Source: Lewinella cohaerens DSM 23179 (GTDB taxonomy: Bacteria; Bacteroidota; Bacteroidia; Chitinophagales; Saprospiraceae). Taken from it: a stretch of DNA of 51,970 nucleotides. Within the stretch, counting starts at the first letter, position 1; each line of letters starts with the position of its first letter. This document shows positions 1 through 51,970 of this stretch, in pieces. The DNA is taken from positions 249,077-301,046 of the forward strand of contig NZ_KB903554.1 of assembly GCF_000379805.1 (NCBI RefSeq), written 5' to 3'. The position numbers and the translations under genes are program-made. A model generated the notes under the pieces. The model did not search any database. It was not told where the DNA came from and saw only the letters and a list, made by a program, of their open reading frames with translations.

Positions 1-897
1 TGAAGATCCGCCCATCGCATACGGCTCAATAAACCCACCACCAACAGGGAACTTGTCTGTCAAATTCCCTGAGACGCCTAAAGCTTCATTGTATTGGGCT
101 GAACCTACGCCTAGGGGCGAATAGTTCATCACACTCAATGGTGCTGGTGTTTTTATTGGAAAATCAACAGGAGGACTGATGATACAGGAATTCATCACCA
201 AATAGGGCCTGGGAGCATCACCGGCTTGGTTGTGTACCAAGTGAAAATCGTTTTTTGATAATTTCAATCGGGGAGCACGGCTAATGATACTGTTTACCGA
301 ATTTTCATCGTAAGAAAAATAGCGTCTGGCCCGGTCGCCATACAATCCAAAAGGTTGGAGGTAAACAGCTCCAATGGCATCAATCCAGATATCATGGGGA
401 GATTCTTCGAAGCCCAATGTAAGGTCATCGGTTGCTAAATTATGTAACAGCCTGCGAGATAAGTCCGTCGTTACCGGAGAAAACAACCATTGTTTAGGCA
501 CCGGTTCCTTGAGATAATCCATCGTAAGGTTCGCTGCTCCCAAAGGCGTACCCAATAAATGTTTGTCGTTTTGAGGGCCATCTTCTGTGGTTTCGTAATA
601 CGTAAAGATCGACGAGGCCCAGGAACCTCCCGACACCGAAGAAATGTAGCCGAAGTGTTGCCACATTTCAAGGTCATAGAGGGCTTTCATCTGTCCAGCA
701 GCACAGGTCATGGCCCTGGTGCCGCCTCCAGAAAAACACACACCCGTCTTTTTTAAATCAAGAGATGCTTCCGGGAAATTCAATTGATCTCCATCACTCA
801 AATAAAGGTAGGTTTCCGCTTTGCGGGTGCAAGAGAACGTTAAGGCTGCCACCAATAGACAGCAAGATACCGCTCTGAACAACTGTTGGTTGTACAT
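1..897 (-). CDS. cPLA2/lysophospholipase-like lipoprotein, partial (3' end outside window)
   Basis: The reverse strand is open from an ATG at 897 through position 1 with no stop, giving the first 299 residues of a longer protein. Residues 1-23 look like a lipoprotein signal (hydrophobic stretch, then FSC with Cys23). Residues 56-62 read SGGGTRA, the oxyanion-hole loop, and residues 87-93 read SVSGGSW, the nucleophile elbow (Ser89) of the cytosolic phospholipase A2 / PLA2_B family. That spacing suits the cPLA2 fold better than a plain patatin. The family hydrolyses acyl esters of (lyso)phospholipids; for a lipoprotein the expected place is the periplasm or outer membrane. The catalytic Asp should lie in the part beyond the window. 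Substrate is unknown. The family call is fairly secure; the function is inferred. Confidence 0.75.
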   Translation of the reverse strand, partial: MYNQQLFRAVSCCLLVAALTFSCTRKAETYLYLSDGDQLNFPEASLDLKKTGVCFSGGGTRAMTCAAGQMKALYDLEMWQHFGYISSVSGGSWASSIFTYYETTEDGPQNDKHLLGTPLGAANLTMDYLKEPVPKQWLFSPVTTDLSRRLLHNLATDDLTLGFEESPHDIWIDAIGAVYLQPFGLYGDRARRYFSYDENSVNSIISRAPRLKLSKNDFHLVHNQAGDAPRPYLVMNSCIISPPVDFPIKTPAPLSVMNYSPLGVGSAQYNEALGVSGNLTDKFPVGGGFIEPYAMGGSS

Positions 898-1020
898 AAG
901 AATATGGGTTTGGGATACCAAACGGCCAGCTAAACATTGGGCTTAGCTAGGTTGGGTAATGGTGTAGAAATATATAGAGGGGAGACTAGTGGATCAACCG
1001 GGAAGGAAGATACAAAAAGG

Positions 1021-1084
1021 GCGCGATACTTAACTGGTTTTGCCTGCTGTAATCGTACAAATACGTAATCGCGCTGGTACGATT
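1021..1084. repeat. Two interleaved inverted repeats (possible pseudoknot)
   Basis: GCGCGAT (1021-1027) pairs with ATCGCGC (1068-1074), and AATCGTAC (1051-1058) pairs with GTACGATT (1077-1084). The arms are ordered a-b-a'-b', which is pseudoknot topology rather than a nested hairpin. The site lies between the HAD gene stop (1107) and the cPLA2-like gene start (897), both read leftward, so it could be a 3' end structure of the first or a leader of the second. No known RNA family recognised. Confidence 0.4.
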
Positions 1085-1106
1085 AGCGCCTCCAAAGCTG
1101 TTGCCA

Positions 1107-1757
1107 TCAAAAAGAAAGAAATTCCTCTGGCATCATCCCATGATAATTATCAACAAACTTCAGGATGTTAGGGAAGTGCGCAAACTCTTCTTCATCATGG
1201 GTAGTCGTAACAATAATTGCCTTGGCTCCCGCACGGAAAGCTGCTTCCGCGCCGGTGACACTGTCTTCAAACACCAAGCAATCTTTGGCCTCTAAGCCAA
1301 TAGACGCCGCTGCTTTATCAAAAATTTCGGGATCAGGCTTGCCTTTGCTTACACTACCTGCGTGGAAAATGCCCTGAAAATAGGGGGCTAAGCCTAAATT
1401 GTCTACCAAAAACTGGGCGTTTTCCTCTGGTGCGGCTGTCCCAATAGCCATTGGGATATTCGCTGATTTAGATTGATCAAGAAATGCTTGCAAACCATCA
1501 ATCAATTTCAGTTGTGGCAAAAATATCTCTCGGTACGCGGCTTCTTTTTCTTTTGAAATACGTTGGCGGTCCGCTTGAGTGAAACGGTCACCAAAAAGGC
1601 GTTCCAAGATTTCGTTGTTTACCCCGTGGATTTTTTCTTTGACTTCTTCAATGGTCATTTCCATACCCAACTCTGACAACTTGCGCTGCCAAGCTCGGTG
1701 GTGAATCATCATATTGTCGACCATTGTGCCGTCCATATCGAAGAGGAAACCTTTCAT
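1107..1757 (-). CDS. HAD-superfamily hydrolase (beta-phosphoglucomutase-like)
   Basis: This 216-residue cytoplasmic protein has all four HAD motifs. Motif I is DMDGTMVD near residue 7, with the nucleophile Asp and the acid/base Asp two positions on. Motif II is the IGTAA segment, motif III the Lys of KGKPDPEIF, and motif IV VFEDSVTGAEAA. A helical cap follows motif I, as in subfamily IA (beta-phosphoglucomutase, phosphoglycolate phosphatase and similar enzymes). The family transfers or hydrolyses phosphate on small sugars or metabolites; the substrate cannot be read from sequence. Length is normal for the family. It is divergent from the dehydrogenase gene that starts at 1904. A plain sugar-phosphatase role is as likely as a mutase. 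Confidence 0.85.
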   Translation of the reverse strand: MKGFLFDMDGTMVDNMMIHHRAWQRKLSELGMEMTIEEVKEKIHGVNNEILERLFGDRFTQADRQRISKEKEAAYREIFLPQLKLIDGLQAFLDQSKSANIPMAIGTAAPEENAQFLVDNLGLAPYFQGIFHAGSVSKGKPDPEIFDKAAASIGLEAKDCLVFEDSVTGAEAAFRAGAKAIIVTTTHDEEEFAHFPNILKFVDNYHGMMPEEFLSF

Positions 1758-1760
1758 TCT

Positions 1761-1800
1761 TTGTTAGTTTGATGGTTGGATTGTTAGTTGGTTTGATGGT
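1761..1800. repeat. Degenerate 20-bp tandem repeat, G/T-rich
   Basis: Two imperfect 20-bp units both begin TTGTTAGTT and continue with GATGG/TTTGATGG words. Similar G/T-rich wording (TTGTTGGTTGGATGG) occurs after the RlpA gene near 24550. It sits just upstream of the HAD gene start and looks like slipped-strand sequence without coding content. Confidence 0.45.
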
Positions 1801-1903
1801 CGCAAAATAATAGAAAAAACAAACACGGGCCTATCTTATGCGCTTAAAACTAAGCTGATTCTCCTTTCTTCGCCGTACCTTTTGGGCTTCAAATTTAGCA
1901 AAT

Positions 1904-4840
1904 ATGGACGCCCTGAAAATACCAGCTACCGCTCTCGCAGCACTTTCTGAGCAGCTTACCGGCCAACTTCATTTCGACCAACTGCAAAGAGTGCTTTACG
2001 CGACAGATGCTTCGGTTTACCGGGCCTTACCCCAAGCGATTGCCCTACCAGTTACGGTAGAAGACCTAGCACTTTTGATCCAATTTGCTAACATCCATAA
2101 CACTTCCTTGATTCCGCGTGCAGCCGGTACTTCTTTGGCCGGGCAGTGTGTAGGAGAAGGCATTGTGGTAGACATTTCCAAGCACTTTACTAAAATCATA
2201 GAACTCAATGTAGAAGAACGCTGGGTACGCGTTCAGCCAGGGGTAGTACGTGATGAACTCAATGCCTTTTTGCAGCCCCACGGCTTGTTTTTCTCGCCCA
2301 TAACATCTACTGCTAACCGCGCCATGATTGGAGGAATGGTGGGCAATAATTCATCAGGCACCACCTCCATCGAATACGGAACGACCAGGGACAAGGTGAT
2401 CGAAATGGAGGTACTGCTTGCTGATGGGACAAAAGCTAGTTTCGGGGCACTCTCACCCGATGGGCTGGCCCAAAAGTGTGCGCTCCCTGGTCTTGAAGGT
2501 GAGCTCTACCGCCAAGTCACCAAGGCACTGAAAGACAAGGAACAACAAGCCGAAATCAGAGAACAATTCCCCAAGCCAAGTATTCATCGTAGGAACACTG
2601 GATATGCCCTCGATGCACTACTGGAAACCTCTGCTTTTACAAATAGTGATACCCCTTTCAACTTTTGCAAACTACTCTGTGGTTCGGAAGGAACCTTGGC
2701 TTTTACTACGGAAATCAAGCTACAACTTGATCCTTTGCCTTTGCCCGATCATGTGGTTGTCGCTGCTCATTTTTCGGAACTGGACCAAAGTATGCGTGCT
2801 ACCCAAATTGCGATGCGCCACCAACCCAGCGCTTGTGAGTTGATGGACAAAATCATCCTCGATTGTACCAAAGAAAACATCGAATACCGTAAGCATCGTT
2901 TTTTTATTGAAGGAGACCCTGTAACGGTACTTATGGTAGAATTACGCGCTAGCAGTGCCGAAGCAGCACAGGCCGAAGCTAACCTACTCATTGAGGAATT
3001 TAAAGCACAGAGATTGGGCTATGCTTACCCTATCATTCCTGCTGCGCAAACCAAGGCAGTATGGTCATTACGCAGCGCAGGACTGGGATTGTTGGCCAAT
3101 ATACCCGGTGATGCCAAAGCCGTTGCTTGTATTGAAGATACAGCCGTAGACCTGGATGACTTGCCAGCATACATCCGCGAGTTTTCAGAACTCATGGAAG
3201 GCTTTGACCAACAGCCCGTTTACTATGCGCATGCAGGAGCGGGAGAATTACATCTCCGGCCCATCCTGGATTTGAAAAAGGAAGTGGATGTCAACAGGTT
3301 TTATGATATCAGTCTAGCAACCGCCAAGTTGGTCAAAAAATACCGTGGATCGCTAAGTGGCGAGCATGGCGATGGTAGGGTACGCGCCGCTTTTATTCCG
3401 CTGATGGTCGGAGAAAAAAACTACGCCCTCTTTCGGGAGATAAAACAAACCTGGGACCCCAAAGGCATCTTTAATCCAGGAAAAATTGTGGATGCGCCGC
3501 CCATGAATAGCTCTCTTCGCTATGCCCCTGAACAAAAGGATCGCTCCTACCCTACTGTTCTGGACTTCTCAGACGTAGGAGGTATCCTTCGCGCTGCTGA
3601 AAAATGTAATGGTTCTGGTGATTGCCGAAAGCTGCCGCTTTCAGGAGGGACCATGTGCCCTAGCTACCAAGCTACCCGAAACGAAAAAGATACGACCAGA
3701 GCCAGGGCCAATACCTTGCGCGAATTCCTGACAAAAAGCGAGCAAAAAAACGCCTTTGACCATCAGGAAATCAAGGAAGTGATGGACCTGTGCTTGTCTT
3801 GTAAAGGCTGCACCTCCGAATGTCCCTCGAATGTTGATATGGCTGGGCTAAAAGCGGAATTCCTGCATCAATATTATCAAAGCAATGGCATTCCACTACG
3901 TGCGCGGGCTTTTGCCTATATCAATACTTTTAACCGAATTGGAAGTCTGTGGCCAGGTTTATACAACCTTCTGCTGACTAGTCCGCTTACCGCTGGGTTG
4001 AGTAAAAAAGTATTGCAAGTTGCTCCTCAACGGACTTTGCCAGGCATTCACTCCCAATCTTTACGCACCTGGTTTAAAAAGACGTTTCAACCACAAGCAA
4101 AGAACTACCACCAAAAGGTCTACTTCTTTTGTGATGAATTCACCAACTACAATGATACGCCCATAGGCCAAAAGGCTATTCTCTTACTGGACCAGCTGGG
4201 CTACGAGGTGCTGTTGGTCGATCATCCTGAGAGCGGGCGGGCGGCTATCTCCAAGGGCTTGCTGCCCCGCGCGAAGGGCTTGGCCGAGGCCAATGTGCGC
4301 TTGTTTAGCGACCTTATTAGCGAAGATACCCCGCTATTGGGCTTGGAGCCATCGGCCATTCTCAGTTTCCGGGATGAGTACCCACGAATGGTTGGAGAAC
4401 CGTTGCGCAAAAGCGCAAAATTACTGGCTCCTCATTGCCTATTGATTGATGAGTTTCTGGCCAGTGAAATCCGAGCGGGGCACATCACTTCTGAGGCTTT
4501 TGTGCGCGAGGAGAAACATATTCTTTTACATGGTCATTGTCACCAAAAATCACTCAGCAAAGTGGAAGATTCCGTTTGGTTACTTTCCTTACCGGAAAAC
4601 TACAATGTGGAAGTTATTCCTTCCGGTTGCTGTGGTATGGCCGGAAGCTTTGGCTACGAGGCCGAGCATTACGAGGTGAGTCAGCAGGTGGGGGAGCTGG
4701 TGCTTTTTCCTGCTGTGCGAAAAGCTTCTATCGCCACGATCATTGCGGCCACAGGAACCAGTTGCCGCCACCAGATTGCAGATGGTACCCAGCGACAAGC
4801 AATGCATCCGGTGGAGGTATTGTATGAGGGGCTGTTATGA
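1904..4840 (+). CDS. FAD-linked 2-hydroxyacid dehydrogenase with Fe-S and CCG domains (GlcD-GlcF fusion type)
   Basis: This 978-residue protein joins an N-terminal FAD-binding PCMH domain, an FAD-oxidase C-terminal domain and a C-terminal ferredoxin plus cysteine-rich domain. Seen directly: PRAAGTSLAGQC (71-82) and GGMVGNNSSG (143-152) of the FAD fold, and SGEHGDGR near residue 485. Two clusters of Fe-S ligands follow: Cys568, Cys574 and Cys585-Pro, then C630-x2-C633-x2-C636-x3-C640-P. HGHCHQKS (Cys879) and SGCCGMAGS (Cys909-910) are the CCG motifs. The architecture matches the large YdiJ-type D-2-hydroxyglutarate/D-lactate dehydrogenases, which oxidise 2-hydroxyacids to 2-oxoacids and pass electrons through Fe-S centres to the respiratory chain. 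All expected ligands are present and length is normal. Exact substrate unknown. A promoter-like TACCTTTTG lies 20 bases before the start. Confidence 0.88.
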   Translation: MDALKIPATALAALSEQLTGQLHFDQLQRVLYATDASVYRALPQAIALPVTVEDLALLIQFANIHNTSLIPRAAGTSLAGQCVGEGIVVDISKHFTKIIELNVEERWVRVQPGVVRDELNAFLQPHGLFFSPITSTANRAMIGGMVGNNSSGTTSIEYGTTRDKVIEMEVLLADGTKASFGALSPDGLAQKCALPGLEGELYRQVTKALKDKEQQAEIREQFPKPSIHRRNTGYALDALLETSAFTNSDTPFNFCKLLCGSEGTLAFTTEIKLQLDPLPLPDHVVVAAHFSELDQSMRATQIAMRHQPSACELMDKIILDCTKENIEYRKHRFFIEGDPVTVLMVELRASSAEAAQAEANLLIEEFKAQRLGYAYPIIPAAQTKAVWSLRSAGLGLLANIPGDAKAVACIEDTAVDLDDLPAYIREFSELMEGFDQQPVYYAHAGAGELHLRPILDLKKEVDVNRFYDISLATAKLVKKYRGSLSGEHGDGRVRAAFIPLMVGEKNYALFREIKQTWDPKGIFNPGKIVDAPPMNSSLRYAPEQKDRSYPTVLDFSDVGGILRAAEKCNGSGDCRKLPLSGGTMCPSYQATRNEKDTTRARANTLREFLTKSEQKNAFDHQEIKEVMDLCLSCKGCTSECPSNVDMAGLKAEFLHQYYQSNGIPLRARAFAYINTFNRIGSLWPGLYNLLLTSPLTAGLSKKVLQVAPQRTLPGIHSQSLRTWFKKTFQPQAKNYHQKVYFFCDEFTNYNDTPIGQKAILLLDQLGYEVLLVDHPESGRAAISKGLLPRAKGLAEANVRLFSDLISEDTPLLGLEPSAILSFRDEYPRMVGEPLRKSAKLLAPHCLLIDEFLASEIRAGHITSEAFVREEKHILLHGHCHQKSLSKVEDSVWLLSLPENYNVEVIPSGCCGMAGSFGYEAEHYEVSQQVGELVLFPAVRKASIATIIAATGTSCRHQIADGTQRQAMHPVEVLYEGLL

Positions 4841-4899
4841 TTTCAATAGGGCGTTATGCAAAAAAGAATCTAAAAGGAGCTATTAATGCGAAATGCGGA

Positions 4900-5040
4900 G
4901 CATGTAGCTCGGCGGATCCCGATCCATCAGGAGAGCAGGCCCAAGGGATGGGCAGTCGCTCTGCTCCATAGGGTCGGGTTTAAAACCCGACCCTATGGAG
5001 CAGAGCGGCAGACAGTAGGTACGAAGGCATGGCCCCAAAA
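4900..5040 (-). repeat. Dispersed 3'-end structured repeat, copy A
   Basis: This intergenic stretch shares words with two other places in the window. AAGGCATGGCCCcAAAA (end at 5040) matches 25583-25599, and AGGGATGG...GGGTCGGG matches the reverse complement of 42247-42280. Its core is a near-perfect hairpin at 4958-5006. Read on the minus strand it begins about 30 bases after the stop of the T9SS gene. The whole 4841-5071 gap between convergent genes is filled by this element; no gene is seen in it. Confidence 0.6.
4958..5006. terminator. 24-bp perfect inverted repeat (strong hairpin, likely bidirectional 3' end)
   Basis: The arms 4958-4981 and 4983-5006 are exact reverse complements (GCTCTGCTCCATAGGG... 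on the left) with a single base between them. The site lies between two convergent genes, so a transcription stop for both is the simplest reading, although there is no long T-tract. It forms the core of repeat copy A. Confidence 0.5.
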
Positions 5041-5071
5041 CAATACTGCCCATTGGATTAAACATGAAGTA

Positions 5072-6793
5072 CTACCGCTTGACCACTCGCAATTGCTGCA
5101 GCTGATTTCCCCATTGAAGCTCCAATACATACCAACCCGAAGGCAAAAATGTAGTGTTGATCAAGGCAGAGGAGCTTTGCAAGTTTTTCCAAGCCAGCAC
5201 CTCTTGCCCCGCAAGGTTTAGTAATCGGCAACTGGCATTGCTGGCTTCATTAGGAAGCTGAACCGTAAATTGGTTGCTGTGTGGATTAGGGAAGACCTGC
5301 ACATTTGTTGTCAAGGCACCCTCTGTGCCTGTAAGCGCTGGTTCAACTTCCCATATCCTGGAGCAATTGGTCGCATCAGTGACGGTCAGAGAATAGGTCG
5401 TACCTGGTATAAGGTTAAAAACCTCGGGGTTGCTGACGCCATTGCTCCACAGGTATTGGTAAGGAGGAGTGCCGCCCTGCACTTGCGTAAAAGCACTCAG
5501 TAGATTGTCCGTCTGCAGATCGAAATAGAAACTAGCGCTGAGCGGTTGCGGCTCATTGATAATAACTGAACGTGCCTGCCCACAACCGGAGGCAGAAAGA
5601 ACATAGGTATACTCTCCACCTGCAAGGTTATCGACAGCCATTCCATCTGCGCCATTGCTCCACGACAAGGCAAATGGTGGCTGGCCGCCATTGACCTGCA
5701 AGCTTACGGCACCATCTTGCGCACCGAAACAACTTACATCAGCTATTGAAGCCGAAATGCTCAAAGGTGGAACGTAATTGATTGTAAAATCTTTGATCGC
5801 TTCACAGCCGTCGCTATCGGTGAGGGTAAGTGAATGCATCCCTGCTGACATCCCCAACAAGTAGGGGCTAGCCGTGCCTGTGGACCATTCATAATCAAAA
5901 GGCGCCGTGCCATTAATGGGCTGTGTCGCTACCAATACCTGGCCATCGCCACAGCCATAACCGATCTGTAAGTTAGCTAACATGTCAGGGCCATCCGGCA
6001 ATGTGACGACAGTATCCAACAGACAGTTGTTTTCATCTGAAATGGTAACAGGATAATTACCGGCAGTCGCATTTACCTGAGAGGCCCCGTTGCCTCCTGC
6101 AGCCCATTCGTATTGATATTCGCCCACTCCGCCTTCAATTTCGAGTAGGATACTCCCATTGGCAGCGCCGCTGCAAGAGGGAAGTACGGTATTGGTCTGT
6201 AAGGCCAATGATGGTGGACCTTCAATTCCCACAACCCCTTTTTGGCTACAGCCTTGTTCGTCTTCTAAAAAAAAGAGGTAATCGCCAGTACAGAGTTCAG
6301 AGCGATTCGGGCTCGTGATCGGGCTATCGGCCCAGCTGACCGTCAATTCACCAGTGCCTCCGCCCACTTCCATAAAAATTTGACCATCACAAACTGTCGC
6401 ACAAGTGAGGTATTCTACTGAAATATCGGTCACCAAAATCGGCGGGGGTGCTATAATGCTCGCCATTTCCGTCACCATTACACCAGCGGCATCTGTTATT
6501 TTAAGGACATAATTATTGGCCTCTAGTCCACCTGTGACGGGTCCGAAAGGGCCTTCTTCCAACTGTGACCCTGCTGCAAAAACGAAAGGATTAGAAACCC
6601 GCGACCATTCATAACTGTAAGGAGCCTCTCCGCCTGAAACGGTCCAATTTAACTCACCATTGGTTTCACCATAACAATTCAAAAGGAAATCCTCTGTCTG
6701 AACAGCAAGGGGCATATCCTGGGCATTGACGATATTCCCAGACAGCATGGCCCAAATGATGCCAATGATGGTAAAAAACGGTATAGTGTTCAT
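5072..6793 (-). CDS. T9SS-secreted SprB-repeat surface protein
   Basis: This 573-residue protein starts at the ATG at 6793, because only from there does a clean Sec signal appear (MNTIPFFTIIG... ending NAQ); an in-frame ATG at 6934 would add 47 polar residues. The body carries about six copies of a ~75-residue beta-sandwich repeat, each with a Cys near the start, then 'DG/NGxxxLxxxGG..PYxYxWSNG' and ending in 'YxLTVTDxxGC'. These are SprB-type repeats of Bacteroidota adhesins and large surface proteins. The last ~75 residues (VFPNPHSNQFTV..., ending QLRVVKR) are a type A T9SS C-terminal sorting domain, so it should cross the outer membrane and be surface-attached or released. It is divergent from the USP gene at 6971. 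No catalytic domain is visible; an adhesive or structural role is inferred. Confidence 0.85.
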   Translation of the reverse strand: MNTIPFFTIIGIIWAMLSGNIVNAQDMPLAVQTEDFLLNCYGETNGELNWTVSGGEAPYSYEWSRVSNPFVFAAGSQLEEGPFGPVTGGLEANNYVLKITDAAGVMVTEMASIIAPPPILVTDISVEYLTCATVCDGQIFMEVGGGTGELTVSWADSPITSPNRSELCTGDYLFFLEDEQGCSQKGVVGIEGPPSLALQTNTVLPSCSGAANGSILLEIEGGVGEYQYEWAAGGNGASQVNATAGNYPVTISDENNCLLDTVVTLPDGPDMLANLQIGYGCGDGQVLVATQPINGTAPFDYEWSTGTASPYLLGMSAGMHSLTLTDSDGCEAIKDFTINYVPPLSISASIADVSCFGAQDGAVSLQVNGGQPPFALSWSNGADGMAVDNLAGGEYTYVLSASGCGQARSVIINEPQPLSASFYFDLQTDNLLSAFTQVQGGTPPYQYLWSNGVSNPEVFNLIPGTTYSLTVTDATNCSRIWEVEPALTGTEGALTTNVQVFPNPHSNQFTVQLPNEASNASCRLLNLAGQEVLAWKNLQSSSALINTTFLPSGWYVLELQWGNQLQQLRVVKR

Positions 6794-6910
6794 GGTCGCT
6801 TTCGTTCTTCGACAAAAATAAGGCTTCGCGTCAAATAATTGAGTAAAGACTGATAATTCCCATTTTAGTTGGTGACAAAAATCACCATCACAGGAGATGT
6901 TGCGGCTTAT

Positions 6911-6944
6911 TTTTGAAACAAAGAGAAGGTTCAATTTATTTTTG
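6911..6944 (+). promoter_or_regulatory. Bacteroidota-type promoter for the USP gene
   Basis: TTTTG at 6911-6915 and TATTTTTG at 6937-6944 (consensus TAnnTTTG) are separated by 21 bases, close to the usual -33/-7 spacing. The predicted start site lies about 20 bases before the chosen ATG at 6971. A second TATTTTTG at 6908-6915, and one on the minus strand at 6813-6820, 19 bases from the T9SS gene start, suggest that the divergent intergenic region carries promoters in both directions. Confidence 0.5.
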
Positions 6945-6970
6945 TGCTATCCTCTACTCAATCCTTGTTT

Positions 6971-7801
6971 ATGAAAATCTTGTGCCCTACCGATTTCTCT
7001 AATGTTGCGAATTATGCTTTTGATGCCGCTTGCCTATTGGCCAAAGCATTGAAGGCTGAGCTACACTTGTTTCACAACAGTGGTACTACAGCATTTATTC
7101 CCAACGAGTTTGATCATGAAACCTACGCCCCTTATCAACATGCCATTTCCTCTGCCGCAGAGGAGCAGCTAGAGACCTTGAAAAAAAATGGCCGCGCCCG
7201 CAAAGTAGCTATCGAAACACACCTCAGTTATGGAGACTTTCTGGAAAATATTCAAAATTTAATGGCACAAACCAAGTTTGACTTTGTGGTGATGGGCTCA
7301 CATGGTGCATCAGGAAAACGGGAATGGCTGATAGGCTCCAATGCCCAAAAGGTCATCCGAAAAATTCATACCAATGTTTTGATCATCAAAGAGCCATTGC
7401 CTGAACTGCGTTTGGAAAAAGCGGTCTTTGCTACAGGCTTACTCCCAGAAGACCAAGTAGCATTTCGTCATTTTTTAGACCTCACGTCTATACTCAATAT
7501 CAAAGAGGTTCATTTATTGAGTATTCACACTTCCGGTATCTTCAATCCGCCGCAGATTGTCATGCAGGAAGCACTCCAGGATTTTGCGGACATCGCCGAA
7601 GGTTATGCCTGCCATACGCACTACTATGATGACATTTCGGTGGAAGCAGGTATACGTCACTTTACCCAAGAGCAGCGTATGGACCTTATCGCTATTGCCA
7701 ACCACCCACGGGGGCCACTGAAACGCATTTTCAGAGGCAACACCGTAGAGATGGTTGTTAATCACGCAGACGTACCCGTTTTGAGTATTGATTTTCCCTA
7801 G
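6971..7801 (+). CDS. Tandem universal stress protein (UspA family)
   Basis: This 276-residue cytoplasmic protein is built of two USP domains. The start was set at 6971 so that the protein begins MKILCPTDFS, the family's typical first strand; the ATG at 6944 overlaps the promoter box. The first domain ends with the nucleotide-binding signature G-x2-G-x9-GS (GSHGASGKREWLIGS), indicating an ATP-binding type. The second domain ends in DLIAIANHPRGPLKRIFRGNTVEMV, a weaker version of the same loop. USPs modulate survival under starvation, oxidative stress or energy limitation, usually as dimers; tandem forms act as internal dimers. It is the first of three tandem USPs in 10 kb. The 3' end converges on the S41 protease with a 21-bp gap. 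Confidence 0.88.
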   Translation: MKILCPTDFSNVANYAFDAACLLAKALKAELHLFHNSGTTAFIPNEFDHETYAPYQHAISSAAEEQLETLKKNGRARKVAIETHLSYGDFLENIQNLMAQTKFDFVVMGSHGASGKREWLIGSNAQKVIRKIHTNVLIIKEPLPELRLEKAVFATGLLPEDQVAFRHFLDLTSILNIKEVHLLSIHTSGIFNPPQIVMQEALQDFADIAEGYACHTHYYDDISVEAGIRHFTQEQRMDLIAIANHPRGPLKRIFRGNTVEMVVNHADVPVLSIDFP

Positions 7802-7822
7802 GAGGAGTACATCTAGGCTAGC

Positions 7823-9598
7823 TTATTCGTTAATAAGTCCAATGGTGAATTGCTTGACGCGATCTACCTTGTTCAAGTAATCATCAATACCCTGTGTAAC
7901 ATAATGGTCTGGTAAAATTCCGGTTTCATCAGGAAGCGAGGTCGCTGTCGTTACATGCGTGTTGTTGGCTACATAGTATTGCAATTTTGTATTTGAAAGC
8001 CTACAGACCGTTTGTCCGGCAGAACAAAATTGATTAGAGCCCAATTCTTCGCCTACGATAACCCCCAGGTTCAAGACCTTGACCATAGACATGAAGTGGC
8101 CAGTGGTAGAATTTCCGTTTCCATCGATCAAAAAGTAGCATTGCCCCTTAAAAGCATTTTCAAAGGGAGCCTTCGGTTTTTGTGTCTCACTTAGCTCTTT
8201 TTTTCCTTCATATCCAGCAATAGAAGAATAGGTAAAAGGTTGATCGACTAGATATCTGAGCAAATAGATACTAGACTCTTGCGAACCTCCTCCATTAAAT
8301 CGAACATCGACAATGAGGTTTTCTACTCCTTTTTCCTCGATTTCGATGAAACTATTGTCCATATATTCTTCAAATACGTTGAGGTTGTTCCAAGGGTAAA
8401 AATTGAACGACGAAACCGTCAGGATAGCTGTTTTATTGTCCTCCAAAAACTCCAAACATAAAGGTTCCCCACAAGATGCGATAGATGGATCGCGGTATAG
8501 GTTTTGGTAGCTTTCTGCTTTATTCAAGACGATAGGAGCTACTTTTCCATTCACGCCGACTTCGTAGGTTTCAGGAAAACCAAGTGCGAAAGGAATCATC
8601 CCTGTGGCCCAGGTATTAAACGCATGTTTTTTTGTTGTTTCCACGTACCCCTGAGACGAGATATGTTTATAAATATCACTGATGATTTCGGCGACGGGCA
8701 ATCCGTTTATACTCAATATTTCATCTTTAACAGCTACATTTTCTTCATTATTTAGAGGATCAATAACAAACAGTTGATCATTGACCCATCGTACTTGAAT
8801 CGGAAACCTCAGCGAGAGGGGTAGCATTTCATTTTCCTGATTAAAACGCCCCATGGAGGTATGTGAGCAATTGAGGTTGGCAATTATTTCAGTGCAATGC
8901 CAGTTGAATTCGGCATAGGTTGTTTGATCTGTAACCAGTGATTTTTTCTCTTCAACAACCTTCCAGAAGTCTTCTTTCGTAATAAACTTCAGTGCGTTTG
9001 GATGTACTTCAAGTAGTTTGTTCCCCAGTTGATCCAAATCTTCTCGGTACTTCTTAGCGGTAAAAACCTTGGCAAATTTGTCTGTAGGTTTTTCGAGTGC
9101 TTTTTCCGGGTGCTTCATCAGCTCGATCTGATCCTCCGCATTGAAGTTATCAGGGTTGAGCTCCAATGATTTTTCATAATTGGCAATGGCTTGTTCCGTA
9201 TTTCCTAATACCATATACGCCTCGCCCAAGCTGTCATAAGGATTTGAAGAATCGGGAAATTGCGATACGATTAGTTTAAAAATGGCAAGTGCTTCTTCGT
9301 TTTCTCCACTCCAAAGCAAGGAGTAGCCATACATCGTCATTTCATCCTCGTTTTCGAAATTATAAGCATCGGGGCTTTCTTTTCTCAAGCGGAGATAGAG
9401 CGCGACTCTTTCTTCCACAGGCAGGTCACCATTTTCCCGAAGCACCTTTGAGATAGACAACTTGGCTGCTTCATTAATGATTTCATTTGAATCATCCCCT
9501 TTTTCGCCAACCAAAGCTGGCGATTTCTCCATACGGCAAGCGGTGAAACCAAGTATTAGGGGAGCAAAAAAAGCAAGGAGTATTTTTAACTTCAGCAT
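7823..9598 (-). CDS. TPR-containing S41 peptidase, lipoprotein
   Basis: This 591-residue protein starts with a lipoprotein signal (hydrophobic stretch, then GFTAC, Cys21). Residues ~95-160 contain at least one clear TPR pair (LGEAYMVLGNTEQAIANYE...). From ~330 on it shows the S41 (C-terminal processing protease / tricorn-like) fold: a strand-rich VENLIVDVRFNGGGS segment, then LIDGNGNSTTGHF, where Ser is the probable nucleophile, and VIVGEELGS. The PDZ-like part seems to be the VNDQLFVID...VKDEILSINGLPV segment, where S41 enzymes hold the substrate. The expected location is the periplasmic face of a membrane. It may trim proteins or peptides; the substrate is unknown. It is not co-transcribed with its left neighbour, which converges on it. 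Confidence 0.8.
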   Translation of the reverse strand: MLKLKILLAFFAPLILGFTACRMEKSPALVGEKGDDSNEIINEAAKLSISKVLRENGDLPVEERVALYLRLRKESPDAYNFENEDEMTMYGYSLLWSGENEEALAIFKLIVSQFPDSSNPYDSLGEAYMVLGNTEQAIANYEKSLELNPDNFNAEDQIELMKHPEKALEKPTDKFAKVFTAKKYREDLDQLGNKLLEVHPNALKFITKEDFWKVVEEKKSLVTDQTTYAEFNWHCTEIIANLNCSHTSMGRFNQENEMLPLSLRFPIQVRWVNDQLFVIDPLNNEENVAVKDEILSINGLPVAEIISDIYKHISSQGYVETTKKHAFNTWATGMIPFALGFPETYEVGVNGKVAPIVLNKAESYQNLYRDPSIASCGEPLCLEFLEDNKTAILTVSSFNFYPWNNLNVFEEYMDNSFIEIEEKGVENLIVDVRFNGGGSQESSIYLLRYLVDQPFTYSSIAGYEGKKELSETQKPKAPFENAFKGQCYFLIDGNGNSTTGHFMSMVKVLNLGVIVGEELGSNQFCSAGQTVCRLSNTKLQYYVANNTHVTTATSLPDETGILPDHYVTQGIDDYLNKVDRVKQFTIGLINE

Positions 9599-9734
9599 TG
9601 TAAATATTTATAGTCTGGATGAAAGAGATCAAGTACTTTACAAGCATGAAGCTATAGAAAATACGACTACAGGATGCCCCATTGAATCCGTTTAACAGCT
9701 ATATAACAACTACATTTTACAGCATATCTCCGGC

Positions 9735-9903
9735 CTAGTAGACCACCCCGTAAATTCTGTTACACCCAAGTCTTGCTTTTTTGCACGTGTGCTTCGTCCC
9801 TGAAATCCTCATGTAGCTATGGCTACACTCCGGTTTTAGCTCCTCGCCCAAGCACGAAAAATCGGCGACTTAGCATAACGAAACTTACAGGGTGATCCAC
9901 TAG
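9735..9903. repeat. 169-bp imperfect palindromic element
   Basis: CTAGTAGACCACCCCGTAAA begins at 9735 and the reverse complement of the right end, CTAGTGGATCACCCTGTAAG, ends at 9903. The two ~85-bp halves resemble each other base by base in inverted orientation and meet at GTAGC-tatg-GCTAC (9813-9826). A single end-like word, CTAGTGGATCAACCGGG, also occurs at 986-1002. No reading frame for a transposase is present, so a MITE-like or extended hairpin element is the best description. It fills the middle of the 429-bp gap between the S41 and threonine aldolase genes; bases 9599-9734 show nothing recognisable. Confidence 0.6.
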
Positions 9904-9917
9904 CGATGTGCAGTAGT

Positions 9918-10003
9918 GGCCCTGCAAGGGCCAGCCCCCAGGTTCTACTGGGGGCCGAGCGAACAGCGAGCTACGCAACGTAGCGCCCACGCGAAAGCGT
10001 GGG
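9918..10003 (-). repeat. Run of four compact hairpins after the threonine aldolase gene
   Basis: Four perfect stems follow one another. GGCCCT/AGGGCC lies at 9918-9932 and GCCCCCAG/CTGGGGGC at 9934-9955. GCTACG/CGTAGC lies at 9970-9984, and CCCACGC-GAAA-GCGTGGG, with a GNRA-type tetraloop, at 9986-10003. They lie directly after the ltaE stop in its direction of transcription and may form a structured 3' UTR or terminator. The G+C content is clearly above that of the surrounding genes. No known RNA class recognised. Confidence 0.6.
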
Positions 10004-10027
10004 AGGCCCCTCCCGCTTTTGTTCAAT

Positions 10028-11041
10028 CTACCAATTCTCCAAGGTATCCTCTACCCTATTTATCATTTCTTCCGTCACATCCAAATGAAAAGTGAGTCGA
10101 ATGGTTTGAGGGCCGAAAGCAACACCCAATATTCCTTTTTCTTCCAGCTTTTCCAGAAAATCAGCAGCTGTAGTCTCTCCGGCAAGGTCAAAAATGACAA
10201 TGTTAGATTGAACGGGTCTGACGGTTTCCACATAGTCTTTGGTTGCCAAAATTGCTCCAATCTTACGAGCGCGCTCATTGTCGATGGCCAGTCGATCCAC
10301 ATTGTTTTTCAGTGCGTAAAGGCCAGCAGCAGCGAGGTAACCCGCCTGGCGCATTCCTCCGCCCATAACTTTGCGCAGACGGCGGGCTTTCTTGATGAAA
10401 GCTGCCTCCCCCAATAGCAACGAACCGACGGGAGCGCCCAGGCCCTTGCTTAGGCAAATAGAAACACTATCAAAGGCCGCGCCCCAATCAGAGGGAGACT
10501 CCCCAGTTTCTACCAACGCATTAAAAAGGCGGGCGCCATCAAGATGCAGTGCCAATCCCTTTTCAGAACAAAGCGCCCTAATGGGTTGAATTTCTGGCAA
10601 TTGGTAAATACTGCCGCCGCCCTTGTTGCAAGTGTTTTCGATTACGACTAAGCGAGATACCGGCAACCAATCGTAATCGGGTTTTATGGCAGCAGCTATT
10701 TGGTCGGCAGTAATCTTCCCGTTGGTGCCTTGGAGTAGGTTCATGCTTACGCCTGAATGAAAGGCGTAGCCGCCTGTTTCATATTGGTACACGTGGCTGG
10801 TATAGTCGCAAATCACCTCGTCCAAGGGTTGGGTATGTGTCTTGATCGCGATCTGGTTGGTCATTGTCCCTGAAGGGCAAAAAAGGGCCTTTTCTTTACC
10901 AAAAAGCGCAGCAGTATAGGCTTCCAATTCATTGACAGTGGGGTCTTGACCAAATACATCATCCCCTACTTCGGCCGCCATCATTGCGGCCAGCATGGCC
11001 TGGGAGGGCTTGGTGACGGTATCGCTTATTAGGTTTATCAT
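10028..11041 (-). CDS. ltaE: Low-specificity L-threonine aldolase
   Basis: This 337-residue PLP enzyme of aspartate aminotransferase fold type I cleaves L-threonine/L-allo-threonine to glycine and acetaldehyde. The N terminus INLISDTVTKPSQAM and GDDVFGQDPTVNELE are family hallmarks. LHLDGARLFNA (Asp168) binds the PLP nitrogen, and SICLSKGLGAPVGS carries the Schiff-base lysine, Lys199. Length is typical (about 335-345). The enzyme is cytoplasmic and links threonine to glycine/one-carbon metabolism. The gene stands alone: a hairpin-rich stretch follows its 3' end and a 249-bp divergent spacer precedes it. Confidence 0.93.
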   Translation of the reverse strand: MINLISDTVTKPSQAMLAAMMAAEVGDDVFGQDPTVNELEAYTAALFGKEKALFCPSGTMTNQIAIKTHTQPLDEVICDYTSHVYQYETGGYAFHSGVSMNLLQGTNGKITADQIAAAIKPDYDWLPVSRLVVIENTCNKGGGSIYQLPEIQPIRALCSEKGLALHLDGARLFNALVETGESPSDWGAAFDSVSICLSKGLGAPVGSLLLGEAAFIKKARRLRKVMGGGMRQAGYLAAAGLYALKNNVDRLAIDNERARKIGAILATKDYVETVRPVQSNIVIFDLAGETTAADFLEKLEEKGILGVAFGPQTIRLTFHLDVTEEMINRVEDTLENW

Positions 11042-11193
11042 GTTGGATTGTTTTTTTTCTAAAAGCTAAATAAGTTAATATTTACAACATATTGCCACCG
11101 CACCCAGAAAGATATTAGGAACGTGTGGTTCATTTTGTGCCTTTTGTTGGGGGAGCTTCATTTAGCCACAAGCTAATCGTACCAATGCAATCA

Positions 11194-11201
11194 TACATTT
11201 G
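11194..11201 (+). promoter_or_regulatory. Possible -7 box upstream of the L,D-transpeptidase gene
   Basis: TACATTTG fits the Bacteroidota TAnnTTTG consensus, 90 bases before the ATG at 11291. No TTG/TTTG is seen 19-21 bases upstream, so only half of the promoter is supported. Confidence 0.3.
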
Positions 11202-11290
11202 ATAAAAATCATGCCCTACCCTACAGAAACATCAGCTAACAAACACTCCGAATAGCTGATCTTAATAATCTAACCAAGGTTATCCCGATC

Positions 11291-12307
11291 ATGACTTACC
11301 AGAAACATCAGCGATATGTATTTCGCTTTCTCCTTCTTGGGTTAATAGCCCTAACTTTCTCCACTTGTAGTGCCCCCGAGGTTGGAGAATTCCCCATTGA
11401 TACCAGTGCAACAGCAGTTATTCCTCCTATTGAGAAAAAGCACTATGTGCTGGAACAAAACGTACACCTCAAAGACTATTTCAACTTTTTGGACAAGACC
11501 ATTCCTGTTCTGGATACCATGGTCCCTTTTCCTTTGGACGAATACCTTTTAGTTCAACATAATTCATGGATCATTGATACGCTTGAGAATACTGACTACT
11601 ACCGACAAAAAGAAGCTGGAAATGTTGTCCTCGATGCTGGATCAATGACAATTTTAGCGCTTGGAGACACCTTGTTTTTGCCCAATGAAGCCGATTATCA
11701 AAAAGCCCTTCCGTTGCGGTCACAAACGATAATTGATGTGAACATTCCTGAGTTTCGGTTACGAATCATGGTGGAAGATAGTATCTACTATACTTTTCCG
11801 GTAAGGGTGGGCCAAAATCGAAGTAAGTATTTGGCCATGGCTGGCCGCAAAGTAGATTTACGCACACATGCTGGCGAGGGTACCATTGTGCGTGTTAATC
11901 GAAAACCATCCTTTATTAATCCATCCAACAATCACCCTTACACCAGCACTCAGCGGGATGATGGCATTCGAACTGCCCTACCATTGGTGCCCTGGATTGA
12001 ACCGGCTATTAATGGGCAGCGTTATGGGCAGCTCATCCACCCCACTACTAACCCCGTCACTCTTGGCAAGGCTTATTCAAACGGGTGTATAGGCATGGCA
12101 GAAGGACCTATGTGGCGAGTCTATTATTATGCGCCATTAGGTACAAAAGTTCGGTTTCGCTATGACCTAGAAGTTCCCGGCACTGATGGGAATACTATTC
12201 AGCTTCCTGATATTTATCCTGGTTATCGCACTAAGCGACCGCTTGCCAAGGCAGACTTATTCCCTTCAAAACAACTGGATGCCCTCTCTATTTGTGATTG
12301 TCGGTAA
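11291..12307 (+). CDS. L,D-transpeptidase (YkuD family) lipoprotein
   Basis: This 338-residue protein has a lipoprotein signal (hydrophobic 12-25, then TFSTC, Cys26). The YkuD domain spans about residues 145-300. The active-site region reads H250-P...AYSNGCIGM with Ser263-Asn264-Gly265-Cys266, which is the H-x(~12)-SxGC[IV] signature; Cys266 is the nucleophile. Enzymes of this type make 3-3 cross-links in peptidoglycan or attach proteins to it, acting in the periplasm. Residues ~95-140 (DTLENTDYYRQ...ALGDTLFLP) may contain a degenerate LysM-like carbohydrate-binding segment. It is probably monocistronic, with a 137-bp gap to the next gene. Confidence in family is high; the exact reaction (cross-linking or protein attachment) is open. 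Confidence 0.88.
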   Translation: MTYQKHQRYVFRFLLLGLIALTFSTCSAPEVGEFPIDTSATAVIPPIEKKHYVLEQNVHLKDYFNFLDKTIPVLDTMVPFPLDEYLLVQHNSWIIDTLENTDYYRQKEAGNVVLDAGSMTILALGDTLFLPNEADYQKALPLRSQTIIDVNIPEFRLRIMVEDSIYYTFPVRVGQNRSKYLAMAGRKVDLRTHAGEGTIVRVNRKPSFINPSNNHPYTSTQRDDGIRTALPLVPWIEPAINGQRYGQLIHPTTNPVTLGKAYSNGCIGMAEGPMWRVYYYAPLGTKVRFRYDLEVPGTDGNTIQLPDIYPGYRTKRPLAKADLFPSKQLDALSICDCR

Positions 12308-12444
12308 AGGTATTGCCAAAAGAAAGTTTACGGGGCTGAAACGGCCAATTAACAGGTTTATCACGGTAATAATAGCAATGGACTCCCCTCACGAACCAAC
12401 CCAATTACACAATTGTTATTCTTTAAACCTAAACGCGCTACGAC

Positions 12445-13080
12445 ATGAAATCATTTTCTACCCTATTCCTGCTCTCTTTTCTTCTTCTGAAGCTAACCAG
12501 CTGTAGCATTGCACAAAAATCTCAACTCAATACGGATAAAGAAAAGCTAAGTATTGCCATTGTCCCCTGTGAAGTTGTAGGGCTAAAGCATCTACCCTTT
12601 GACTATTCCTTGTCACAGCAACTTGCAATTCAGACCTCCATTAGTAGTAACTTGCAATCAACAGTTTACCACGAACTAGCTGATCAGCTAGACGCCCACT
12701 ATCCCACTTCTTTAACATTACAGTCGCTTTCTGAAACAAATGCATTGTTGGATATAAAGGGAATATCTTTGAAAGAAAGCTGGGAACTACCTACTGCTAC
12801 ACTCGCTAACTTACTGAATGTAGATGCCGTTTTGAGAATATCCATACGAGATTCCCCTGCCAACGTTACCAGAACATCAGGAACCAATGACAACCCCGGC
12901 GCACCACAAGATGATAACAACATTTGGCAAGACACTGGTGAAACATTTGTTTCCGCTGGCTTATTTGATGGTGATTCAGGTATACCTTTATGGAGTACTG
13001 GATCACCTAAACAGCTGGGGCGAAAGCACGAGGTTATTGCGCGTAGGATAGCGCGTAGAATCAATCGTTTCTTCCCTTAG
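12445..13080 (+). CDS. Small lipoprotein of unknown function
   Basis: This 211-residue protein begins with a clear lipoprotein signal (MKSFSTLFLLSFLLLKLTSC, Cys20). The mature part starts with LSIAIVPCEVVGLKHLPFDY, followed by a long helix-and-strand region and NLLNVDAVLRISI. That pattern of 'strand, helix, DAVL-strand' resembles the nucleotide/anticodon-like fold of GNA1162/CsgG-type outer-membrane lipoproteins, but I cannot confirm it by eye. A low-complexity polar stretch (TRTSGTNDNPGAPQDDNN) separates it from a C-terminal segment rich in arginine (ARRIARRINRFFP). The gene lies between the L,D-transpeptidase and USP genes in the same orientation, so an envelope role is plausible. No catalytic motif seen. 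Confidence 0.65.
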   Translation: MKSFSTLFLLSFLLLKLTSCSIAQKSQLNTDKEKLSIAIVPCEVVGLKHLPFDYSLSQQLAIQTSISSNLQSTVYHELADQLDAHYPTSLTLQSLSETNALLDIKGISLKESWELPTATLANLLNVDAVLRISIRDSPANVTRTSGTNDNPGAPQDDNNIWQDTGETFVSAGLFDGDSGIPLWSTGSPKQLGRKHEVIARRIARRINRFFP

Positions 13081-13186
13081 CACCTGACATTAATCATTCC
13101 TTCTACTAACAGGGGTCATTTCTCCTTCACAAGGCTATGCTTAATTTTGGTTTGACACCTCTTAGAGAGGTATAAAACCAAAATAA

Positions 13187-13993
13187 ATGAATATCCTTTG
13201 TCCTATCGATTTTTCCAATACCTCCGTCAAAGCATGTGGATGGGCTGCACGATTTATGCAACAAACGGGAGGAGGGACGCTACAACTTCTGCATTGTGTG
13301 AATGTCGTTAGCCGTTCAGCGATGTTCATCAGAATGGATGACATCTTTAAAGAACAAGCAGAAAACGATTTCAAGGAGCTCTTACCCAAAGTCAGGGCAC
13401 TCGCTCCGGATGTGGAAGTATCCGCAAAAATTGTTTTCCGTGAACCGAAGACCTTCATCCCTGACTATGCCGGCCACCATAAATTTGACCTCATTGTTAA
13501 TGGTACCAAAGGCCTGACGGCGCTCAAGGACATCACCATTGGTAGTGTTACCGCCTACCTGATGGACCGTAGCCCGGTGCCTTTACTTACCATACCAGAA
13601 GAGGCCGAGTTTCGCCCTGTTCAGAAGATCATTCTGGGGGTTGATTCTGAAGTCACTGAAGCGGCTGCCTTTCAGACGATCATAAACTTGGCTCGTAAAG
13701 CAAAAGCTGAATTGATTTTTGTAAATACGAACGAAAAAATCACTTCTGTAGAAGAGACAGAAGCTTTCACATTGCAAATAGAAGGCATCAGTAGCAAAGG
13801 CTTCGTCATTCCGCAAGGTGTCTCCATTCCTCAAGCACTGACCGATTTTAGTGTACAACAAGAGGCCGACATCCTGGTGCTGGTCCACCGCAAACGGCAG
13901 TGGTACGAAAGACTCTTTAAAACCAGTGTTGCCAAAGAAGAGCTTTTCAAAATCAAAACCCCTTTGTTGATTCTACCGATGGATGCTGAATAA
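13187..13993 (+). CDS. Tandem universal stress protein (UspA family)
   Basis: This 268-residue protein has two USP domains. It begins NILCPIDFSNTSVKAC, the usual first strand and helix. The first domain ends in NGTKGLTALKDITIGS, fitting the nucleotide-binding G-x2-G-x9-GS signature, and the second domain (from ~145, KIILGVDSEV) ends in DILVLVHRKRQWYERLFKTS, where the glycines are lost. One ATP-binding and one degenerate domain is common in tandem USPs. TAATTTTG at 13142-13149, 38 bases before the start, is a possible -7 box. A small secreted protein gene follows 27 bases downstream and is probably co-transcribed. Confidence 0.85.
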   Translation: MNILCPIDFSNTSVKACGWAARFMQQTGGGTLQLLHCVNVVSRSAMFIRMDDIFKEQAENDFKELLPKVRALAPDVEVSAKIVFREPKTFIPDYAGHHKFDLIVNGTKGLTALKDITIGSVTAYLMDRSPVPLLTIPEEAEFRPVQKIILGVDSEVTEAAAFQTIINLARKAKAELIFVNTNEKITSVEETEAFTLQIEGISSKGFVIPQGVSIPQALTDFSVQQEADILVLVHRKRQWYERLFKTSVAKEELFKIKTPLLILPMDAE

Positions 13994-14020
13994 CCTTTCC
14001 TTCACTTCAACCTTGTTCAG

Positions 14021-14758
14021 ATGACTCGCTTCCTTATCATTGTATTGATCAGTCTGTTTTTCCTCAATCAGGAAGAACATTCCACTATTCCTCCGTTTAT
14101 TTTTCCCGAACTCGACCAAGCTGCTTCCCTACTTTGGCTAGCCGCAGAAGAGCAATCACCTGAGGCGGTAAAAATAGCCCGTGAAAACTTAGCCCAAGAG
14201 TGGCAGCAAAGCAGGGATGAAGTTTTGGATTTCCCTATTACTGCTTACAATCCGTATCTACTTACGGGTACTCTGGATGGCATGATTCAAGAAATGAGCA
14301 AGGCGGAAGCCAGGAAAGATTATTCCGAGTTGCTGGAATTAAGCGACCGGTTCCTGTGGGAATTTCAAACCATTCGCGAGTTTCATCGGCAGAATTTTTA
14401 TCCTCTAGACTTGTGGTGGGAGGTGCAAGCTATTTTCCAAGAAGTACATGCAGCAACCGACGATCCTCAATTAGGATTACTAGAATGGCAAGAGTTAGAA
14501 TGCCTCTTCGACGAGATGGTCTGCCATCTTGCTGATTATGAAAATCGAGCAGAGAATTACCTGACACAGTTTGCGCCCGAAGTAGATGAAGATGCCCACA
14601 AGGCTGCAATGAACCAGGTTTATCAATGTATTGGCGACTACCAAACTGCCTTGGCTAGTGGATACCAAGAACGTCTAACATGGCCTTGTGATCAATTGAA
14701 CGACGGGTTAAAAGCAGTTTTACGATGCTACCTGCCAACCGATTCTTTACAACTTTAA
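14021..14758 (+). CDS. Exported helical protein of unknown function
   Basis: This 245-residue protein has a short hydrophobic N terminus (MTRFLIIVLISLFFLNQ) that could be a signal peptide or membrane anchor. The rest is strongly helical and acidic, with paired Trp-rich segments (ASLLWLAAEEQ, PLDLWWEVQAIFQE) and Cys residues at ECLFDEMVC and DQLNDGLKAVLRC. No known family recognised; the helical, acidic, export-signal pattern recalls small heme- or metal-binding periplasmic proteins, but no haem motif is present. It follows the USP gene by 27 bases, suggesting an operon, and a strong hairpin lies just after its stop. Confidence 0.65.
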   Translation: MTRFLIIVLISLFFLNQEEHSTIPPFIFPELDQAASLLWLAAEEQSPEAVKIARENLAQEWQQSRDEVLDFPITAYNPYLLTGTLDGMIQEMSKAEARKDYSELLELSDRFLWEFQTIREFHRQNFYPLDLWWEVQAIFQEVHAATDDPQLGLLEWQELECLFDEMVCHLADYENRAENYLTQFAPEVDEDAHKAAMNQVYQCIGDYQTALASGYQERLTWPCDQLNDGLKAVLRCYLPTDSLQL

Positions 14759-14766
14759 GATAAAGA

Positions 14767-14794
14767 AAGCCGTAGTACCTGGGTACTACGGCTT
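14767..14794. terminator. Bidirectional terminator between convergent genes
   Basis: AAGCCGTAGTACC (14767-14779) and GGTACTACGGCTT (14782-14794) form a 13-bp perfect stem with a tiny loop. A-rich sequence on the left and CTTCAAAAT on the right fit use from both sides. It lies 8 bases after the stop of the 14021-14758 gene and 53 bases beyond the CBS gene's stop. Confidence 0.75.
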
Positions 14795-14847
14795 CAAAAT
14801 TATTCATCATTATAAACTTAATCTTTAGCGCGCTTTTATCGCATTCG

Positions 14848-15291
14848 TCAGTTAGCAATTGCAGCACCCTGGAAAGCGTAAGTCAGTAAATCATAAGTGG
14901 TGACGATTCCTAAAATACGCTGATTCTCATCGACAATTGGAATAGCATGGAAAAGGTTTTCTCGGAAATATCCGGCAGCCATCAACACACTATCGTCAGG
15001 ATTCAGTACTGCAACTTGCTTGCTCATTACTTCGCTAGCCAATAATGAACGAAACACAGCTTGGTTGATTCGTTCTGCGGCAGCTCGCTTAAAGAGTGTA
15101 AACGAATCCTGTAGTTGGTAATAATCCGACTTGCTAATCATTCCAACCACCGTACCGTCTTTTTCAACAACTGGCAAGTGGTGGATATTTTTTTTCTCGA
15201 AGATATCACTCACTACATCCATCGTCGTGGTCAGGTGCACAGTGATGACATTGGTAGTCATAATATCTCCTAAACGGCGGTTAGTGTCCAT
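14848..15291 (-). CDS. CBS-domain pair protein
   Basis: This 147-residue protein consists almost entirely of two CBS motifs (a Bateman module). The first is near residues 8-62 (DIMTTNVITVHLTTTMDVVS...HHLPVVEKDGTVVGMIS) and the second near 85-145 (VMSKQVAVLNPDDSVLMAA...HAIPIVDENQRILGIVTTYDLL). CBS pairs bind adenosine nucleotides such as AMP, ATP or SAM and gate partner proteins or act as free energy sensors. No fused effector domain is present. The surrounding genes include three tandem USPs, which also bind adenine nucleotides, so a shared energy/stress role is a reasonable inference. The 3' end converges on a terminator hairpin. Confidence 0.88.
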   Translation of the reverse strand: MDTNRRLGDIMTTNVITVHLTTTMDVVSDIFEKKNIHHLPVVEKDGTVVGMISKSDYYQLQDSFTLFKRAAAERINQAVFRSLLASEVMSKQVAVLNPDDSVLMAAGYFRENLFHAIPIVDENQRILGIVTTYDLLTYAFQGAAIAN

Positions 15292-15490
15292 GATTCCTTA
15301 TTTGGTTAGTATAAAATTATTGGTTTGCCTGCTCCAAAAACCTAATAATCATCACCTAAAGCCATGATTTTGCTCATTCGTCTTTTACACTCCCTGACAA
15401 AAATCAATATCAACCCTGACACTCATCAAACCATAACTCATTGTTTTTAAAGAACTTACTCTATAATTTACTTACTAAAAAACAGCTATC

Positions 15491-16162
15491 ATGAAAATCC
15501 ATGATCTTCTTGCTCTTCTGCTACTTTTGTTAGGCGTTTTCAGCTGTGAACCTCCTGTCGTTTTTACGGAAGCTCAGCCTGATGTTGTCCCTTCCAGCAC
15601 ACATTTTCAGAAAACGTACCAAGGCATTTACCTGTGTACCGGTGATTCCGCAACCGTTAGAATTGGAGAAAAGACCATCATTAAGGAGCGTCACATTCAG
15701 TTTGAATCCACGCTAGATGAAATTAAAGAAACAAAGGGCATTTATATTGATGGTGAATACCTTTATATTGAAGAATTGGATCTCCCTGTTCCCATTGAAT
15801 ACCTGGATGGTGAAATCGTTACGGGTTCTTTTTTTATTGCCGACACGCTCTTTCAAATTGGCCCTGAACAGGTACTCAAATATTATAAAGGCCACCAAGT
15901 GCTCAATCGAAAACTCGAAAACAAGCACTGGGAAACGAGCATACTCAGTAAAGATAAAGAAGGAAATTTGACCCTCTGGACCACCCAGCTTCCAGAGGAT
16001 TTGGAGCAACTAAAAGCCATCACCCCTGTCGAGGATGTCTCAACACCAGAACATACCCGCTACCTCATTTCACCCAATATTGCGGAGTTTCGTAAACTCC
16101 TGGATAGCAAGCTCATCTTTGAGGTTTGTGATTACTTTGAACGCATGGACCCCTCGATATAG
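15491..16162 (+). CDS. Lipoprotein of unknown function
   Basis: This 223-residue protein has a lipoprotein signal (MKIHDLLALLLLLLGVFSC, Cys19). The mature part is rich in beta-strands and charged residues: a 'YLCTGDSATVRIGEKTIIKE' stretch, then repeated GEYLYIEELDL/GEIVTGSFFIADTLFQIG strands and a C-terminal helix. No conserved catalytic motif is seen and I do not recognise the family. It appears to be monocistronic, with a 199-bp upstream gap and convergent neighbour downstream. Confidence 0.65.
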   Translation: MKIHDLLALLLLLLGVFSCEPPVVFTEAQPDVVPSSTHFQKTYQGIYLCTGDSATVRIGEKTIIKERHIQFESTLDEIKETKGIYIDGEYLYIEELDLPVPIEYLDGEIVTGSFFIADTLFQIGPEQVLKYYKGHQVLNRKLENKHWETSILSKDKEGNLTLWTTQLPEDLEQLKAITPVEDVSTPEHTRYLISPNIAEFRKLLDSKLIFEVCDYFERMDPSI

Positions 16163-16186
16163 CACTACCTATTCCCTCAACAAGGT

Positions 16187-16224
16187 GGGCGACAATCCTG
16201 GTATTCCTACCTGAACCGTCGCCC
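16187..16224. terminator. Inverted repeat between convergent genes
   Basis: GGGCGAC (16187-16193) pairs with GTCGCCC (16218-16224), followed by A/T-rich sequence. A second small hairpin, AATTGC/GCAATT, lies at 16252-16270 in front of the USP stop at 16278. Together they could end both convergent transcripts; neither has a strong T-tract. Confidence 0.4.
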
Positions 16225-16277
16225 AATAACCAGCATATAATTATTTTAATCAATTGCTTCAACAGCAATTATCGTCC

Positions 16278-17222
16278 TTACTTCACGACTAGCGTGGGGA
16301 TGTGCTTATTGCCAGCAAGTACGCTTTCCGTAACACTTCCCAAGAGTAACAACTCCACTTTGGAGTGACCACGAGCCCCCATGACGATGAAGTCGACGTC
16401 CTGTTCTTTAGCATAATCCATGACGTAGTGAGCAATACCTGGCCGGTCTTTTTCAACCAATTGCTGCTCAACATTTTCTTCCCCTTCAGACAAGTGAGTC
16501 GCAATAAACGCATCGAAGGCCGCCATGCGATCTTCCTCTACCATTCTTCGAAATTCCGTTTCGGTTTTGCTCATCATATAAGCAGATACATTAGGCATCT
16601 CATATACATTGAGGGCTAAGATCCGTGCTGGTTCTGCCAAGCGCTTATTGATAGCAACTGCAGCCTTTAAAGCACGGGCAGAGTACGCTGAAAAATCAAC
16701 GGGGACCAGAATAGTACGTAGGCTTCTTCTTGCCTGTTCGGGAACAACCAGTGCATTAGAGGTAACCTTACGGGCCAGATTTTTTGCTAATATGCCGTGG
16801 CTATTAGCAAAACGTTTTTGACCAATAACCACCAAATCTGGCGTTAATGCCTCCGCTTCTATCAGTAATTCCTCCAACGGGCTACCTTCGTCTACTTTGT
16901 ATTTTACGCTCTTGATTCTGCCGTTCGTCAGGAGTCTGCTAATTTCACCTCCCATACGATTGACCAAGGTTTCCTTAAGTATATTCACACCACTTAGTGG
17001 CATTACCTCTTTGCGGAACATAGGTGTCAAAAGGTCAAACTCAGGCACTACATGAAGGAAAAAACCAGCATTCACAGGGATGATTTCCGAAAGAAAATCC
17101 AAATACTGTAGGAGTGCTTCATCCGCGCCTCCCATTTCAAGGCCCATTAATAACTGCTTGACTTCTAAAGCCGGAATTCCTTCTGTTTCCCAGCCGGTTA
17201 CTTTTTCTTTTATTGCTTCCAT
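16278..17222 (-). CDS. Tandem universal stress protein (UspA family)
   Basis: This 314-residue protein has two USP domains. The first (about 1-155) is divergent: its first strand is not the usual 'ILVPvDfS', and instead residues 45-65 read EIIPVNAGFFLHVVPEFD. The second (from ~165) is classical, RTILVPVDFSAYSARALKAA, ending in MGARGHSKVELLLLGS, the ATP-binding G-x2-G-x9-GS. It lies 15 bases downstream of a small conserved gene on the same strand (17238-17600), so the two are likely one transcript. It is the third tandem USP in the window and the least related of the three. Confidence 0.85.
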   Translation of the reverse strand: MEAIKEKVTGWETEGIPALEVKQLLMGLEMGGADEALLQYLDFLSEIIPVNAGFFLHVVPEFDLLTPMFRKEVMPLSGVNILKETLVNRMGGEISRLLTNGRIKSVKYKVDEGSPLEELLIEAEALTPDLVVIGQKRFANSHGILAKNLARKVTSNALVVPEQARRSLRTILVPVDFSAYSARALKAAVAINKRLAEPARILALNVYEMPNVSAYMMSKTETEFRRMVEEDRMAAFDAFIATHLSEGEENVEQQLVEKDRPGIAHYVMDYAKEQDVDFIVMGARGHSKVELLLLGSVTESVLAGNKHIPTLVVK

Positions 17223-17237
17223 GATTAATATTTTTTT

Positions 17238-17600
17238 TTAAATAGCCTGTATTGAATGAAGACCTTTCCTATTCTGCACGCCTAATGTCCAATCATCTGT
17301 AGATGTTGTCTGGAGCCACAAATCATTGGAACGGCGAAACACCTGAATATGTAGCCCAAAACGTGTCTCCATTTCTTGCTCAAAGTCGGCCACTGGCTTT
17401 TCTGCATCCAACTGCATTTCTCCATCTAACAAATTAGGACTGATCTCGCCCAGAGAAAGGTTATCTTTGTATTCCGTCTTTTTAGGCGAACCCTCATGAT
17501 CCTGATGTTCTTTTTGATAGAACTTTATCTTTAGACCAGGAAATACCACATGGAACTCCCCCTGTAATTCGCCAACGGTTCGGGTAGAATGAATAAGCAT
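17238..17600 (-). CDS. Small cytoplasmic protein of unknown function, operon partner of a USP
   Basis: This 120-residue soluble protein has no signal peptide or membrane segment. It starts MLIHSTRTVGELQGEFHVVF and contains LKIKFYQKEH and RFGLHIQVFRRSNDLWLQTT, suggesting a small alpha/beta fold. I do not recognise the family. Its stop is 15 bases before the start of the tandem USP, which hints at a stress-related role. A hairpin-forming stretch (CTATTGGC ... GCCAGCTAATAG) lies upstream near 17631-17654. Confidence 0.65.
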   Translation of the reverse strand: MLIHSTRTVGELQGEFHVVFPGLKIKFYQKEHQDHEGSPKKTEYKDNLSLGEISPNLLDGEMQLDAEKPVADFEQEMETRFGLHIQVFRRSNDLWLQTTSTDDWTLGVQNRKGLHSIQAI

Positions 17601-17735
17601 AACGTAAGATTTTGATTCTTCGGCAATTCGCTATTGGCCTAAGCCAGCTAATAGCCTTAGAAGAATATTTACGGTAATATCTACGAATTCAATAGGAAGT
17701 GTGATGACGTCAGTCAGAAATAGGACTGATCTTTG

Positions 17736-18743
17736 TCAATCATTGGCTAACAACAAGCGGGTTCTGGCAGGTAGTCTATTTAGTAATTCTCTAGAAATCT
17801 GCCCATTAACAAAAGAGGATAAGGGGACGAATTGCCAGCTTAAGCTAAGCGCTTGGGCCTCAAATTGAACCAGCAAGATGGAATCAGGTTGGAAGTTTTT
17901 GACGTAATCAGGAGGGTACTCTTTATCCAAGCTATTATTGATTCCCGAACCTACCAAGTGGATACTATCAGGTGTTGTAATGGAATAGCCTTTACTGACC
18001 ATACCAACATCACCGCTGATGGAAACAACCTGAATCCCTCGTTCTCGAATAGTTTTTAAGCGTGGGTAAATTTCAGCCGTAAAGTCTCCTCCCTCCCGGC
18101 AATCTGGCCGAACGGGCATAGCCCTAATATTATCCAACAAGAGCGTATCGCCTTTCTCGTTGACTTTTAACTCATTGAAAAGGCCATGATGATGCAACAG
18201 CACCAGATGAGAAGCAGCTTGTACCGTATCCAATACCGACTTTAGCCAGTGCAACTGGGCTTCTTTTTCTTCACAGTCTTCCTGAGCAGGCGCCCAAGGG
18301 TGATGCCAAAACAGATTGGTATTCAAAACAATAAGCTGCAAACCATTTTGCCAATAGGTGGTATACGCAGGGCGGCCAGTAGCTTGTAGAAGGAGGTCAG
18401 CATCACCTTCCAATAAATCATGATTCCCCCAAGCCCACTGGGTTTTAGGGCTCTTTAGATCAAAAAGGCTATCAAGATAAGTCAGTGTAGTAGGAGACTT
18501 GCTGGTACGCGCACATACATCACCTCCTAACCATACCCCCTGATATTGAGAAAAATCCAGTAACTCCAACCGGGGATCAATCCGATTTTCTACCAGCCAA
18601 TCGTAGGGATGCCCAAGAAAAATAAATTGTTGAGAAGAATCTTCTACTGCCGGAGCTGGGGGTTGACAGGCAGTAATAATACAAAACACTACTAATGCAA
18701 TAATAGCGCCGAGGCTAATTATTGACCTTTTCGATCTTTTCAC
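17736..18743 (-). CDS. Calcineurin-like metallophosphoesterase, lipoprotein
   Basis: This 335-residue protein begins with GTG at 18743, and the GTGA overlap with the upstream gene's TGA supports translational coupling. The N terminus is a lipoprotein signal (IIALVVFCIITAC, Cys26). The metallophosphoesterase motifs appear in order: a first-strand Gly-His (LGHPYDW), GGDVCARTS, WGNHDLLEG (GNHD), LLHHHGLF and SISGDVGM. These bind two metal ions and hydrolyse phosphomono- or diesters; the periplasmic or outer-membrane location suggests an exported substrate such as nucleotides or a cell-wall component. The usual first D-x-H is replaced by GHPYDW, so the first metal ligand is uncertain. Substrate unknown. 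Confidence 0.8.
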   Translation of the reverse strand: MKRSKRSIISLGAIIALVVFCIITACQPPAPAVEDSSQQFIFLGHPYDWLVENRIDPRLELLDFSQYQGVWLGGDVCARTSKSPTTLTYLDSLFDLKSPKTQWAWGNHDLLEGDADLLLQATGRPAYTTYWQNGLQLIVLNTNLFWHHPWAPAQEDCEEKEAQLHWLKSVLDTVQAASHLVLLHHHGLFNELKVNEKGDTLLLDNIRAMPVRPDCREGGDFTAEIYPRLKTIRERGIQVVSISGDVGMVSKGYSITTPDSIHLVGSGINNSLDKEYPPDYVKNFQPDSILLVQFEAQALSLSWQFVPLSSFVNGQISRELLNRLPARTRLLLAND

Positions 18744-19417
18744 GGCGCAAGCATTTTTTCCAACTCTTTCTGCAAATGCAAGACGTCATCCAGTTGTTCA
18801 CTGTGCTGCATTCGAGTGGATAAATCCTGGATAGTTTCCAGCGAAACAGTCTCGCGTTCTACTTCCCAGCGCAGGTTTTCCATCTTTGCCAACTCGTCGT
18901 AGTGCTTTTCCCTGTATTTGTCTAGCTCCGCCTTTTTCTCTTCAAGAGCCGTAAGCAGTTCATGCTGTTTCAATAAGGTGTTTAACTTTTGTAGGCACTG
19001 CTCGTAGAAAATGATCTTGGTATTACGCAGTTGCAACTCTTGTTCAAAACCTTGAACCAAATGTTCCGTTTGCGATTTCATGCCCGCGTTTAGTTTTGTA
19101 GCGCTTTTTAGTTTTTGCTTTAAGTCGCGGAGGCTTTTCTCGATATTGGCCCGTTCTTCTTTCAAACGCAACAATTGGCCTTCACAATCAGAGATTTTGC
19201 CTGCAATTTGCCCTGCTGTTGTGCTTTCATAAGCTTTTTGGGCTTTTTTTTCCTTCAAGGTATTGGTAAGAAAATACACCAATACCATAGCCAGTAATAC
19301 CACCAAAATGATAATCAGTAAAAACCTGACAACCGGTAATATGCGGATCAGAAAAAGAAGGGATAACAATACCACACCTCCAATTAAAGCCAGTCGAATA
19401 ACATCTATACTACGCAT
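18740..19417 (-). CDS. Membrane-anchored coiled-coil protein
   Basis: This 225-residue protein has two adjacent hydrophobic segments at the N terminus (residues ~8-28 and ~30-50, RFLLIIILVVLLAMVLVYFL), followed by a long charged coiled coil from ~60 to the end (QLLRLKEERANIEKSLRDLK and similar heptads). No enzymatic motif is seen. The stop codon overlaps the GTG start of the metallophosphoesterase, so both are made together. A scaffold that holds the phosphoesterase or another envelope factor at the membrane is a guess. Its upstream region contains a 111-bp palindromic repeat. Confidence 0.7.
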   Translation of the reverse strand: MRSIDVIRLALIGGVVLLSLLFLIRILPVVRFLLIIILVVLLAMVLVYFLTNTLKEKKAQKAYESTTAGQIAGKISDCEGQLLRLKEERANIEKSLRDLKQKLKSATKLNAGMKSQTEHLVQGFEQELQLRNTKIIFYEQCLQKLNTLLKQHELLTALEEKKAELDKYREKHYDELAKMENLRWEVERETVSLETIQDLSTRMQHSEQLDDVLHLQKELEKMLAP

Positions 19418-19496
19418 AAATCAAAGCTAAGATTTTTTCAGCAGCTCCTAAACATTTTCCTCCCCTATCAAGTTAATGTTTTTTGTCCTTAGCATT

Positions 19497-19607
19497 GCGC
19501 AGAAAATAAAGTGCGATTTTTCTAAGTTTTCCAAATAGTTAAAACACTTAAAATGAAGCGCTTATTCAACTATTGTGAAAAACAAAATCGCTTTTTATTT
19601 TCGTGCT
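19497..19607 (+). repeat. 111-bp palindromic repeat, copy 1
   Basis: The arms 19497-19520 (GCGCAGAAAATAAAGTGCGA...) and 19584-19607 are reverse complements with few mismatches. A second nested stem is formed by 19527-19540 and 19568-19581. The loop holds AACACTTAAAATGAAGCGCT, similar to copy 2. All three copies are preceded by ATT, and the right arm of the other two contains TATTTTTG (here TATTTTCG). No coding capacity. It lies 73 bases upstream of the DUF4956 gene; the remainder of the 263-bp gap holds only a promoter-like box. Confidence 0.7.
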
Positions 19608-19656
19608 GTTCCTTATATAGTTTTGAAACATTTTCGGAATCCCCGGATGGCTTTCG

Positions 19657-19664
19657 TATTTTTG
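19657..19664 (+). promoter_or_regulatory. Possible -7 box for the DUF4956-CotH operon
   Basis: TATTTTTG matches TAnnTTTG, 16 bases before the ATG at 19681. The -33 region at about 19632-19636 reads TTTTC, only a partial match. The short distance would give a very short leader, which is common in the phylum. Confidence 0.35.
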
Positions 19665-19680
19665 CGCCAAAGCAATCTGC

Positions 19681-20367
19681 ATGCAATTTTTACAAGAGCT
19701 TCAGGAACGTTACATCCAGGAATTCAGTAACAATGTTCCACTCAGCGAATTCTTACTCAATATACTGATTGCCAGTATACTTGCTGGAATACTTCGCCTA
19801 TTCTATATCCATTTCGGCAATGCCATCTCCAACCGGCGGCGGTTTGCCAACAACTTCCTGCCTTTGGCATTGGGTACATTGCTAATCATTATGATTGTCA
19901 AATCCTCGATTGCGCTTTCGCTGGGGCTCGTAGGGGCACTTTCTATTGTCCGCTTCCGAGCAGCCATTAAAGACCCTGAAGAACTCGTCTATCTTTTTAT
20001 GACTATTGGCGTGGGCCTTGCCTGCGGTGCCAACCAACCGATCCTCGCAGGTATTGCTATTGTGGTTATCCTGGCAGTTCTCTGGATCAGCAAGTTGATC
20101 AACGGAGAAACAAAAGGTAATGCCGGTCGACTGTTCATCAATATCAGTACTGACCTCGATGACTTGGAAAAAGTCTCTGCGGTACTCATTGCGCACTTAC
20201 CTTACGTAGAACTTAAACGGCTCGACACCCTCGAAAAAGGCCTGGATCTGTCTTTTGTTGGCCGAGCAGATAACCCCGAACAACTGAACAAGCTGCAAAA
20301 GGAAATTCGCAATTTATCCGAGGGCACTCGTCTTTCCCTGCTTGAACAACCAGAACTCATCGTCTGA
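19681..20367 (+). CDS. DUF4956 membrane protein
   Basis: This 228-residue protein has three to four hydrophobic segments in the first two-thirds (about residues 24-44, 60-80, 82-100 and 105-150). The central motif GLVGALSIVRFRAAIKDPEE is diagnostic of the DUF4956 family, and FMTIGVGLACGANQ follows. The C-terminal ~80 residues are soluble, with a small alpha/beta domain. Members of this family often sit beside CotH-kinase proteins and VTC-like polyphosphate polymerases. Here the CotH-kinase gene follows with a 1-base overlap (TGATG), and no VTC gene is seen. The partner and substrate are unknown; a role with the CotH protein at the cytoplasmic membrane is inferred. Confidence 0.85.
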   Translation: MQFLQELQERYIQEFSNNVPLSEFLLNILIASILAGILRLFYIHFGNAISNRRRFANNFLPLALGTLLIIMIVKSSIALSLGLVGALSIVRFRAAIKDPEELVYLFMTIGVGLACGANQPILAGIAIVVILAVLWISKLINGETKGNAGRLFINISTDLDDLEKVSAVLIAHLPYVELKRLDTLEKGLDLSFVGRADNPEQLNKLQKEIRNLSEGTRLSLLEQPELIV

Positions 20368-23366
20368 TGCGGCTTACTCCGGCACAAGGTCCTTCCCCCT
20401 TGCGGCGAGAACGTCTGCTCTTAGCTGCCGGATTACTACTATCCGGTGCGCTGCTCTTTTGGTTATTGTGGCGACCCTCCCCTCCTTCTGTATCTCAATC
20501 GACGCTACTAAGCTGTGGTGCCGAACAACAACAAGGGGAATACTTTGTACATGATGATTATCAGTTTTCAGGTGTATCTTACCGCAACCGTGAACAAGTC
20601 CGCAATGGCCGCTACAGTATTTCTTTGCCAGCAGATGGCCAAACCCATTATGGCTTCACCGTCAACTTGCAAAATGTGCAACCCGGTGGAGTTTATGAAG
20701 TAAGTGTCTGGAGTTTTGGCAATAGTCAAAAAAGCGGCAAACTAGCCATCCAGGGACGAGAACCGGCTGGTTTTTATGAAGAAACAGCGGCCACTACGAC
20801 CCAAGACCAAAAAGGTTGGGAACAACACCTTGTCCGTTTCAATATCCCTTTTCAAAATGCTCCTCAAGAACTGAGTATTTACGTTTATACCAATGGCAGC
20901 CAGCAAGTTTTTTTTGATGATCTGCAGATTGAAAAAATCACCCAATGGGATGCCAGTACCTTCCAACCCACACAGATACAACTTCGACTGGATGGCAAAG
21001 CGCTGGGGCAGCTAGAAGAAAAACGAAACGAAGCACTACGAAAAGGGCTCTTGCAAACTGGTGAAGGAGACTGGGTCGATGCTACCCTCTCCGAAAACGA
21101 TACTACCCGAGAGGTCAAACTACGCCTCAAAGGCGATTGGCTCGATCACCTGCGCGGTGACAAATGGTCTTTTCGTATAAAACTTAAAGGCCAACAAGCT
21201 TGGCGGGGCTTGCGTACTTTTAGCCTTCACACCCCTGCGGCCCGCTACTATCTACACGAATGGCTGCTGCACCAATACTGGCAGGACCGGGGTGTACTTA
21301 CTACCCGCTATGACTTTATTGAACTCATTGTCAATGGAGAATCCCGCGGTATCTACGCATACGAAGAGCACTTTGAAAAACAACTAATTGAGGCCCAGCA
21401 ACGGCGTGAAGGCCCTATCGTGAAATTTCAGGAAGATGGCTTCTGGGCGGGCATTTCTCGTCAATTTGCACACCACGGTTTTGTGCGCCCTGGCAGTAAC
21501 TACAGTGCCGACACCCCCGCCAATGCGCCTATCACTGCCTTCAACGAGGAAGAACTGCGGGCTGATACGACACAAGCTCGCCTTCTACAAGATGCATTAT
21601 CACTACTGGAACAGTACCGCCAGGGAAACAAAAGCGCCGAAGACATCTTTGATCTACCGCTACTTGCACGCTATTATGCAGGCTGCGACCTTTTCAATGC
21701 CTACCACGGCATCGTTTGGCACAACCAGCGGTTTTATTACAACCCTATCACCGCGAAACTCGAACCCATCGGCTTCGACGGCTTTGCGGAAGCACCTTCT
21801 CGCCGCTACCACTTTCTCGCCGAAGGCACACTCCATCGAGAAGCTCCCGAAAGCACTAGCTTGCCCGCATTCCTGTTACAGGATTCGGCTTTTATGACCA
21901 CTTATATTTCCGTTTTAAAAGACCTCACCCTCACCGAAAACTGGGAAACTTTCTTCAGAAAACACGAAGCTGCCTGGACAGCTCGCTTACAGTGGCTACA
22001 GCTGGAATTCCCAAACTATCAACCCGAGAAAAAAACCTTTGCGGAAGAGGTTGCCTTTGTGCGTTCTCATCTACTTCCCTTTCGGGAAAACGTGCTGCGC
22101 AGCTACCAGACTTCGCCGGAAGAAGTCCTCGTTGAAAATACACATACCTTACCGATTGTACTTAAAGGGTATGGTATTGGCCCTGACTACCAAACAGGAA
22201 CCTTTCCTGCTCCAATCTGGCTGCCAGCGGGCGCCGTGCGTAGTATGTTTAGCAAACTGCAAACCAACTCGGAAGCATTGCCATTTCGGAGCCTTGATTT
22301 TTGGGACAAACAGGCCCTGGCGTTTCAGGACATCCCTTCCATGACGCCAATAAAAATACCGCAACAGGCTAATTTCATCTTCCTTCAGTTACCGGGCTGG
22401 GATACGCTCATTTCGGCACCTATCAGGCGCCTTGAACCACCACAAACGGTACAAATTTCGGCGCAAGCCTACCAAACAGGGAGTGAGCCCGAGGACTTTG
22501 AACAACTTCATTGGGACACCGAAACACAAGTGGTTACCATTCCGGCAGGTGAACACCGGTTGAACCGCGATCTTATCATCCCCAAAGGCTATGGACTCCG
22601 GATTACTGCCGGAGCCAATATCTTTTTAGAAAACACCGCTGCAATTATCAGCTACGGCCCCGTACGCGCGCTGGGCGAAGAAGAAACGCCCATCTATATT
22701 CAATCTGAAGATGGAACAGGCCAGGGCCTCCAGGTGATACAAGCTCCTGCCGGATCTATCTTGCGTGGTGTGGTCTTTCGCAAGCTGCGCAACCTACGCA
22801 AAGGCAACTGGCAACTTACCGGCGCCGTTACTTTCTACGAGTCGGCCGTCCAAATAGTAGGATGTCGATTTCTGGACAACCAGAGTGAAGATGCTCTAAA
22901 CATTGTACGATCAACCTTTGAAATGACGCATAGTCTTATTCAAAATACCAGCTCCGATGGCTTTGATGCAGATTTCTGTAAAGGCATCATCAAGGAGAGT
23001 GCATTCCGAAAAACAGGAAATGACGGTGTGGATTTCTCAGGAAGTATCATTACCTTAGAGAAGGTCGAAATGCAGGATTGTGGTGACAAAGGGGTCAGTG
23101 CTGGTGAAGCCAGCGACATTACCCTCATTGATGCCAATATTTTGGACTGCAACATTGGCTTGGCCAGTAAAGACCAGTCGACACTTTACGTACGCCGAGG
23201 CCAACTGCAAAACTGTTTGCAAGGAATGGTTGTTTTCCAAAAGAAGCCCGAATTTGGCCCTGCATACTTGCTTGTTGAGCAGGTAGCATTTGAAAATATA
23301 GCACGCTTATACCAAATTGGGCCAGGTAGTCGTTTGCAGATCGACGAAAAGCTTTATTTTGAATGA
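20367..23366 (+). CDS. CotH-kinase protein with carbohydrate-binding-like and beta-helix domains
   Basis: This 999-residue protein starts with a membrane anchor (about residues 13-34) after an arginine-rich N terminus. Residues ~50-190 look like a beta-sandwich (GGVYEVSVWSFGNSQKSGKL ... VFFDDLQIEKI) of the carbohydrate-binding kind. Residues ~200-560 are a CotH kinase domain: REVKLRLKGDW, KWSFRIKLKG, YDFIELIVNGESRGIYAYEEHF, GPIVKFQEDGFW and PIGFDGFAEAP, where the Glu-Glu, Lys and Asp residues needed for nucleotide and metal binding are visible. From ~780 to the end a parallel beta-helix of the pectate-lyase type is seen (ALNIVRSTFEMTHSLIQNTS, DFSGSIITLEKVEMQD). CotH enzymes phosphorylate proteins such as spore-coat CotB or surface proteins. 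It is translationally coupled to the DUF4956 gene. Phosphorylation of an exported surface polymer or protein is inferred. Confidence 0.85.
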   Translation: MRLTPAQGPSPLRRERLLLAAGLLLSGALLFWLLWRPSPPSVSQSTLLSCGAEQQQGEYFVHDDYQFSGVSYRNREQVRNGRYSISLPADGQTHYGFTVNLQNVQPGGVYEVSVWSFGNSQKSGKLAIQGREPAGFYEETAATTTQDQKGWEQHLVRFNIPFQNAPQELSIYVYTNGSQQVFFDDLQIEKITQWDASTFQPTQIQLRLDGKALGQLEEKRNEALRKGLLQTGEGDWVDATLSENDTTREVKLRLKGDWLDHLRGDKWSFRIKLKGQQAWRGLRTFSLHTPAARYYLHEWLLHQYWQDRGVLTTRYDFIELIVNGESRGIYAYEEHFEKQLIEAQQRREGPIVKFQEDGFWAGISRQFAHHGFVRPGSNYSADTPANAPITAFNEEELRADTTQARLLQDALSLLEQYRQGNKSAEDIFDLPLLARYYAGCDLFNAYHGIVWHNQRFYYNPITAKLEPIGFDGFAEAPSRRYHFLAEGTLHREAPESTSLPAFLLQDSAFMTTYISVLKDLTLTENWETFFRKHEAAWTARLQWLQLEFPNYQPEKKTFAEEVAFVRSHLLPFRENVLRSYQTSPEEVLVENTHTLPIVLKGYGIGPDYQTGTFPAPIWLPAGAVRSMFSKLQTNSEALPFRSLDFWDKQALAFQDIPSMTPIKIPQQANFIFLQLPGWDTLISAPIRRLEPPQTVQISAQAYQTGSEPEDFEQLHWDTETQVVTIPAGEHRLNRDLIIPKGYGLRITAGANIFLENTAAIISYGPVRALGEEETPIYIQSEDGTGQGLQVIQAPAGSILRGVVFRKLRNLRKGNWQLTGAVTFYESAVQIVGCRFLDNQSEDALNIVRSTFEMTHSLIQNTSSDGFDADFCKGIIKESAFRKTGNDGVDFSGSIITLEKVEMQDCGDKGVSAGEASDITLIDANILDCNIGLASKDQSTLYVRRGQLQNCLQGMVVFQKKPEFGPAYLLVEQVAFENIARLYQIGPGSRLQIDEKLYFE

Positions 23367-23376
23367 ACTGGTTATT

Positions 23377-23487
23377 GCGCAAAAAATAAATAGAGCGTTC
23401 TCTGTAGTTTTTCTAATAGCTAACACGCTTTAAATGAACCGCTTTGCCAGCTATTAAAAAAACGAACGCTCTATTTATTTTTGTGCT
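23377..23487 (+). repeat. 111-bp palindromic repeat, copy 2
   Basis: The arms 23377-23400 (GCGCAAAAAATAAATAGAGC...) and 23464-23487 are reverse complements, and a nested stem TTTTCTAATAGCT / AGCTATTAAAAAAA closes the interior. The total length is the same as copy 1, and the loop AACACGCTTTAAATGAACCG resembles that of copy 1. The right arm contains TATTTTTG (23476-23483), 35 bases before the RlpA start, but no TTTG is found 19-21 bases upstream of it. It lies 10 bases after the CotH gene stop. Confidence 0.7.
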
Positions 23488-23518
23488 GTTTCTTACTGAA
23501 CCAAAAACTATTAATTCC

Positions 23519-24529
23519 ATGCGCACAATTCTCCTCACTACACTTATTCTTGTCGGGACTATTTCTATTTCGTCGGCACAAACTTTCCAGTGGAATACAC
23601 CACAAGATCAGCAGGCCCCTGCCAACAACGATCCACTGATTGATCAAACTGGTTATGCCCTTTTTTATGCCGATTACCTTGAAGGCAACCCAACAGCGTT
23701 AGGCGAAATTTATCGCCACGACCTCATGACCGCTGCACATCCGAAGTTACCCTTGGGGACTATCGTTAAAGTTACTCGTCTCGACAACGGCTTATCTACT
23801 ACGGTACGTATTAATGACCGTGGTGCCTATTGCGACGAATGTATCATCGACCTCAGTAGAGCTGCAGCTCAGCAAATTGATCTCCTTAGGGTCGGTCGCT
23901 CCAAAGTCAACCTGACGGTGATGGGCTTTAGCAATAATAACCCTCCCACCCCGGCTAATTACCAAGCCCCTGCGTCGGCCAACCAACTCGCTGCGCGGAC
24001 GCCAGTAAGTGAATACAACTACACGCCACCGATAGAAAAGCCCCAAGATTTCCAAACCGCCAAGGGCGTAGAAAGCACCTACACAAGAACCTACCGTACA
24101 GAAAATTCTTTTGGTCACGATCAAATCATTCGTACTTACCAGGTACAAGACATTCCATCTGGTTATGACGGTACAGGCAACGCCATCAATCCATCGAACC
24201 AGAATGATCACCGCCCTGCAGCAGTCACCAAATCAGGAAGTAGCCCCGTTGCAAGCAATAGCCAGGTAGCCGTTCTTACGACAGCCATTAGTCCTTATGC
24301 GGTACAGCTTGCTTCTTACGGTGAATTTACCAATGCAGAGCGCCATGTTATGGCATTGCAGGCCAAAGGCTTCAATAGTGTCTTCGTGATGCAACAGCAA
24401 CGCCAAGATGGTGGCATCATCAACCGGGTGATTGTCGCTCCTTTCAACTCGGCCACAGACGCCCACAACTACCTCGCCGAACTACGCCAGTACCATCAGA
24501 TGGAAGGATTGGTGGTCTCGATGAAATAA
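23519..24529 (+). CDS. RlpA-like double-psi beta-barrel protein with SPOR domain
   Basis: This 336-residue protein was started at 23519, which gives a clean signal peptide (MRTILLTTLILVGTISISSAQ); the ATG at 23444 lies inside the palindromic repeat. Residues ~40-140 are the RlpA double-psi beta-barrel (ALFYADYLEGNPTALGEIY, HPKLPLGTIVKVTRLDNG, VRINDRGAYCDECIIDLSRA). The final ~70 residues are a SPOR domain (YAVQLASYGEFTNAERHVMA ... RVIVAPFNSATDAHNYL), which binds peptidoglycan stripped of peptide stems at division sites. A Pro/Thr/Ser-rich linker joins them. In other bacteria RlpA is a septal lytic transglycosylase; a peptidoglycan-remodelling role in the periplasm is likely. Confidence 0.87.
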   Translation: MRTILLTTLILVGTISISSAQTFQWNTPQDQQAPANNDPLIDQTGYALFYADYLEGNPTALGEIYRHDLMTAAHPKLPLGTIVKVTRLDNGLSTTVRINDRGAYCDECIIDLSRAAAQQIDLLRVGRSKVNLTVMGFSNNNPPTPANYQAPASANQLAARTPVSEYNYTPPIEKPQDFQTAKGVESTYTRTYRTENSFGHDQIIRTYQVQDIPSGYDGTGNAINPSNQNDHRPAAVTKSGSSPVASNSQVAVLTTAISPYAVQLASYGEFTNAERHVMALQAKGFNSVFVMQQQRQDGGIINRVIVAPFNSATDAHNYLAELRQYHQMEGLVVSMK

Positions 24530-24535
24530 AATATA

Positions 24536-24695
24536 GTTAGATGGTTGATTGTTGTTGGTTGGATGGTTTTGGGGTACACGTACATCAAAAGGTGCGGAGT
24601 GCTAGGTGCGGAAAACAACCAACGCTTACACACTTACACTTTTCCAACGCTTAAACCTTTTGGGTGCGGGGTGCGCTGAGTACTTCCCACTCTTA
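24536..24695. repeat. G/T-rich and GTGCGG/TTACAC tandem-word region
   Basis: After the RlpA stop come G/T-rich words (TTGTTGTTGGTTGGATGG), then AAGGTGCGGAGTGCTAGGTG, TTACACACTTACACTTTTCC and CCTTTTGGGTGCGGGGTGCG. The same vocabulary, in the same order, occurs at 29329-29460. It has no reading frame with protein character. It seems to be a decayed dispersed repeat made of short tandem words. Confidence 0.55.
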
Positions 24696-24728
24696 CACGG
24701 TTCAAAACAATCCTTACAAGGCTCAATT

Positions 24729-25328
24729 TCACTTCCCCCTCGTAGGGCTGTGGCGAATTTGATCGCTGGTGAAAGTCTGGCCGGAAGTGGTATTGTCTTG
24801 TTCGATCAGTGGTACTCGCCAAGATGGGCAAAATGGGCCTAGATGTTTTCCAAAATCTTCATCATGCCCAAGCTTGATGGCGAGATAGCTGCTATCTCCT
24901 TTGGCTAGCTTAAAGTCCTCTATTCTCATCGAATGCATGCCGAGGTAGGCAAATTCCAGGGTATAAGTTAAGCTGTCCTGGATTTGCTTGAACTGATAAT
25001 AAAAGTGACCATCAAAATCGGTTTCTGTGCCTCCCACCAAACGGTCGTTTTGGTATACAGCTATCGTTCCGAAGAGAACGGGATCATCGGTTTCTAGCTC
25101 TGTCACTAAGCCTGATAAAATAACTTGATTAGTATCCGCTGCTGAGGAGATAGTATTTATTTCCTGAACAAGAGAGGTACTAATGGCTTGTTTATCTACT
25201 ACTCTGGAATAGATTTCGCAACTAGAAAGAAACATCAGGAGTATCAGCCAAAGATAAAGTGGCGTAAGCTTTTGTTGCTGAAAAAAATTAAGCGTGGAAT
25301 AAGTTCTAAACATAGGTTCGTTTTTCAT
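24729..25328 (-). CDS. CarboxypepD_reg-like lipoprotein with a plug-like tail
   Basis: This 199-residue protein has an N-terminal hydrophobic segment ending in FLSSC (Cys36), a lipoprotein-type signal preceded by a long polar start; a shorter start at Met6 (position 25313) is equally possible. Residues ~68-150 look like a carboxypeptidase-regulatory-like beta-sandwich (VILSGLVTELETDDPVLFGT, GTETDFDGHFYYQF). The C terminus, GQTFTSDQIRHSPTRGK, resembles the beginning of a TonB-dependent receptor plug (typically 'I..LPTRN'), where a full receptor would continue for about 700 residues. The gene stops there. It may be a shortened receptor or a small independent family. The neighbouring sequence shows no receptor remnant. 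Function unknown. Confidence 0.6.
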   Translation of the reverse strand: MKNEPMFRTYSTLNFFQQQKLTPLYLWLILLMFLSSCEIYSRVVDKQAISTSLVQEINTISSAADTNQVILSGLVTELETDDPVLFGTIAVYQNDRLVGGTETDFDGHFYYQFKQIQDSLTYTLEFAYLGMHSMRIEDFKLAKGDSSYLAIKLGHDEDFGKHLGPFCPSWRVPLIEQDNTTSGQTFTSDQIRHSPTRGK

Positions 25329-25460
25329 GCGAAAGGCAAAAGCAACTGATCTACTGGAAAGTTAAGGGTATTGCGTCGTTTGATCTTTAGAAACTGGCTC
25401 AGTGCGGCGGACCAATGTGTAAAGCCCGGTAGATACTGTTTAAGTTAAGGCTAGTTCCGT

Positions 25461-25600
25461 GCGCAGGCCAGCAGGCCGGAGCACGCCGCACGAAGGAGGA
25501 GGACGAGGGATAGTAACTGCTACGTAGGGCAGGGTTTCAGACCCTGCATGAAGGAGCAGTGGATAGCCCGGTGCCGAGGCACAAAGGCATGGCCCAAAAT
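25461..25600 (-). repeat. Dispersed 3'-end structured repeat, copy B
   Basis: The segment contains AGGGATAGTAACTGCTACG, the hairpin GCAGGGT-ttcag-ACCCTGC (25529-25547) and AAGGCATGGCCCAAAA near its end. All three are shared in order with copy A (4900-5040). GCAGGCCAGCAGGCCGGAGC at its left part corresponds to CTACGGCCTGCCGGCC in copy C. On the minus strand it begins about 15 bases after the stop of the MATE gene. The rest of the gap (25329-25460) shows nothing. Confidence 0.6.
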
Positions 25601-25614
25601 GAAATAGCTTATAC

Positions 25615-26949
25615 TTACAACTTGCCGTGCCAACGCCGGGAATACAGGTACCATAAAGACCAAAGGCCGACAATGAGCCAGTAGAAGATTTCTACCGCCC
25701 AGGCCCAAGCTAAGCTGGTTTGGAAATACTCGACGAGGATGTAGATGTAGGCGAGGTAGAATACGATGCCGTAGGTTTGGATTTTGAGGGCATAAGCAGA
25801 GGCTCCTACACCTGAAACACCGCTAAAGACGACACTCCCCAAGGAAAATACAAATAATGTGCCGGCCAAAACGTAGAAGACCGGTATCGCTTTTTGAATA
25901 AGCGGGATTCCTTCCTCACCCAAAAATGGCGTCAGAACGGAGTAGGGAAACATTAGAAAAGGAATCGTTATTGACATGGTAACCATTAGCGAAAATATTC
26001 CTGTTTTCCAGACAATAGGAATAACTGCTTGGCGCTTTTTGTGGCCGATAAACCCACCTACCAAAGTGCCCACTCCTGCTGAAAAACCCCAGGTGGGAAT
26101 GGAGAGCACGAGGTAAACCATTTGTGCCAGGATAGTTATTGCCAAGGCTTCTTCGCCCAGGTTTTCAATGATGGCCATAAATAAAAACCAGCTGCCCAAA
26201 CCAATAAGTGGTTGAGCGACGAGGGGAATGGATATTTTATATTGTTCCTTGATGAGCGCCCAATCGATCTGCGGCCAGCGGAAGATTTGGTATCTACGAT
26301 TTTCCTTGTCGTAAATCATATACAAGACAAAGGCCACAAAAGCGGCAACTTCGGCCAAGGTAGAGGCTAGTCCTGCTCCTGCAATACCCATTTTGGGGAA
26401 ACCCCAATACCCAAAAATCAATACATAATCCAGTACAATATTTACGATAGCCAACAAGATTGTATCGTAAATCAGGAATTTTGGCCGAGCAATACCCGTA
26501 TAAAGCGAAATAAGCGCTACGCCCGTGTAAGAAAAGAAGACCCCCCACTTGCGGGTATGGACATATTCGAGGCTTTTGGAAAATACCACTTCAGAATCGA
26601 CAAGAAGATCAAAGAGGTAATAGCAACCGTAAGTCATGAAGAGAAAGAGAAACACCGATAGAAACAACTCGAACATGAAAACCGAGTGAAAGGTGCGTCC
26701 TGCTTCTACATCCTGACGGGCACCAGCACTGCGGGCGATCAGGATTTGGCCACCACGACTGAAGCCAAAACCAATGGCAGCGACAATAAGGTAGAAGACA
26801 CTCACAAAGCCAATACTGGCAAAATCGTCTACCCCCAGGTAGAACAGAAAAATCCTATCCGTCAGGGTTATTATATTCTGAGCAGCACTCCCAATCATGA
26901 TGGGAGCAGAGATCGTTAATATTTGCTTATATGTAGTCCGGAGGCGCAT
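25615..26949 (-). CDS. MATE-family multidrug/toxic-compound exporter
   Basis: This 444-residue integral membrane protein has about 12 hydrophobic segments in two halves, the MATE topology. The start MRLRTTYKQILTISAPIMIGSAAQNI matches the first helix of the family, and LTDRIFLFYLGVDDFASIGF and the second-half GFSAGVGTLVGGFIGHKKR occur at the expected positions. MATE proteins export cationic drugs or metabolites using Na+ or H+ gradients. Length is normal. A TACCTTTG box lies only five bases before the ATG (26955-26962), so the mRNA may have almost no leader. The 3' end carries a structured repeat. Substrate unknown. Confidence 0.9.
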   Translation of the reverse strand: MRLRTTYKQILTISAPIMIGSAAQNIITLTDRIFLFYLGVDDFASIGFVSVFYLIVAAIGFGFSRGGQILIARSAGARQDVEAGRTFHSVFMFELFLSVFLFLFMTYGCYYLFDLLVDSEVVFSKSLEYVHTRKWGVFFSYTGVALISLYTGIARPKFLIYDTILLAIVNIVLDYVLIFGYWGFPKMGIAGAGLASTLAEVAAFVAFVLYMIYDKENRRYQIFRWPQIDWALIKEQYKISIPLVAQPLIGLGSWFLFMAIIENLGEEALAITILAQMVYLVLSIPTWGFSAGVGTLVGGFIGHKKRQAVIPIVWKTGIFSLMVTMSITIPFLMFPYSVLTPFLGEEGIPLIQKAIPVFYVLAGTLFVFSLGSVVFSGVSGVGASAYALKIQTYGIVFYLAYIYILVEYFQTSLAWAWAVEIFYWLIVGLWSLWYLYSRRWHGKL

Positions 26950-26954
26950 CGGCG

Positions 26955-26962
26955 CAAAGGTA
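26955..26962 (-). promoter_or_regulatory. -7 box directly before the MATE start codon
   Basis: On the minus strand the sequence reads TACCTTTG, an exact TAnnTTTG, ending five bases before the ATG. Transcription would begin at or near the start codon, so a leaderless or nearly leaderless message is predicted. No TTTG is seen at the -33 distance. Confidence 0.4.
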
Positions 26963-27153
26963 ACTTTAGGATTTCATAGTGAGGGTTAAAAAAAATCTTT
27001 TTTAGATGAGTCTACTAATAAAACCGAGCAATGTGCTGCAAAAAGGTGGAGCTTTGCAGCTTTTCCCCTCTTCTTATGCCAAGTGAGTCATTAAGAGATT
27101 AACTTTAGTAAACCTAAAGAAGTCCCCATTATTCAACTTACCATCAAAAAACT

Positions 27154-29313
27154 ATGTTAATGAGATTGATTTTCCTATTTAGCGGCTTAATGCTATTATT
27201 AACCGCTTGCCAACCCGAAGCAAAAATGACGGACAACAAAGAATCAGTCATGTATCAAAAGATGGATATTGTAGCCCCTGTAGCTACTAAAATCCCGAAA
27301 GAACTGACTATTCATGGTGATACGCGCACCGATGATTACTACTGGCTAAATGAACGAGAGAACCCCGAGGTAATCTCGTTTTTGAATGCAGAAAACACCT
27401 ACAAGGACGAGATGATGTCTCATACGAAGGACTTTCAGGATAAGCTCTTCGAAGAAATGAAAGGCCGCATCAAGGAAGATGATCAGTCAGTACCTTATAA
27501 AGACAATGGTTACTTCTACCTCACCAGCTATAAGGAAGGGCAAGAATACCCCGTTTACTCCCGCAAGAAAGGTACGCTGGAAGCCGAGGAAGAGATCATG
27601 CTCAACGTCAATGAGCTGGCCAAGGACTTTAGCTACTTCAACGTGGGCAGCCGCTCGGTAAGCCCTAACAATGAGCTACTCGCCTATGGAGAGGACACCC
27701 TCAGTCGACGGATATACACCATCCGCTTCAAGAACCTCAAGACGGGTGAAATGATCGAGGATCGGATACCCAACACCACTGGTGGGGCCGTCTGGGCCAA
27801 TGACAATCAGCACGTTTTTTATGCGGTGAAGGACGAAACACTTCGCCCGGTGAAAATTTTCCGTCACCGCCTGGGGACTCCTAGTACAGATGATGTACTG
27901 ATTTATGAAGAGCAGGATGATACCTTCTCGGCTTTTGTGTACAAATCCAAATCCAAGAAATACATCATTATTGGTGCTTACCAAACGCTGAGCCAAGAAT
28001 ACCAGGTGTTGGACGCCGACAATCCTACGGGAGAATTCCGGATGATTCAGCCTCGTGAGCGTGGCCTGGAGTATGGTATCGCTCACTTTGGCGACAAGTT
28101 CTACATTCGTACCAATATGGATGCGCTGAATTTCCGCCTGATGTCTACGCCCGAAAATGCGACGACAAAGGACAATTGGGAAGAAGTTATTCCTCACCGT
28201 AAAGATGTGTTGCTGGAAGGAATGGATATTTTCCAGGATTACCTGGTGTTGAGTGAGCGTAAAAATGGTATCACTCAGCTACGTATTCGCCCCTGGGAAG
28301 GCAAAGAGCATTACATCGACTTTGGAGAGGATGCTTACATGGCTTATACCAGCACAAATCCTGAGTTTGACACCGAGGTACTACGTATTGGCTACCAGTC
28401 GATGACAACGCCGGCTACGACCTACGATTACAATATGAAAACCAAAGGTATGGAGCTGCTTAAGCAGCAGGAAGTGCTGGGTGGTTTTAATTCGGCGGAT
28501 TATGTTTCCGAACGCCTCTACGCCAAAGCTCGCGATGGCGTAACCGTTCCTATTAGCATTGTTTACCACAAAGACTTCAAGAAAGACGGTACCCAACCAC
28601 TGCTGCTTTATGCGTATGGTTCTTACGGTTACAGTATGGACCCTTCTTTTAGCTCTGCACGTCTGAGTTTATTGAATCGAGGCTTTGCCTTTGCGATTGC
28701 TCACATTCGGGGCGGAGAAGAGATGGGTCGCCACTGGTACGAGGACGGTAAATTACTAAACAAGAAAAACACTTTCAACGACTTTATTGATTGTGGTGAA
28801 TTCCTTGTTGCCGAAAAATATGCCGCCAAAGATCAGCTCTACGCTCAAGGTGGTAGTGCCGGAGGCTTGCTGATGGGTGCCGTGATGAATATGCGCCCTG
28901 ATCTATGGAAAGGCGTAGTAGCTGCGGTACCTTTTGTAGATGTCATTACCACCATGCTGGATGAAAGTATTCCACTAACAACTGGCGAGTACGACGAGTG
29001 GGGCAACCCCAACGAAAAGGAATATTACGACTACATTCTCTCCTATTCTCCCTATGATCAAGTAGAAGCCAAAGATTATCCAGCTACGCTGGTGACTACA
29101 GGCCTACATGATTCGCAAGTACAGTACTGGGAACCCGCAAAATGGGTCGCCAAACTACGAGAAATGAAGACAGATAAAAACCCCTTACTCTTGCATACCA
29201 ATATGGATGCTGGCCACGGTGGTGCTTCTGGGCGTTTTGCTCGTCTTAAAGAAGTAGCTCTGCAATATTCCTTCTTCCTCGATTTGGCAGGGAAGAATGA
29301 GGTGAAGGGGTAA
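27154..29313 (+). CDS. ptrB: Oligopeptidase B-like S9A serine peptidase, lipoprotein
   Basis: This 719-residue protein starts with a lipoprotein signal (IFLFSGLMLLLTAC, Cys19); the second ATG at 27160 is an alternative start. Residues ~45-70 (PKELTIHGDTRTDDYYWLNE) are the hallmark N-terminal motif of prolyl-oligopeptidase-type S9A enzymes, followed by a seven-bladed propeller. The catalytic alpha/beta-hydrolase domain follows from ~480. GGSAGG contains Ser568, GLHDSQV contains Asp653 and AGHGGASGR contains His688. This is the oligopeptidase B pattern, which cuts short peptides after basic residues; the lipoprotein signal makes it a periplasmic or outer-membrane enzyme. All three catalytic residues are present and length is typical. 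No partner genes nearby. Confidence 0.88.
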   Translation: MLMRLIFLFSGLMLLLTACQPEAKMTDNKESVMYQKMDIVAPVATKIPKELTIHGDTRTDDYYWLNERENPEVISFLNAENTYKDEMMSHTKDFQDKLFEEMKGRIKEDDQSVPYKDNGYFYLTSYKEGQEYPVYSRKKGTLEAEEEIMLNVNELAKDFSYFNVGSRSVSPNNELLAYGEDTLSRRIYTIRFKNLKTGEMIEDRIPNTTGGAVWANDNQHVFYAVKDETLRPVKIFRHRLGTPSTDDVLIYEEQDDTFSAFVYKSKSKKYIIIGAYQTLSQEYQVLDADNPTGEFRMIQPRERGLEYGIAHFGDKFYIRTNMDALNFRLMSTPENATTKDNWEEVIPHRKDVLLEGMDIFQDYLVLSERKNGITQLRIRPWEGKEHYIDFGEDAYMAYTSTNPEFDTEVLRIGYQSMTTPATTYDYNMKTKGMELLKQQEVLGGFNSADYVSERLYAKARDGVTVPISIVYHKDFKKDGTQPLLLYAYGSYGYSMDPSFSSARLSLLNRGFAFAIAHIRGGEEMGRHWYEDGKLLNKKNTFNDFIDCGEFLVAEKYAAKDQLYAQGGSAGGLLMGAVMNMRPDLWKGVVAAVPFVDVITTMLDESIPLTTGEYDEWGNPNEKEYYDYILSYSPYDQVEAKDYPATLVTTGLHDSQVQYWEPAKWVAKLREMKTDKNPLLLHTNMDAGHGGASGRFARLKEVALQYSFFLDLAGKNEVKG

Positions 29314-29328
29314 TAGGGGGCGGGTTTC

Positions 29329-29501
29329 GTGCGGGGTGCGGGGTGCGAACTTTTACACCTTTACACTTTTCCAACCTTTACATCTTTTGGGTGCGAGGTG
29401 CGACTTTTCGTGCGGGGTGCGAGGTGCGAACTTTTACACCTTTACACCTTTACACCTTTTGGGTACTGGGTACTGGGTACTGGGTACTGGGTACTGGGTA
29501 C
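29329..29501. repeat. Arrays of 7- and 8-bp tandem repeats
   Basis: The stretch after the oligopeptidase gene is a series of short arrays: GTGCGGG/GTGCGAG units, TTTACACC units (29439-29456) and finally GGGTACT repeated five full times plus GGGTAC (29461-29501). The same GTGCGG and TTACAC words appear at 24590-24690. The last array is exact, so it may vary in copy number between strains. There is no gene here. Confidence 0.7.
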
Positions 29502-29507
29502 AAACCT

Positions 29508-29555
29508 AAAAATAATCCCCCGTTTGGTAGATTCACCAAATGGGGGATTATTTTT
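29508..29555. terminator. Bidirectional terminator between convergent genes
   Basis: AAAAATAATCCCCC then TTTGGT, and on the other side ACCAAA then GGGGGATTATTTTT, form a 21-bp stem with one mismatch and a six-base loop, flanked by A and T runs on the correct sides for both strands. It lies between the oligopeptidase and YceI genes. Confidence 0.85.
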
Positions 29556-29578
29556 AATACAAAGTACTTAATACCTTC

Positions 29579-30163
29579 CTAGTTCAATACCAAGCGAATA
29601 CTCAAGTCAAATTCGTCGTAGATAGTATTGTCGCCAAGGTTATCGAAGAAGCTTCCAGAACCGTAGCGAATATCGAAATCAGAACGGTCGATCTGTACAT
29701 CGCCAGTAGCTACTTGCTGCCCGCCTTCTTCTCCAATATTTACATTGAAACGAATAGGCTTGGTCGTTTCCTTGATCTTCAAATCGCCTGTGATCTTATA
29801 AGCACCAGGCGTACCACGGCTTACTACACTGGTAATATTAAAATTGGCCGTTGGGTATTTGTCTACACCAAAGAAGTCGGCTGACTTCAGGTGGCCTTCT
29901 AACTTACCTTTGTACTCTCCTTCCAAATCTGTACAATTAATGGTCTTCATATCAATCGTAAAAGAACCACCCACCAATTGGCCATCCTGCATTTGCAAAT
30001 CGCCAGTATTAATTTTTATCGTTCCTGTATGGGAGCCCAAGACCTTGTACCCCTTCCAGGTAATAACAGAAGTATTAGTGTCTACTCCTACTGTTTCTAC
30101 AGGACTAGTAAATGCTAAAGTCAAAGCTGCCAAAGCCAAGAAAAGGATGCTGAAATTTTTCAT
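29579..30163 (-). CDS. YceI-family lipocalin-like protein
   Basis: This 194-residue secreted protein has a signal peptide (MKNFSILFLALAALTLAFTS). The mature sequence follows the YceI pattern: VDTNTSVITWKGYKVLGSHT, GSFTIDMKTINCTDLEGEYK, HLKSADFFGVDKYPTANFNI and DLKIKETTKPIRFNVNIGEE. This family forms a barrel that binds polyisoprenoid-like lipids in the periplasm. Length is normal. The upstream region (30164-30370) holds a small palindromic site and no gene. Why the cell needs it is not visible from context; the neighbour on the other side is an AraC regulator reading away from it. Confidence 0.9.
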   Translation of the reverse strand: MKNFSILFLALAALTLAFTSPVETVGVDTNTSVITWKGYKVLGSHTGTIKINTGDLQMQDGQLVGGSFTIDMKTINCTDLEGEYKGKLEGHLKSADFFGVDKYPTANFNITSVVSRGTPGAYKITGDLKIKETTKPIRFNVNIGEEGGQQVATGDVQIDRSDFDIRYGSGSFFDNLGDNTIYDEFDLSIRLVLN

Positions 30164-30191
30164 AATCGTGTTTTTTAAAGTGATTTTGATT

Positions 30192-30216
30192 ACAATTGTT
30201 TATACAATAAATGTAT
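30192..30216. promoter_or_regulatory. Palindromic site upstream of the YceI gene
   Basis: TTGT-N4-ACAA (30196-30207) and ATACA-N5-TGTAT (30202-30216) overlap, with ACAATTGT at 30192-30199. Such TTGT/ACAA palindromes are typical of MarR/OhrR-type operators. It sits 30-50 bases from the YceI start and overlaps a TACATTTA -7-like box on the minus strand. Speculative. Confidence 0.3.
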
Positions 30217-30370
30217 GTACACTAATTAAAGTTGAATGCAACTACTCTTTTTTTCAAAAAAAGTCTTTTTTTAACACTTCCCGGGATTAGAACTATCTAC
30301 CTGCTCACCATATTAGATTACTGTTATTGCTTACCTTTATAACAATTTAAACACCTTCCCTCAGTGCCAT

Positions 30371-31228
30371 ATGACACGTGACATCGTCAATATCAATGAC
30401 TACATAATTCTGGTAGAAGAATCTCATGCTCAACAAACAACCATTGATGCCTGCGTTTTTGATGAACCCTTGATCGCAGTTGCTTTTTATGGAGAAGGTG
30501 ACGTTGACCTAACGGTTAAGTACGGTGATACTCAAAAAGATTACCAACACACCAAAGGACTAGCACTTTCCTTCTATGCTGATGATCATGTTCAATTTAT
30601 CCATACTATTTCGGCCCTAAAGTCGCTACAGTGTATTGTCGTTGCGACCTCTATTAGCAATTTGCAGGCCTTACCAAATCATGAAGGAGAGTTGTTTACT
30701 CAATTGCTTCACGAACTTGTTCATCCCAGTGACCATTTTGTTGAAGGGCCTAATTTTTTCATGTCGCCTGCTATGTTGGGTATTCTAGATCAGGTTTTTA
30801 ACAATAGCTACGAAGGAAAAACGAAAATGATGTTCTTTCGTAGTCAAATGACGGCCCTATTAGCTCATTTCTTTGGCCATCTGGCAAGTACAAAAACAAG
30901 CACCATTAAAGCTCAGGAGCGAGAGAAACTCTATGAAGCCAAAGAGATATTATCGAATAATTTAGAGGCTCCACCTTCTCTTTCTGAATTATCCAAACAA
31001 ATTGGCCTCAATAGTTTCAAGCTAAAAAAGAATTTCAAAGCCCTGTTCGGAGTGCCCGTTTTCAAATACCTGCAAAATGAACGCCTTACAAAAGCTCATC
31101 ACCTTTTGAGTAACGAGGATTTGAGTGTTCAAGAAGTTGCATGGGATGTAGGGTATGATAGTCTTAGCTCTTTCTCTAATGCTTTCGCTAAAAAATTTGG
31201 GTATCGACCTAGTGAAATAAGAAAATAG
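30371..31228 (+). CDS. AraC-family transcriptional regulator
   Basis: This 285-residue protein has an N-terminal ligand-sensing or dimerisation domain of unassigned type and a C-terminal AraC DNA-binding domain (from ~190). The first helix-turn-helix is LSELSKQIGLNSFKLKKNFK, and the second is VQEVAWDVGYDSLSSFSNAF, followed by AKKFGYRPSEIRK, the standard end of the family. It is followed by a CxxCH protein and a DUF1772 protein on the same strand. A pair of 14-bp direct repeats 21 bp apart lies just upstream of those genes (31265-31299), in the arrangement AraC-type dimers use, so it probably regulates them. The inducer is unknown. Confidence 0.9.
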   Translation: MTRDIVNINDYIILVEESHAQQTTIDACVFDEPLIAVAFYGEGDVDLTVKYGDTQKDYQHTKGLALSFYADDHVQFIHTISALKSLQCIVVATSISNLQALPNHEGELFTQLLHELVHPSDHFVEGPNFFMSPAMLGILDQVFNNSYEGKTKMMFFRSQMTALLAHFFGHLASTKTSTIKAQEREKLYEAKEILSNNLEAPPSLSELSKQIGLNSFKLKKNFKALFGVPVFKYLQNERLTKAHHLLSNEDLSVQEVAWDVGYDSLSSFSNAFAKKFGYRPSEIRK

Positions 31229-31264
31229 CCTACTTGATAAAATCAATAGCTACTTCTCCTATTT

Positions 31265-31299
31265 TATCCCTTTCGAACAAATAACTATCCTTTTCGAAC
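31265..31299 (+). promoter_or_regulatory. Direct-repeat operator candidate for the AraC regulator
   Basis: TATCCCTTTCGAAC (31265-31278) and TATCCTTTTCGAAC (31286-31299) differ at one base and start 21 bases apart, two helical turns, which is the spacing of AraC-type half sites. They lie just upstream of a partial -7 box, CAGCTTTG (31323-31330), and 60 bases before the CxxCH gene. The position suits an activator bound next to the -33 region. Confidence 0.5.
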
Positions 31300-31358
31300 T
31301 AGTCAAATGAGGCAAGTAACCGCAGCTTTGTAGTATCAATTTACGAATACAGAGCACG

Positions 31359-31721
31359 ATGAAAATCCTCCTTCTCAACGGCCTTAGACTATTGGCTGTT
31401 TTTGCTTTTTGCACGGCACTTCCTACTTCCAGTTTACCTAAAGACTCCTCTTTAGACTTGCAGGAAAAAGCCTCCTCAGGTCAAAGCGACCTCAAGCAGG
31501 TTGCATTTGAGATTCTCGACATTAAATGTAACCATTGTCATCTCAAACAGAACCCTCGCCGGGTCTTCACACCATATAACATGGAATCGTTTGCATCCAA
31601 TATCTATCAACAGGTAGTGATAAAAAAGCGAATGCCCAAGGGTAGAAAAACCAAGTTAACGGCCGAAGAATACAACAGCCTTGAAGCATGGCTAATCACT
31701 CAAATTTCTAAAAACAATTAA
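31359..31721 (+). CDS. Small exported protein with a CxxCH haem-binding motif
   Basis: This 120-residue protein has a signal peptide (MKILLLNGLRLLAVFAFCTA). The motif C57-N-H-C60-H61 fits covalent haem attachment as in c-type cytochromes, and the following NPRRVFTPYNMESFASNIYQ with RMPKG matches haem-binding-domain proteins of the phylum. RMP may hold a distal Met ligand, though this is unclear. It lies two bases before the DUF1772 gene and downstream of the AraC operator site, so it is probably co-regulated. Expected location: periplasm. Redox partner unknown. Confidence 0.75.
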   Translation: MKILLLNGLRLLAVFAFCTALPTSSLPKDSSLDLQEKASSGQSDLKQVAFEILDIKCNHCHLKQNPRRVFTPYNMESFASNIYQQVVIKKRMPKGRKTKLTAEEYNSLEAWLITQISKNN

Positions 31722-31723
31722 TC

Positions 31724-32227
31724 ATGGAGTTATCCTATAAAGGAGTGCTACTATTAGTAACCATCCTGTTAACTGGCTTATCAGCGGGCCTATTTTATGC
31801 CTGGCAGGTATCTGTTATACCCGGGACAGAAAAAGTTTCTACCAGAAGCTACTTGGAAGTAATGCAGGCTATCAATCGGGCCATCCTAAACCCAGCCTTC
31901 TTTACCATATTTTTTGGCAGCCTGTTACTCCTCCTTCTCAGTAGCTACTACTTGTACCAAGCAAACGCAACTATGGCTTTCTATTTGATGCTGTTTGCTG
32001 CGCTTACTTACCTGGCAGGAACTTTTGGCGTGACGGTCTTCGGTAACGTCCCATTGAATGAAGAGCTAGACCTTATCCGCATCTCCATGCTGGATATTAC
32101 CGCAATGGAAGACATCAGGCACTCCTACGAAACAGCATGGAACCGTTGGCATATCATCAGAACAATATTTGCCGTATTGGCCTTTCTGCTTAGCCTTCTT
32201 GCAGGCTTTATTAGCAACCCACTTTAG
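31724..32227 (+). CDS. DUF1772 membrane protein
   Basis: This 167-residue protein has four hydrophobic segments (about 8-28, 53-72, 78-98, 143-162). VLLLVTILLTGLSAGLFYAW, LEVMQAINRAILNPAFFTIF and GTFGVTVFGNVPLNEELD are conserved DUF1772 features (anthrone-oxygenase-like). It starts two bases after the CxxCH gene. In many bacteria this family neighbours an NmrA-type NAD(P)-binding protein; the sequence right after its stop encodes the tail of exactly such a protein. Role unknown. Confidence 0.85.
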   Translation: MELSYKGVLLLVTILLTGLSAGLFYAWQVSVIPGTEKVSTRSYLEVMQAINRAILNPAFFTIFFGSLLLLLLSSYYLYQANATMAFYLMLFAALTYLAGTFGVTVFGNVPLNEELDLIRISMLDITAMEDIRHSYETAWNRWHIIRTIFAVLAFLLSLLAGFISNPL

Positions 32228-32228
32228 A

Positions 32229-32369
32229 TTTGGTAGCGAGAAAAACGCCCTGATAACGCACGATATTGAAAAAGTACTGGGCAGACAAGCCAAAGATTTT
32301 TCAACTTATGTACAAGAAACTGCTGCCACGGGCGTCTGGTCTTCAATTTCCCAAAACCAGCGTGCTTAA
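32229..32369 (+). pseudogene. C-terminal remnant of an NmrA/NAD(P)-binding protein
   Basis: Beginning one base after the DUF1772 stop, the frame reads FGSEKNALITHDIEKVLGRQ and AKDFSTYVQETAATGVW, then a stop at 32367. That is the usual ending of NmrA-like (SDR a5) proteins: 'D[IV]ERVLGRPPRDFADYV..HAA..W'. The rest of the gene (about 240 residues) is missing. It would have been the next gene of the operon. The only upstream ATG in frame lies inside the DUF1772 gene, so a functional protein is unlikely. Confidence 0.6.
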
Positions 32370-32382
32370 GTGTAAACCTAAA

Positions 32383-32438
32383 AGAGGCCCTCACAGCAGG
32401 TTATTAAATATATTCATTGACCTGTTGAGAACGCCTCT
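32383..32438. terminator. Bidirectional terminator between convergent genes
   Basis: AGAGGC (32383-32388) pairs with GCCTCT (32433-32438) and CAGCAGG (32394-32400) with CCTGTTG (32421-32427). CTTCTTTT follows on the right and CCTCTTTT on the minus strand. It lies between the NmrA remnant and glgA. Confidence 0.5.
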
Positions 32439-32460
32439 TCTTTTAAAGCAAAAGTGCTTT

Positions 32461-33939
32461 TTACCCTTTACGCCTTAATGCTTCCCGATACAACTGCTCA
32501 TACTGGCGGGCACTCTGGAGCCAGCCAAAATCTTGTGCCATTGCTCTTTGGATCATCGCATCAAGATGTGGCTTACGATCATAAAAGGTACTTACTGCCC
32601 AACCAATAACATCAACAATTGCGCTAGGCGTATTATCTGTGTATTTGAAACCAGTCCCTTCACCTGTGTGCTCATTGTATTGAACAACGGTATCTGCCAA
32701 ACCACCGGTAGCCCGAACGATCGGTAGGGTGCCGTATTTAAGTGAATACATTTGGTTAAGGCCACAGGGCTCAAAACGAGAAGGCATAGCAAAAAAGTCG
32801 GAGCCTGCCTCTATGAGGTGTGCCTTGGGGTTATCGTAACCAATCAGGGTACCTATCCGGCCAGGATACTGTGCAGGCAGCTGCATATAAGCTGTTTCAA
32901 GTTGCTTATCTCCTGAACCTAATACGATGAACTGGACCTTCATACGATTAACGGCTCCGTGGATGGCACCGTACAATAGATCAAGTCCTTTTTGATCAGC
33001 GAAGCGGCTCACTACGCCTACCAAGGGGATATCGGGGTTAACTTCTAAGCCAAACATTTCTTGCAAAACACGCTTACACTCCGCTTTACCCGCCATGTCT
33101 TCGGGCGAATAATTTGCAGGAAGATGCTTGTCGGTAGCGGGGTTCCAGTCTGCGTAATCAACGCCATTTAGAATGCCCACATAAGCATCACCTTTCGCAT
33201 TGAGCTGGTTGTTCATCCCCATGCCCAACTCAGAACTTTTGGTTTCGAAAGCATAGGTAGGACTCACCGTATTGACCATATCAGCAAAAGCGATACCACC
33301 TTTGAGGTAGTTTATGCGGTCGTGGTCTTCGTATTTATCGGAAGTGAAGTTTTCCCAGCCCAAGCCAATATAAGGCCAACGGGTTTTAGGAAAATTACCT
33401 TGGTACTGAATATTATGGATAGTAAATATCCCGGCAGCTTTACTCAGAACAGGTTCATTGCGGAACCAGGTTTTCAAATACCCCGGAGCCAATGCCGTTT
33501 GCCAATCATGACTGTGTACAATATCCGTTGGCCACTGCTGGTCGATACACAGTTGCAGGGCTGCTCTTGTAAAGAAAGCGTAACGCTCGGGGTTATCATT
33601 GAAGTCGCGATTGTTAGCATCATTGTAGATACCGTCCCGCTCATAAAACTTCCAGTTTTCAATAAAGTAAACAGGAATATCTCCTTCAATATAAGCGACA
33701 TCTACCGCGCACCATTCCTGCACACCGCCGCCCATCCAGACGCCCATAGATTCCTGAAAGCGCTCCATGCCAAATTTAGCAGCATCAATTTTGCTGTATT
33801 TAGGCAAGATAATACGTACCTGATGCCCTAAGTCCTTGAGGGCCTTTGGTAAGGCTCCGACAACGTCCGCTAAACCTCCAGTTTTCACAAACGGAACGCC
33901 TTCTGAAGCAAGAAAAACAATATTAAGAGGTGCAGACAT
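32461..33939 (-). CDS. glgA: Glycogen synthase (ADP-glucose-type, GT5)
   Basis: This 492-residue cytoplasmic enzyme extends alpha-1,4-glucan chains from a nucleotide-sugar donor. The N-terminal ADP-glucose-binding motif reads KTGGLADVVGALPKAL with Lys19-Thr-Gly-Gly, and HSHDWQTALAPGYLKTWF follows in the first Rossmann half. The second half carries VGVVSRFADQKGLDLLYGAI and MPSRFEPCGLNQMYSLKYGT, the E-x7-E-type active-site region. Length is close to the GT5 norm (about 480). The gene lies 39 bases downstream of purU on the same strand; other glycogen genes (glgB, glgC) are not in the window. Both might share a transcript. Confidence 0.93.
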   Translation of the reverse strand: MSAPLNIVFLASEGVPFVKTGGLADVVGALPKALKDLGHQVRIILPKYSKIDAAKFGMERFQESMGVWMGGGVQEWCAVDVAYIEGDIPVYFIENWKFYERDGIYNDANNRDFNDNPERYAFFTRAALQLCIDQQWPTDIVHSHDWQTALAPGYLKTWFRNEPVLSKAAGIFTIHNIQYQGNFPKTRWPYIGLGWENFTSDKYEDHDRINYLKGGIAFADMVNTVSPTYAFETKSSELGMGMNNQLNAKGDAYVGILNGVDYADWNPATDKHLPANYSPEDMAGKAECKRVLQEMFGLEVNPDIPLVGVVSRFADQKGLDLLYGAIHGAVNRMKVQFIVLGSGDKQLETAYMQLPAQYPGRIGTLIGYDNPKAHLIEAGSDFFAMPSRFEPCGLNQMYSLKYGTLPIVRATGGLADTVVQYNEHTGEGTGFKYTDNTPSAIVDVIGWAVSTFYDRKPHLDAMIQRAMAQDFGWLQSARQYEQLYREALRRKG

Positions 33940-33978
33940 GGATAGAAGTTATATAGAATGAATGATAAGTGCCTAAAT

Positions 33979-34839
33979 TTAGTGAAACACAATTGTTTTA
34001 TTACCAAAAGGCAAAATTTTATGTTCCAGCTGTGCCCTAATCGCCTGAGAGAGCACTCTTTTCTCAATGTCTTTGCCTTTGCGTACCAGCTCCCTAGGGT
34101 CGTCGCGGTGGCTGACATGAGTGACATCCTGGGCGATGATTGGGCCTTCATCCAGGTCAGGAGTTACATAATGGCTGGTTGCACCAATGACTTTCACACC
34201 ACGCTCATAAGCAGAATGATAAGGGCGTGCCCCTTTAAAAGCAGGTAAAAACGAGTGGTGAATATTGATGATCCGATTCGGGAAACTGGCACAAAAATCA
34301 TCTGACAGAATCTGCATGTAGCGTGCCAATACGATGAAATCAACATTAAGCTCTTTGATCAGCTCTTTTTCCAGCGCCTCCTGCTCTGCTTTATTGGCTT
34401 TGTTGATAGGAAAAACCTTGAAGTCAATACCAAATCGCTCTGCGATAGGACCTAGTGCTTCATGGTTGGAGATCACTACCGGTATTTCCACATCCCACTC
34501 CCCAGAAGAGTAGCGCTGCAAAATATCATAGAAACAGTGAGAAGCCTTCGATACAAAAATCGCCATCCTGGGCTTGCGGTCCGTAAAATGAAGCTGCCAA
34601 GACATACCGAATTTATTACCTACCAGCGTAGCAAAGTAATCTTCAATTTTATCAGTACTAATGCCAAAGCCTGTCAACTCCCATTCAACGCGCATAAAGA
34701 AATGCCCTAAATTGGGATCAACATGTTGCTCCAACGATATAACATTGCCATCGTTATTGTGCAAAAAATCAGTTACAGCTGCTACCATTCCTTTTTGGTC
34801 TGGACAATGAATCAGCAGTACTGCGGTCGCCTGTATCAT
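33979..34839 (-). CDS. purU: Formyltetrahydrofolate deformylase
   Basis: This 286-residue enzyme hydrolyses 10-formyltetrahydrofolate to formate and tetrahydrofolate, supplying formate for purine synthesis and balancing folate pools. Residues 1-85 form an ACT domain (TAVLLIHCPDQKGMVAAVTD). The formyltransferase-like domain follows: HCFYDILQRYSSGEWDVEIP, then INIHHSFLPAFKGARPYHSA with His194-His195, and TSHYVTPDLDEGPII, which holds the catalytic Asp. The N-H-D triad of the family is visible. Length is typical (280-290). It is cytoplasmic. A 115-bp gap separates it from a divergent gene, and glgA follows. Confidence 0.93.
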   Translation of the reverse strand: MIQATAVLLIHCPDQKGMVAAVTDFLHNNDGNVISLEQHVDPNLGHFFMRVEWELTGFGISTDKIEDYFATLVGNKFGMSWQLHFTDRKPRMAIFVSKASHCFYDILQRYSSGEWDVEIPVVISNHEALGPIAERFGIDFKVFPINKANKAEQEALEKELIKELNVDFIVLARYMQILSDDFCASFPNRIINIHHSFLPAFKGARPYHSAYERGVKVIGATSHYVTPDLDEGPIIAQDVTHVSHRDDPRELVRKGKDIEKRVLSQAIRAQLEHKILPFGNKTIVFH

Positions 34840-34954
34840 ATATAATACTTATTTGAGGGCGTAAAAATACAATAGTCTTTACAGGAAATTGCCTTTGTGC
34901 CAATCATTTTGTAATTTGAAACTTAGAGCTTGTTTTAACCATTAACCCTACATC

Positions 34955-36262
34955 ATGCGTAAATCGTCTCTCTTTATCCTTGGATTCTTTCTTTTCTTTC
35001 TTACCTCTCTTATTGCACTTGTTATAGCCTCTAATCGTTACGATGGCTGGGCACAAGTTAAGGTAAGTTCGTTTTATGTTCCCAATGAAACGGCTATTGC
35101 CGAATTAGCCAACCAGGATTGGGGAATCCCTTCATCCGAAGATTTTGCTCCGCTGCCCGATTACTTACAGCAAAGTCTCTCTTGGTTATCAGAAGCCCAA
35201 GCTGCTGATGGTGGCTGGGGTGCTGGTTTGCATAGTCGGCAAAATGTTCGTGACCCACAGCAAGTAACGACCGACCCGGCAACGACCGCCCTCGTGGCAA
35301 TGGCTTTTCTTCGATCAGGCACCACCTTACAGCAAGGTGCTTACCGCCCTACCCTGGCCAATGCTACAGAATATTTGATTTCGGCAACCGAGGCCGCTGA
35401 TCATCAGGCTTTCAATATTACGGAACGCACAGGTACCCAACCGCAAACGAAACTGGGCGCAAATGTAGATGTAGCCCTGGCAGCACAGTTTTTTGCAAGG
35501 CTCACGCCCTACCTTAATCATGATCCGATGACCTACCAGCGAGTAACAGCAGCCCTAGACCGATGTATCGCCATGCTGGAAGCCTCTCAGGAAACTGACG
35601 GTAGCTGGAACAACCGAGGCTGGGCCACCGTCCTCAATTCCGCAATGGGCAACAATGCACTGGAACTCGCCGAGCGCGTAGGCAGACCCGTTAACCGCGA
35701 TGCCATGCAGCGGTCGCAGCAATACCAGCGTAGTAATGTTTTTGCTGACGGAAGCGTGAGTACAGAAAGTTCTGCGGGTATACCTCTTTACGCCTTGTGC
35801 AGTACACAAAGAGCTACTGCATCTTCGGCAAACACCACCCGACGGGCACTCAGTGAAATGAATCAAACGACAGACACGCTATCTACCCAACTAGCAATAG
35901 AAGCACTACGCCAGCAAGGTATTGACGAAGAAGAAGCGGTAACAATGGCTGCCGATTATGTAGCCAATGTACAGGCTGCCCGTCAAGTCCTACGCGACGA
36001 TGTACAACGCGGTTTCGGTAACAATGGAGGGGAAGAATTCCTCAGCCACATGCTAACCTCAGAATCCTTAGCCGCAATGGGTGGCGCAGAATGGGAAGCC
36101 TGGTATAGCCGGATGAACGAATTGTATAGCAATATTCAAAACGGAAACGCTTCCTGGAGCGGTCATCACTGTATCACCAGCCCGGTGTTTTGCACCGCTG
36201 CCGTGGTGATGGCCATGACCGCTGATCGGGAACCAAGGGCCTTGATGGCGTTGGGGAGTTGA
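34955..36262 (+). CDS. Membrane-anchored squalene-cyclase/prenyltransferase-fold protein
   Basis: This 435-residue protein has an N-terminal hydrophobic anchor (FILGFFLFFLTSLIALVIAS) and then an alpha/alpha barrel with terpenoid-cyclase/prenyltransferase repeats: LSWLSEAQAADGGWGAGLHS, CIAMLEASQETDGSWNNRGW and LYSNIQNGNASWSGHHCITS. 'DG[GS]W' motifs are the QW-like signatures of squalene-hopene cyclases. The cyclase DxDD active-site motif is not seen, and the protein is much shorter than squalene-hopene cyclase (about 630), so it is probably not a triterpene cyclase. A glycan- or protein-binding role at the membrane is possible. Its stop lies two bases before that of the convergent OsmC gene. 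Confidence 0.7.
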   Translation: MRKSSLFILGFFLFFLTSLIALVIASNRYDGWAQVKVSSFYVPNETAIAELANQDWGIPSSEDFAPLPDYLQQSLSWLSEAQAADGGWGAGLHSRQNVRDPQQVTTDPATTALVAMAFLRSGTTLQQGAYRPTLANATEYLISATEAADHQAFNITERTGTQPQTKLGANVDVALAAQFFARLTPYLNHDPMTYQRVTAALDRCIAMLEASQETDGSWNNRGWATVLNSAMGNNALELAERVGRPVNRDAMQRSQQYQRSNVFADGSVSTESSAGIPLYALCSTQRATASSANTTRRALSEMNQTTDTLSTQLAIEALRQQGIDEEEAVTMAADYVANVQAARQVLRDDVQRGFGNNGGEEFLSHMLTSESLAAMGGAEWEAWYSRMNELYSNIQNGNASWSGHHCITSPVFCTAAVVMAMTADREPRALMALGS

Positions 36263-36264
36263 GT

Positions 36265-36678
36265 TTATGCTAAAATCTCATACGACCAGGTAATGTCTAC
36301 CGACTTTTCCAGCATCATAGAAACGGAGCATAATTTCTCCATGCTGAGACGGCACGCACGCTCAGCCTTTTTCTCATCAAGGTCACCAAAGAGCTTGTAG
36401 TGAACGTGGATGGCTTTAAAAACTTTGGGGGTAGTATCCACTCGTTCGCCATTAAGCTCAATCTTGATGTCACGTAGAGGTTGGCGCTGCTTATTGAGTA
36501 AGTAGATAATATCGATACTGCTACAGCTACCTAGCGCGGCCAACACCATCTGCATGGGGCGCATCGCAAGGTTATGGCCACCAATTTCAGGAGATCCATC
36601 CGTATGTACGGTGAGCCCATCTTCGTTGCTCGCCTGCATATGGTAGGCATCGTCTAATCTTTCTAAGGTAACTTTCAT
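36265..36678 (-). CDS. OsmC-family protein
   Basis: This 137-residue protein follows the OsmC/Ohr pattern: GSPEIGGHNLAMRPMQMVLA, then LGSCSSIDIIYLLNK with the first redox Cys, and RACRLSMEKLCSVSMMLEKS with the second Cys. OsmC proteins reduce organic hydroperoxides with two cysteines in a homodimer. The length is normal. It lies between a convergent membrane protein and the sulfur-assimilation leader, on the other strand from metY. Cytoplasmic. Confidence 0.85.
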   Translation of the reverse strand: MKVTLERLDDAYHMQASNEDGLTVHTDGSPEIGGHNLAMRPMQMVLAALGSCSSIDIIYLLNKQRQPLRDIKIELNGERVDTTPKVFKAIHVHYKLFGDLDEKKAERACRLSMEKLCSVSMMLEKSVDITWSYEILA

Positions 36679-36778
36679 GATTCGTCTGTTTTTAACAAAA
36701 ACACTGAAACTCTAATGTAGGTTGATTATTGGATTTCCAGGGTTCTAGCAAAAAAAGAATTAATTCCTACTAGATTAG

Positions 36779-36809
36779 TTGACTTTTACATTCCACTCCT
36801 TTACATTTG
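36779..36809 (+). promoter_or_regulatory. Bacteroidota promoter of the metY-metX leader
   Basis: TTG (36779-36781) and TACATTTG (36802-36809, exact TAnnTTTG) are separated by 20 bases, the usual spacing. The predicted transcript starts near 36815, about 23 bases before the first paired base of the riboswitch. This is the best-supported promoter in the window. Bases 36679-36778 hold nothing else. Confidence 0.75.
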
Positions 36810-36837
36810 CATTCTAATCGGATTTCTCCGGATTTCT

Positions 36838-36957
36838 GATTTTATACCGAAGGGTTGAGAGATCGGGCTCAATGAAACCCTGGCAACCTTGCTTCCCCTG
36901 AAGCAAAAGGTGCCAATCCCGCCGCCTCAGCGTATTGCTGAGGGGAAATATAAAATC
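36838..36957 (+). promoter_or_regulatory. S-box (SAM-I) riboswitch
   Basis: The closing stem P1 is formed by GATTTTATA (36838-36846) and TATAAAATC (36949-36957). Inside, GGGTTGAGAGATCGGGCTCA and ATGAAACCCTGGCAACC are the conserved core of SAM-I (with the kink-turn pair and the AACC bulge), followed by AAGGTGCCAATCCC, the P3-P4 junction, and a hairpin CCTCAGC-gtatt-GCTGAGG. Such aptamers bind S-adenosylmethionine and, when bound, lower expression of downstream methionine genes. It sits upstream of metY. The expression platform may be downstream (37069-37143). Confidence 0.9.
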
Positions 36958-36965
36958 GGGATACA

Positions 36966-37064
36966 ATGAATCATTTTTCGGCCTCAGCGCCACTTCCAAT
37001 TTTCTCTTTCCGTTCCATTGTCGAACAGCCTGCTATGATAGCATGCTGCTGTTGTTGCTGTTAA
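36966..37064 (+). CDS. Leader peptide ending in six cysteines (attenuator candidate)
   Basis: This 32-codon frame starts with ATG nine bases after the riboswitch and ends MIA followed by six Cys codons (TGC TGC TGT TGT TGC TGT, 37044-37061) and TAA. A run of six Cys directly before the stop is the pattern of amino-acid-responsive leader peptides (compare His runs in hisL, Phe in pheL), and polycysteine leaders act as cysteine attenuators in mycobacteria. The stem AACAGC (37024-37029) / GCTGTT (37048-37053), with TGCTAT/ATAGCA inside, would be melted by a ribosome stalled on the Cys codons. The metY-metX genes, which make homocysteine, follow. The protein has no homology that I can recognise; start and function are inferred. 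Confidence 0.75.
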   Translation: MNHFSASAPLPIFSFRSIVEQPAMIACCCCCC

Positions 37065-37068
37065 TTCC

Positions 37069-37143
37069 GTCCTGCGTATACAGGAGGGCTTTAGTTGTTT
37101 ACCCCAAAAGGTAGTTGCTACTATTGTCTTCTCTATGCAGGAC
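37069..37143 (+). promoter_or_regulatory. Alternative RNA pairings between leader peptide and metY
   Basis: CCTG-cgtata-CAGG (37071-37084) is a local hairpin followed by the U-rich TTTAGTTGTTT. The same left arm, GTCCTGCGTA (37069-37078), can instead pair with TATGCAGGAC (37134-37143), bracketing small hairpins such as TACC/GGTA (37100-37113). The two states exclude each other, as expected for an attenuator. Whether either works as a terminator is not clear; the U-tract is weak. Confidence 0.5.
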
Positions 37144-37178
37144 AGGCTATTGCTATTAATTACCCACAAAAACAATAA

Positions 37179-38498
<1,320 letters not shown>

Positions 38499-38625
38499 GT
38501 TCATAGAATGGCATAAGGGACTCAATGACAAAGAGAAAGAAGCTCCCTTTTTTGATCTCCAACTTGGGTTACCTTATGTCTTTCTATCATTCTTGGTTTT
38601 CTGATCATTTTCAACTCTTTCCTCT

Positions 38626-39723
38626 ATGCAGTATTTGCATTTCGATCAACCTTTCACCTTGGAATCTGGCGAGCAGCTTCCTCGGATCACGATAACGTAC
38701 CAAACATTTGGCACGCTCCATCCTGCAAAGGACAATGTGGTATGGGTATGCCATGCACTTACCGGAAATAGCAACCCCTTGGAATGGTGGCCCGGACTGG
38801 TTGGCAAAGGGGAAACCATTGACCCTGATCGGCATTTCATCGTTTGTGCCAACATTTTGGGTTCTTGTTACGGCAGCACAGGGCCTGATGATTGGCGCCC
38901 TGGAACAACAACATCTTACGGCTTGGATTTCCCTAAAATCACCACCAGGGATTTAGCCAAAGCCCATGAATTGCTCGCCATACATCTGGAGATTAATCAA
39001 ATACAGCTGGGAATTGGCGGCTCTTTAGGGGGGCAACAGTTGGTAGAATGGGCTGTGTTGTTTCCCCAGCGGTTTCGCCACCTATGCTTACTAGCGACCA
39101 ATGCCCGCCACTCTCCTTGGGGGATTGCCTTTAATGAAGCGCAAAGAATGGCCATGCAAGCTGATGCCAGCTTTGACGACGGTACCAAGGAAGGCGGGCG
39201 CAAAGGCTTGGCTACTGCCCGTGCTATTGCGATGCTTTCTTATCGGCATTATCAAACCTATGACAATAGCCAGGCAGAAACAGATGATAATAAAACAGAT
39301 AATTTCCGCGCCAGCAGTTACCAGCAATACCAAGGTGAAAAATTCTGGCGCAGGTTCAGTCCTCAATCTTATTGGGTACTCAGTAAAGCCATGGATGCAC
39401 ATAATGTAGGGCGTGGGCGCGGCAATGTCGCTAAAGCCTTAGGAAGTGTCACCGCAAAAACACTTGTTATTGGCATTGATAGCGACCTGCTTTTCCCCGT
39501 CGCTGAACAATCAGAATTAGCCGAACACATTCCAGAAGCGCGTTTTGAAGTCATTAACAGTGATTTTGGTCATGATGGCTTTTTGACCGAAACCAAGGCC
39601 ATCAGTAACTTGTTATATGACTTTATGCAAGGTGCATTAATTGGAAGAACCGCTTCGCCAAGGTTGCGAAAAAACGTCGCCTTCAAACAGAACCTTGTTC
39701 TTCCTGGCAGTGAAAGTTTCTAG
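38626..39723 (+). CDS. metX: Homoserine O-acetyltransferase
   Basis: This 365-residue alpha/beta-hydrolase-fold enzyme transfers an acetyl group from acetyl-CoA to L-homoserine, making the substrate of MetY. YQTFGTLHPAKDNVVWVCHA, CANILGSCYGSTGP and GGSLGGQQLVEW are family motifs; Ser133 in GIGGSLGG is the nucleophile. IDSDLLFPV and FGHDGFL carry the catalytic Asp and His. Length is normal. The 127-bp gap after metY contains inverted repeats (CATAAGG 38512-38518 / CCTTATG 38572-38578; AAGGGA/TCCCTT followed by T's), so part of the transcripts may end before metX. The gene ends directly in a REPIN-like element. Some relatives use succinyl-CoA; that is not distinguished here. Confidence 0.92.
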   Translation: MQYLHFDQPFTLESGEQLPRITITYQTFGTLHPAKDNVVWVCHALTGNSNPLEWWPGLVGKGETIDPDRHFIVCANILGSCYGSTGPDDWRPGTTTSYGLDFPKITTRDLAKAHELLAIHLEINQIQLGIGGSLGGQQLVEWAVLFPQRFRHLCLLATNARHSPWGIAFNEAQRMAMQADASFDDGTKEGGRKGLATARAIAMLSYRHYQTYDNSQAETDDNKTDNFRASSYQQYQGEKFWRRFSPQSYWVLSKAMDAHNVGRGRGNVAKALGSVTAKTLVIGIDSDLLFPVAEQSELAEHIPEARFEVINSDFGHDGFLTETKAISNLLYDFMQGALIGRTASPRLRKNVAFKQNLVLPGSESF

Positions 39724-39858
39724 GCGCTAGATGAAATCGTTTGAAGTTGAATGCTTAAGACGTGGCTTGGACTTCAGTCCGAGCGGGAAGATATTGCGAT
39801 TGTGACCGGACTGAAGTCCAGCCTACGCTTTACCAACCGAACGATTTCATCTAGCGCC
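39723..39858. repeat. REPIN-like double inverted repeat
   Basis: The outer arms GGCGCTAGATGAAATCGTT (39723-39741) and AACGATTTCATCTAGCGCC (39840-39858) are an exact 19-bp inverted pair. The inner words GGCTTGGACTTCAGTCCGAG (39764-39783) and GACCGGACTGAAGTCCAGCC (39804-39823) are also inverted copies, each holding the palindrome GGACTtCAGTCC-type core. The first arm starts on the last base of the metX stop. Two REP-like units in inverted order suit a REPIN; no RAYT transposase is in the window. Confidence 0.65.
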
Positions 39859-39906
39859 AGTTTCTAAGCATTTTTAATAAAATTTCCTTAAAAAAAACCA
39901 TAATAA

Positions 39907-40545
39907 ATGTCTTTACGATTAGGGGACAGTGCTCCCAACTTCAAAGCAGCAACCACCCAGGGAGAAATTGATTTCTACGATTGGGCTGGTGACAACTGGG
40001 TTGTTTTTTATTCTCACCCAGCAGATTTCACGCCTGTTTGTACAACCGAATTGGGTCGTACAGCAGCACTTAAAGAAGAATTTGCAAAACGAGGTGTAAA
40101 ACCCATCGCGCTCAGTGTTGATCCTCTTACTGATCACCACGAGTGGATCAAGGATATTGAAGAAACACAGGAAGTGAAGATGAACTTCCCCGTCATCGCA
40201 GATCATGACCGTAAAGTTGCAGAACTCTACGATATGATCCACCCAAATGCGACGACCAAGGTGACTGTGCGTTCTGTATTTGTGATTGACCCCAACAAGA
40301 AGGTTCGTCTAACCCTGACCTACCCTCCTAGTACTGGCCGTAATTTCCATGAGATCTTACGAGTTATTGATTCCTTACAGTTAACGGATAACTACAGTGT
40401 AGCTACCCCTGTTGATTGGGAACACGGACAAGATGTGGTGATCTCACCTAGCATTGCAGATGCTGATATTCCTGCGAAATTCCCCAAAGGACATACCAAG
40501 ATCAAGCCTTACCTACGGACTACGCCACAACCTAATATTGACTAA
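39907..40545 (+). CDS. 1-Cys peroxiredoxin (Prx6 type)
   Basis: This 212-residue cytoplasmic enzyme reduces hydrogen peroxide and organic peroxides. The motif HPADFTPVCTTELG contains the peroxidatic Cys45 in the P-x3-T-x2-C arrangement. The C-terminal half (PSTGRNFHEILRVIDSLQLT, then VATPVDWEHGQDVVI) matches the long 1-Cys Prx6 group rather than the shorter 2-Cys enzymes; no second conserved Cys is seen. It is probably reduced by an external thiol. A strong terminator follows. It sits close to OsmC and the metY operon but on its own promoter. Confidence 0.92.
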   Translation: MSLRLGDSAPNFKAATTQGEIDFYDWAGDNWVVFYSHPADFTPVCTTELGRTAALKEEFAKRGVKPIALSVDPLTDHHEWIKDIEETQEVKMNFPVIADHDRKVAELYDMIHPNATTKVTVRSVFVIDPNKKVRLTLTYPPSTGRNFHEILRVIDSLQLTDNYSVATPVDWEHGQDVVISPSIADADIPAKFPKGHTKIKPYLRTTPQPNID

Positions 40546-40609
40546 TTAACGCTAATCTGACCGCCGATGGCAGCATTAAACGGTCATTTTACCGCAAAAG
40601 CAATACTTC

Positions 40610-40647
40610 AAGCCCTCGCTATAGAACAGCGGGGGCTTCTTTTTTTA
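40610..40647 (+). terminator. Rho-independent terminator of the peroxiredoxin gene
   Basis: AAGCCCTCGCT (40610-40620) pairs with AGCGGGGGCTT (40628-40638), with a seven-base loop, then a run of T's to 40647. A typical intrinsic terminator 64 bases after the stop. Confidence 0.88.
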
Positions 40648-40738
40648 ACACTTATACCTATCTTCGAGCCCGAAAAACAGCAGGCAAACCAACTAATTAT
40701 TTTCAAGCCTGACCTCTAATTAATATCAATACGATTTT

Positions 40739-42244
40739 ATGCGGTATTACCTATTTCTACTTTTGACCCTAGGGTTGGTCAATTATAGTACGGCTCAACA
40801 GAGCGATAAAGCACCGGAGTTTTCATTCAATGAATACGATATCCGGACTCAAATGGAATTTCTTGCGAGTGATGCACTCGAAGGCCGTCGCACCGCTAGC
40901 CGTGGAAACGACATGGCAGCAGAATACATTGCGGCCCACTTACGCGCCTATGGCTACGCTCCTCCTGCGGGCATGAGCGACCATTTTCAGCGCATTCCTT
41001 TTGCGGCAACCCAACCTCCTGTCTCTTCTTCTATGACAGTAAATGGGACTAGCCTACAGGCTGGAAGTGATTTCATCATTCTTTCAGGGCCAGCTGTAAC
41101 GGCTAAAGCCAAAGGTATTTTTGCAGGCCACGGCTGGGTAGATGCCGAAACGAGCCACGATGACTATGCTGATTTGGATGTGGAAGGAAAAGTTGTTTTT
41201 GTTTTGCCTGGCCCTCCAGGAGCAAAAGATCCTAGCAGTATTGTAGGAGCTATGAGTGCAAAGCGTAAACTAGCGGAAGAACGTGGCGCAATAGCATTGG
41301 TAGAACTGTACCAACTGCCTTTTCCTTGGGAAATGTTTGCGGGTTACTTCGGCGGAGAATCGCTGCAAGTAATGGAAGAAGAGGAAGAAGAGAGCACCAT
41401 CACTTACGCTTGGTTAAACAAGGTTGATGCGCTTTCCTTCACGGATATTCAAACGGCCAAAAAACTGAAGGTTCAGCTAAGCTCAACTGGATTTATTCGT
41501 AATAAAGTTCAGTCACAAAATGTCATTGGTGTTTTGGAAGGTACTGACCCTGAACTGAAGGACGAGTATCTTTTGATCACTGCGCACTACGACCACGTTG
41601 GTGTAGGTAAGCAAGGTGGGCAATACACCGAAACGGATAGCATCTTTAATGGTGCTCGCGACAATGCTTTTGGCACAATCGCTTTGCTCAACACTGCCCG
41701 AGCATTGGCAGAAATGCGGCCCAAGCGTTCCATCATTGTTCTTGCTGTAACTGGTGAAGAAATCGGCCTACTGGGTAGTGCCTATTACGCTGATCATCCG
41801 CTCATTCCGTTGGATCAAGTAATCTTCAACTTCAACACCGATGGCGCTGGATACAGTGACACCGGAGCAGTATCTATCTTTGGTTGGAATCGTACAGGAA
41901 CCAATGAGATGCTCGAAGCCGGAGTAGCGCCTTTCGACTTAAGAATCATTGGAGACCCCGCACCAGAGCAAGGCTTATTCGATCGTTCTGACAATGTATC
42001 TTTTGCCCGTAAGGGAATTCCTGCGTTGACATTCAGCCCTGGGTTTTCAGAATTTGATGCATCTATCCTAGAGCACTACCACCAGGTGAGTGACGAGGCA
42101 TCAAGCATCGACTACGCTTATCTAAAAGTTTATTGCCAAGCATTTGCCCATAGCTGCCGGGTGATCGCCAACAGCTCTAAACTACCCGTTTGGGCAGAAG
42201 GTGACAAGTACGAAGAAGCGGGGAAGGAGCTGTACAAGAAATAA
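40739..42244 (+). CDS. Secreted M28-family aminopeptidase
   Basis: This 501-residue protein has a signal peptide (MRYYLFLLLTLGLVNYSTAQ). An inserted PA domain lies between about residues 100 and 260. The zinc-binding peptidase part has LLITAHYDHVGVGKQGGQ (His), SIFNGARDNAFGTIALL (bridging Asp), AVTGEEIGLLGSAYY (catalytic Glu and zinc Glu), NFNTDGAGYSD (Asp), and EHYHQVSDEASSIDY near the end, which supplies the last His. These are the ligands of a two-zinc M28 aminopeptidase. No sorting domain is present, so it is periplasmic or released. Substrate preference unknown. Its 3' end carries repeat copy C and a strong terminator. Confidence 0.88.
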   Translation: MRYYLFLLLTLGLVNYSTAQQSDKAPEFSFNEYDIRTQMEFLASDALEGRRTASRGNDMAAEYIAAHLRAYGYAPPAGMSDHFQRIPFAATQPPVSSSMTVNGTSLQAGSDFIILSGPAVTAKAKGIFAGHGWVDAETSHDDYADLDVEGKVVFVLPGPPGAKDPSSIVGAMSAKRKLAEERGAIALVELYQLPFPWEMFAGYFGGESLQVMEEEEEESTITYAWLNKVDALSFTDIQTAKKLKVQLSSTGFIRNKVQSQNVIGVLEGTDPELKDEYLLITAHYDHVGVGKQGGQYTETDSIFNGARDNAFGTIALLNTARALAEMRPKRSIIVLAVTGEEIGLLGSAYYADHPLIPLDQVIFNFNTDGAGYSDTGAVSIFGWNRTGTNEMLEAGVAPFDLRIIGDPAPEQGLFDRSDNVSFARKGIPALTFSPGFSEFDASILEHYHQVSDEASSIDYAYLKVYCQAFAHSCRVIANSSKLPVWAEGDKYEEAGKELYKK

Positions 42245-42246
42245 GC

Positions 42247-42340
42247 TGCCCGACCCTACGGAGCGGAGCTGCTGCCATCCCTCCTCCTCTACCGATGAAC
42301 CGGGCCCCTGTGAGCTACGGCCTGCCGGCCAACGCAATAA
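42247..42340 (+). repeat. Dispersed 3'-end structured repeat, copy C (partial)
   Basis: CCCGACCCTACGGAGCGGAG, CCATCCCTCCTCCTCTACCG and CTACGGCCTGCCGGCC correspond in order to the reverse complements of copy A (CCGACCCTATGGAGCAGAGC) and copy B (ATCCCTCGTCCTCCTCC, CTCCGGCCTGCTGGCC). It starts three bases after the M28 stop codon, in the sense of that gene. The end carrying the AAGGCATGGCCC word is absent. Confidence 0.55.
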
Positions 42341-42357
42341 CAATAATTGCAGGTTAA

Positions 42358-42405
42358 AACACAAACGCGCTGCCCAGGGCATTCCCTGGACAGCGCGTTT
42401 GTGTT
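42358..42405. terminator. Bidirectional terminator between M28 and the dockerin-like genes
   Basis: AACACAAACGCGCTG (42358-42372) is the exact reverse complement of CAGCGCGTTTGTGTT (42391-42405), with an additional inner stem CCCAGGG/CCCTGG. A and T runs flank it on both sides. Very strong stem between convergent genes. Confidence 0.88.
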
Positions 42406-42415
42406 AAAATTTCGC

Positions 42416-42982
42416 TTATTGGCAAATCATCGAAGTGCTATTGTTTATATCGCCACGCTTGACGCCTACTACTGAAACACTTAGTGATTCTGTGAGGCTA
42501 GGTATTTCAATAAGGTTATCACACCCTGGCGCATCTGCCTCATCAAAACCCCACGGACTCGAAGGGAAAGTGGTATCAATTTGGAGGATCAGTTTACGAA
42601 TCAGTACCATATCCAACGTTGTGAGGGTACCAGAACCATTAACATCTCCCGCCCATAGCGCGTAAGTCGTTGGCGGATCGATCCCCAAAACCATTCTGGC
42701 AATCAATACCAAGTCGAAAGTGGAAGTACCGTTGAGATAGGGGCCTTCTTTAAAGAATCGTAAGGTATAATCCGTTCCGTCAGGAATATTCGTCAGCTCA
42801 AAGGTGCCATCTTCTTCACTAAAATCCTGCCGGAGAACCTGGTCATTCTGGTCGATTAATTCTACCAGCACATTACATATCGGCAAGGCGTTTGGTAATA
42901 CGATATCGCCGCTAATAGTATTTTGTGCAAAGCCTGCGATTGGAAGAAAAACAGCAAGCAAAAGATATTTATAGTTAGTCAT
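42416..42982 (-). CDS. Small secreted dockerin-like protein (paralogue 1)
   Basis: This 188-residue protein was started at 42982, where a signal peptide begins (MTNYKYLLLAVFLPIAGFAQ); the ATG at 43171 lies inside the next gene. Residues ~20-90 form a Cna-B/SdrD-like beta-sandwich (ISGDIVLPNALPICNVLVEL). Then FDLVLIARMVLGID and DVNGSGTLTTLDMVLIRKLI follow, with the two segments of a dockerin-type calcium-binding fold, each degenerate. The end, VVGVKRGDINNSTSMICQ, is shared with the next gene. It lies 22 bases downstream of its paralogue. It probably sits on the surface or in the matrix with the cohesin protein; no sorting domain is present. Confidence 0.75.
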   Translation of the reverse strand: MTNYKYLLLAVFLPIAGFAQNTISGDIVLPNALPICNVLVELIDQNDQVLRQDFSEEDGTFELTNIPDGTDYTLRFFKEGPYLNGTSTFDLVLIARMVLGIDPPTTYALWAGDVNGSGTLTTLDMVLIRKLILQIDTTFPSSPWGFDEADAPGCDNLIEIPSLTESLSVSVVGVKRGDINNSTSMICQ

Positions 42983-43004
42983 TAGATTAGAAGTTTTTGG
43001 ATGA

Positions 43005-43577
43005 TTATTCACAGTTATTTGCAGAGTTATTGACATCCCCCTTCTTGACACCAATAAAGTTGAAATCCAATAGGTCAGCAGTGAGGGTAAAAGGGAATTC
43101 GGTAGCAGGCAGTGTATTGCCTTCGCTGAAGAAAAACCAGTTCTGGCCAGGAAAATCAGTGCTCTGAGCATAGACTACAGACTGGATGATCATAAGATCT
43201 GTGATAGAAATATCTCCAGATTCGTCCACGTCCGCAGCAGCAATACTGTAGGGGTTGCCAAAAGGTTGCACATCCAACATATGCTTAGAGATCAACACCA
43301 AGTCGAATGTAGAGACGCCATTTAAGGCTGCACCATCTTCTTTGTCCAGGCGGAGCGAGTAATCGACACCGCTGTCCAAACCAGAAAAAGCATACTGACC
43401 ATCACAATCCACCAACTGAGAGCTGATTACACTTCCATCAGCGGCCAGCAAATCAATGGTAAGACTACCAATCTCTTCCCCGTTAGAGGCTTCAATGACA
43501 CCAGCTACGGTGAAGGGTTGAGCAAAACTCACAACCGCAAGCAACAGAGGAACTACAAACAAGATATATCGTAACAT
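43005..43577 (-). CDS. Small secreted dockerin-like protein (paralogue 2)
   Basis: This 190-residue protein was started at 43577, giving a signal peptide (MLRYILFVVPLLLAVVSFAQ); the ATG at 43640 reaches into the palindromic repeat. The layout is the same as paralogue 1: a beta-sandwich (GEEIGSLTIDLLAADGSVIS), FDLVLISKHMLDVQ and the calcium-loop-like AADVDESGDISITDLMIIQS. It ends with FIGVKKGDVNNSANNCE. The D-x-D-E-S-G-D loop is closer to a real dockerin loop than in paralogue 1. It lies between the cohesin gene and paralogue 1 on the same strand. Function in surface assembly is inferred. Confidence 0.75.
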   Translation of the reverse strand: MLRYILFVVPLLLAVVSFAQPFTVAGVIEASNGEEIGSLTIDLLAADGSVISSQLVDCDGQYAFSGLDSGVDYSLRLDKEDGAALNGVSTFDLVLISKHMLDVQPFGNPYSIAAADVDESGDISITDLMIIQSVVYAQSTDFPGQNWFFFSEGNTLPATEFPFTLTADLLDFNFIGVKKGDVNNSANNCE

Positions 43578-43627
43578 GAATTTATTTTTTGTGGAATTAA
43601 AGTAAGTTTCAGAGAGCAACAAGTATT

Positions 43628-43760
43628 GCGCAAAAAACAAATTGGATCTTCTCTGAGGTTTTCCAAACAGCTAACACACATGTGCCATCGGCATCCCTTG
43701 AGGGAAATAAAATGTTTAGTTAGCTATTTGAAAAACGAATATCCAATTTATTTTTGTGCT
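43628..43760 (+). repeat. Palindromic repeat, copy 3 (133 bp)
   Basis: The arms GCGCAAAAAACAAATTGGAT (43628-43647) and ATCCAATTTATTTTTGTGCT (43741-43760) are inverted, with a nested stem TTTTCCAAACAGCTAAC / GTTAGCTATTTGAAAA as in copies 1 and 2. The loop is longer and different (CATGTGCCATCGGCATCCCT). The right arm again contains TATTTTTG and is followed by GTCTCTAAA. It lies between the 1320-residue gene and paralogue 2. Confidence 0.65.
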
Positions 43761-43781
43761 GTCTCTAAACGTAATCTGGAA

Positions 43782-46700
43782 TTAGAACTTAACGACCTTT
43801 TCGTAAAGGCTCCCTTCCGGGGTTTGCAATTGGAGGTAGTATACTCCGGCTGGGTAGCTACTCAAATCCAATTCGTTGTTATCTATTTTCTGCGAAAGCA
43901 AGAGCTTGCCATTAACATCGGTCAGGCGGATACTTTCAACAATTACTTCTCCGCTTTCAATTTTCAAGGGGCCGGTTGTTGGGTTAGGCAGTACACTTAT
44001 GTCATTTGCCCAGGCAGGTGTATCTGTATTCGTAACACCTTCTACCAAAGTGACCGTTTGCTTCGGAGCCGTAGGTAATTGTTGCTCACTGAAATTGATC
44101 AAGGTTACGTCTTCTATAACGATAGGAACCATCACGTCGACCAAGCCACGGAGGATGACATCTTCCATGATGATGATCAACTCGCCAATCGTGCCTTCAC
44201 CGCTCATCTCTTGGCCATCTGTGCGAACCATCGCCACTTCTACCCTACCCTGTGCAGGGTAATCGTGATACATCAGTAGTAGGTTGTCATTTTCTATTCC
44301 TAGCCAGCCATCAGCATTGATTTGCAAGGAACCAGGCGTAATCATTTCCGCAGGATACCGAATAGAAAACGCTATACCGTAAGCATCATTCACCTGTTCG
44401 TCAGGAACACCCAAAATGATGGGTAACCTTGCTGTGGCACCTGCTTGTACGGTATCAGCCTCTACAAAGAAAGGTGCGCCTGTAAAGAAGTCTTCTGGGG
44501 TGCCCGGAGCAAAATTTTCCGCTTCCAAGCCCCAGTTCAATGACAATGCTAAGGTATCAAGCCCGTTTACGATGCCATCACCATTGGTATCGGCATGCCG
44601 GTAATTGACCTCAGAAGCTGGCGTTTGCGCTGCCCATCCTTCTGCATATTGGGCCAACCACTGTAGCGACGGATTATTACGTACCGCTCCTTCGCTACCA
44701 AAGCCTAAACCTATAGGCAGTAAGTCAAGGTTATTGGCTATGCCATCATCGTTCGTATCACCCGGCCATACCAAGCCGTCAGCGCTAATGGTAATTTCTC
44801 CATTGACAGCAACAAAAGGCAGCAGCATATTGTCACGAATAAACTCGATAGCGGTAGGCTGTCCAGAGAAAATCACCCCAGCAGGGCCTTCTGTAGCTTG
44901 GGCCGTAAAGCACAATTCAAAAAGTGGTGTTCCTTCCGGCAAGCTTACTGATTCGGCTACATTGCCAATCCAGGAGAAACTCAGCGTGCCATTTTCTGCA
45001 ATAACATTGAAGTTGCTTTCTTGCAACCATGGTAGATTATCCAAGATCACTAGTTCATCAAAAATCAGGCGATTAGCATCCCAATTGATGCTAAACTGCA
45101 TACCAACGATTTGTGAAAACTCAACCGCTTCTACCGGTACACAAACAGTAGCTCCCGGCTCTACACCAGCACTGGCAATTCGTAGGCTGGCTAGCTCTGG
45201 TGCTTCTCCATCAATGATAATCGTACCTGCTTCTGTCTGTATAATCGGGTTTTCGTAATTAGCATCAACGGCTTCCACCGGTAAAACCACCGTAGAAAAA
45301 TCAATAGGGTAAGTACCTGCTTCGCCAATTGCAGTAAAGCAAACCTCTGCAAGCACAGCCTCGTTGCCAAGGCTAATTCCTGTGACATTTGTGTTGCTCC
45401 AGAGCATCCGCAAACGGCCTTGTCCTTGCGCTTCTGCCAAACTTCCAAAGCTCGATACCGTTAAATTGGGGAGATTCAGCGATTGTACACCCGTAAATTG
45501 CAGGGCCTCCTCATCCCACGTCAGGGTAAGTTGATGGCCAATTAAGTTTGTAAAATGATTCGCCTTCAATGGAACACAAAATTGATCGCCGATGCTCACA
45601 TTGGCATCACCAACCAGGAAGCTAAGGTCACCCATGGTAGTAGGATCATTGAGCTGCAATTGTGCGCCCGTCGTCGTAGCAGAAATAACATCGTTACTGG
45701 TAGTGATTACCTCCAGTGGTGTAGGTGAATTGGTGAAAACAACGTTCGTTGTAGCACTAGCTGTACTGCTTACCTGTAGACAAAGATCAAAGAGTACACT
45801 ATTATCCGGAAGGCTCTCGCCATTAATCAAGTCAGAAGACAACCAGGAAACTGTTAGCAAGCCATCCTCTACCAGACCGGTACCGAAATTACTCGTCGTA
45901 AGCCCGTTTAGTAATAAATTATCAACACCTGTGTAAGTCAGTAAATTTTCGTCCCAGCTCAGCGTAAATTGCGTGCCGTTGATGGCCGTAAACTGATCGG
46001 CACGGACAGAAAGGCAAATATTCTGCCCAACAAACAAGCTACTGGTCGCCGGTGTGAGAAAAAACGCAGGATTATCATCGCTACAATCCACAACTATTCC
46101 GTCTATTGTAGAAGTACAGCCAGAAGCGCTCGTGACGGTGACACTATAGCTACCATTATCCGGAACAGTAATCGCAGAAAACTGGTCGCTCACCTGAGTT
46201 TCACCAGTGCTCCAATCAAAGGTATAAGGGCCATCAGCATTGTTCCAAATTACAGCAGTGATATCGGCGAAGTAAGTACCATCCACTGAACCACATTCGA
46301 TGTTATAAGCAAGGAGCATCTCCTCGCTGGTAATGGTGTAGCTTTCGGTCGCCGTACAACCAGAAGCGTTATTCGTGATGGTTACGGAATAGACACCGTC
46401 GTCAAGATCATTGATACTATTGGTGATAGCTCCGTTTGACCATAGAAAACTATAGTCATCTTCCGATAGCAATACTTCAATACTACCGATTGATTCTCCG
46501 CAGTTGTTTCCTGTCACCGTCGCGTCTACCGTAAAGGGCGTTGCCAGTAGAAAGTTGGTAAAAATAGCAGAACATCCTGCTCCATCTGTAACGGTAACCG
46601 TATAAAAACCGGGGTTTAGATTGCTTGCCGTTGCTGTAGTTACACCATTCGACCAAAGGTAGGTAAATGGCCCTGTGCCACTACCCATATCAACATTAAT

Positions 46701-47744
46701 CGTCAGTACACCATCATTGCTATTATCACAAGATGGGGTCACGATGGTGAAGTAGCCTTGAATATTGCTCAATCCTTGCACTGTTGCAGTTCCACTGACA
46801 CTACAACCCAAGGTGAGGTCTGTCACTGTTAAACTATAAGTACCAGCAAGAAGGTCAGACAAGTTGGCCGCTGTACTTCCATTACTCCATAAGTAACTAT
46901 ACGTACCAGAACCACCACTAAGGCTGCTCGTTACTGCGCCGTCGGGCATACCTCCACATTCGTCCGCATCTACGGCCAGTGTGAGGTCAAGTCCAGCATT
47001 GGAAGACACGTAAAAGTCGCCATTGACGGTATTTCCACTGCCATCTGTTAGAGCCAATTGGTAAACACCACTGTTTAGCCCCGTAATTTCGGCGGTATTT
47101 GCATTAAACCCTTCCGGGCTGGTCCATTGGATAGAAAATGGTGCCGTTCCTGATGGCGCAATATTTACACTCCCCAGATCAGGGTTATTACAAGCTTGCC
47201 CGTATAAGCAAGCACTGGTAAGGCCAGGAAAACTAGTGGTCGAAGCCACCGTAGGGTCAACTACCGCATGGAGAAAATAGTAATTATCTACCAAGACACT
47301 TCCCTCTTTGATAATCTCTACAAGGAAATCATCCGGGCTACTAATGCTTAAAGCCGTAGCAGAGGTGGCATCTACCCGCATCCGCAGGCTGTAGAGTACA
47401 TCATTATCCTGAAGCGTTAAGCCATCAAGGTTTGTCTCGACAAATAAAAAATTGAGTTTTCCCTGGTTCAACTGAGCTGGAGCCAGGTTGAAATTTGCAG
47501 GCGTAAAAGGAAGCGCAGGATTGTAAAGAATCTCTACAAAACTCAGTTCCTGAGGGTTCCAGTTTTGTTGATACTGTAGCGCGATTATTTCTTCGAATTG
47601 GCGCACCGTTACATCAATAGTGACGGTATCTCCCGTTTCGGCCTCAACGGATGAGAGGACTAGTCCAAAACTACAATTGTCTTCCTGGGCACTTAGTGCC
47701 AGAAAACAAAGAGAGTAGGCAAATAGCAATAGAGGTCTTAACAT
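43782..47744 (-). CDS. Giant T9SS-secreted cohesin/SprB/dockerin protein
   Basis: This 1320-residue protein has a signal peptide (MLRPLLLFAYSLCFLALSAQ). Residues ~20-170 form a cohesin-like domain (VLSSVEAETGDTVTIDVTVR ... LSISSPDDFLVEI). From ~176 to 550 there are about five SprB-like repeats with YLWSNG and YSLTVTD words. Residues ~555-990 hold three more cohesin-like domains (FVGQNICLSVRADQFTAING; VSIGDQFCVPLKANHFTNLI; VEPGATVCVPVEAVEFSQIV). Dockerin-like loops follow (WPGDTNDDGIANNLDLL; HADTNGDGIVNGLDTLALSL). The last ~85 residues (SVLPNPTTGPLKIESGEV ... YEKVVKF) are a type A sorting domain. A surface scaffold that can bind dockerin partners is a reasonable hypothesis; two dockerin-like genes follow it. 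Confidence 0.85.
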   Translation of the reverse strand: MLRPLLLFAYSLCFLALSAQEDNCSFGLVLSSVEAETGDTVTIDVTVRQFEEIIALQYQQNWNPQELSFVEILYNPALPFTPANFNLAPAQLNQGKLNFLFVETNLDGLTLQDNDVLYSLRMRVDATSATALSISSPDDFLVEIIKEGSVLVDNYYFLHAVVDPTVASTTSFPGLTSACLYGQACNNPDLGSVNIAPSGTAPFSIQWTSPEGFNANTAEITGLNSGVYQLALTDGSGNTVNGDFYVSSNAGLDLTLAVDADECGGMPDGAVTSSLSGGSGTYSYLWSNGSTAANLSDLLAGTYSLTVTDLTLGCSVSGTATVQGLSNIQGYFTIVTPSCDNSNDGVLTINVDMGSGTGPFTYLWSNGVTTATASNLNPGFYTVTVTDGAGCSAIFTNFLLATPFTVDATVTGNNCGESIGSIEVLLSEDDYSFLWSNGAITNSINDLDDGVYSVTITNNASGCTATESYTITSEEMLLAYNIECGSVDGTYFADITAVIWNNADGPYTFDWSTGETQVSDQFSAITVPDNGSYSVTVTSASGCTSTIDGIVVDCSDDNPAFFLTPATSSLFVGQNICLSVRADQFTAINGTQFTLSWDENLLTYTGVDNLLLNGLTTSNFGTGLVEDGLLTVSWLSSDLINGESLPDNSVLFDLCLQVSSTASATTNVVFTNSPTPLEVITTSNDVISATTTGAQLQLNDPTTMGDLSFLVGDANVSIGDQFCVPLKANHFTNLIGHQLTLTWDEEALQFTGVQSLNLPNLTVSSFGSLAEAQGQGRLRMLWSNTNVTGISLGNEAVLAEVCFTAIGEAGTYPIDFSTVVLPVEAVDANYENPIIQTEAGTIIIDGEAPELASLRIASAGVEPGATVCVPVEAVEFSQIVGMQFSINWDANRLIFDELVILDNLPWLQESNFNVIAENGTLSFSWIGNVAESVSLPEGTPLFELCFTAQATEGPAGVIFSGQPTAIEFIRDNMLLPFVAVNGEITISADGLVWPGDTNDDGIANNLDLLPIGLGFGSEGAVRNNPSLQWLAQYAEGWAAQTPASEVNYRHADTNGDGIVNGLDTLALSLNWGLEAENFAPGTPEDFFTGAPFFVEADTVQAGATARLPIILGVPDEQVNDAYGIAFSIRYPAEMITPGSLQINADGWLGIENDNLLLMYHDYPAQGRVEVAMVRTDGQEMSGEGTIGELIIIMEDVILRGLVDVMVPIVIEDVTLINFSEQQLPTAPKQTVTLVEGVTNTDTPAWANDISVLPNPTTGPLKIESGEVIVESIRLTDVNGKLLLSQKIDNNELDLSSYPAGVYYLQLQTPEGSLYEKVVKF

Positions 47745-47819
47745 CTTTAATATTTTATGGGATTACTTGTATTTGAAATAAAAAAACAGTGAAATCGAGC
47801 TATTCTCAAGTCGATGATA

Positions 47820-47827
47820 CAAATGTA
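47820..47827 (-). promoter_or_regulatory. -7 box for the cohesin gene
   Basis: TACATTTG on the minus strand (exact TAnnTTTG) lies 75 bases before the start codon at 47744. No good -33 word is seen. A second box on the other strand lies 31 bases away. Confidence 0.4.
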
Positions 47828-47857
47828 GTCTCAACTAGTATTAAAAAATGCTACATT

Positions 47858-47865
47858 TATCTTTG
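47858..47865 (+). promoter_or_regulatory. -7 box for the helical-repeat protein gene
   Basis: TATCTTTG (exact TAnnTTTG) lies 73 bases before the ATG at 47939, back-to-back with the minus-strand box. The -33 word is not clear. Confidence 0.4.
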
Positions 47866-47938
47866 ATTATAGAATTTAAAAAAGCCCTAAAGCATCATAA
47901 ACAGCTAATTATCAATTTTTTATTTTAAATAAAAATAG

Positions 47939-49402
47939 ATGAAGAATATACTTCTCATACAAGTACTTCAACAATTCTCACCTGTACAAATAAAATCTTG
48001 GTCTGACTATTGTCAATCGTCTTATCATTTGACGAATGTAAACTTACAAAAGCTCAGTCAAGTGCTTCAATCACATATCAACCAACGTGGTAGTACCATA
48101 CTAGACAAACAAGCCACTTGGCAGCAACTACATCCTGATAGTGCCTATCGGGCAAGCACTATGAACAATTACCTGTCGGATTTACTACAGGCGACTTATG
48201 CCTTCTTAGCCCACGATGAACTCCAAAGAAAGGAAGACACTTCGTTTCCTCTTCAGATACAAGCTTTACTCGACCTTGGTCTTCCGCTTGTTGCACAACG
48301 CATTCTAAAAAAATGGAAAGGTAAATGGGAAGACCACCCCGAACAAGGAGCTACAGCACTGAATATTCGCTATCAGATTGCCAGTTTCGAGGATACCATA
48401 GAGCTGCTGGCCTCTAAACGAAAACACACAACGGCGCTACAAAGAAAGAGCCAACTACTGGATCAGTACTATACGCTTGAACAATTGGTCAACTATTGCA
48501 ATATGCTTAGTCGCCAACATATTGTTCAGGGGCAGTATGACCTCCCCTACCTGAAGGAAATTTTCAGCAAAGTCGAGACCAGCGATCAATCATTACAGTT
48601 CCAATCGGCCATTAATATCTATATGGCACTTGCCCGATTGTTACAATCTGAGAATGATGATGCTTCCTTTCCTTTCTTAGAAGAGCAGTTGGAAAAATAT
48701 CCGGACGCGCTCCCTCCCGCAGAAAAACGGACGGTCTACAATTTCCTACTCAACTACTGCGTCCAACGCATCAATTTGGGGGAAACCCATTATTACCAAA
48801 AGGTACTGGCCATTTATCGTAGTCTTTTGGAAGAACAATTACTGTTGCAGGATCAGCGGATTTCTCAATGGACTTATACCAACATTATCACCTCTGGCAG
48901 CCGTCTAAAAGCTTGGGAATGGACAGAGAATTTTCTGGAAACTTATCGTGCCTACCTCCCCGCCCAAGATCAGTACAATGCCTACCATTACAACTTGGCG
49001 GCACTGCGTTATGAACAAGCTAATTACGACATAGCGCTACAGGGCCTCCACCAGGTAGAATTTACTGATGCTTTTTATCACTTGGGTGCGAAATCCATTC
49101 AGCTGAAAATATATTACCAAAAGGAAGAGACATCCTCCTTTCAGGCTCTGCTTTTCGCCACTCGCCAATTTGTAAGCCGCAATCGCCAATTGAGCAGCCT
49201 GAAAAAGAATGCTTACCTCAATTTCCTCAAGCTCATCAAGCAGTTATTTGATTTGCGCTATGAAGCTAGATACTGGAACTTGGAAAAACAACAACACCGT
49301 ATTCAGAAATTACAAGACCGACTCAGCAATAAGGCATATACTGCCAATTACAAAGATTGGTTAAGCCAGGAGCAAGAGAAACTGTTCGAGAAAAAGGAGT
49401 AA
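47939..49402 (+). CDS. Helical-repeat protein of unknown function
   Basis: This 487-residue protein has no signal peptide or membrane segment and is almost wholly helical. Short paired helices of TPR-like character occur along its length (AINIYMALARLLQSENDDAS; QYNAYHYNLAALRYEQANYD, followed by IALQGLHQVEF). The N terminus (LLIQVLQQFSPVQIKSWSDY) and a coiled-coil-like C terminus (NLEKQQHRIQKLQDRLS) frame these. I do not recognise the family; it resembles large cytoplasmic scaffold or assembly proteins. It converges on the FAH-family gene with an 8-bp gap. No operon partner. Confidence 0.7.
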   Translation: MKNILLIQVLQQFSPVQIKSWSDYCQSSYHLTNVNLQKLSQVLQSHINQRGSTILDKQATWQQLHPDSAYRASTMNNYLSDLLQATYAFLAHDELQRKEDTSFPLQIQALLDLGLPLVAQRILKKWKGKWEDHPEQGATALNIRYQIASFEDTIELLASKRKHTTALQRKSQLLDQYYTLEQLVNYCNMLSRQHIVQGQYDLPYLKEIFSKVETSDQSLQFQSAINIYMALARLLQSENDDASFPFLEEQLEKYPDALPPAEKRTVYNFLLNYCVQRINLGETHYYQKVLAIYRSLLEEQLLLQDQRISQWTYTNIITSGSRLKAWEWTENFLETYRAYLPAQDQYNAYHYNLAALRYEQANYDIALQGLHQVEFTDAFYHLGAKSIQLKIYYQKEETSSFQALLFATRQFVSRNRQLSSLKKNAYLNFLKLIKQLFDLRYEARYWNLEKQQHRIQKLQDRLSNKAYTANYKDWLSQEQEKLFEKKE

Positions 49403-49410
49403 GTGAAACC

Positions 49411-50034
49411 CTATCTAATATCACAAGCTAGTACTTTCTTCGCACCATCTTTTGTCATCAAAAAGCCGCGCAGTTCATCACCTACTACTACTGGGCCAAC
49501 GCCAGCGGGTGTGCCCGTGTAGATGTAATCCCCCATTTGTAACTTAAAGTACTGTGAAACGAAGCAGATAATATCCTGAAAAGAAAAGAGCATGTCTTTC
49601 GAGAAACCATGCTGCACGCGTTCGCCATTTTTCTCCAAATAGAACTCAATATTTGACAGGCCCGGCAAAGTATCTAGGCTTACAAAGTCACCAATGACGG
49701 CAGAGCCATCAAACCCCTTGGCTAATTCCCAGGGTTGTCCTTTGGCTTTGAGTTCCGATTGCAGGTCTCGGGCAGTAAAATCTATCCCCAAGCCAACTTC
49801 CTGGATATAATCAAGCGCAAACTCAGGTTGAACATGGCGCCCATTCTTCCCTATCTTCAAGACGATTTCTGCCTCGTAGTGCAAATCCTTTGTGAACTCA
49901 GGAAAATAAAAAGGTTTGCGGTTGACCAACAGCGCCGAAGCAGGCTTCATAAATACCACAGGCTGTGCTGGCACTGGGTTATTCAATTCTTTAGCATGCG
50001 CGGCGTAATTACGGCCGATACAGATTATCTTCAT
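49411..50034 (-). CDS. Fumarylacetoacetate hydrolase-family protein
   Basis: This 207-residue cytoplasmic protein matches the FAH C-terminal fold: ICIGRNYAAHAKELNNPVPA, then DLHYEAEIVLKIGKNGRHV, where E-x-E binds the metal, IDFTARDLQSELKAKGQPWE, LAKGFDGSAVIGDFV, and GDYIYTGTPAGVGPVVVGDE. The family includes acylpyruvate hydrolases and 2-oxo-acid decarboxylases acting on C-C bonds. The length fits the short YcgM-like type. It starts two bases after the end of the sensor-kinase gene, so the two probably share a transcript. Substrate unknown; a link to the kinase is not evident. Confidence 0.88.
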   Translation of the reverse strand: MKIICIGRNYAAHAKELNNPVPAQPVVFMKPASALLVNRKPFYFPEFTKDLHYEAEIVLKIGKNGRHVQPEFALDYIQEVGLGIDFTARDLQSELKAKGQPWELAKGFDGSAVIGDFVSLDTLPGLSNIEFYLEKNGERVQHGFSKDMLFSFQDIICFVSQYFKLQMGDYIYTGTPAGVGPVVVGDELRGFLMTKDGAKKVLACDIR

Positions 50035-50036
50035 TC

Positions 50037-51970
50037 TTACAGGAATTTTTTCATACGTAAATGGATAGTAAACCCATCTCCGTTCAAGATGGACAATTCA
50101 GCTCCTAATCGTTGAGCTCGCATTCTGAGGTTGGCCAAGCCCTGGCCTTTCTTCCCTTTTTTGGTCGTGTTCTCTCCATCTCCTACTCCATCATCTTTGA
50201 TGAGTAATTCAAAATGATTACCACGATTCCCCATCCATATATCAACATGCTTGGCTTGAGCATGCTTCGCTACGTTATTGATAGCTTCTTTGTAGATAAA
50301 GTAAATATTTTGGCGAATATTAGCAGGAATCGGGCCGTCAGTCTCCATTTGGTGCGTCTCCAGGTGATAACGAATTTCAATGGGTAAAAGCACCTCATCT
50401 GCGTGTTCCTCCATCCTGTTGATCAACTCTCTAAGTCGATCTCGGCGAGAGTCAATCGACCAAATAACATCGCTCATTTTTGACATGGCACGCTGGCTGG
50501 CTTGTCGGATATTTTGCAGCTTCAAATCCAGTGTTGGCTCGTTGATTTGCGACCTCAGCAATTCTGACTGCAAAGAAATCCCGGCCAATAAGCCGCTAAC
50601 TTCATCATGAAGGTCGCTGGCCAGCTGTGTTCTTAACCTTTCCATGCGTAGCTTTTCTTCTAGGCGATAGCGTAAAACACCATAAACCAAAGCTGCAAGA
50701 AACAATACCAACACCATTAAAAACCAAGTTCTTTTGTAGAAAACTTCTTTCACCGACATATTGAGTACCAGCGATTGATTTCCCCAATTCCCATTAGGGT
50801 CTGCGCCTTGTACATAAATCTTATAGTCCCCTGATTTGATATTATTATACCTCAAACTCCGATCACCTTTCAAGTAGATCCACTCCTGATCTGGATCATC
50901 ACCTATACGGTAACGAAACTGATTATTGGCCGTAGGCGTATAAATCGGCAAAGCAAAATCAAAACTGAAATAAGAAAAATGAGGCTCGATAACAAGCGAA
51001 GGGTTCTCCAAAAGATTTGCCGATACAACGATAGTAGAGTCTAGCTTACTATTATAATGAGAAAAACTCGTCAGCAGCACCCGTGGAATATCTCTACTCA
51101 CCAGCAGCTCATCCTCTTTAAATGCGTTAATCCCATTTACTCCACCAAAATAATAATGTCCATCTTCTGCCTTAAGTGCAGAAAACCGATTAAATTCATT
51201 GTGGCTTAAGCCATCGATCTGAAAAAAGCTGCGGGAATCATCTCGTTCAGGTGTAAAATAGGACAATCCGTTATAGGTGCTTACCCATAAAGCCCCCGGA
51301 CCGCTAGGCAAAATACAGGCTATCGTATTAGAAGCCAAGCCATCTTTTGTCGTATACGACTCCCAATGGCCTGTTGTTTGATCATAAGAAGAAAGACCAT
51401 TGAGTGTACCTACCCAAAGTGTATTATCCCTGTCTAAAAACAGTGAGAAAATAATATTATCTGCCAGTTTAACAGATAGTGCATCAGGTGCATTGGTATC
51501 ACTTCCGCGAATAAACCGCTGCCAACTGAGATCGTTTCTATTTACTACAAACAAGCCTTGCTCGGTACCCACCCAAATCGTCTCTGCATCAATCAATATG
51601 TACCTAATGTAAGTTGCCGAAAAAGGATTCTTCCCCTGACTATCAACAAAGCGTTTAAAGACCTGCTCTTCCTTATTAAAGAAAACTAAAGCCCCTCGGT
51701 TTTCACTTGATCGCGCACCAAGAATAAAGTTGTCGTTATCTAGCTGTGCATAGGCGGTAAAAGCATCAGGATATTCAAAAATGTGGTTATTACAGTTCTC
51801 CAAATCATACTGATGCAGGTATCCAATCCGGCGGTCCGTCCCATCACCAGTAACGCCCCACAAGTAACCTGTTGTATCATACCAAATACCCTGACAATTA
51901 TTGTAATCAAGGAAATTACCGTACTTGTCATGTAAACGTATAGTGTCAATCAGGTCAGTAGAAGTATCTA
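50037..51970 (-). CDS. Sensor histidine kinase with Reg_prop propeller and Y_Y_Y domain, partial (5' end outside window)
   Basis: The frame is open to the right edge: upstream of the TTG at 51863 the codons continue without a stop to 51970, so the true start lies outside. The visible ~644 residues contain ligand-binding propeller repeats (AETIWVGTEQGLFVVNR; DNTLWVGTLNGLSSYDQ; PGALWVSTYNGLSYF), a Y_Y_Y domain (FRYRIGDDPDQEWIYLKGDR ... YKIYVQGADPNGNWG), one membrane segment (WFLMVLVLFLAALVYGVL), then a HisKA_3 domain with LASDLHDEVSGLLAGISLQS, where His is the phosphate acceptor. A HATPase domain follows (FIYKEAINNVAKHAQA, KDDGVGDG, GQGLANLRMRAQRL). This is the non-hybrid NarL/LuxR-type of the periplasm-sensing kinases of the phylum. 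The partner regulator is not in the window. Confidence 0.88.
   Translation of the reverse strand, partial: DTSTDLIDTIRLHDKYGNFLDYNNCQGIWYDTTGYLWGVTGDGTDRRIGYLHQYDLENCNNHIFEYPDAFTAYAQLDNDNFILGARSSENRGALVFFNKEEQVFKRFVDSQGKNPFSATYIRYILIDAETIWVGTEQGLFVVNRNDLSWQRFIRGSDTNAPDALSVKLADNIIFSLFLDRDNTLWVGTLNGLSSYDQTTGHWESYTTKDGLASNTIACILPSGPGALWVSTYNGLSYFTPERDDSRSFFQIDGLSHNEFNRFSALKAEDGHYYFGGVNGINAFKEDELLVSRDIPRVLLTSFSHYNSKLDSTIVVSANLLENPSLVIEPHFSYFSFDFALPIYTPTANNQFRYRIGDDPDQEWIYLKGDRSLRYNNIKSGDYKIYVQGADPNGNWGNQSLVLNMSVKEVFYKRTWFLMVLVLFLAALVYGVLRYRLEEKLRMERLRTQLASDLHDEVSGLLAGISLQSELLRSQINEPTLDLKLQNIRQASQRAMSKMSDVIWSIDSRRDRLRELINRMEEHADEVLLPIEIRYHLETHQMETDGPIPANIRQNIYFIYKEAINNVAKHAQAKHVDIWMGNRGNHFELLIKDDGVGDGENTTKKGKKGQGLANLRMRAQRLGAELSILNGDGFTIHLRMKKFL

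Follow-up and report, generated by a model that had tools for sequence, protein, structure and literature searches.

A short open reading frame ending in six cysteine codons lies between a SAM riboswitch and the metY gene of Lewinella cohaerens DSM 23179, and the question that this locus raises is whether the frame is a leader through which cysteine, in addition to SAM, is reported to the gene behind it. From the comparison of related loci, we propose that, in these Bacteroidota, SAM and cysteine are probably both sensed by a single RNA leader.

Organization of the metY leader in Lewinella cohaerens

The window analysed here is a stretch of 51,970 nt, in which all features described below are on the forward strand unless stated otherwise. 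The SAM-I (S-box) riboswitch aptamer at 36839-36956 is a full-length covariance-model match to RF00162 (74.6 bits against a gathering threshold of 44.4 bits, model positions 1-108). Nothing else in the window reaches the gathering score of an Rfam family, so that there is no T-box match, and no second RF00162 match was found in this genome. The leader frame (36966-37064) starts with an ATG 9 nt 3' of the aptamer and consists of 32 codons and a TAA stop (37062-37064); its translation, MNHFSASAPLPIFSFRSIVEQPAMIACCCCCC, ends in six Cys codons, TGC TGC TGT TGT TGC TGT (37044-37061). The Rfam match and the translation bear out the initial annotation, which had described a SAM riboswitch, an ATG nine bases further on and a 32-codon frame with six cysteines before TAA. 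Further downstream, metY (37179-38498) encodes an O-acetylhomoserine/O-acetylserine sulfhydrylase (TIGR01326, 666.5 bits, cut-off 495.1) and is followed by a metX-like homoserine O-acetyltransferase gene (38626-39723) that exceeds the cut-off of NF001209 (333.1 bits against 331) and stays under that of TIGR01392 (352.4 bits against 500). The locus has the layout of a leader-peptide attenuator, in which a biosynthetic gene is preceded by a short frame with repeated codons for an amino acid of its pathway.

Upstream of the aptamer, TTG (36779-36781) and TACATTTG (36802-36809) can be read directly from the letters. The Bacteroidota promoter consensus is TTG ... TAnnTTTG, and by this consensus the element spanning 36779-36809 looks like a promoter of the Bacteroidota type. 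An OsmC-like gene (PF02566) is located at 36265-36678 on the reverse strand, divergent from the riboswitch.

Two hairpins are predicted around the end of the leader. One of them (37026-37048, minimum-energy fold only) extends into the first Cys codons; the other, a long hairpin found by folding the gap, begins 4 nt past the leader stop (37069-37143), with no U-tract directly 3' of it in the window sequence. The 114-nt gap between the leader and metY folds with -35.6 kcal/mol, corresponding to a z-score of -4.12 against 200 dinucleotide shuffles.

The 32-aa peptide has no Pfam or NCBIfam match and, used as a protein query against 395 genomes, retrieved only itself, so related loci were located through metY and RF00162.

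Conservation of the leader frame and its cysteine codons

In a sample of 20 close-relative genomes, including that of L. cohaerens, RF00162 was found in 15. Seven of the 15 RF00162 loci (again including that of L. cohaerens) carry, on the riboswitch strand, a frame of 27-37 codons with an ATG 9-14 nt past the aptamer and a Cys-rich end, and in all seven cases the gene that follows is a metY of one and the same type. The remaining eight riboswitches, located 5' of other genes or of distant paralogues, have no such Cys-ended frame. Apart from a same-genus pair (L001 and L007), the seven peptides are barely alike upstream of the Cys run.

A broader set was obtained with four metY protein queries, one genome being kept per species, and consists of the best 80 of 582 metY matches. 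An Rfam scan found RF00162 upstream of metY in 75 of these 80 loci; the five loci without a riboswitch (L032, L033, L041, L056 and L057, the last with short upstream DNA) have no Cys-tailed frame either. All 75 riboswitch-bearing loci contain an ATG frame of 13-57 codons 3' of the aptamer, at a spacing of 6-11 nt in 73 of them, 5 nt in one and 21 nt in one; given that the frame was picked as the one of at least 12 codons with its ATG closest to position +9, the presence of a frame is partly selected, but its Cys content is not. The distance between leader and metY reaches 598-692 nt in three loci (L026, L058 and L085), and in two of these a 145-aa frame that is OsmC-like by eye (L026:1509-1946 and L058:1549-1986) is inserted between them.

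At least four Cys are present in the last 12 codons of 58 of the 75 leaders, and at least three in the last 15 codons of 63. Cysteine accounts for 358 of the 900 residues of the last 12 codons (39.8%) vs 2.6% in the body of the peptides, and is crowded into the last eight codons. Methionine follows the same tendency, with 87 of the 900 tail residues vs 1.3% in the body and at least one Met, start excluded, in the last 15 codons of 64 of the 75 leaders. Of the other ATG frames in these loci, 41 on the leader strand and 102 on the opposite one, none has four Cys in the last 12 codons.

The initial annotation had stressed that random frames of this size almost never end in this way. This holds for frames, given 0 of 143 control frames vs 58 of 75 leaders, but not for the run as such, since bare TGY runs are common. 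In the L. cohaerens genome, five consecutive TGY codons are matched 18 times, partly overlapping; among seven other such places inspected (L156-L162), L160 alone has an in-frame ATG ahead of the run, which is there part of a long open frame (95 codons). A search of 248 genomes for four TGY codons followed by a stop gave 30 loci, 20 of them with a true stop, and only one of these 20 (L270) has an in-frame ATG before the run, so this pattern was rejected as too unspecific for finding further Cys leaders. With TGY repeats so common without an in-frame ATG, the run alone is unremarkable, and it is the frame and its position that count. Chance or artefact, to which the abundance of TGY repeats in these genomes lends whatever plausibility it has, is thus a practically negligible explanation of the tail enrichment, the uniform spacing and the contrast with the control frames.

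For the codon comparison, 16 pairs of related leaders were chosen, with one locus used twice. Among 93 Cys codons, 67 are unchanged, 11 carry silent changes and 15 non-silent ones; outside Cys and Met, 142 of 209 changed codons are non-synonymous, and by this measure the leader body looks weakly constrained. Conservation of the regulatory codons with drift of the rest of the peptide is the pattern of an attenuator, and eight Sphingobacterium isolates depart from it. The opposite outcome, a riboswitch retained while the Cys frame decays, which would have spoken against the initial annotation, is not what most relatives display: the frame, its distance from the aptamer and its Cys-rich end recur in genera that we take, partly from general knowledge, to belong to Saprospirales, Cytophagales and Sphingobacteriales. 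It is very probable that the leader end is under conservation and that its TGY codons are read as Cys.

In 12 of the 75 leaders, the last 15 codons include no more than two Cys, namely in those of the eight Sphingobacterium isolates, an Algoriphagus (L096), a Spirosoma (L093), a Pontibacter (L067) and a Saprospiraceae MAG (L018), the last of which ends in CC. The eight Sphingobacterium leaders (L035, L043, L051, L069, L078, L080, L092 and L094) have kept the position and lost the Cys run; they end in Arg-Met-Arg, encoded by CGA ATG CGN TAG, with CGA in 8 of 8. The leader peptide of L214 likewise ends in Arg-Met-Arg, the CGA ATG (Arg-Met) pair is combined with Cys in leaders of Hymenobacter and of some Pontibacter, and the leader of a Sphingobacterium thalpophilum MAG (L084) has four Cys. 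In the eight isolates, either the cysteine input has been lost or the Arg-Met motif has a role of its own.

Nested and serial arrangements

Among 13 metY loci of 68-74.9% identity, ten have a terminator, i.e., a hairpin followed by a U-tract, immediately 3' of the aptamer, and all ten belong to family f9, a sister family within the order of the window organism which we take to be Chitinophagaceae. In five of them (L097, L102, L114, L119 and L243), a Cys/Met leader is found 96-281 nt downstream of the terminator-bearing riboswitch; no Cys/Met leader was found in the other five (L111, L248, L251, L253 and L255). In this serial arrangement the riboswitch would act on transcription.

The terminator is found within 130 nt of the aptamer in only 2 of the 75 loci of the nested type, in which the leader start lies next to the aptamer, and in none of 12 metY loci of at least 74.9% identity. 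Elsewhere it is present in 28 of 36 metY-paralogue loci, 19 of 41 metY loci below 68% identity, 3 of 25 metH-like loci and 2 of 15 metX loci, and this rarity at metH-like and metX means that its absence alone proves nothing for the nested loci. It is the absence of a terminator together with the tight spacing that suggests an action of the nested riboswitch on leader translation. SAM-I riboswitches can act on translation, with the ribosome-binding site in the 3' side of P1, in examples presented in one report (PMC2258182).

Predicted RNA structure around the leader and the gap

In the set of 75 loci, the gap between leader and metY folds beyond dinucleotide shuffles (mean z -1.19, with 27 loci below -1.5 and none above 1.5; z from -4.7 to -0.1 in ten loci), and the leader body does not stand out (mean z 0.02, n = 71, with 8 below -1.5 and 4 above 1.5). 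Analysis in 45-nt windows places the folding excess from 60 nt 5' of the leader stop (mean z -0.71), fading about 80 nt past it. Pairing of the Cys tail with the gap is slightly above chance (mean z -0.58, 19 of 75 below -1.5 and one above 1.5). Terminator-like hairpins in the gap were found in 15 of the 75 loci, vs 5.6 in shuffles, and a universal intrinsic terminator 3' of the leader was rejected given that candidates exist in these 15 loci only.

Consensus folding of seven clade sets with RNAalifold gave a strong structure only for Pedobacter (-16.9 kcal/mol), weaker ones for Hymenobacter (-8.9), Pontibacter/Rufibacter (-5.9) and the Chryseolinea-like set (-3.4 kcal/mol), and values near zero for Mucilaginibacter, Sphingobacterium and Saprospiraceae. 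With six of the seven sets weak or near zero, we do not claim one common gap structure. In the 13 Pedobacter loci, three predicted helices pair in 98.2% of the cells, and 11 cells carry two-sided changes, all of them in helix 3, in related sequences and with a structure that was itself obtained from this alignment. Cys codons are framed by the first helix, and some Pedobacter Met codons sit inside a conserved hairpin and may be RNA-driven. Taken as predictions, these folds make an RNA switch behind the leader likely, and the clades seem to differ in the form that it takes.

A model for two-stage sulfur sensing and its alternatives

The reading that we favour, and regard as moderately probable, is a leader-peptide attenuator for cysteine, and perhaps for methionine too, whose start codon is gated by the SAM riboswitch just upstream. 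The metY transcript would accordingly open with a two-stage sulfur sensor. The first stage would be the SAM-I riboswitch, the closing helix P1 of which ends 6-11 nt before the leader start in 73 of 75 loci; judging by this spacing, P1 of the SAM-bound form would lie within the ribosome footprint and block initiation at the leader. The second stage would be the leader itself, with C-terminal Cys codons, usually joined by Met, before the stop and with structured RNA behind it. When charged tRNA-Cys (perhaps also tRNA-Met) is scarce, stalling of the ribosome within the run would alter the folding or protection of the downstream RNA and thereby allow metY to be expressed; with good charging, or with the leader left untranslated at high SAM, metY would be off. 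The output could be either transcription termination or metY translation, and Rho-dependent termination is considered because canonical terminators are mostly absent.

Translation of the leader, stalling and the direction of the response are all inferred from sequence, and the parts of the model deserve unequal trust. That the leader senses cysteine through the position of the ribosome appears likely, and that low cysteine switches metY on, rather likely; for gating of the leader start by the riboswitch we have only a slight preference. Given the enrichment of Met codons, cysteine is perhaps not the sole amino acid read, although sensing of Met must be viewed as tentative. Equally tentative is the extended version in which the leader start codon is the only output of the nested riboswitch and the leader reads the charging of both tRNA-Cys and tRNA-Met, i.e., a three-input gate for SAM, Cys and Met.

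The gating step would be dispensable if the two sensors were independent and worked in series, the riboswitch controlling transcription and the Cys leader controlling metY separately, with the tight spacing being incidental. The five f9 loci with a terminator between aptamer and leader have just such a layout, and a Cys leader without an S-box (L297) agrees with it as well. It is nevertheless unlikely to apply to the nested loci, considering the scarcity of terminators next to their aptamers and the concentration of start codons at a distance where P1 would overlap the initiating ribosome. The nature of the signal could also be different. If the nascent C-terminus (CMCCC, RMR and the like) acted as an arrest peptide, the ribosome would stall on a small molecule rather than for want of charged tRNA; the Arg-Met-Arg ends of the eight Sphingobacterium leaders and L214 and the joint presence of Arg-Met and Cys in Hymenobacter and some Pontibacter fit this idea, but the Cys run is variable in length and broken by unrelated residues, for which codon counting is the better account, so we consider an arrest peptide quite improbable.

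Two further explanations deny the run its role as codons. The TGY repeat might be an RNA element that pairs with downstream RNA and is not read as cysteine, the frame being incidental; it is very improbable that this is so, even with the 19 loci where the tail pairs with the gap better than shuffles and with CAGCAACA or a similar sequence 3' of the run in several Cytophagales loci, because Cys-ended frames are far commoner than among controls, the run is read in the Leu frame by an ATG frame in 4 of 75 loci and in the third frame in 13, and the interruptions preserve the Cys frame, with a stop close behind. Alternatively, the peptide could be functional in itself, in binding of metals or sulfide or as a precursor from which a modified peptide is made. 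Tails rich in Cys are able to bind metals, but conservation is mainly in the tail, with a weakly constrained body, the window peptide lacks any family match and the leader is found mostly before metY; we give this explanation even less weight than a pairing element.

Relation to known systems

In open-licence full texts, we found no account of a SAM riboswitch followed by a Cys leader, most subscription papers being outside the scope of the search. Canestrari and colleagues (2020) reportedly described leaderless short open reading frames encoding polycysteine as cysteine-responsive attenuators of operons in mycobacteria. As far as that account is available, the mycobacterial frames and the present ones share a short frame with a Cys run, whereas here the frame is not leaderless but 3' of a 118-nt SAM-I aptamer, the phylum is another one and Met codons are often added. 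Tandem SAM-I/T-box leaders likewise place a SAM aptamer and then a sensor of tRNA charging before metX/metY, with NOT A AND B logic; there the second sensor is an RNA, the T-box for tRNA-Met, unlike the putative translated Cys-codon leader proposed here.

Control of a small upstream frame by a riboswitch has also been described. The Mbox of M. tuberculosis controls such a frame, with Rho-dependent termination (PMC12810186), and an interplay between a B12 riboswitch and an upstream frame has been reported (PMC11260477); in both, as would be the case here, translation of the small upstream frame is controlled by the riboswitch, but in the relevant parts of these papers the frames are not presented as amino acid sensors. 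The uORFC-8-2 motif before cysS in Rhodobacterales is an upstream frame with Cys codons for which ribosome-mediated attenuation was proposed (PMC8632094); it differs in having two Cys codons, a U-run terminator and cysS as its target, and no riboswitch is mentioned in the passages of that report concerned with it. In direct translational SAM-I riboswitches, the start codon is just past P1 as it is here, but it is the ribosome-binding site of the regulated gene that is sequestered, at least in the portion of that work devoted to them (PMC2258182), and here the start codon is that of the leader peptide. For Bacteroidota, transcriptome papers refer to leader-peptide attenuation or short upstream frames in general terms (PMC9723704, PMC7366714).

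The leader would bring together two well-known RNA controls, metabolite sensing by a riboswitch and attenuation by a leader peptide, and many Bacteroidota repeat this arrangement in front of metY. If the extended version is true, the three-input gate extends over genera from no fewer than three Bacteroidota orders, stands before a sulfate-assimilation operon in one genome and has a serial counterpart in a sister family. Loci with the leader alone, the riboswitch alone and the nested and serial combinations form a natural series for studying the evolution of two-input RNA logic, and the predictions are open to reporter tests in Pedobacter, Mucilaginibacter or Pontibacter.

Genes behind the riboswitch and the cysteine leader

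The association with metY was assessed in a non-random collection of 174 riboswitch loci (15 close-relative loci, 59 from wider searches and 100 hand-picked for diversity among the matches listed), in which some loci repeat named ones (L009/L017, L231/L023 and L232/L018) and genes were classed by eye except for metY, metX and OsmC. With a Cys-tailed frame defined as one with three or more Cys among its last ten codons, 17 of the 174 loci have one, 15 of 66 before metY and 2 of 108 before other genes, so most riboswitches of the phylum examined here lack a Cys leader. An ATG frame of 12-70 codons located 5-14 nt past the aptamer is present in 16 of 66 metY loci vs 9 of 108 others. No Cys-tailed frame was found at riboswitches before metH-like genes (0 of 25), metX (0 of 15), metY paralogues of 31-50% identity (0 of 36), CoA-binding protein genes (0 of 7) or homoserine-dehydrogenase-like genes (0 of 6).

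In one of the two cases before other genes (L230/L293), the riboswitch and a leader, MQATIFNSAFFAPKSASTSNLISPVKVRCCCCCCC, are followed by cysH, cysD, cysN, a uroporphyrinogen methyltransferase gene (cobA) and cysJ. In the other (L260/L294), the Cys leader precedes a gene just under the cut-off of an OsmC-related family (86.6 vs 95 bits; OsmC-like, L294:664-1194). A survey of CysH-like genes, in which 30 loci of 37 places were inspected and five were scanned with Rfam, recovered the former locus (L295, identical to L230) as the only one of the 30 with a riboswitch and a Cys leader. A second locus (L297) has the leader MRRIRHDDLFKHAHGCCCCCCCR before cysH (PF01507), and its Rfam scan gave no match. 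These two single cysH loci, one with a riboswitch and one without, lend support to the proposed cysteine sensor. Three further matches (L311, L321 and L322) are unlike leaders, and 24 of the 30 loci have no Cys leader, including the CysH locus of L. cohaerens itself (L300), which has neither a riboswitch nor a Cys leader. In L310, two consecutive short frames with five Cys in a row each are located 5' of a CysH-like gene, and no riboswitch motif was seen.

Several other riboswitch loci have features of their own. A long gene, not a leader, has its start codon 9-13 nt past the riboswitch in L010, L235 and L238, a spacing near that of the leaders, which suggests that the riboswitch may control translation of these genes directly. 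An OsmC-like gene begins 56-78 nt past the riboswitch in L003 and L101, and the riboswitch of L213 precedes a gene that is peroxiredoxin-like by eye and resembles the AhpC/TSA gene located behind metX in the window (39907-40545). In L061, two SAM-I riboswitches (L061:55-166 and 1607-1723) are found on one strand about 1.5 kb apart.
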